In this document: positions 1 through 33,707 of the stretch, in pieces
How the letters are laid out: the number at the start of each line of letters is the position of its first letter
How positions within the stretch are numbered: the first letter of the stretch is position 1
Assembly (NCBI GenBank): GCA_947628875.1
Contig: CANRBP010000004.1
Coordinates: forward strand, 1-33,707
Origin: an uncultured Lachnospira sp.
GTDB taxonomy: Bacteria; Bacillota; Clostridia; Lachnospirales; Lachnospiraceae
Direction of reading: 5' to 3'
Length of the DNA stretch: 33,707 nt
Notes under the pieces: generated by a model
Database searches by the model: none
What the model saw: only the letters and a program-made list of their open reading frames with translations
Told to the model about the DNA's origin: nothing
Made by a program: the position numbers and the translations under genes

Positions 1-535
1 CCATAAGCTCGATGATAAATACGCGGCCATGCGATGCCGCCGTTGTATGGATACAGTCGATTGCATTGGTCGCAATATCTACGGCGGACTGGAAACCGAA
101 GCTGACTTCTGTGCCGCACAGGTCATTGTCGATAGTCTTTGGCAGAGTGACGACATTTACGCCGTTTTCCATCAAAAGGTTTGCAGTTTTGTGCGATCCG
201 TTTCCTCCCAGCACAACAAGGCAGTCAAGCTGCATCTTTTCGCATGTGTCAAGCATGCACTTTACCTTATCCCTGCCGTCCGGAAGCGGCTCGCAGATAT
301 ATTTAAACGGCATTCTCGATGTGCCGAGTATAGTGCCGCCCATGCTTAAAATTCCTGAAAAATCCCTGCTTTTCATAAGGCGGTACTTGCCGTTTATCAG
401 TCCTTTATAGCCGTCCTCAAATCCATAAATCTCAACCTTCTCGCACTTTTCAAAAAGGCATTTTGCAACGCCCCTCATTGCCGCATTTAATGCCTGGCAG
501 TCTCCGCCGCTTGTCAGCATTCCTACTCTTAACAT
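1..535 (-). CDS. pfkA: 6-phosphofructokinase, C-terminal part beyond window edge (partial)
   Basis: Reverse-strand reading gives MLRVGMLTSGGDCQALNAAMRGV...GGTILGTSR...LVVLGGNGSHKTANLL...LPKTIDND, the ATP-PFK signature; ATG at 535 preceded by a GGAGG-like SD; no stop before window edge. Confidence 0.93.
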   Translation of the reverse strand, partial: MLRVGMLTSGGDCQALNAAMRGVAKCLFEKCEKVEIYGFEDGYKGLINGKYRLMKSRDFSGILSMGGTILGTSRMPFKYICEPLPDGRDKVKCMLDTCEKMQLDCLVVLGGNGSHKTANLLMENGVNVVTLPKTIDNDLCGTEVSFGFQSAVDIATNAIDCIHTTAASHGRVFIIELM

Positions 536-736
536 TCCTATTACCTCCTGTACTGTTTAGTTACGTAAACTCTTTAATTTCCTGTTACTGCCATTATCTG
601 ATTTTTCCCCTATAATGTCAAATGTATTATTATTTTGCATCCGGGTATTTTTTTCTTACTTTTGGCAATACTGTCTACAGACCATACAGCTTTTAAAAAC
701 GCATGGCTTGATTTGTTTAATAGAATGGAGGAAAAA

Positions 737-1000
737 ATGGAAACTTGCAAAAACCCGGAAAAAAATATGCTGACTTATAACATTCTTTTGAGGACGCCGG
801 ACAACGCGATCAGATTTGTAAATACAATGAATTCCCTGGACGGTTATTTTGACCTCTGCATGGGGAGCCGCACTTTTGACGCCAAATCTGTCCTCGGCGT
901 TTTAAGCATGGATCTGCGCCGGCCGATGGTCCTGCGCGTCATAAAAAACGGGCACAGCCTCGAAGAGCTAAACGACCGGCTTGAGCCATACTGCATCTGA
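737..1000 (+). CDS. HPr-like protein (PTS HPr fold; catalytic His segment not recognisable)
   Basis: 87 aa from METCKNPEKN; 'FDAKSVLGVLSMDLRRPMVLRVI' matches the HPr Ser46 region (NAKSIMGVMSL...). Start chosen downstream of GGAGG at ~727; the listed ORF is longer upstream. Confidence 0.72.
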   Translation: METCKNPEKNMLTYNILLRTPDNAIRFVNTMNSLDGYFDLCMGSRTFDAKSVLGVLSMDLRRPMVLRVIKNGHSLEELNDRLEPYCI

Positions 1001-1013
1001 ACATAAGAGGCTT

Positions 1014-1083
1014 AAAAACCCCGCTGATGCTGCGCTGCATATCATTATCCAAGTCTGCGGCGCTGCATGGCAGCGGGGTTTTT
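1014..1083. terminator. bidirectional rho-independent terminator between convergent genes
   Basis: AAAAACCCCGCTG ... CAGCGGGGTTTTT perfect inverted repeat with inner GCTGCGCTGCAT/GCGGCGCTGCATGGC sequence; lies between converging CDSs. Confidence 0.8.
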
Positions 1084-1092
1084 AAATTGCAT

Positions 1093-1860
1093 TTAAAGTT
1101 CTCTCAGCATATTGCTTTTCCTGAAAACCGGCCTTATTGCCAGATACAGCGCAGATGCCGCAACAACCGCGACAGCTGCGTTAACAGCCGTTGTCACGGC
1201 GCCGATCTTTGCCAGCGCCGCTGCAAGATCCTGCGGCACGCCAAGCAGGTAAGTCTTATAAAAATAACCTGCTACCGGGTCGGCAACAATGTTGAACGCC
1301 ATGCCTGCAATGCTTGAGGCAAATGTTGCGGCAGTCACATATTTTGCATCATGATCCCTTGATATCTTAAATGCCCTGTGAGCCACCAGGCCTACGATAA
1401 GCCCGATGCAGAGCTTTAAGACAAAAGTTTTAGGCGCGCTTGTGACATAAGCCGTTGTCAGATCGCTTATCGTCATGCCGACTGCGCCTGCAAGGCCGCC
1501 CCATACGCCGCCAAGCAGCAGCGCCGCCAGCACGCAGAATACATTGCCGAAATGGAACATCGTCTTGCCTGTGCCGACCGGAATGTCTATTTTTATAAAA
1601 GTTGCCCCTACATAACACAATGCCGCGCACAATGCAGCCTGCGTAAGCACTTTTATATCCGGCAGAACCGCCTCCTTCTCTGTAAGCATGCCGTATAACC
1701 CGGCCGCAAAAATAACCCCGCCAATCACCGCCAGCAGCAGGGAATACGCATATGCTGCATTTCCTTTGGCAACATACTGATCGATGCATAAAATAATGCC
1801 GGCCACCAGCATAAGCAAACCAACTGCCGCCTTAAAAACCTCACCTTTCTTTTCTTTCAT
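1093..1860 (-). CDS. ECF transporter S component family membrane protein
   Basis: 255 aa, multiple TM segments; 'PVGTGKTMFHFGNVFCVLAALLLGGVWGGLAGAVGMTISDL' typical of ECF S-components. Confidence 0.8.
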   Translation of the reverse strand: MKEKKGEVFKAAVGLLMLVAGIILCIDQYVAKGNAAYAYSLLLAVIGGVIFAAGLYGMLTEKEAVLPDIKVLTQAALCAALCYVGATFIKIDIPVGTGKTMFHFGNVFCVLAALLLGGVWGGLAGAVGMTISDLTTAYVTSAPKTFVLKLCIGLIVGLVAHRAFKISRDHDAKYVTAATFASSIAGMAFNIVADPVAGYFYKTYLLGVPQDLAAALAKIGAVTTAVNAAVAVVAASALYLAIRPVFRKSNMLREL

Positions 1861-1978
1861 AACAGCTCTCCTTTCGCTTTTTTATGAATAATAATGATAT
1901 ATTGGTAAGATTAAAAGTGCCAATTTTGATTTAATTCTTATGGCCAGATTGGCCGGCCTTATATGGCCAGTTTGATGT

Positions 1979-2179
1979 TTACTGACGGATGCCAAACGCT
2001 TCCTCTATTTTTTCGCCTGCCAGTTTAATTCCGTCTCCTACGCCTTTCATAACATCTTTCGCCTTTTTATCAAGCTCTTTTTCCTTTGCATAGCTGGATG
2101 CCCTGTCGGCCGCAGTATTGGCCGCATCGACCGCTTTTTCAACGCCGTTTAGCACTTTTTCCTTATTGATAAGCGTCAT
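1979..2179 (-). CDS. small amphipathic alpha-helical protein, unknown function
   Basis: 66 aa, Lys/Ala/Asp/Glu-rich, with good SD (GGAGAGGGAGC) upstream of ATG. Confidence 0.6.
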   Translation of the reverse strand: MTLINKEKVLNGVEKAVDAANTAADRASSYAKEKELDKKAKDVMKGVGDGIKLAGEKIEEAFGIRQ

Positions 2180-2260
2180 GCTCCCTCTCCTTTCTGCCGC
2201 GCCGCAGCAAAAAAATTCATGCCAGTGCGCGGTTATGCGTTATACAAACAATAGTATGGT

Positions 2261-3058
2261 TTAATCCGGGCAGTTCCATTCATACGGCGGTAAATTTCCG
2301 GCGCGCCTGACGCTTTCTTGCGCCTGTGACAAACTGACAGCTGCATGGAGCCTGCCGCCAACCGACATGCAGACGATATGGCTGCCGCCATGACGCAGGC
2401 AGGCGCAGTCAGCCCTGTCGCCCAGTTTGAGCTCATGCTTGTACTGGATCCGCACCCGGTCAAAATCAACCTGTTCATATATATCCGGCGGAAGGGCTTC
2501 GCAAGCCGCATCAAGATAGCATATATTGTGCATATGCATGTTTAAGTCAATATCCCGGCGCTGTACCGTATAGCAGACCGTATCCGCCTTTGCCAGTTCT
2601 TCCGCGCTGAATTTGATCTCCTGCATTTCTTCTGCAAAAACCTTCCTGCCTTCCTCCGGATCATACAGCCTGGCTATATCTTCTGAAATACGCGCCGGTC
2701 GGTGCCGGACAGTATCGAAGAAAACCCACCTTGATGTGCCTATGGCAGCCGTGCTGCCATCTGCATAACTCAGCTCATAATCCCTCAATGCGCAGATCTT
2801 GTCAATGCCTCTTGACCATGTAGCCGCCCTTATCTGGCTGCCATAGGCCGGACGGCTTAACACCTGCATCTGCCAGTCCAGCAGCACCCAGACACGCTGT
2901 TTTTCCTCAATATCCATAACGCCATAACCCACGGAATCCGAATGCAGGCAGCCAACGTCTTCCATAATAGCCAGCAGCGCCCTGTTGGATGCAGCATTTC
3001 CCTTACCTATATCCTCAATGCCAATCCGGTAATCTTGTGTATACACCATATGCGGCAC
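2261..3058 (-). CDS. acyl-[acyl-carrier-protein] thioesterase (FatA/FatB-like)
   Basis: 265 aa; 'YTQDYRIGIEDIGKGNAASNRALLAIMEDVGCLHSDSVGYG' and 'RRDIDLNMHMHNICYLDAACEALP' match the double-hotdog acyl-ACP thioesterase family. Confidence 0.85.
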   Translation of the reverse strand: MPHMVYTQDYRIGIEDIGKGNAASNRALLAIMEDVGCLHSDSVGYGVMDIEEKQRVWVLLDWQMQVLSRPAYGSQIRAATWSRGIDKICALRDYELSYADGSTAAIGTSRWVFFDTVRHRPARISEDIARLYDPEEGRKVFAEEMQEIKFSAEELAKADTVCYTVQRRDIDLNMHMHNICYLDAACEALPPDIYEQVDFDRVRIQYKHELKLGDRADCACLRHGGSHIVCMSVGGRLHAAVSLSQAQESVRRAGNLPPYEWNCPD

Positions 3059-3150
3059 CTCCTGGCATGTATTGTATCACGCCAGGTTTTCATTTGTCAA
3101 AATACAGGTGCCGCCCAATCAAGCGATGCCGCATTATCCGGCAAAGAGCG

Positions 3151-3285
3151 TTACCGGCAGCGGCTGCAATGGCCGCAGTCGCCTCCGCACTGGCCGCCTC
3201 CGCCATTCTTGCGCTTTTTATGCATATCTCTGATTATCAGTGCGACAACCGCAGCTAATATGATTCCAACTAAACATGTTCCCAT
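3151..3285 (-). CDS. FeoB-associated Cys-rich small membrane protein
   Basis: MGTCLVGIILAAVVALIIRDMHKKRKNGGGGQCGGDCGHCSRCR: one TM then Cys-rich tail, immediately downstream of feoB. Confidence 0.85.
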   Translation of the reverse strand: MGTCLVGIILAAVVALIIRDMHKKRKNGGGGQCGGDCGHCSRCR

Positions 3286-3299
3286 CACAGCCTCCTGCC

Positions 3300-5570
3300 T
3301 CAGGCCATTTTTTTCAGCCGGACATTCAATGTCCTGCTTTCTTTGTACGGCCTGAACAAAAGATATATAAATCCAGCAACGACTATAAAAGATATTATTG
3401 TTCCAATACCGAAATGTCCTGTTACAGCAAGCGTTCCTATCTGATAAATGCAAAATGCAGCCAGATACGCCAGTCCTGTCTGATATCCTATGGCAAACAG
3501 AAACCACTTGGTATTGTTCATTTCCCTTTTAATAGCTCCCATGGCTGCAAAGCATGGAGCACACAGGAGATTGAATATCAGGAATGCATACGCGGCAACG
3601 GCTGTAATGCTTGTTGAAAGCACGCCCCAGATTTCCATGCCGTCCTCTGCCACCTCTGCATATCCATAAAGTATGCCAAATGTTGCAACAACATTTTCTT
3701 TCGCTATCAGGCCGGTTATGGCTGCAACCGCCATCTTCCAGTTTCCGAACCCAAGCGGCGCAAAAACCGGCGCAATTACATTGCCTATGGCAGCCAGGAT
3801 GCTTGAGTCAAGCTGTTCCGCCTCAAGCATGCCAAATGAGCCGTCTGTCCAGCCAAATCCCTGCAAAAACCAGAGTACAATCGTAGAGAGCAAAATTATA
3901 GTGCCTGCCTTTTTTATAAATGACCAGCCGCGCTCCCACATGCTTCTCAGCACATTTCCCGCTGTCGGCATATGGTACGCAGGAAGCTCCATGACAAACG
4001 GCGCCGGATCTCCTGCAAACATTTTTGTTTTCTTTAAGATAATGCCGGAGCAGACGATCGCAGCCACGCCTGCAAAATACGCGCTCCATGCAATCATGCC
4101 CGAATTATTGAAAAATGCGCCTGCGATCAGTGCGATAATCGGAAGTTTTGCGCCGCATGGCACAAATGTCGTTGTCATAACTGTCATCTTGCGGTCCCTG
4201 TCGTTTTCAATCGTGCGCGAGGCCATGATTCCAGGGACTCCGCAGCCGCTGCCGATCAGCATCGGGATAAATGATTTGCCGGAAAGCCCGAACTTGCGGA
4301 ATATCCTGTCCATAATAAATGCAACTCTGGCCATATAGCCGCATGCTTCCAAAAAAGCCAGGAAAATGAATAATACGAGCATTTGAGGCACAAACCCGAG
4401 TACTGCGCCGACTCCGGCAACAATGCCATCAAGAATAAGCCCGGACAGCCAGTCTGCACAGCCAACTGCATCAAGGCCATCCTGCACGATCACCGGAATG
4501 CCCGGGATCCATATCCCGTAATCTGCCGGGTCAGGCTCCTCAAGCTGCGCAGCATCGGATCCGGCTGCCTCCCCGAAGGCCTCGGCTGCCTCTTCATAAG
4601 CAGCAGAGCCGATTCCAAATAAATGCCACCCATCGCCGAATACGCCGTCATTTGCCCAGTCTGTCGCCCACGTGCCGACCGTTGTTACAGAAATGAAATA
4701 GACCAAAGCCATTACAGCCGCAAAAATCGGAAGTGCCGCAAACCTGTTTGTCACAACACGGTCAATCTTATCTGACAGGCTGAGCGCGCTTTTTTTATTT
4801 TTTGTACAGCACACGCCTATTATTGATGAAATATAATTATAGCGTTCATTGGTAATTATGCTCTCAGTATCATCATCATATATTTTTTCAAGCGCATCGG
4901 CCTCCGCGGACACATCGGGAACAGCATTAAGCTGGCTGCCGATCTTGTCATCTCTCTCTAACAGTTTAATCGCAAAAAAGCGCTTTTGCCCGTCCGGAAC
5001 CTGCACCAGCTTTTCCTCCACTGCGCTGACGGCTTTCTCAACATTATCCGAAAAAGCATGAACCGGCTGCGCCGCATTTTTCTTTCTGGCGATCGCTGCC
5101 GCCTTCTCTGCGGCTTCCTGCACTCCATTACCCTTTAGCGCGGAAATTTTTATCACCTCACAGCCCAGCTTTTTGCTGAGTTTATCGATATGTATGACAT
5201 CTCCGTTTTTTTCAACCAGATCCATCATATTGACAGCCATAACAACCGGTATCCCAAGTTCCATAAGCTGGGTGGAGAGGTACAGATTCCGCTCCAGGTT
5301 TGTTCCATCAACAATATTCAAAATCGCATCAGGACGCTCTGCGATCAGGTAATTCCTTGCCACAACTTCCTCAAGCGTATATGGCGACAGGGAATATATC
5401 CCTGGCAGATCTATAATTGTGACGTCCTTGCTGCCTTTCAGTTTTCCCTCTTTTTTCTCCACTGTCACGCCCGGCCAGTTTCCTACAAATTGGTTAGATC
5501 CTGTCAGCGCATTGAACAATGTTGTTTTTCCGCAGTTTGGGTTTCCTGCTAATGCAATTTTTATAGACAT
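3300..5570 (-). CDS. feoB: ferrous iron transport protein B
   Basis: MSIKIALAGNPNCGKTTLFNALTGSNQFVGNWPGVTVEKKEG G-domain, 'DLPGIYSLSPYTLEE', 'IGSGCGVPGIMASRTIENDRDRKMTVMTTTFVPCGAKLP' Gate motif; start at MSIKIAL with GGGAGG SD. Confidence 0.97.
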   Translation of the reverse strand: MSIKIALAGNPNCGKTTLFNALTGSNQFVGNWPGVTVEKKEGKLKGSKDVTIIDLPGIYSLSPYTLEEVVARNYLIAERPDAILNIVDGTNLERNLYLSTQLMELGIPVVMAVNMMDLVEKNGDVIHIDKLSKKLGCEVIKISALKGNGVQEAAEKAAAIARKKNAAQPVHAFSDNVEKAVSAVEEKLVQVPDGQKRFFAIKLLERDDKIGSQLNAVPDVSAEADALEKIYDDDTESIITNERYNYISSIIGVCCTKNKKSALSLSDKIDRVVTNRFAALPIFAAVMALVYFISVTTVGTWATDWANDGVFGDGWHLFGIGSAAYEEAAEAFGEAAGSDAAQLEEPDPADYGIWIPGIPVIVQDGLDAVGCADWLSGLILDGIVAGVGAVLGFVPQMLVLFIFLAFLEACGYMARVAFIMDRIFRKFGLSGKSFIPMLIGSGCGVPGIMASRTIENDRDRKMTVMTTTFVPCGAKLPIIALIAGAFFNNSGMIAWSAYFAGVAAIVCSGIILKKTKMFAGDPAPFVMELPAYHMPTAGNVLRSMWERGWSFIKKAGTIILLSTIVLWFLQGFGWTDGSFGMLEAEQLDSSILAAIGNVIAPVFAPLGFGNWKMAVAAITGLIAKENVVATFGILYGYAEVAEDGMEIWGVLSTSITAVAAYAFLIFNLLCAPCFAAMGAIKREMNNTKWFLFAIGYQTGLAYLAAFCIYQIGTLAVTGHFGIGTIISFIVVAGFIYLLFRPYKESRTLNVRLKKMA

Positions 5571-5645
5571 CTTTACCTCCCGTTCATACAATATTTACTG
5601 CCGTCTCAATCTATACAGCTGATTTTTCTCTGATAAAACCGGCTT

Positions 5646-5721
5646 ATTAGCTAAAGCTAATTATTTTTTGTCTCAGCTAATATATATTAGTTGGTATCAT
5701 CTTATGTTAGTAATTACTAAC
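5646..5721. promoter_or_regulatory. cluster of three TTAG/CTAA palindromes between feoA and feoB
   Basis: ATTAGCTAAAGCTAAT (5646-5661), CTAATATATATTAG (5677-5690), GTTAGTAATTACTAAC (5706-5721). Confidence 0.6.
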
Positions 5722-5738
5722 CTATCCGTAAAAAAATA

Positions 5739-5960
5739 TCACTGTTCAACTTCTATCATTTCGGCATCTGCTTTCCTCAAGGACAGCTCATACCCTCTTA
5801 CGGTTACTTCGACAGGATCGCCGAGCGGCGCCACTTTTCTCACAAATACTTCAACGCCCTTGGTTATCCCCATATCCATGATACGCCTCCTTACAGGGCC
5901 TTCACCGGCCAGTTTCTTGACCTTCGCGCTCTGTCCGCAGGCAACGTCCCTAAGTGTCAT
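5739..5960 (-). CDS. feoA: FeoA family protein
   Basis: MTLRDVACGQSAKVKKLAGEGPVRRRIMDMGITKGVEVFVRKVAPLGDPVEVTVRGYELSLRKADAEMIEVEQ. Confidence 0.93.
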   Translation of the reverse strand: MTLRDVACGQSAKVKKLAGEGPVRRRIMDMGITKGVEVFVRKVAPLGDPVEVTVRGYELSLRKADAEMIEVEQ

Positions 5961-6056
5961 TTTCTCTCCTCCCTTCGTGATATTCCCTGTATCTGCATGT
6001 AAAATCATACGGCATAAAATATGCCGGCCCAGGGAATAAAAATCCGCAAAACTTCT

Positions 6057-6269
6057 TTAAACCAGGATTTTGTCAGCCATATCCCTGCCTATGGCAACCC
6101 TTGAGTCCTTGATATTGACAATCAGGCTGCCGCCGGAATCAGAGATGACCCTTACCGACCCGCCGACAACAAAACCCAGCTTTTCAAGAAACCTGCGCGT
6201 TTCCTCTTTTCCGCCAATTTTTTTAATCGTATTATCAATTCCGGTTCCCGCCATTGTCAAAGGCATCAT
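6057..6269 (-). CDS. FeoA family protein (second copy)
   Basis: MMPLTMAGTGIDNTIKKIGGKEETRRFLEKLGFVVGGSVRVISDSGGSLIVNIKDSRVAIGRDMADKILV, SH3-like FeoA domain. Confidence 0.9.
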   Translation of the reverse strand: MMPLTMAGTGIDNTIKKIGGKEETRRFLEKLGFVVGGSVRVISDSGGSLIVNIKDSRVAIGRDMADKILV

Positions 6270-6302
6270 CTTTTCCTCCTTCCCCCTGTGTCATCTATGG
6301 TT

Positions 6303-6331
6303 AGTATATACAAACTTTTATTAGTTGTCAA
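6303..6331 (-). promoter_or_regulatory. promoter of feo operon with overlapping near-palindromic operator
   Basis: On minus strand TTGACA-17 bp-TATACT; GTTAGTATATACAAAC (6300-6315) overlaps the -10. Confidence 0.75.
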
Positions 6332-6358
6332 TAACATATTTTATTTTGAAGTTTCCGA

Positions 6359-6520
6359 ATTTTGTATTTTATCTGTGTCAAAAGGGCATGCTGCTGCGGC
6401 AGCATTGCCATTGTGCACAGAAATTACATTCGGAAAACTTGTTTTCCAGATGTAATTTTGTGCACAATCACCACATCACGTTCTGTGATTCGTGCTTTTG
6501 ACACAGATAAAATACAAAAT
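6359..6520. repeat. large palindromic element, copy 1 (multi-hairpin, ~162 bp)
   Basis: 26-bp perfect terminal inverted repeat ATTTTGTATTTTATCTGTGTCAAAAG / CTTTTGACACAGATAAAATACAAAAT enclosing three internal hairpins; homologous to 22218-22403. Confidence 0.9.
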
Positions 6521-6744
6521 ACGCACACAAACCAGGCGGCTTTATAATTTGATAATTTTTTACGGATATGTTAAACTATATAGGATAATGTTTGATAAAG
6601 AAGGGTGCATATTATTTAACATGCCATAATGCCGCCGGGCATTTAGCGCCATGAATGCCGCCCTTTGATATCCCTGTTTAATTTTACACTGGCGCTGCAT
6701 GTGCAGACGTGCATTTTTTATACAGCGCAGCTATGAGGAATATT

Positions 6745-7116
6745 ATGAATATTAACGAATCAGCTGAAAATTATCTCGAGACAATCCTTATTTTAAGTCG
6801 CCAGCTCCCTGTTGTCCGGTCGGTTGATATATGCAACGAGCTTGGATTTAAAAAGTCAAGCGTCAGCGTTGCTATGAAAAATTTGAGAGAAAAAGGCTAT
6901 ATACTTGTATCAGGCTCAGGTTTTATCACATTGACGCAGTCAGGACGAGCAATAGCGGATATGATTTATGAGCGGCACCTGTTTTTGTCAGAGTGGCTGG
7001 CCGCGCTCGGCGTGCCGAATGAAACCGCCACAAAAGATGCCTGCAAGATCGAGCATGTCATCAGCAAAGAAAGTTTTAATGCTATTAAGGAATATGTCGC
7101 CAGGCATAAAGACTGA
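6745..7116 (+). CDS. DtxR/MntR-family metal-dependent transcriptional regulator
   Basis: MNINESAENYLETILILSRQLPVVRSVDICNELGFKKSSVSVAMKNLREKGYILVSGSGFITLTQSGRAIADMIYERHLFLSEWLAALGV: classic DtxR N-terminal wHTH plus metal-binding/dimerisation region. Confidence 0.88.
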   Translation: MNINESAENYLETILILSRQLPVVRSVDICNELGFKKSSVSVAMKNLREKGYILVSGSGFITLTQSGRAIADMIYERHLFLSEWLAALGVPNETATKDACKIEHVISKESFNAIKEYVARHKD

Positions 7117-7143
7117 AAAAATACGGCGCAGCAAAAAACAAGG

Positions 7144-7229
7144 CTGCCGCATTAAGATTATAAATACAGAATGATTATTCTGCTGTGCTGATTTATGCAG
7201 CAGCCTGTATATATTCTTTAATGCGGCAG
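7144..7229. terminator. inverted repeat between convergent genes (probable terminator region)
   Basis: CTGCCGCATTAA (7144-7155) / TTAATGCGGCAG (7218-7229), located between converging CDS ends. Confidence 0.5.
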
Positions 7230-7262
7230 TCTCTATTTTTATGCCTGTCCTTTATTCTTGTT

Positions 7263-10200
7263 TTAATTTAAATTCTGCTTTCTGCGTCCCTTTATAAATA
7301 TTCCGGCCAGTCCCGTGCCGCTTGCGCATATTGCGGCAAGCCATAGCGCAATATTATTGCCATCGCCTGTCATCGGGCCTGGTTCCCTGAGAACGCTTCC
7401 GCATACAGTACATATGCCGTCTTTATACTGGTGGCCTGCGGCCTCTGCCTGACTGACAGTATAGGAATATCCGCAGCGGCTGCAGGTATATGTGGCATAT
7501 CCGGCTTCCGTGCATGTTGGAGGCGTTACGGACTCCTGATATTCATGATCAAGACGGCTGCCTGAAACCTTCCTTGTCTCAGTTGCTCCGCATTCTGTAC
7601 ATGTGCGTGTCTCCTCTGCATCTTCCGTACAGGTTGCAGGCTTTGTAACCTCATAATCCGTATAACTGTGTTCATGCTGCGGTGCCGCCGGCATATTTGA
7701 CATTACGGCAATCTCTCCGCGTTTTCTTTCTGCCTCAACAACTGACTCAGCGGCAAACTGAACGTCAACAATGGCGCTTGACGCCGTAAGGCTGGCAGCG
7801 TCAATTGCAATCTCCATACTGTGCTCATCTGTAATATTTAAATATTTTCCGCCAACGGAGACTGATTCAATCACATATCCGTCATCTGCCTGAACCGTTA
7901 ATGCTTTTTCTTCGCCCTCTGCCAATGTAAAGATAGTTTCCCCGCCGGCAATTTTGCCGCCTGTACTGTTTGTTACTATTACTGTCTTGGAATTCTGCAC
8001 GTTTCCGCTTCCATTATCCGCAATTGCAGCGACAGTAAACGGACTGAATGATTTACAGGTGATCACAAGGCCATACTGCGTGACCGCACAAGGGATTTCC
8101 TCTACATCAACTGTATTCCCTTCATTATCCTTTATAAAATGATACGCTTTAAAAACCACGCCGGCGTCATCAGGCCCATAACCTTCCGGGAATCCCAGCA
8201 TTACGCGCACGCCTTCCCCGGTCTGTACAACCTGCTTTTTACATACAGTCAGGCTTATATTGTATGTTGATGAGGAACGAATGTCAGTTCCCGGATTTTT
8301 ATCTTTTATCATATCCTCCTGCATCTGCTTCTGTGCCGGCGTGCTGTCGGTCACAACGAGCGCCATACGGTGCTTTAATTTTTCCGGAATAGGGTTGTTT
8401 TCACTGTCTGTCCAGCCGCTCATTGACAGGTCTGCATTTTCTATCAGAGTAGGCTTTGCATATACATTCCATTGGTATCCCTGCGAACGGTATGCACAGC
8501 AGGACGGCAGCGCGCTTGAATAATACACTGTCTCGATCGGCGCTTTTCCGCTTATCTTTCCGACCAGCCCCTGAACCTGCAGATTATAAAATGTTCCGTC
8601 ATCAATCCACATGGCGCTCGTCTGAAGGTCAAATGTAACCGTGCGCTTTCCATCCCACTTAAAGTTTTCCAGCTTTGAGTTGCTTAAGGCTGACTTATTT
8701 TCCGTATATTTTCCTTCCGTGTAGCAGTATGCATACATGGAAATACCCGGTTCCTGCCCGTCTGCTGCGATCAGATCATCATCATAAATTATTTCTACAT
8801 GATGGGTGACGCCCATTGTCAGCCGCCCTGTAGTTCCTGGCGTTGTTTTTTTCGGATAAGGCGGCGCCTTGTAAGTTCCTGTCGGATTATGCAGGAATTC
8901 TGTTGTTGCTGTCATCTTGAACGGATCACCCTGATAGTACAGATTATCCGGATTTGCCATATAATCCCCCGGAGCTCTGTCAGTGACTCCAAACTCCACA
9001 TATTCTACATGCGGCATATATAAACGCACATATTCAGGCGAATCCACAATGCCTGTCCCATCATATATTTCCGGCGTAATATACGCCCATTCGCTTGTTT
9101 CCCACTCGCCTGTATCTGCATCTATGTACTGGAATCTTGCCAGTATATAATAGCCTTTTTCAGCGGCAGCTGCATATCCCATTCCCTGGAAGCTTACATC
9201 ATATACGCCTGCAGGAATATCTTCGTATTCCCCATCTTTATTGTAGCGCACAGTCAGGCCATTTGTATAATGAGTCGTCTCCACGCCGAAATTTTCATAG
9301 GCAAGCTGCGGATATTCAAATTCATAATCTGCCTCTGACAAGATGCCGCTCGGCATATGCTGGTTGCCCATCAGAATCTGGCCCGCCAGCAGGTATTCTT
9401 TGTTTTCATGCCCGTCCAGTCCGTCCTGTCCGGCTTTACTGCTGACAGGATCGTCCATAGTTGCGTCTACGCCGTACCATTTGCCATCGATCTGCACATT
9501 GTTCCACATATGCAGCTCAACAACATTTTCCGAATGGCTGAAGCCGCCCTGTACCAGGATACACGGAATCCCAAGCCTGTCCAGTACTGATTTCAGTGCT
9601 CTCGCATAACCCTCGCAAACGCTTTCATGTTTTACAAGCGCGCCATATGATGTACGTATAAATCCGGCATTTTCCGGTTTGCATGCATCTTCCAGCCGAT
9701 ATGACGTATGGCTCGTAATGAACTCATGCACATATTCAACCTGCTTGGCATGCAGATTTTCTCCCTCGCCGGCCGTAATTGCCCCGGCCTCGCTGGCAAG
9801 CCGTGAAACCTCAGCCTCATACGCCGCAGCAGCTTCCTCTACCTCCTGCTGGCTTGCAAAACCTTCCGTATAATAATCGTCAGTTCTGCCAGCTCCAAGG
9901 TATACATGATAACGGCCATTCACGTCTGTCGTAACGCGGATCGACAATTTGGAAAAATCCACATAAAAAATATCCGGATAATCCATATAAAAAGCATCCC
10001 TGGCAGCGCCATACTCCGCAAGCAGATCGCCTGCGCCGCTCATGTACAATTCAACTTCTCCCTGCGTAAACAGAGGCTCCTCTCCGCCTGTCAGTTCAAA
10101 CGAACCGTTTCCGCTTTGGAATATCTTTTGCTCGTACATGCTGCACATTGCCGCATATATGTCGCGTTCGCCTTCTGTTTCTAACTGTTCGTAGAAATAT

Positions 10201-10337
10201 CGGCTTCCGTCAGCAAATTCAGCTGTATTTTGAGCTTCCGCCTGCACTTTAAATAAGCGCAGGCCCGGCGCCGCCACAATGGCAGATGCCATCATGCCTG
10301 CAATTAGCAGTCCTGCAATCCATTTTTTTGTTTTCAT
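7263..10337 (-). CDS. secreted transglutaminase-like domain protein with C-terminal TM anchor
   Basis: Signal peptide MKTKKWIAGLLIAGMMASAIVAAPG; 'ESVCEGYARALKSVLDRLGIPCILVQGG...HMWNNVQIDGKWYGVDATMDDP' Cys-His-Asp transglutaminase core; Cys-pair repeats (TCTEAGYATYTCSRCGYSYT); C-terminal PMTGDGNN-TM-KGRRKQ. Confidence 0.85.
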   Translation of the reverse strand: MKTKKWIAGLLIAGMMASAIVAAPGLRLFKVQAEAQNTAEFADGSRYFYEQLETEGERDIYAAMCSMYEQKIFQSGNGSFELTGGEEPLFTQGEVELYMSGAGDLLAEYGAARDAFYMDYPDIFYVDFSKLSIRVTTDVNGRYHVYLGAGRTDDYYTEGFASQQEVEEAAAAYEAEVSRLASEAGAITAGEGENLHAKQVEYVHEFITSHTSYRLEDACKPENAGFIRTSYGALVKHESVCEGYARALKSVLDRLGIPCILVQGGFSHSENVVELHMWNNVQIDGKWYGVDATMDDPVSSKAGQDGLDGHENKEYLLAGQILMGNQHMPSGILSEADYEFEYPQLAYENFGVETTHYTNGLTVRYNKDGEYEDIPAGVYDVSFQGMGYAAAAEKGYYILARFQYIDADTGEWETSEWAYITPEIYDGTGIVDSPEYVRLYMPHVEYVEFGVTDRAPGDYMANPDNLYYQGDPFKMTATTEFLHNPTGTYKAPPYPKKTTPGTTGRLTMGVTHHVEIIYDDDLIAADGQEPGISMYAYCYTEGKYTENKSALSNSKLENFKWDGKRTVTFDLQTSAMWIDDGTFYNLQVQGLVGKISGKAPIETVYYSSALPSCCAYRSQGYQWNVYAKPTLIENADLSMSGWTDSENNPIPEKLKHRMALVVTDSTPAQKQMQEDMIKDKNPGTDIRSSSTYNISLTVCKKQVVQTGEGVRVMLGFPEGYGPDDAGVVFKAYHFIKDNEGNTVDVEEIPCAVTQYGLVITCKSFSPFTVAAIADNGSGNVQNSKTVIVTNSTGGKIAGGETIFTLAEGEEKALTVQADDGYVIESVSVGGKYLNITDEHSMEIAIDAASLTASSAIVDVQFAAESVVEAERKRGEIAVMSNMPAAPQHEHSYTDYEVTKPATCTEDAEETRTCTECGATETRKVSGSRLDHEYQESVTPPTCTEAGYATYTCSRCGYSYTVSQAEAAGHQYKDGICTVCGSVLREPGPMTGDGNNIALWLAAICASGTGLAGIFIKGRRKQNLN

Positions 10338-10482
10338 GGCTTTCCTCCTCATGTTATTTATCTGTTTCATTTTTATATTTTAAAATTAAATTTATTTCCC
10401 CTAAAAGTCAAGCTTCCTGATGGATTTTCTGTGTTTTTTTGCATATCCGGCAAATGTCCGCCTGTATCGCAAAACCATGCCT

Positions 10483-11688
10483 TTACTCTGCATTGCCTGA
10501 ATCATATAAATCTTTTAGTTTTCTGAATGCGCCGAAAGAACGTTTGATCATATCCGTATCTACGCAATACGAAATGCGCACATATCCGGGGCAGCCGAAA
10601 TCAGTCGCCGGCACCAGCAGAAGATCCAGTTTCTTTGCCTGCTCGCAAAAAGCATCCGCATCGAGTTCCAGCGCCTGCACAAACATGTAAAAAGCGCCCT
10701 GCGGCTTAAAACATTTATATCCAAGCTCTGTCAATCCTTCATATAGCAAATCTCTGTTCTCTTTATATAAAAGTATATTTCCGGTCTGGCCCGTGCATCT
10801 TGCGATTACTTTCTGCATCATGCTCGGCGCGCATACATACCCCAAAGCCCGTCCTGCGCCACAAACAGCAGCATATATCTCGCGGCTTTCATCTGCTTCA
10901 GCCGGTACAAGCACATAACCAATGCGCTCGCCTGGAAGCGAAAGCGATTTGCTGTATGAATAACAAACTAATGTATTTTTATAATATTTCGTAACAAACG
11001 GCACTTCAACTCCGTCATAGACAATCTCTCGATAAGGTTCGTCTGTTATTATATAAACAGGCCTTCCAAATTCCTTTGATTTTTCCTCAAGGATTGATGC
11101 CAGTTTCTCAATTGTCTGTGCAGAATAAACCGCACCGGAAGGATTGTTCGGCGAATTGATGATCACGCCTCTTGTATGAGGCGTCAGCGTCTTCAGCAGT
11201 TCTTCAAAATTTATCTGAAATGACTGCGTGTCCGGACTGACTACTTTCAGGCTGGCGCCGGCCGCATTCACAAAAACCTTGTATTCCGGAAAATACGGCG
11301 CCAATGCTATAAATTCATCGTCTGCCGATGATGTTAGCGCCCGGAAGCATATGCATAACGCTGCGGCTGCGCCCACTGTCATATAAAAATCTTCCGCCTT
11401 AAATGATGTATCGTATGTCCGGTTTAAGTAACCGGCGATCGCCTGCCTTGTCTCCTGATCTCCCTGCGCCGATGTATAGCCGTGCAGCGAAAGAGAATCT
11501 AATTCCTCTGTCAGGCTGCGTATAACTTCATTTACGCATGAAGGCGCAGGCACAGTCGGATTCCCAAGGCTGAAATCATATACGTTCTCACTGCCAATAA
11601 CAGCCGCACGCTGTTTCCCATATTCAAATAACTCCCGTATAGTGGAGCGTTTGCTCCCTAATTCATGCATTTTTTCAGATACGATCAT
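10483..11688 (-). CDS. pyridoxal phosphate-dependent aminotransferase, class I/II
   Basis: 'YDFSLGNPTVPAP', 'GVIINSPNNPSGAVYS', 'YIITDEPYREIVYDG', 'CYSYSKSLSLPGERIGYV' (PLP Lys). Start taken at MIVSEKMHELG. Confidence 0.9.
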   Translation of the reverse strand: MIVSEKMHELGSKRSTIRELFEYGKQRAAVIGSENVYDFSLGNPTVPAPSCVNEVIRSLTEELDSLSLHGYTSAQGDQETRQAIAGYLNRTYDTSFKAEDFYMTVGAAAALCICFRALTSSADDEFIALAPYFPEYKVFVNAAGASLKVVSPDTQSFQINFEELLKTLTPHTRGVIINSPNNPSGAVYSAQTIEKLASILEEKSKEFGRPVYIITDEPYREIVYDGVEVPFVTKYYKNTLVCYSYSKSLSLPGERIGYVLVPAEADESREIYAAVCGAGRALGYVCAPSMMQKVIARCTGQTGNILLYKENRDLLYEGLTELGYKCFKPQGAFYMFVQALELDADAFCEQAKKLDLLLVPATDFGCPGYVRISYCVDTDMIKRSFGAFRKLKDLYDSGNAE

Positions 11689-11851
11689 TTTCGTCCTCCA
11701 TATTATAAAACATTTATAAAGCATAAAAGCTTTATCTATTATAAAACAATGGCGCCGTCTTGTACATATTTTTATACATTTCAGTTTTCTGTTTTTTATA
11801 ATATGCCAAATATATGTTCTTTTTTTCATGTTTTAGAATTAAGATTTTTTC

Positions 11852-12175
11852 TGAACTGAGTTCACTTTTGGCATAAAGATATTTTTGAACCCAGTTCACT
11901 TTTGGCATATAAAATTTTTTGAACTCAGTTCACTTTTATATAAAATTTTTCCAGATTAAATTTATTTTTTCTTTCATTGATTTTTTTGAACTCAGTTCAC
12001 TTTTTATATTAAAATTTTTTGAATCGGCATTATCATATATTTCTTAAAACATGAATATATTATAGTAATCCGTTATTAAAATTATGAAACTCTAAAATTC
12101 TGAAACTCAAAAAATTAAATAAACTTGATTTTAGGAGAATATCATGTATAATAAATTTAAAGTGAACTCAGTTCA
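11852..12175. promoter_or_regulatory. array of five TGAACTNAGTTCA palindromes upstream of parA (putative operator/centromere)
   Basis: Sites at 11852-11864 (TGAACTGAGTTCA), 11886-11898 (TGAACCCAGTTCA), 11920-11932, 11987-11999, 12163-12175 (TGAACTCAGTTCA); start-to-start spacing 34, 34, 67 bp, then one in the parA leader. Confidence 0.88.
12125..12152 (+). promoter_or_regulatory. candidate parA promoter
   Basis: TTGATT-16 bp-TATAAT, with the fifth palindrome at about +5 to +17. Confidence 0.5.
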
Positions 12176-12206
12176 AAAAAAATCAAAACACAAAGGAAGG
12201 GCAATT

Positions 12207-13034
12207 ATGTCACAAGTTATCAGCCTTATTAATGAAAAAGGGGGAGTTGGCAAATCTACATCAGCTATAACTATTGCGCAAATTTTGGCGATAGCACGAT
12301 ACAAGGTGCTTCTCATTGATCTTGACCCCCAAATGAACACAACAAAAATGTTCGGGCAAGATGGAGGCAATCCGGGCATCAACTACGAACATTTGTTTTG
12401 TGAAAAACAGCTCAGGCCTGATGCCGTGCTGGAATTTACATGTCCGACAGAATATGAAAATATTTCAATACTGTCTGCATCAAGGGAATTAAGCGCCATT
12501 GTCTATAAGATCTATGAACGCAGCAAGGAAGGGGCAGTGGAGCTGATTTTAAAATATAATTTAGGCCTGCTGAAAGAATTATATGACTATATAATTGTCG
12601 ATAACTCGCCGTTTAAATCGTACCTGACTACCTGTGCCATGTGCGCAAGCGACAAAGTGCTTACGCCTATCTGCGTTGATAATTTTTCCTACGATGGACT
12701 TATGTCGCTTATAGACATTATCGATGCGCTTAACGGAAAATACTCGCTGTCCATTGAATTTGCAGGCATTTTTATGACGCGCGTAGCCGGACGGACTACA
12801 TTATTCAGGCAGATGTTTGAAAGCTACGAAAATATGTTCGGTGATAAATTTCTTCCTGTATCCATTCGCAACTGTATCGCCGTCAGCGAGTCAAACACAA
12901 CATTTGAACCGCTTCTTACATATGACAAACGCTGCACTGCGGCACAGGATTACATTGAACTGGTCAATTACCTTAAACTGATGGATTCGCAGCATTTCAA
13001 CAGCCTTGAAAAATATATGAAAGGAGGAAAATAA
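12207..13034 (+). CDS. parA: ParA-family partition ATPase
   Basis: MSQVISLINEKGGVGKSTSAITIAQILA...VLLIDLDPQMNTTKMFG: deviant Walker A KGGVGKST and DLDPQ; AAGGAAGGG SD before ATG 12207. Confidence 0.9.
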   Translation: MSQVISLINEKGGVGKSTSAITIAQILAIARYKVLLIDLDPQMNTTKMFGQDGGNPGINYEHLFCEKQLRPDAVLEFTCPTEYENISILSASRELSAIVYKIYERSKEGAVELILKYNLGLLKELYDYIIVDNSPFKSYLTTCAMCASDKVLTPICVDNFSYDGLMSLIDIIDALNGKYSLSIEFAGIFMTRVAGRTTLFRQMFESYENMFGDKFLPVSIRNCIAVSESNTTFEPLLTYDKRCTAAQDYIELVNYLKLMDSQHFNSLEKYMKGGK

Positions 13035-14236
13035 TGGCTAAAAAAACTTTTAGCGCCGGCATGACAAAAACCGGCGTCCTTGATAACGCTGGAGGGGAGA
13101 AACTGAAAGAACTCCAGGCAAAGACACAATATAATTTCCAATATATCCCGAAAGACCGCATTATTTCCAATCCTAAAAATGAAAAATATACGCAGGACGG
13201 AATAGATTCTTTAATGGAAAGCATTATGGTCAATGGCCTGCGGCACAACCTGTCCGTGCTCTATGATGCCGACCAAGATGTATACAGGCTTGTCTCAGGC
13301 GAAAGGCGCTACCATGCTATCATGAAAATGCCTGAACAGGACTACAATACGCTTTTTCCTGCCGGAATCCCGTGTAAAGTCGAAAAGTCCGACATAAGCG
13401 AGATTGATGAAGAGATTATGCTTATTTCAGCAAACCATGATGTCCGTGAATCCTCCATGGAGGTAAAGCGCTGGGAAGTTTCACGCCTCAAGGAACTCTA
13501 CGAAGCCAAAAAACTGAAAGGCGAAATCAGGAATATAAATGCTGAAATCGCCAAACAGCTCAATATCTCTGAGCGGCAGGCAAGAAAATATACAACCGCA
13601 GAAAATTTAATCCCGGAATTGAGCGAGCTGCTGAATGAAAACGGCATTGATCTGAATCAGGCGGACAAATTCGGAAAGCTCGATGAAGATGCGCAGAAAA
13701 GCATACTTAACATTATAAAAAACAGCGGAAGTATCGACAATGCGGAATTCCAGTCCATAAAAAAGCTTTCCGAAGAGCGTGCAGCCGAGGCGAAGCAGTA
13801 CCGTCAGGCACTTGAAAACGCAAATGCCCAGATCGCCGAAAAAGAAAGCACCGTCCGTTTCCTTGAGAATAAAATAAACGAACTTGAAAAAACGCCAGCT
13901 GCCTCAAAAAGCCGTGAAGAGCTTGAAGCAGAGATACGCTATATAACGGAGGCAAAGGACAAGGCTGAAAAAGAGCGTGCAAAGCTGCAGACGAATATTG
14001 AAAAAATGAAGCAGCAGCAGCGTGAGAAGGAGGCTCGCCAGACGGAAGTGTCTGATGCGGAGCTGAAACGAATATCTCTTATTGCAAAAACCGAACTGGC
14101 GCTCACGGAACTTGAAAATAAATTTGATATCTTAAAGAATAACAAATCTGTCATACGCGCCGATCAGGATATTAAAATCCGGGTTGAGATATTAAAAAGA
14201 CGCTTTGAGGATCTTCTGGCTGATCTGTCTTCTTAA
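13034..14236 (+). CDS. parB: ParB-family partition protein with long C-terminal coiled coil
   Basis: 'YRLVSGERRYHAIMKM' (ParB GERR box), HTH 'IAKQLNISERQARKYTTAENL', long heptad-like region; start overlaps parA stop (TAATG). Confidence 0.88.
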   Translation: MAKKTFSAGMTKTGVLDNAGGEKLKELQAKTQYNFQYIPKDRIISNPKNEKYTQDGIDSLMESIMVNGLRHNLSVLYDADQDVYRLVSGERRYHAIMKMPEQDYNTLFPAGIPCKVEKSDISEIDEEIMLISANHDVRESSMEVKRWEVSRLKELYEAKKLKGEIRNINAEIAKQLNISERQARKYTTAENLIPELSELLNENGIDLNQADKFGKLDEDAQKSILNIIKNSGSIDNAEFQSIKKLSEERAAEAKQYRQALENANAQIAEKESTVRFLENKINELEKTPAASKSREELEAEIRYITEAKDKAEKERAKLQTNIEKMKQQQREKEARQTEVSDAELKRISLIAKTELALTELENKFDILKNNKSVIRADQDIKIRVEILKRRFEDLLADLSS

Positions 14237-14364
14237 AATTTATTGAGGCATATCCGTTTGGCACATATAATATATAAAATGCAGAAATTTTAAAATATAT
14301 ATAATATTTTATAGTGCAGTATTATACAGTACAATATTAATAAAACAGATATTGGTAAAACAGG

Positions 14365-14391
14365 CCAGCTGTATTGCGCAGATACAGCTGG
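14365..14391. repeat. hairpin downstream of parB
   Basis: CCAGCTGTAT-TGCGCAG-ATACAGCTGG 10-bp perfect stem; followed by AAAAATCC...GGATTTTT inverted repeat to about 14466. Confidence 0.6.
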
Positions 14392-14714
14392 TTAAAGCCT
14401 GATACGGCGGTTGGCTTTTTGAAAAATCCGCGCCGGAAAGTGCCGGGTGCAGGCAGGATTTTTGGCGGAAGAAGTTTATTTTTTCCGCAGAACGGAAGTA
14501 AATTTTCCTTCAAAAGTCGTTTTTTTTACAAAAAATGTAGAAAACTTTCCATATGTGGAAAAATTTTATCTGATTTTGAATCGTATTTTTTCAAAGCTTT
14601 AATTTTATTTGTATATAATTCAAATTATAAGCATACAAAACGGATAAAAAATAATAATGGCGCGAAAAAACGGAAAAAAATAAGGAAAAAAGCGCACAAA
14701 AAGAAGGCCGCAGG

Positions 14715-15899
14715 TCATGCAGCCTGATGGGAAGATGACAATCTGGATATTATCGCGGTCCGGAGCAGGCCGCCCAGGTTCACAACGTTGCGCCCATGCA
14801 GCATGTATGTTTTATAAATCTGGCAGAAAGCGTCCATAACATGATCATATGAGTATTGAAGCGCAAGCTGCGCCATATCTTCAAATTCAAAGTCCCGTAT
14901 GCATATCAGCCGGTATTCGCGCACTGACGGAACGTCAAAGAACGCAGCATAGTCAGGCGGAACCGAATTGCTGCTGTTCATATAAATTACAGTTTCATTG
15001 AACTCTTTCATGAAATCCTGAAACATGCAAATATACCGATCATAGCATTCCTGTTTCTGTTTGCGCGCATTGAATGCATCGCGTATTTCAAAACGTACAT
15101 TAGAGCCGTTAAAAGAAATGTCAAAAATCCGGCTGGCAGGCTGCACTGCCTGGCGAATGAGGCAGGGCTTGCAGTAATCAGGCAGGAAGCGCCTGAGCTC
15201 CTGATAAGTTTTTGAGACGGCTGTAAACGGCCCTTTCGCATTGAGGCTGTCAAGTTCAACCAGCTCCCTGAGATGGAGGCGCAGCGAAATAAGGCTGTCC
15301 AGCGAAAGCAGCTGCTCAAGAAGCGGCTTTGACAGCACCAGAAATCCGCGGCCGCCCCGTGCGGCAGGCAGGTAATACTGCTCGTAATCGGTGATGCACA
15401 GGTTGATGCAGTGAGGGGATACCTTGCAATAAGAAATATAAGAATAATTCTTTAAAATTTCAAGGTTGTTTTTTACAGTTTTGATGTCACAGCCAAGGCG
15501 CGCGCCAAGCTGGCTTAAATCAATTCCCGATATAATGCCGAAACGGTCAGGGTGATAAAAATGCAGAAGCAAAAAAAGCCTGATAGCATTTGATTTCAGC
15601 CTTGGCTTATATCCGTAACGGTTTTTCTCGTTATGGTAGACCTTTTTGCATACGGCTTTTTTGACAAGCGTTTTATTTGGACAATTATTGCAGGCATTTT
15701 GAGCAGATTCGTAAATTTCCGACCCTTCAGGAAAATTCTGAACCAGCGCGCGGTATTTGCAGTCTGAACAGGACGGCGCATTATAGTCAATAACGTCTGT
15801 ATGATCCTCTATGATTTCAGTATAATTTTTTTGAAGGCCGAGTGACTGCAGGAGTACCGCTTTACCGATATTTGCGAAATTATCCAAATTTTTCACCAC
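14715..15899 (-). CDS. unknown protein with Cys-rich (putative zinc) motif and winged-helix-like segment; possible replication/regulatory protein
   Basis: 394 aa; 'CSDCKYRALVQNFPEGSEIYESAQNACNNCPNK' double CxxC; 'IDLSQLGARLGCDIKTVKNNLEILKNYSYISYC' HTH-like. Start ambiguous (GTG at 15899, or TTG slightly downstream of AAAGGTGG). Iterons lie directly upstream. Confidence 0.65.
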   Translation of the reverse strand: MVKNLDNFANIGKAVLLQSLGLQKNYTEIIEDHTDVIDYNAPSCSDCKYRALVQNFPEGSEIYESAQNACNNCPNKTLVKKAVCKKVYHNEKNRYGYKPRLKSNAIRLFLLLHFYHPDRFGIISGIDLSQLGARLGCDIKTVKNNLEILKNYSYISYCKVSPHCINLCITDYEQYYLPAARGGRGFLVLSKPLLEQLLSLDSLISLRLHLRELVELDSLNAKGPFTAVSKTYQELRRFLPDYCKPCLIRQAVQPASRIFDISFNGSNVRFEIRDAFNARKQKQECYDRYICMFQDFMKEFNETVIYMNSSNSVPPDYAAFFDVPSVREYRLICIRDFEFEDMAQLALQYSYDHVMDAFCQIYKTYMLHGRNVVNLGGLLRTAIISRLSSSHQAA

Positions 15900-15951
15900 C
15901 TTTCCATGCTTAATTTAGCAGTTTTTGGTGATAAAAATCAAATCCGGGTTT

Positions 15952-16400
15952 TTTACTTGATATCTATCGACAAATTGAAGAAAAAGCATTTTATTACGCC
16001 GTAATTGTCTACATTTTTTGGCGATAAGCAAAATTTACTCTAAATTTATCTACACAATTTCTTTAAAAATTTTGATTGTAGACTTAAAACTTAGATTTTG
16101 TGATGTTTACTCCAAATTTATCTACATCTTGATAAAGCGCTCAGCCAGGCGGTTCGCAGGCCTCATAATGACAGCTGTTATTACACTGGAAATGTAGACA
16201 TTTTGATTCGGATATGCCGGAAAAAATGTAGATGGCGGATTTAAAAGCAGGAAAAATATTATTGATAAAAAACATAGTATTTGATAGAAATAAATAAAAT
16301 CATGATTTTACTCTGATTTTATCTACATTTTTAAATTTTACTACTGTTTTATCTACATTTGAGCTTTTGCATCGGATAATTTACTCCAAATATGTCTACA
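15952..16400. repeat. iteron array, consensus ~TTTACTCYAAATTTATCTACA
   Basis: Direct copies at 15952-15972 (degenerate), 15993-16013, 16034-16054, 16106-16126, 16307-16327, 16337-16357, 16380-16400; weaker inverted copies near 16077, 16193, 16227 (TGTAGA...). Confidence 0.88.
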
Positions 16401-16450
16401 TTCTGCCGCGCAAGCACATGCAGAAGCAGAAGGGCAGGGGAAAACCCTGC

Positions 16451-17854
16451 CTATTTGAGAGGATTGGACTCTATGGCAACAGCCGGTTTTGTGCTGTTAA
16501 AGTTCAGATCTTCAATCTCTGCATCTGACAGAGGCAGGAAATGTATGATAAAAACGCCGTTTTTAAGCTCAAAATGGTCTATAGCGATATGGTTATCCAC
16601 AAATTCCTGAAGGCTTTCCTGTATCAGCAGAAGGTTTTTCTTTTTATTTTTCAGCTTGAAGCGCACGATCTTCTGGAAATACGTGTAGCTGTACTCATTT
16701 GAGCCGGTCAGCTGGTTGGCGATCTGTTCGCGCTTCATTGCATAGCATATGATGCGCGACAGATTGTTCTGCAGCACGTCATAGGAAGCAGAGGTAATCG
16801 ATATCAGCTTTTTTTTGATAATCGCATTGCTTAATATCTCGCCGAACTGCGCGATGGCGTAAGGGCGCTCGGCATCTTCCTTGATGGCGATATTGTCAAA
16901 AAGGTTAAAATACATCTTGCTGCCCTCCTCCTCGTAGGAGAAGTTATATTCGACCAGCTTCCTGCATGAATTGGAAATTTTGTTCAGCACATTTTTGCCA
17001 ACATGGTAGTCTACGATTTCCTTGCCAAGCGTATTGAGGTCAACAACGACGGATTTCTCGCGCGAAAACTCCTGCATGTTGATGTTGGATATAAAGGCGT
17101 TTATCAGCTTTAAGTCGTCAGAGTCCATGGATTTTGGCGGCGTGAGCTTTCCGCTGTTGACCGTTACCTCCAAAAGCTCAGTGCCCTCATCGTCAGTTAT
17201 TATTTCCCTGAGCAGGTTATTTGAGGCCGTTTCCATCATAAGCGTAAATGAGGACGGGCTGAATAGAGGTTTTTCCAGCAGCTCCTCAGGGAACATGCGC
17301 AGGTATGAGTCGATATTTCCGGCAAGTTCGCCGTCAATATATTTCCACGCACTGATGATAAGGTCATTTTTCAGAGAGTGGAAAATAGAATTATTTGTAA
17401 ACGAGGAAATGCCCGGAAATGTAATCAGCAGGCTGTTGGAATCTTCCTTCCATGCAGTCGCCAGAGCTTTATATTCCAGGATTATCTCATCGAGCTCCTT
17501 GTCGCCGAAGATATTTACATACTGTTCAACTGACAGGGAACGCGACATGCTTATGACATGAGCCAGGGGATGCTTTGAATCCTCAATGCTGATGGTGTCA
17601 ATATCGTTAATGTACGATTTATACCAGCGGGCCCTCTTTTGGAGCCGCGACTTTTTAATTTTGTTAATAACAGGAATAAGATCCTCACGGCTTGTTTTTC
17701 CTTCAAGATATTCCATAAGAGTCTCATCGACAAGCTGCGTAAAGCTCTTGCATGGAAATTTGAATATATCATGCTTTTTTTGAAAAAATTCTGTAATCGC
17801 CGGATCTATATGCTTGGCGAGTTCTTCTATAAATTGTCTTGAGTATTGTTCCAT
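16451..17854 (-). CDS. unknown ~467 aa protein adjacent to iterons; candidate replication initiator
   Basis: MEQYSRQFIEELAKHIDPAITEFFQKKHDIFKF... with GAGGAGG SD; no confident family match by eye; role inferred from position next to iterons and parAB. Confidence 0.6.
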   Translation of the reverse strand: MEQYSRQFIEELAKHIDPAITEFFQKKHDIFKFPCKSFTQLVDETLMEYLEGKTSREDLIPVINKIKKSRLQKRARWYKSYINDIDTISIEDSKHPLAHVISMSRSLSVEQYVNIFGDKELDEIILEYKALATAWKEDSNSLLITFPGISSFTNNSIFHSLKNDLIISAWKYIDGELAGNIDSYLRMFPEELLEKPLFSPSSFTLMMETASNNLLREIITDDEGTELLEVTVNSGKLTPPKSMDSDDLKLINAFISNINMQEFSREKSVVVDLNTLGKEIVDYHVGKNVLNKISNSCRKLVEYNFSYEEEGSKMYFNLFDNIAIKEDAERPYAIAQFGEILSNAIIKKKLISITSASYDVLQNNLSRIICYAMKREQIANQLTGSNEYSYTYFQKIVRFKLKNKKKNLLLIQESLQEFVDNHIAIDHFELKNGVFIIHFLPLSDAEIEDLNFNSTKPAVAIESNPLK

Positions 17855-18057
17855 ATGGCTTTTTTCCTCCTCGAGACAGCGCAGGCGTTTATTTTTGATT
17901 ATTATTATAATGAAAAGCAGGGACAAATGCAAACGGAAAAAGGGAAACGATGGGGCAGGGGAGAGGTGGACATATCGCGCGAGGAGTGGTACACTATCCA
18001 GAACGCAGGAAAAAATTTTAGAAAACCATAGCTTAAAAATACTTTTGGAGGGTGACT

Positions 18058-19242
18058 ATGAAAACCTATGTTCCTCATTATTATAAAAAATTTACCTGTA
18101 TTGCCTCTTCATGTAAAGACAATTGCTGCATGGGAGGATGGGAGATTGAAATCGACCAGGAGACGGCTGCACGCTATCAGAAAATTCAAAACAGCTTTGG
18201 CGGCCGCCTGCGCTCGGCAATAGATATGGAGGATACGCCGCATTTCAGGCTGGCTGGCAAAAAATGCCCGTTTTTAAACCATGAAAATCTGTGCGAGATA
18301 TTCATATCGCTCGGAAGCGATGCATTGTGCTCCGTGTGCGAGCAGTTTCCGCGTTATTCGGAATATTATGGGAATGTAAAGGAAACAGGGCTGGGACTTG
18401 CCTGTGAGGAGGCGGCACGCATTATAATTTTGGACAGGGAGCCTTTTCATCTGGAACTGCTTGAAGAAAGCGGGGAAATGCCAATAGCCGGGGGAGAGTA
18501 TGATGACAAGCTTGGCGGTCCTCTGTTTTTGCTGCGTGGGAAGTTCCTGGAACTTGTGCATAAGTCCGGAACCGGACTGTTTAAAAAGCTTCAGGCCATG
18601 CTGCAGGCCTGTTATATGATCCAGCAGGCTGTTAATAAAAACGATTATGGGGCAGCTGCAGAGCTTTGCGAAACTTTTAGTTTTGACGGCGCATATGATT
18701 GTGTCCGACAGTCGTTAGATCAGGCTCGCACCGAAAAGTCCGGCGCCTTTCCGCTCAATGAGCGCATGAGGGCAGTTGCGGAGGTATTCCTTTCTCTGGA
18801 AACTCTAAACGTCAGTTTTCCGGAAACGGTACAGCATGTGATCAGCAGGCTTCATGAAGGACAGCCTGACAGCGCATACCGCTCCTGGTCGGCGGAATTT
18901 TTAAAAATGACAGGATCGCGCATCTGCGAATATGAAAATCTGATAAATTATTACATTTACCGCTATTTTATGAAGGCGGCATACGACCATGATGTTGTCG
19001 GCAAAATGCAGCTTGTTACGGCAGGCCTTCTTATGGTTCATGATATGGAAATCGCGCGCTGGCTGGACTTTAAGCATAATTTTACCGTACAGGACAGGCT
19101 GGATATTGTGCATGTTTTTTCAAGGGAAGTCGAATATTCGGAGGATAATATCATGGCGCTGGCTGAAGAATTTATTTTTAATGATGCATTTGATGTTATT
19201 ACGCTTCTTTCGCTGCTTGAGGAGCTGTCGTCAGGAGATTAG
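18058..19242 (+). CDS. fliB: flagellin lysine-N-methylase (FliB)-like Cys-rich protein
   Basis: 'YYKKFTCIASSCKDNCCMGGWEIEID...GKKCPFLNHENLCEIFISLGSDALCSVCEQFPR' Cys cluster characteristic of FliB/YkgJ-like family. Confidence 0.82.
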   Translation: MKTYVPHYYKKFTCIASSCKDNCCMGGWEIEIDQETAARYQKIQNSFGGRLRSAIDMEDTPHFRLAGKKCPFLNHENLCEIFISLGSDALCSVCEQFPRYSEYYGNVKETGLGLACEEAARIIILDREPFHLELLEESGEMPIAGGEYDDKLGGPLFLLRGKFLELVHKSGTGLFKKLQAMLQACYMIQQAVNKNDYGAAAELCETFSFDGAYDCVRQSLDQARTEKSGAFPLNERMRAVAEVFLSLETLNVSFPETVQHVISRLHEGQPDSAYRSWSAEFLKMTGSRICEYENLINYYIYRYFMKAAYDHDVVGKMQLVTAGLLMVHDMEIARWLDFKHNFTVQDRLDIVHVFSREVEYSEDNIMALAEEFIFNDAFDVITLLSLLEELSSGD

Positions 19243-19389
19243 GGATCTGGCGCGCATCAGCTGTAAAATGTGGCCGCAAACCGATAAAATTTGAGTTTCT
19301 TGACAATAAAACAGTTGACAAATGGTGATGTTCATTTTAATTTTAAATAAAATAAAACTACTTTGTAAAGAGCGGCTTTGTGTAAAGTT

Positions 19390-19444
19390 CTTTGCGCGCT
19401 GCCTGGCACAAAGCTGCGTTATGCTGAGAAGGCAGCGCAGAAAG
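19390..19444 (+). promoter_or_regulatory. 5' leader hairpin of trpD that reaches the Shine-Dalgarno
   Basis: CTTTgcGCGCTGCCT / AGGCAGCGCagAAAG: 9-bp core stem (19396-19404 / 19430-19438) plus CTTT/AAAG with AAAG part of SD AAAGGGAG. Confidence 0.5.
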
Positions 19445-19454
19445 GGAGAATAAA

Positions 19455-20462
19455 ATGATTAAAGAAGCAATTCATTCATTGAGCAGATGTGAAAATCTGT
19501 CCACCGAAGTGATGACCGCCGTGATTGATGAGATCATGACAAACCAGGCTACGGACGCTCAAAAAGCGGCATTTCTTACAGCGCTGGCTATGAAGGGGGA
19601 GACGATTGATGAGATCACGGCCGCAGCCAAGGTCATGCGTTCCCACTGCGAGCGCTTCCTGAATGATATGGACGTACTGGAGATCGTAGGGACAGGCGGT
19701 GATGGTTCAAATACATTTAATATTTCAACGCTGTCATCGCTTGTTGCTTCCGCCGCCGGCATACCTGTGGCCAAACACGGGAACCGTGCGGCTTCCAGCA
19801 AGTGCGGTACGGCGGACTGCCTTGAGGCGCTCGGCGTAAAGATTGATATCGCGCCGGCGAAAAGCGCACAGATTTTGAAGGAAGCTGATATCTGTTTCCT
19901 TTTTGCGCAGAAATACCACACGGCCATGCGTTTCGTTGGCGGCGTCCGCAAGGAGATAGGAATCCGTACTTTGTTTAATATCCTTGGGCCGCTTGCAAAC
20001 CCAGCTGGCGCGACAATGCAGCTTTTAGGCGTATACAGCGAAAGCCTGGTTGAACCGCTTGCGCATGTCCTGCATAATCTTGGCGTAAAACGCGCTATGG
20101 TAGTTTATGGGACAGATTCGATCGATGAAATTTCCATGAGCGCTCCGACTAAGGTATGCGAATTTAAGGGTGAGGAATTTAAATGCTATGAGATCACCCC
20201 GGAAGAATTTGGCTTTGTCCGCTGCAATAAGGCGGATCTTGTTGGCGGCGAACCGCAGGAAAATGCAAAAATCGCAATGGATATACTCGATGGGCAGCCG
20301 GGTCCGAAGCTGGATGCTGTGCTGCTGAACGCAGGAGCAGCTATTTATATAGCTTCAGACCAGCTCACCATGCATCAGGCGATAGATAAGGCGCGCGAGC
20401 TTATTATGAATGGTTCAGCCAAAAGAAAGCTTGAGCAGTTTATCGAGATGACAAATTCGTAA
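19455..20462 (+). CDS. trpD: anthranilate phosphoribosyltransferase
   Basis: '[50 protein letters not shown]', '[21 protein letters not shown]'. Confidence 0.93.
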
Positions 20463-22086
20463 AGCGCGAGGTAATCCTGTTTTTACCGTTCTGTTTGGAA
20501 TAGTACAGGTACTCGTCAGCCGTTGTAAACGGGTTGTGTCCGTCTATGGAGGCGCTGATGCCGCCGCTGACCGTTATGGTTACGCCATGGATCCATTTGG
20601 TTTCTTCAATTTCCCGGCGGATCGATTCCGCCAGTTCCAGGCAGGCATCGGCATCAGAAGTCTTCATAATGGCGCACAGCTCCTCACCGCCGTAACGGTA
20701 AGCGCGGCCGGCCTTTTTTACGCGCCGCTTTAATATCTCAGATATCTTGCGGAGCACCTCATCGCCAAATTCATGACCGTATGTATCATTGATGCGCTTA
20801 AAATTGTCAATATCTAAAATAAGCAGATAATATACGGTTTTCTGTTTTTCCAGCGCCGTATGCTCGCGGTCATAAGTTTTCCTGTTTTTCAGCCTCGTCA
20901 GGCCGTCAAGAGTGGAGTAGTAAAGCATGATGCTGACGATGCAGTAAGCCAGTATGCCGGCTACAAAAATAATAATAAAAATGCGCAGAGACAGTGTTTC
21001 TGTATTTTGTTTTGCCTTTGTTGCGCGCATTTCCTTTGATGCATTCTCAACATTGTAGAGCAGGGTATAAGTGTAGTTCTGGCTTATTTCCGCCAGTGCA
21101 AGGCTGCTTTCTTCATCATAAGAACTGCGGTACTGCTCAAGCTTCTCCTGCTGCACGCCGTTTTCTGCAAGTCCTTCCGAATTGGATATGAAATACTGGA
21201 GCATATTAATCTCCAGCATCCGGAAATTGTATTCCCGGCAGTAAGCCAGATACTGGTCAAGGCAGCCTGCAGCCTGCGTCCAGTTCCCGTCAGCCAGAGC
21301 CACTTTGATATTCAGCTCATAATAAGGCAGAAGATAGTCGGTAATCAAAAATATATTGCTTTCAGGAAGCCCAAAAGAGTCAGTCTCGGAATAGCCTGCA
21401 AGATATTGCGCTGCAGTATTAAATTCCTTGCGGTAGACATACAGCCTTGCATTCATCAGGCTGTACCGCGCAAGCAGGAAATCCCTGCTGTCCCCATCTA
21501 TATTCCGTATGCATTCTCTTGCCCTGTAAATATACTTGGACGACATTGCATACTGTCCCTTTAACTGCTGAAGATATGCATAGACAAGATTATATGAAGC
21601 CTGCGCCTCAAGGTCTGTCAGCGCGCTTATATCCGTCCGCAGGGCAATATTGTCCAGCAGAAGCAGCGCAGCCGCATAACCGCCGTTCGTATACAGCCGG
21701 ACGGCATATTCAGATGCAAGCTTTGCGCCGTCATTGTAATTGCCGCTCTCCAACAGGTAAAAAAGTCCCCAGCCTGCATAATCGTTATAATCGTTTTCAT
21801 TTTCAGACAGGCATGTCAGCTCAACAAGAGCCTTGTAGATCAATCCGCGGGTATTGTCGGACAGGGCCGAATGATCCAAAAGCTGTTTTATGCGGCTGAC
21901 TTCCTGCTGGTTGTCGTCCATCGCGTAAGTCAGCGTATCCAGGACGTCAGTAATTTCTTTTTCCTGCTGTTTGCAGCTGATCTGCCATGTAACCATGCGG
22001 ACTGCATACCCTCCGGCCACAAAAAGAACAACAGCCAGCAATATAATAAGCTGTTTCTTTTTTTCCCTGAAAAAATCCATCAGCAT
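20440..22086 (-). CDS. membrane-anchored diguanylate cyclase (GGDEF) with TPR-like extracytoplasmic region
   Basis: '[21 protein letters not shown]...[34 protein letters not shown]...[16 protein letters not shown]'; TMs flank the N-terminal helical repeats. Start at MLMDFF (SD GAGGAT) preferred over 22119. Confidence 0.9.
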
Positions 22087-22217
22087 CTTAATCCTCATTT
22101 CTGCGCTGTTTCTGCGCATATAAAAGGCAAATATAAAAAATATTTTAAATTTCCGTTCCGATAACCTATAACTTTATAATAAACATTTTCTGCAAGATAT
22201 GCAAGTACTAAATACCT

Positions 22218-22403
22218 ATGAGTTTCTGCATTTTGTATTTTGCCTGCGCCAAAAAGGCATGCTGCTATGGCAGCATTGCCATTGTGTACAGAAATCGCAT
22301 TCGGAAAACCAGTTTTCCAGATGCGATTTTGTACACAATCGCTACATCACGGAACGTGATGTGCGCTTTTGGCGCAGGCAAAATACAAAATGCAGAAACT
22401 CAT
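22218..22403. repeat. large palindromic element, copy 2 (multi-hairpin, ~186 bp)
   Basis: 37-bp perfect terminal inverted repeat ATGAGTTTCTGCATTTTGTATTTTGCCTGCGCCAAAA / TTTTGGCGCAGGCAAAATACAAAATGCAGAAACTCAT; internal hairpins homologous to 6359-6520. Confidence 0.92.
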
Positions 22404-22431
22404 TGCGTATTAACCCATAAGCGCAATAAAA

Positions 22432-22475
22432 CACGCATGACTTCGTTAAACCTGACTTTAGCGAAGTTATGCGTG
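22432..22475 (-). terminator. rho-independent terminator of the small zinc-ribbon gene
   Basis: CACGCATgACTTCGtTAAA-loop-TTTAgCGAAGTtATGCGTG; on minus strand followed by TTTTATT. Confidence 0.65.
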
Positions 22476-22494
22476 CCTGCCTGTTCAAATTTAA

Positions 22495-22665
22495 TTAACT
22501 TTTTTTGCCCGTGTTATATTTTATGTTGCATACCTGACACATGCATTTCCGGCCGTTAAAGACCCATCCCTTCTGCCTTAAAAGAACCTGTACAGTTGTA
22601 TCGGATGTATAGGGAATCGTATCGACCCGGCCACATTTATCACACCTAGCTCCAGCAACGATCAT
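22495..22665 (-). CDS. 56-aa zinc-ribbon-like small protein (below the supplied ORF length cutoff)
   Basis: Minus-strand translation MIVAGARCDKCGRVDTIPYTSDTTVQVLLRQKGWVFNGRKCMCQVCNIKYNTGKKS; CxxC...CxCxxC; SD AAAGGA upstream. Confidence 0.7.
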   Translation of the reverse strand: MIVAGARCDKCGRVDTIPYTSDTTVQVLLRQKGWVFNGRKCMCQVCNIKYNTGKKS

Positions 22666-22713
22666 ACTATCAAATCCTTTCTGTTATTATTCTTTAATAT
22701 ATTATTAACTGTG

Positions 22714-23121
22714 TTAATAATTTTGTTCATTCTGCCGGCAGTAAAAAATCTGTATGCGGTCCCGCAGAACCCGGATTTTTTTCAGCTGGACGCCGCCCTC
22801 CATGATTTCTGCATACATGCTCTGGACAACATACTTATTGAGCATCCGGCGCAGCTGAACCGTGCGCGAGCGCTGGACAGCAGACAAGAGAAAGATAGAA
22901 AGGAATACCAGTATCTTGCCCGGCAGTCCTGTATAGTACCATGCAGCAAGCAGCGCGCTCTGAGAAATAAGATAGAGAGCCAGCACTAACAGGCTCAAAC
23001 AGCAGACTGCCGATATATATGCCCTGACCCAATCCTTAAAGCACAGCGATTTCAATTTATAAAAAAAACAGTGGTAATTCCTTGATTCCTCTGCTGTAAT
23101 AGGCAGTTCGTAAACCTCCAT
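22714..23121 (-). CDS. small membrane protein, unknown function
   Basis: MEVYELPITAEESRNYHCFFYKLK... two hydrophobic segments; GGAGG SD before ATG 23121. Confidence 0.65.
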   Translation of the reverse strand: MEVYELPITAEESRNYHCFFYKLKSLCFKDWVRAYISAVCCLSLLVLALYLISQSALLAAWYYTGLPGKILVFLSIFLLSAVQRSRTVQLRRMLNKYVVQSMYAEIMEGGVQLKKIRVLRDRIQIFYCRQNEQNY

Positions 23122-23259
23122 GCGATCAACCTCCTGACAGATGTTATTATATCTGTTCCAGCTCTTTCCTGCAAGCAAAAATTGCTGAAACGGCATCAAT
23201 AAATTAAGGCCAAAGTTGCGGTAAAGACAGCGGCCATACCGGGAGTGTCCGCCAAAATG

Positions 23260-23427
23260 TTAATTGTCGCTTAAAATGTCTTCGACATACTTGATTGAAA
23301 TTTCTAAAAAATTAGAAATCTCATATAACGGCACCTGATGATCATGCAATATGAAAATCAGCTCTTCAATAGTCGTGCCCTTTTTTCTTTCTGCCTGGAT
23401 AAAATATTTTACCTGTGCTTCATCCAT
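23260..23427 (-). CDS. small protein, HTH-like C-terminus, unknown function
   Basis: MDEAQVKYFIQAERKKGTTIEELIFILHDHQVPLYEISNFLEISIKYVEDILSDN; conserved-looking helical composition. Confidence 0.55.
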   Translation of the reverse strand: MDEAQVKYFIQAERKKGTTIEELIFILHDHQVPLYEISNFLEISIKYVEDILSDN

Positions 23428-23595
23428 AAAAATTCCATTTCTGCGCTGTTTTCTGCGCACTGCACTTGTTTACCTGTGATACAGGCGCATTGCCTGTGCT
23501 GGCCGCTGTCTCTGCCATCTGAAAATAACTGCCCTCTGTGCCTGTTTAATATTATAATAGCAAAAGAATTCTTATTCCTCAACAATTACTTTCCG

Positions 23596-25437
23596 TTAGT
23601 TCCCTGCTTTTTTAAATTTTTCCTGAAATATTTCCATATCTTCCATTATATGCGGCAGCATGTGGACGCGGTTGAACGGAAACGTGAAATAGTATCCGTC
23701 AGCAAAATCCTGCGTGATCGCGATAACATCTCTGGCAAGCGCAATCCCGGCGGCTTCGCCGTCCTCTTTTGTTTCGCAGTTACGGTAGCGGCCAAGCACG
23801 TCATCGGAGATTTCTATGCCGGTCATTTCATTTTTCATAAACAGCGCGTTGCGCATGCTTACAAGCGGCATTATTCCGCATAAGATTTTTGCCTGCGTCT
23901 GCTCTTTGATATGGCGCAGCCGCTGCGCGCCCTGTTCATCAAATACAGGCTGCGTCAGGAAAAATTCAGCGCCTGCCTTGATTTTTTTCCGGATGCGTTC
24001 CGCCTCGGCATCCGGATTGAGCCTGTTCTGGTTGATTGCGCCGCCGTAGCATACAGGGGAATGCGCAAACTGCTCCTCGTTCATGTCACGGATAATATTC
24101 ATAAGCCCGACTGAATCAAAATTAAAGACCGATTTTACAGTCTGGCGCATCATTGACGGAACCGGATCGCCGGTAATGACCAGGAAATTGCGGATGCCGT
24201 TTATATGCGCTCCGAGCAGCTGGGAACGCATCGCGATTGCATTTTTATCGCGGCAGCACAGATGCGGCATTACGCAGATGCCGGTTTCCTTAAATACTTT
24301 TTCGGCCGTCAGAATGGCGTCAGCGCGCGTCCTGCCTGAAGGCGAATCAGGAAATGTCAGCACGTCCACGCCGCTTTGCTGCAGAAAGTGTGCAGCCTCC
24401 ATGATCCTGCTGTCGTCACTGTCGAAAGGCGGAGCCAGCTCGACAGCCACAAGCTTGCTGCCAGATGGCCTGCCGGCATAAAAGGCGTTTACCTGCACAG
24501 GCCTGTCGCTGCCTTCTGGCTCGCCTGCCTGCCGCGGCTGCGCAGCGGCGGCCTGCTTTAAATTTCCGGCCAGCCGGCTGATGCAGGCCGGAGTCGTGCC
24601 GCAGCATCCGCCGATTATCCTTGCGCCGTATGCGGCTATGCCTGCCGCCGTTCGGGCAAAATAATCTTCATTATTTTTGGCAAATACCATGCGGTTGCTT
24701 ACAGCCTGCGGATAACCTGAATTGGGCATTGCCGTGATAAAGACCCCGGACGGCAGCGTCAGTCCGGAAAATATTTTAGCCATATGGCCCGGTCCTATGC
24801 CGCAGTTTAATCCGGCAGCCGAAACGCCCAATGCAGCGGCATCAGCCAGAAGCCTGCGCGCGGAAAGCCCGGCGCTGCTGTAGCCGTACTGATTGACTGC
24901 AAACTGTACAGCGACAAAAATATCGGAGCAGCCTTTTATGTAGCGCAGTGCCGGCAGTATGTCCTCAAGCTGGGAAAATGTTTCAAATATAATCGCGTCA
25001 GCTCCGCTGTCCATAAAAATCTTACATATTTCAATATATTCTTTTTCGGCCTGTTTCTGCTCCGAGGCCTGGCTGTAAGGTATTGGGCCGATATCGCCTG
25101 CAATAAACACAGGATGCATGAGAGAGTCCTGATTTGCCTGTGCATTCTGCGCGTCCGCCGCTGCCCCGGCGGCCAGCCTGCAGGCTGCGCGGATATTGCG
25201 GCGGACGCTTTCAATGTCTGTTTTAAGAGAAATGGTATTGCTCGCGTAAGTATTGGTGCGGATAAAACCGGCGCCGGCCTCTATATACTGCCGGTGTATC
25301 GCCTCCACGCGCTCAGGGTGCGTAATATTGGCTTCCTCCGGCAGCTTGCGCGTATCGAAAAGCGAGCCGTAATATGTGCCAAAAGCGCCGTCTCCAACAA
25401 TGATATGGCTTTTTAAATAATGAGATATTTTTTCCAT
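23596..25437 (-). CDS. bifunctional homocysteine S-methyltransferase / methylenetetrahydrofolate reductase (YitJ-type)
   Basis: N-term 'IIVGDGAFGTYYGS...GAGFIRTNTYASNT...IIGGCCGTTPACI'; C-term MTHFR 'LVAVELAPPFDSD...FLVITGDPVPS...GAEFFLTQPVFD'. Confidence 0.93.
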   Translation of the reverse strand: MEKISHYLKSHIIVGDGAFGTYYGSLFDTRKLPEEANITHPERVEAIHRQYIEAGAGFIRTNTYASNTISLKTDIESVRRNIRAACRLAAGAAADAQNAQANQDSLMHPVFIAGDIGPIPYSQASEQKQAEKEYIEICKIFMDSGADAIIFETFSQLEDILPALRYIKGCSDIFVAVQFAVNQYGYSSAGLSARRLLADAAALGVSAAGLNCGIGPGHMAKIFSGLTLPSGVFITAMPNSGYPQAVSNRMVFAKNNEDYFARTAAGIAAYGARIIGGCCGTTPACISRLAGNLKQAAAAQPRQAGEPEGSDRPVQVNAFYAGRPSGSKLVAVELAPPFDSDDSRIMEAAHFLQQSGVDVLTFPDSPSGRTRADAILTAEKVFKETGICVMPHLCCRDKNAIAMRSQLLGAHINGIRNFLVITGDPVPSMMRQTVKSVFNFDSVGLMNIIRDMNEEQFAHSPVCYGGAINQNRLNPDAEAERIRKKIKAGAEFFLTQPVFDEQGAQRLRHIKEQTQAKILCGIMPLVSMRNALFMKNEMTGIEISDDVLGRYRNCETKEDGEAAGIALARDVIAITQDFADGYYFTFPFNRVHMLPHIMEDMEIFQEKFKKAGN

Positions 25438-25467
25438 AAAAATCTCCGCTGATTGTTCTTTAAATCG

Positions 25468-25665
25468 CTATTTTTCTTTATAGTATAACATACAGTGGCA
25501 ATACCCTTCAAAATTTTCATCGGCGATCTGATCGCGAAATTCCTTGCACATGCAGATATTGTCGTCAATGCGCTCGAGGCGGCACGGGCAGTAACCGTCC
25601 TTGCGCTTCAGTCCTTCCCTCAGCTTTGCTACCAGTTCCCTGTTTTCATTAAATGTGATTTTCAA
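25468..25665 (-). CDS. ferredoxin:thioredoxin reductase catalytic-subunit-like small protein
   Basis: 'DGYCPCRLERIDDNICMCKEFRDQIADENFEGYCHCMLYYKEK' reproduces the FTR CPC...CxCKEF...CHC pattern; probable TTG start at 25665 overlapping the ptsI stop. Confidence 0.8.
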   Translation of the reverse strand: MKITFNENRELVAKLREGLKRKDGYCPCRLERIDDNICMCKEFRDQIADENFEGYCHCMLYYKEK

Positions 25666-27328
25666 TTTCTTTCTTTTCCTCCTGTGACAGATCAATATTT
25701 TGTATGGCATCACGTACCGGAAGCACAAGTCCCGGCGGCACGCTCAGTTCGTCCAGGCCCATCTTGAGGAATGTCCTGGTCAGGGAAATGTCGCCGCCAA
25801 GCTCTCCGCATATGCCGACCCATATGCCGGCCTGATGTGCATTGTCTACAACCATTTTTATTAGCCGCATCACCGCTTTATGATGAGGATTGATAAATTG
25901 CCCGATATTTGGGTTCTGCCGGTCGGCGGCAAGCGTGTATTGCGTCAGGTCGTTGGTTCCGATGCTGAAAAAATCAACCATAGGCGCCAGCTCGCTGCTT
26001 ATCAGGGCAGCTGCCGGCGTTTCAATCATAATGCCTGTTTCAACGTTGCTGCGGAAAGGAATGCCGCCTGCGGCAAGCTCCTGCTGCGCCTCAGCAGCGA
26101 TTTTCTTGGCGGCTTCAACCTCCTCCACAGACGTGATCATCGGGTACATAATGGAAATGTTTCCGTATGCCGCCGCACGGTACAGCGCGCGAAGCTGTGT
26201 TTTAAAAAGATCAGGATGCGCGAGGCAGATGCGTATCGCGCGGAATCCCAGTGCAGGGTTTTCCTCCGCCTCCAGCGGAAAGTAATCAGCCTGTTTGTCC
26301 GCGCCAAGATCAAGAGTGCGGATAATGACCTTCCTGCCGCCCATCGCCTCAGCTGCCTGCCTGTAAGCGGCAAACTGCTCATCTTCCGCAGGCAGATGCG
26401 TATTTTCCAGATATAAAAACTCGCTGCGGAACAGGCCGATGCCGCCTGCATCATTTTCAAGAGCCTGTTTTATCTCGCTGATGCTGCCTATATTTGCATA
26501 TAATTCTATTTTTTTGCCGTCATTTGTCATATTTGCCGTGCCTTTCAGGCGGCTGAGGCGGCTGCGGCGCTGTCCGGCCTGTTCGCTTTTTGCCTGTACT
26601 GCGTGCAGCGTTTCAGTATCCGGGCAGATATAAACCTTTCCGGCGGCGCCGTCAACGGCCGCCTGCATTCCTTCATATTCCTCAGACAATCCGTCTCCAA
26701 GGCCGATCACCGCAGGGATGCCAAGGCTTCTTGCAAGAATTGCCGTGTGGGAATTTTGCGATCCGTGCCTTAAAACAATAGCAAGCACTTTTTCCCTGTC
26801 AAGCTGTATAGTCTCAGACGGCGCAAGGTCATCGGCGGCGAGGATAAAGCCTTCCGTCCCGGACTGTGCAAATAAGCTTTCAGGCGTATCCGCCTGCCCG
26901 TCATTAAGCAGGCGGATAAGGCGTTCTGATATATCGCGCACATCGGCCGCGCGGCCGCGCATATACTCATCTTCCATTGCTGAAAACATTTCCGAAAAGT
27001 GCCCGGCAGCCATGTCTGCCGCATATGATGCATTGGCATGCTGATTTTGAATGGCATCGCGGATAAATCCGCAATAATCCTGATCCTGCAGCATCATCTG
27101 GTGTATCTCAAAGATCGCCGCCTCCTCCCCTCCTGCTTTTTGCCCGGCCTGCTCCTGCAATTCTTTAAGTTCTTCTATGGCCTGTCTGTGCGCCTGCTCA
27201 AAGCGGCAAAGCTCCGCCTGCGTGTCGGATATTTTATATTCCGGGACGGCCGTCCTGTTCTTTCTGTAAAATGAGAGCGTTCCGATGCATGACTCTCCGG
27301 ATACCCCTATGCCAATCAGTGAAATCAT
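25649..27328 (-). CDS. ptsI: phosphoenolpyruvate-protein phosphotransferase (PTS enzyme I)
   Basis: 'SHTAILARSLGIPAVIGLG', 'GIGLFRSEFLYL', 'IIRTLDLGADKQADYF', 'GICGELGGD'; start at MISLIGIGVSG. Confidence 0.94.
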   Translation of the reverse strand: MISLIGIGVSGESCIGTLSFYRKNRTAVPEYKISDTQAELCRFEQAHRQAIEELKELQEQAGQKAGGEEAAIFEIHQMMLQDQDYCGFIRDAIQNQHANASYAADMAAGHFSEMFSAMEDEYMRGRAADVRDISERLIRLLNDGQADTPESLFAQSGTEGFILAADDLAPSETIQLDREKVLAIVLRHGSQNSHTAILARSLGIPAVIGLGDGLSEEYEGMQAAVDGAAGKVYICPDTETLHAVQAKSEQAGQRRSRLSRLKGTANMTNDGKKIELYANIGSISEIKQALENDAGGIGLFRSEFLYLENTHLPAEDEQFAAYRQAAEAMGGRKVIIRTLDLGADKQADYFPLEAEENPALGFRAIRICLAHPDLFKTQLRALYRAAAYGNISIMYPMITSVEEVEAAKKIAAEAQQELAAGGIPFRSNVETGIMIETPAAALISSELAPMVDFFSIGTNDLTQYTLAADRQNPNIGQFINPHHKAVMRLIKMVVDNAHQAGIWVGICGELGGDISLTRTFLKMGLDELSVPPGLVLPVRDAIQNIDLSQEEKKEIENHI

Positions 27329-27380
27329 CTGGATCTGCCTCCTCATTGCATGCTCTGTTTCTACCAATAATTTTAACCAG

Positions 27381-27427
27381 AAAATCTGCGTATAAACTTT
27401 TTATGCGGTTTATACGCAGATTTTTTT
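27381..27427 (-). terminator. rho-independent terminator
   Basis: AAAATCTGCGTATAAAC / GTTTATACGCAGATTTT 17-bp perfect stem, directly after the minus-strand CaCA gene stop. Confidence 0.85.
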
Positions 27428-27430
27428 CAG

Positions 27431-28411
27431 TTACCTGATAATGGCAAATACAGTATAGGCGGCATAGATAAGTACCATGACAGCACCCTCGGCGCGGCTG
27501 ATCTTTTTGCCTGTTTTTGCAAAAATATAAATAAGCACGCTTACGGCAATCAGAAGCAGAGTATCAAGCAGCGATTCCATGCTGACAGAAATGCCGTGTA
27601 TGGAAGACGAGACGCCCAAAATCAGCAGCAGGTTAAAAATATTTGAGCCGACTACATTGCCGACAGCCATGCCGTTCTGTCCCTTCGAGGAGGCTACAAC
27701 TGATGTAACCAGCTCCGGCAGCGATGTGCCGATGGCAACGATCGTCAAGCCGACAAGAGTCTCAGTCATGCCGCATGCAAGCGCGATAGCCTTGGCGTTA
27801 TTTACAACAAGCTGTCCGCCGATAATAATGGCGGTTACGCCAACAGCTATCAGCACAAGGCATTTCCACATCGGCATGTCTTTTACCGCTTCGCCCTCCG
27901 CGCGGTTTTTCAGAGCAGTTTTTACTGTAAATGCCAGGTAGCAGATGAACAGTGCAAGCAGGATCAGGCCCATCCACCATCTTAAAGCGCCGACTTCATC
28001 TGCAAGGCGGGCCGGGATCGCGCGGCTGCCAATCAGCAGCCCGCCGCCGGTAAATACGGCCAGAAGCAGGGTGAACGCAATGGAAAGCGGAAAATCTCTG
28101 CGCATGATGCCTTCCTCAACGCTCATAGGCGAGAGCACGGCACAAACGCCCAGCACAACGAGCAGGTTAAAAAAGTTTGAACCAAGCACGTTGCTGACGG
28201 CGATCGCATTTGAACCTGCAATGGCGGCCGAGGTGCTGACAGCCAGCTCAGGAGCGCTTGTCCCCATGGCGACAATGGTTAGTCCGATGACAACGCCAGG
28301 AACTTTAAAGCGCGCCGCCAGAGCCGCGCTGCCCTCCACAAACCAGTCGGCACCCTTGATCAGTGCCGCAAATCCGACAATCAATAAAACAACATTGAGC
28401 AATAACTGCAT
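27431..28411 (-). CDS. CaCA-family calcium/sodium antiporter (YrbG-like)
   Basis: Two alpha-repeats: 'TIVAMGTSAPELAVSTSAAIAGSNAIAVSNVLGSNFFNLLVVLG' and 'TIVAIGTSLPELVTSVVASSKGQNGMAVGNVVGSNIFNLLLILG'. Confidence 0.93.
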   Translation of the reverse strand: MQLLLNVVLLIVGFAALIKGADWFVEGSAALAARFKVPGVVIGLTIVAMGTSAPELAVSTSAAIAGSNAIAVSNVLGSNFFNLLVVLGVCAVLSPMSVEEGIMRRDFPLSIAFTLLLAVFTGGGLLIGSRAIPARLADEVGALRWWMGLILLALFICYLAFTVKTALKNRAEGEAVKDMPMWKCLVLIAVGVTAIIIGGQLVVNNAKAIALACGMTETLVGLTIVAIGTSLPELVTSVVASSKGQNGMAVGNVVGSNIFNLLLILGVSSSIHGISVSMESLLDTLLLIAVSVLIYIFAKTGKKISRAEGAVMVLIYAAYTVFAIIR

Positions 28412-28446
28412 TTTAACCTCCATTTCCGCGCTTTTTCTGCGCTTTG

Positions 28447-29625
28447 CTACATTTCATCATTTTGCAATTGTTTTTCTTTCAGCCTCCGGCTGATGTACGA
28501 CCTGAACAGTGCGTACAGTACAGAGCAGATCGGGATAAATGTAAGCATCCCGGCGATGCCGAACAGGTTTCCGCCTATGGTAACGGCCGTGAGGACCCAT
28601 ATTCCCGGAAGTCCGACAGAGTTTCCAACAACATGCGGATATATAAGGTTGCCTTCAATCTGCTGAAGAACCAGAAACAGAACCAGAAAGCCGGCAGCCT
28701 GCCACGGGTTGATAAAACCGATTAGGATTATCCCTGCAACGCATCCTATAAATGCCCCAACGATAGGTATAAGCGCCGTAAAGGCGATAAGTATGCCGAT
28801 AAGCAGCGCGTAAGGCATATGAAGCAGGCTCATTGAAACTGCAAACATGCTGCCAAGGATAACGGCCTCAAGGCATTGCCCGGACAGAAAATTTGCGAAT
28901 GTCGTATTGGCCAGGCTTGCAATTTCCAGCGTCTTTTTTGCTGTTTTTTCAGAAAAAAGCGCATACAGGATCCGTGTCGCCTGCCTGCCCAGTTTTTCTT
29001 TTTGGAACAGTATATAGACAGAAAATACAAAGCCGATGAAAAAAGATGTAATCCCCGACACAATGCTGCTTACTGCGCCGATGCTGCCCATGATAAGCCC
29101 CTTTGTGCCGCTCGATAAAATTGTCCCGTTTGACAAAAAGCTGGCAGCTGATTTTAATGCCATGTCCCAGTCAATAGACAAACCTGACAGTTTTTCCTTT
29201 AAGACAGGATATTCCTCAAGCTGTTCCATCAGCAGTTTCTGCAGGTTTGACATGTTGGCAGGAATCGTCAGTATCAGGTCGGCGACTGTACTGACCAGCT
29301 CCGGCACGACAACAAACATCGCCATAGTTATTACAGCCAGGATCATGACCAGTGTAATGACATAAGCACATGCGCGCCTTATGCTCTGGTATTTGGCGCC
29401 TGCATACCTGGCGCCTGGCAGCACCAGCTTTTCCACCTGCCGCATAGGCACGTTAAAAATAAAAGCAATGACGCCGCCGATAAGGAATGGCTGAACCAGC
29501 CTTATTGCCGCCTGTATATAGCCGTCAATTACGTTGATGTTATTAAGGCTCCAGTACAGCAGGATCAGCAGGGCGCCTGCCAGCAGGTATTTTGGCATAG
29601 GCTGCTTTTCTAAATTGTTTTTCAT
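28447..29625 (-). CDS. AI-2E family transporter (UPF0118/PerM-like)
   Basis: 'LIGILIAFTALIPIVGAFIGCVAGIILIGFINPWQAAGFLVLFLVLQQIEGNLIYPHVVGNSVGLPGIWVLTAV' is the family signature; SD AAAGGAG before ATG 29625. Confidence 0.92.
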   Translation of the reverse strand: MKNNLEKQPMPKYLLAGALLILLYWSLNNINVIDGYIQAAIRLVQPFLIGGVIAFIFNVPMRQVEKLVLPGARYAGAKYQSIRRACAYVITLVMILAVITMAMFVVVPELVSTVADLILTIPANMSNLQKLLMEQLEEYPVLKEKLSGLSIDWDMALKSAASFLSNGTILSSGTKGLIMGSIGAVSSIVSGITSFFIGFVFSVYILFQKEKLGRQATRILYALFSEKTAKKTLEIASLANTTFANFLSGQCLEAVILGSMFAVSMSLLHMPYALLIGILIAFTALIPIVGAFIGCVAGIILIGFINPWQAAGFLVLFLVLQQIEGNLIYPHVVGNSVGLPGIWVLTAVTIGGNLFGIAGMLTFIPICSVLYALFRSYISRRLKEKQLQNDEM

Positions 29626-29690
29626 AAAAGCCTGTACTCCTTTCATCAGCTCTGCCGGGGGCAGGCTGCATATATCTTGCGTAACTGCAC

Positions 29691-29742
29691 AAAAAAGCGG
29701 GACTTTTATTGCAACGCAAACGCCACAATAAAAGTCTCGCTT
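29691..29742 (-). terminator. intrinsic terminator in transporter leader (riboswitch expression platform)
   Basis: Minus strand: GCGAGACTTTTATTG-loop-CAATAAAAGTCCCGCTTTTTT; 5' strand also contributes to aptamer P1. Confidence 0.8.
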
Positions 29743-29840
29743 CTTAGAACATGCTCCGGGGAAAACCTTCCCGTATTGACGAAAACATATTACATATACC
29801 GTATTGATTCCGTAATATATGCAAGCTACTCCCTTTTATG
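29727..29840 (-). ncRNA. probable yybP-ykoY (Mn2+) riboswitch aptamer
   Basis: Minus strand: TAAAAGGGAGTAGC ... TCGTCAATACGGG ... CCCCGGAGCATGTT ... AAGCGAGACTTTTATTG, matching the remembered yybP-ykoY landmarks (GGGAGTAG, CGTCA, CCGG, GCGAGACyTTT) in order. Confidence 0.72.
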
Positions 29841-29846
29841 TAAAAC

Positions 29847-29875
29847 AGTCTAACAGACAAAGCCGTTTGCGTCAA
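29847..29875 (-). promoter_or_regulatory. promoter driving the riboswitch/AI-2E/CaCA transcript
   Basis: Minus strand TTGACG-17 bp-TAGACT, placing +1 near the aptamer 5' end. Confidence 0.6.
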
Positions 29876-30046
29876 GCAAAAATTGCATTGTTTTTTTGAG
29901 CCGGATGAATTATAATAAACTTATCAGACAATTCTGCCCCGGTATCGGATATTCTGCTTTATTGCTGGATTTGAAGGGCAGGAGGCTTATAAGTTTTTTG
30001 ACATCTGTCAAAGCATTATTTTGTAGTATGAGGAGGATTTTAACGT

Positions 30047-31282
30047 ATGGCATTACATGTAATGGACGAGGCAAACCGCTGTTTACAGTGCAAGGTGCCG
30101 CAATGCCAAAAGGGATGCCCGATCGATACGAATATCCCTATGGCGATCCGCTTGCTGAAAGAAAACAAGCTGAACGAGGCTGGCAAAATGCTTTTTGAGA
30201 ACAACCCTCTGACCACAGTCTGCAGCCTGGTCTGCAACCATGAAAAACAGTGCGAGGGGCATTGCGTTCTTGGCAAAAAAGGCGTTCCTGTACATTTTTC
30301 AACGATTGAGAATTATATTTCATCTACCTATGCAAACCAGATGACCGCAGGGCCGAAGCCGTCAAACGGCATGCGCGTGGCGATCATCGGCTCAGGTCCT
30401 GCCGGCATAACGATTGCCATTATACTTGCAAGATACGGGTATCAGGTAACGATATTTGAAGGAAAGGATAAGATAGGCGGCGTGCTTCGCTATGGCATTC
30501 CTGAATTCCGCCTGCCAAAGAGCGTATTAGATGATATTGAGTACCGCCATCTTGAGCTGAAAGGCATAAAGATCCGTCCGAACACTACGATCGGAGGCGC
30601 GATTGGCATTGATGACCTTTTCCGCGATGGCTACAAGGCGATTTTTGTCGGCACAGGCGTATGGAAGCCTAATTCTCTGCATATCAAAGGCGAGACGTTC
30701 GGCAATGTCCATTTTGGCATAAATTATCTCAACAACCCTGACAGCTACAGGCTCGGTGAGCGTGTCATAGTGATAGGCGCAGGCAATGCCGCGATGGATG
30801 TGGCCAGGACTGCACTGCGCAAGGGCGTGCAGGAGCTGACCTGTTTCTCCCTCACCAAAGAGGTTGCCGCCAGCCACTATGAGTTCAGCTACGCACAGCT
30901 TGAGGGCGTTCAGTTTGAATTTAACAAAAAGCCTGTAGAAATTAAAGACAACGGGGTAATATTCAGAGATGTCATAGAAGATGAAAACGGTACGCTTACA
31001 GAAGTTGAAGGCTCAGATAAGCTGTATCCGTCAGACAGCGTGATCATCTCCATCAGCCAGGGGCCGCAGAACCGTATCGTCAATACTACGCAGGGACTGA
31101 AAGCTACCGCGCGCGGACTGCTCGATGCGGACGAGACCGGGCATACATCACGTCCCGGCATATTTGCCTCAGGCGATGTGGTCAACGGCGCAAGAACCGT
31201 TGTTGAAGCGGTTGCGCACAGCAAGGTGGTTGCCGAGTCCATGCATAAGTACATGCAGGGGCTTCCTAAAGATGATGAATAA
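30047..31282 (+). CDS. NAD(P)-dependent oxidoreductase, glutamate synthase small-subunit-like (4Fe-4S, FAD)
   Basis: 'ANRCLQCKVPQCQKGCPIDTNIP', 'CSLVCNHEKQCEGHCVLGKK', 'VAIIGSGPAGITIAIILARYGYQVTIFE', 'VIVIGAGNAAMDVARTA', 'PGIFASGDVVNGARTVVEAV'. Confidence 0.92.
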   Translation: MALHVMDEANRCLQCKVPQCQKGCPIDTNIPMAIRLLKENKLNEAGKMLFENNPLTTVCSLVCNHEKQCEGHCVLGKKGVPVHFSTIENYISSTYANQMTAGPKPSNGMRVAIIGSGPAGITIAIILARYGYQVTIFEGKDKIGGVLRYGIPEFRLPKSVLDDIEYRHLELKGIKIRPNTTIGGAIGIDDLFRDGYKAIFVGTGVWKPNSLHIKGETFGNVHFGINYLNNPDSYRLGERVIVIGAGNAAMDVARTALRKGVQELTCFSLTKEVAASHYEFSYAQLEGVQFEFNKKPVEIKDNGVIFRDVIEDENGTLTEVEGSDKLYPSDSVIISISQGPQNRIVNTTQGLKATARGLLDADETGHTSRPGIFASGDVVNGARTVVEAVAHSKVVAESMHKYMQGLPKDDE

Positions 31283-31323
31283 TAAAATTCAGGCATCCTT
31301 GAAATAATAATATAAATAAAAAT

Positions 31324-31360
31324 GGACTGACGCATCAGCTTGCTGCGTCAGTCCGTTTTT
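31324..31360 (+). terminator. rho-independent terminator
   Basis: GGACTGACGCA-TCAGCTTGC-TGCGTCAGTCC followed by GTTTTTT. Confidence 0.9.
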
Positions 31361-31382
31361 TGGTTGGGGCAAGACACTGTTT

Positions 31383-31823
31383 TTACAGCTCCTCTTCTTC
31401 AATATCTTCATTGATATCGGCCTTCGGAGGATTTAACCCTTCAATGGTTATGTTGTGCTTCTGCGCATAATCCCAAAGCGCCGCATGGATAGCCTCCTCA
31501 GCCAGCAGGGAACAGTGCACCTTCACAGGCGGCAGCCCGTCAAGCGCTTCCATAACGGCCTTGTTTGTGACTTTCAGCGCCTCATAGATCGTTTTGCCTT
31601 TTACAAGTTCCGTTGCCATGCTGCTCGTTGCGACAGCTGCGCCGCATCCGAATGTTTTAAATTTGCACTCGCGGATTATCTTGGTATCCTCGTCAATATC
31701 GAGGTACATGCGCATAATATCGCCGCATTTTGCATTGCCGACTGTGCCGATGCCGCTTGCATCCTCGATCTCTCCCACATTGCGCGGGTTTGTGAAATGA
31801 TCCATTACTTTTTCGCTGTACAT
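31383..31823 (-). CDS. iscU: Fe-S cluster scaffold protein, NifU/IscU-type
   Basis: MYSEKVMDHFTNPRNVGEIEDASGIGTVGNAKCGDIMRMYLDIDE...CKFKTFGCGAAVATSSMATELVKGKT...KVHCSLLAEEAI. Confidence 0.94.
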   Translation of the reverse strand: MYSEKVMDHFTNPRNVGEIEDASGIGTVGNAKCGDIMRMYLDIDEDTKIIRECKFKTFGCGAAVATSSMATELVKGKTIYEALKVTNKAVMEALDGLPPVKVHCSLLAEEAIHAALWDYAQKHNITIEGLNPPKADINEDIEEEEL

Positions 31824-31848
31824 ATAGTTTCCTCCTGATTTTATATGG

Positions 31849-33030
31849 TTATTTCTGATTTTTTACATAATCCTCATACAATGGCGACATGCTCCTGAGC
31901 CTGCCTACGATCTGAACAAGGTTCTCTACAACGTAATCAGCCTGCTCCCGTGTAATCTCAGGCGATATGGTCAGCCGGAGAGAGCCGTGCGCGATCTCAT
32001 GCGGCAGTCCGATAGCAAGCAGCACATGGGACGGATCCAGAGAGCCTGATGTACATGCTGATCCGCTTGATGCGCAGATGCCCTTCTGATCCAGCATGAT
32101 CAGGAGAGATTCGCCTTCAACAAATCGGAAGCATACATTGACATTGTTCGGCAGCCTGTCAGTACGGGAACCGTTTACCTTCACAAACGGTATTTCTTTC
32201 TCGATTTTTTCAATAAGATAATCGCGTATAGCTGCCTCTTTGCGCATATTTTCTTCCATTTCAAGATGAGCCAGGCGCGAAGCCTCACCCATGCCTACAA
32301 TTCCCGGCGTATTGGTTGTGCCTGCCCTCCTGCCGCGCTCCTGTGCGCCGCCATGGATAAAAGAGCCGATTTTTATGCCTTTCCTTATATACAGAAAGCC
32401 TATGCCTTTTGGACCGTTAAATTTATGGCCGCTGGCGCTGAGCATGTCGATATTCATCTCATCGACCTGAATCGGAACATGGCCATAAGCCTGAACAGCA
32501 TCTGTGTGGAACAGGACGCCGTGCTTCCTTGCTATTGCCCCGATTTGCGCGATCGGCTCGATTGTGCCGATCTCATTGTTTGCAAACATAACGCTTATTA
32601 ATATAGTATCAGGACGGATGGCTTTTTCAAGTTCATCAAGGCTGACCATTCCGTCTGCATCCACGCCGAGGCAGGTCACTTCATAACCCTGTTTTTCCAG
32701 GTATTCCGCCGTATGCAAAATAGCATGGTGCTCTATTGACGTTGTAATGATATGTTTGCCCTTGCCGCGGTATGATTCTGCAACAGACTTCAATGCCCAG
32801 TTGTCCGACTCGCTGCCGCCGCCTGTAAAATAAATCTCCTGAGGTTTTGCGCCAAGGCTTGATGCAATCTGCTCCCTGGCATCTTCAACCGCCTTTTTCC
32901 CCTCCTGTGCAAAAGAATAAATGGCGGAAGGATTGCTGTAATTCTCCATAAAAAACGGAGCCATTTTGTCAAATACTTCCGGCCTGACGGCTGTTGTTGC
33001 CGCATTGTCCATATAAATCAGTTCGCTCAT
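31849..33030 (-). CDS. iscS: cysteine desulfurase (NifS/IscS)
   Basis: 'YMDNAATTAVRPEVFDKM', 'SIEHHAIL', 'SASGHKFNGPKGIGFLYIRKG', 'CASSGSACTSGSLDPSHVL'. Confidence 0.96.
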   Translation of the reverse strand: MSELIYMDNAATTAVRPEVFDKMAPFFMENYSNPSAIYSFAQEGKKAVEDAREQIASSLGAKPQEIYFTGGGSESDNWALKSVAESYRGKGKHIITTSIEHHAILHTAEYLEKQGYEVTCLGVDADGMVSLDELEKAIRPDTILISVMFANNEIGTIEPIAQIGAIARKHGVLFHTDAVQAYGHVPIQVDEMNIDMLSASGHKFNGPKGIGFLYIRKGIKIGSFIHGGAQERGRRAGTTNTPGIVGMGEASRLAHLEMEENMRKEAAIRDYLIEKIEKEIPFVKVNGSRTDRLPNNVNVCFRFVEGESLLIMLDQKGICASSGSACTSGSLDPSHVLLAIGLPHEIAHGSLRLTISPEITREQADYVVENLVQIVGRLRSMSPLYEDYVKNQK

Positions 33031-33065
33031 TGATGTGTCCTTTCTTAAAAATTAATGCATATGTT

Positions 33066-33500
33066 TTATATATTATAATTATCGCTGGCCTCCGTCTGCC
33101 ATTCCACGAGCTGTTCCAGCGTGATGCTGTCAACAACCTGGTTTATCGCCTCATTCAGCCGGTGCCATACGCGGTAAGTCGCGCATTCAGCTTCCTGGCC
33201 GCACCTTTCTGCATCATCATCAACGCAGCTTACCGGTGCAAGCGACCCTTCCGTCAGCCTCAGGAGCATGCCGACCGTGTAGTCCTTCGGTTCTTTTTTC
33301 AGCATGTAGCCGCCCTGTGCGCCTCGCACGCTGCGCACGTATCCGGCCTTGTTGAGCACGGCGATGATCTGCTCAAGATATTTGTCAGAGATATTCTGCC
33401 GTCTTGCGATATCTTTCAAACGGACAGCTTCCCCTGTGTTATGCATCGCCAGATCCAGCATCAGGCGCAGCGCATACCTTCCTCTTGTTGATACCTTCAT
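33066..33500 (-). CDS. Rrf2-family transcriptional regulator (IscR-like)
   Basis: MKVSTRGRYALRLMLDLAMHNTGEAVRLKDIARRQNISDKYLEQIIAVLNKAGYVRSVRGAQGGYML; three C-terminal Cys (CVDDDAERCGQEAEC). Confidence 0.92.
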   Translation of the reverse strand: MKVSTRGRYALRLMLDLAMHNTGEAVRLKDIARRQNISDKYLEQIIAVLNKAGYVRSVRGAQGGYMLKKEPKDYTVGMLLRLTEGSLAPVSCVDDDAERCGQEAECATYRVWHRLNEAINQVVDSITLEQLVEWQTEASDNYNI

Positions 33501-33520
33501 GTTATCCCTCTTTTCAAATT

Positions 33521-33707
33521 TCAGCAGTTGCCTGCGGCTTTTGCAGGCAGAGGCGGCAGGACTATAGTGCCGCCGCCAAGCACATATCCGTTGTCGTATA
33601 ATACGAGCGCCTGCCCGGGCGTGACTGCCCTCTGCGGTTCATCAAACACGCACTCCAGCAGTCCGCCGTCCGTTATTCTTGCAACACAGCCTGCCCCGGC
33701 GTGGCTG
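33521..33707 (-). CDS. mnmA: tRNA-specific 2-thiouridylase MnmA, C-terminal end (partial)
   Basis: Minus strand: [61 protein letters not shown], typical MnmA C-terminus. Confidence 0.85.

Follow-up and report, generated by a model that had tools for sequence, protein, structure and literature searches.

Elements of the TnGBS/ISLre2 group (p-MULT 3), in the Mutator superfamily, insert 15-17 bp upstream of sigma-A promoters, and those of the ISKra4 group (p-MULT 4) show a similar promoter-upstream specificity; both groups produce 8-9 bp direct repeats throughout, and Mutator-type elements with near-symmetric ends are found with promoters on either side (PMC3942029). The window analysed here (the whole stretch of DNA, 33,707 nucleotides) contains two copies of an element of about 188 nt that likewise lies at a fixed distance upstream of sigma-70-type promoters, in either orientation and with 8-9 bp repeats. 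Compared with these groups it is far smaller, it is palindromic throughout, and 11-12 nt, not 15-17, separate its inferred true end from the -35 box; no transposase for it was found in the incomplete genome. Nor do we meet the terminal C that is conserved in p-MULT 3 and 4: the outermost conserved base is A at +1 (85%), with A (50%), G (29%) or C (2%) at +2, and the end assignment is uncertain by 1-2 nt. Given the shorter spacing, the lack of a terminal C and the failure to find a transposase, we liken the element to Mutator-type elements and do not class it among them.

With bacterial MITEs and palindromic intergenic repeats such as ERIC/RU-1 (127 bp; PMC2759123) the element shares short length, dispersed intergenic positions, strong folding, terminal inverted repeats and the absence of genes. 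What sets it apart from them is a promoter-upstream position held at the level of single bases, and arms and hairpins that co-evolve within each copy. The sequence of ERIC/RU-1 presumably differs from that of the element. A third likeness is to quasipalindrome correction. When a polymerase switches template between inverted repeats, the documented products are arm homogenisation and spacer inversion (PMC8604942), and reconstructed sequence histories have led to the proposal that such switching creates and maintains compensatory changes in RNA stems (PMC8794818). The element resembles these cases (PMC8604942, PMC8794818) in arm homogenisation and spacer or loop inversion that mimic compensatory mutation; unlike them, it shows the pattern in some 46 dispersed copies, all from a single mobile family, and at several nested levels of structure. 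We did not find this combination of features in the literature searched; the component processes are already known.

Element architecture and copies in the window

The element consists of an outer stem enclosing three hairpins, H1, H2 and H3 (Table 1). Two dispersed palindromes of this layout had been noted in a preliminary description of the window, and both are present; their RNA folds have z-scores of -11.2 (copy 1) and -16.1 (copy 2), none of 200 shuffled sequences folding equally well. We used the single-sequence fold in preference to the RNAalifold result, which pairs the base of H3 with that of H1. The extent first assigned to copy 1, 6359-6520, does lie on the element, but homology runs about 11 nt further out (nominally 6348-6531), the outermost 10 nt or so of the right terminus being decayed. 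The terminal inverted repeats of the family are TTGAGTTTCCGCATTTTGTATTTT, and the end sequence is TTGAGTTTCCGCATTTTG. We found no conserved ORF among the 46 copies examined, and an Rfam scan of the window matched no curated RNA family.

Table 1. Positions of the element copies, their parts and the neighbouring promoters within the window
Feature	Position (strand)	Remarks
Sigma-70-type promoter, feoA-like/feoB operon	6303..6331 (-)	-35 TTGACA 6331-6326, 17-nt spacer, -10 TATACT 6308-6303
Element copy 1	6348..6531 (+)	nominal ends, probably +2 nt each side; covariance-model match 195 bits
Copy 1 outer stem, left arm	6353..6382 (+)	alignment A1 columns 6-35
Copy 1 hairpin H1	6385..6409 (+)	arms GGCATGCTGC/GCAGCATTGCC, T bulged
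Copy 1 central hairpin H2	6410..6468 (+)	fold and alignment
Copy 1 hairpin H3	6469..6494 (+)	fold and alignment
Copy 1 outer stem, right arm	6497..6526 (+)	alignment A1 columns 151-180
Predicted outward promoter, other side of copy 1	6549..6577 (+)	TTGATA-17-TAAACT, offset 17; towards DtxR/MntR-type regulator ORF
Third element, decayed solo end	14250..14293 (+)	3' of parB-like ORF; terminal-repeat pattern, 3 mismatches; TTTGGCACATATAATATATAAAATGCAG
Predicted GGDEF-gene promoter	22176..22204 (-)	-35 TTGCAT 22204-22199, 17-nt spacer, -10 TATTAT
Element copy 2	22219..22402 (+)	nominal; probably 22217-22404; covariance-model match 214 bits
Copy 2 outer stem, left arm	22224..22253 (+)	alignment
Copy 2 hairpin H1	22256..22280 (+)	fold
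Copy 2 hairpin H2	22281..22339 (+)	fold
Copy 2 hairpin H3	22340..22365 (+)	fold; loop inverted relative to copy 1: GGAAC vs GTTCT
Copy 2 outer stem, right arm	22368..22397 (+)	alignment

Family size and distribution

The draft genome from which the window comes (1.69 Mb in 169 contigs, 72% complete) holds many more copies. BLAST with copy 2 found about 30 further places, and the covariance-model search suggested in the preliminary description, run here with 26 copies as the basis of the model, recovered 28 near-full-length copies together with a graded series of shorter ones. In all there are at least 46 copies, 28 of them near-full-length and at least 18 shortened or truncated, plus unpaired solo ends. 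The account of two copies was thus correct for both and understated the family, a third, decayed half-copy lying within the window itself.

The element appears confined to this genome. Covariance-model search found copies in none of 21 congeneric genomes, and BLAST found the element in none of 40 relatives; its terminal repeat occurs about 80 times in its own genome and 0-1 times per genome, a background level, in 97 relatives. A pattern search for the terminal repeat gave 48 forward and 49 reverse matches, where the control pattern gave 1 and 2. An exact-pattern scan of GTDB genome contigs returned a single unrelated match, in Roseomonas, and viral contigs, plasmids and phages did not match the element.

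About a dozen solo terminal repeats (loci L091-L109) were seen in the genome, several of them still beside promoter-like sequence; they suggest that elements are lost through deletion of one end, with the promoter-side end staying. We considered whether the unpaired repeats might instead be the ends of a transposase-bearing copy, but no pair of repeats encloses an interval of the size of a gene, and they look like truncated copies. One short copy (L057, 1984-2055) has diverged widely from the family in its palindrome (GGGATTACGTAAATTTGCATTTT), but its two arms still match.

Placement upstream of promoters

Beyond the left ends of copies 1 and 2, the -35 boxes of the feoA-like/feoB promoter and of the predicted GGDEF-gene promoter lie at distances of 16 and 14 nt, respectively. 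A similar spacing recurs across the family. Scanning outward from both ends of each element with a simple -35/-10 matrix, we found 26 matches whose -35 box lay 12-16 nt beyond the nominal end, where 1.6 were expected (p = 5e-23), the expectation being taken from offsets 17-106; 19 of the 26 fall at the peak offset of 13-14 nt, equivalent to 11-12 nt when measured from the inferred true end. The best promoter was at 10-16 nt in 27 of the 46 copies, as against 6.5% in shuffled flanks. By a looser count, which has no null of its own, a promoter-like site (score of at least 6) lies at offset 10-17 beside one end or both in 37 of 46.

Among copies in which one side clearly won, 12 have the promoter at their head and 10 at their tail, so that orientation relative to the promoter shows no strong preference. 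A clearly convergent gene pair surrounds only one of the 46 copies, by a crude ORF-based call. Promoters beside elements are still recognisable, and their sequences differ between copies, which indicates that they are host sequences; the genes downstream are mutually unrelated. A peak of this sharpness would not be expected from insertion tolerance alone, but would be from target choice by the transposition machinery.

The surroundings of copy 1 have some features of their own. Two small FeoA-like ORFs stand in tandem ahead of FeoB (5739-6008 and 6057-6269, minus strand), and a DtxR-type regulator ORF lies across copy 1 from the feo genes. FeoB shares 73% identity with a copy on a Roseburia plasmid, which points to Lachnospiraceae-like Clostridia as the likely host group; a 16S search of the assembly found no such gene. 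The promoter beside copy 1 (6300-6331) has GTTAGTATATACAAAC over its -10 box, where relatives have a conserved GTTAGTATATACTAAC-like site; this site before the feo genes is probably a DtxR/MntR-type iron or manganese box.

Target-site duplication and the search for a transposase

When the left and right flanks were compared position by position, a direct repeat of 8-9 bp emerged, its first position some 2 nt beyond the nominal ends: flanks matched in 39-57% of cases at nine consecutive positions and mostly in 15-35% outside them. A duplication flush with the nominal ends was rejected on the same scan, which placed the ends about 2 nt further out. The mean score of abutting repeats was 2.2, as against -0.8 +/- 0.36 for re-paired flanks, none of 200 re-pairings scoring as high. 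The duplications are imperfect or degraded in most copies, with near-perfect ones at L019 (10/10), L060 (9/9) and L009 (8/8). Copy 1 has no recognisable duplication because its right end is decayed. Here the congeneric genomes are informative: at 10 of their loci the feoA promoter is kept and the element is missing, and the element is therefore the derived state at copy 1. Short, non-coding and dispersed in many copies, with terminal inverted repeats and a target-site duplication, the element has the features by which MITEs are recognised.

A source of transposase was sought in the element's own genome and in relatives. Searches for ISLre2, IS256/Transposase_mut and ISKra4 transposases with PF06782, PF00872, NF033529 and NF033572 gave no match in the 72%-complete genome; PF06782 and NF033529 matched no control genome either. 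An autonomous partner with the same ends, which MITEs usually have but do not need, was found neither in the 72% assembly nor in the 97 relatives.

Matched arms and inverted loops

The compensatory differences between copies 1 and 2 that had been seen by eye are indeed there, in the outer stem at columns 24, 25, 29 and 31 and their partners and in the central stem at columns 69, 78 and 79, and covariation is found across the family. In the 26-copy alignment 97.4% of cells have standard pairing (shuffled mean 91%), 32 of 76 pairs have changed on both sides (13.7), and 137 cells are doubly changed (36.7); the observed values were reached in none of 500 shuffles, which leave shared ancestry in. 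Paired cells collapse to 31-54% in slid structures, and when the columns under test are left out of tree building, the best covarying pairs still call for 3-8 changes. Lack of further copies and of covariation had been named beforehand as what would tell against the palindromes being a copied or selected form; further copies and covariation are both present, in favour of the observation.

The matching is within copies. Outer arms are 94% identical within one copy and 78% identical between copies. Copies of 38-97 nt that have lost the three-hairpin interior mostly have arms that still match perfectly or nearly so, with private paired changes such as GTTGCC...GGCAAC (L054) and TTCTGCC...GGCAGAA (L050). 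H1 and H2, for their part, have small conserved bulges and mismatches that persist in most copies, so that either arms are corrected incompletely or some of the structure is retained on other grounds.

Loops, meanwhile, are inverted as whole blocks. The H3 loop is TTC or its reverse complement GAA across several subfamilies, and also inside a well-supported five-copy clade; parsimony on the maximum-likelihood tree gives eight inversions, although the number of independent events is uncertain because the element tree is poorly resolved. H2 loops occur as CAAG and CTTG, the H2 tip is inverted in L019 and L025, and L025 also has all of H2 inverted with respect to H1 and H3.

We consider it likely that the element is a MITE of about 188 nt, amplified in one species and set upstream of promoters, whose arms co-evolve by template switching. 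It would be a non-autonomous DNA transposon that multiplied in a single species, a member of a Clostridia genus that probably belongs to the Lachnospiraceae; a transposase acting in trans, possibly of the Mutator superfamily, would insert copies at the upstream edge of promoters. Within each copy, template switching at replication (or cruciform resolution) would copy one hairpin arm onto the other and may occasionally invert loops, and such arm copying would yield compensatory covariation over many columns with no need for RNA selection. The roughly 46 copies form a natural series with textbook-quality compensatory covariation, most likely without RNA selection, and they offer both a warning and a test case for covariation-based RNA discovery. 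They also suggest that promoter-upstream targeting, a habit of Mutator-type elements, is shared by miniature elements without genes, which can put a strong palindrome beside dozens of promoters in one species.

A possible objection is that folded DNA, as a hairpin or single-stranded intermediate, is itself the substrate of transposition, with structure selected during mobility and arms and loops reshuffled there. The conserved bulges of H1 and H2, the nested inversions (H3 loop, H2 tip, the whole of H2 in L025) and the matched arms would all be accommodated. We nevertheless think this unlikely, in that a duplication of 8-9 bp fits ordinary DDE transposition and copies of 38 nt without inner hairpins occupy equivalent positions upstream of promoters. 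A related version, in which the cloverleaf DNA fold is part of the mobility cycle (the folded strand being recognised, or replicated as hairpins) and the matched arms and nested loop inversions are by-products of transposition rather than of background replication errors, we regard as distinctly doubtful.

Improbable alternatives: host regulation, RNA selection and shared ancestry

The sharp position upstream of the -35 box, and the persistence of solo ends near promoters, could also be expected of a host cis-regulatory palindrome or extruding cruciform at about -50, kept by selection for promoter control. This is improbable: the congeneric species examined have none, though the feoA promoter is conserved in them, the flanks bear a target-duplication signal, the arm sequence is not conserved, and the downstream genes are unrelated.

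Very improbable, in our judgement, is a structured RNA (a regulatory RNA or mRNA leader) whose cloverleaf fold is under selection and which was spread by transposition, even though the fold is very stable, the covariation strong and the bulges in H1 and H2 conserved. Mutation in a stem yields G-U, which is tolerated in RNA, or A-C, which is not, with about equal chance, and RNA selection should leave an excess of G-U in stems. The stem mismatches comprise 22 G-T and 29 A-C, which are equally common (p = 0.40). Whole-block inversion of loops is also against RNA selection, as are the 38-97 nt copies without H1-H3 that keep matched arms and private paired changes, the lack of an Rfam match in the window, and the placement of the elements, which are upstream of the adjacent promoter and in either orientation. 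Judged from the pattern of variation (G-T and A-C mismatches in similar numbers, inverted loops, arm matching in deleted copies) and from the position upstream of the adjacent promoter, the covariation probably reflects DNA template switching and not RNA selection. The preliminary description had proposed either selection on a folded DNA or RNA form or its recurrent copying; the second comes close to the reading preferred here, that of a template-switching MITE, and the first, as far as it concerns RNA, is not supported, given the mismatches, loops, deleted copies, orientation and promoter-upstream position.

Shared ancestry alone, by which a few subfamilies would have inherited different palindromes, is extremely improbable: subfamilies do exist (the five-copy clade has 98/99 support) and the shuffles take no account of relatedness, but several covarying pairs need their 3-8 changes even on trees from which those columns were left out, and single copies have private paired changes.
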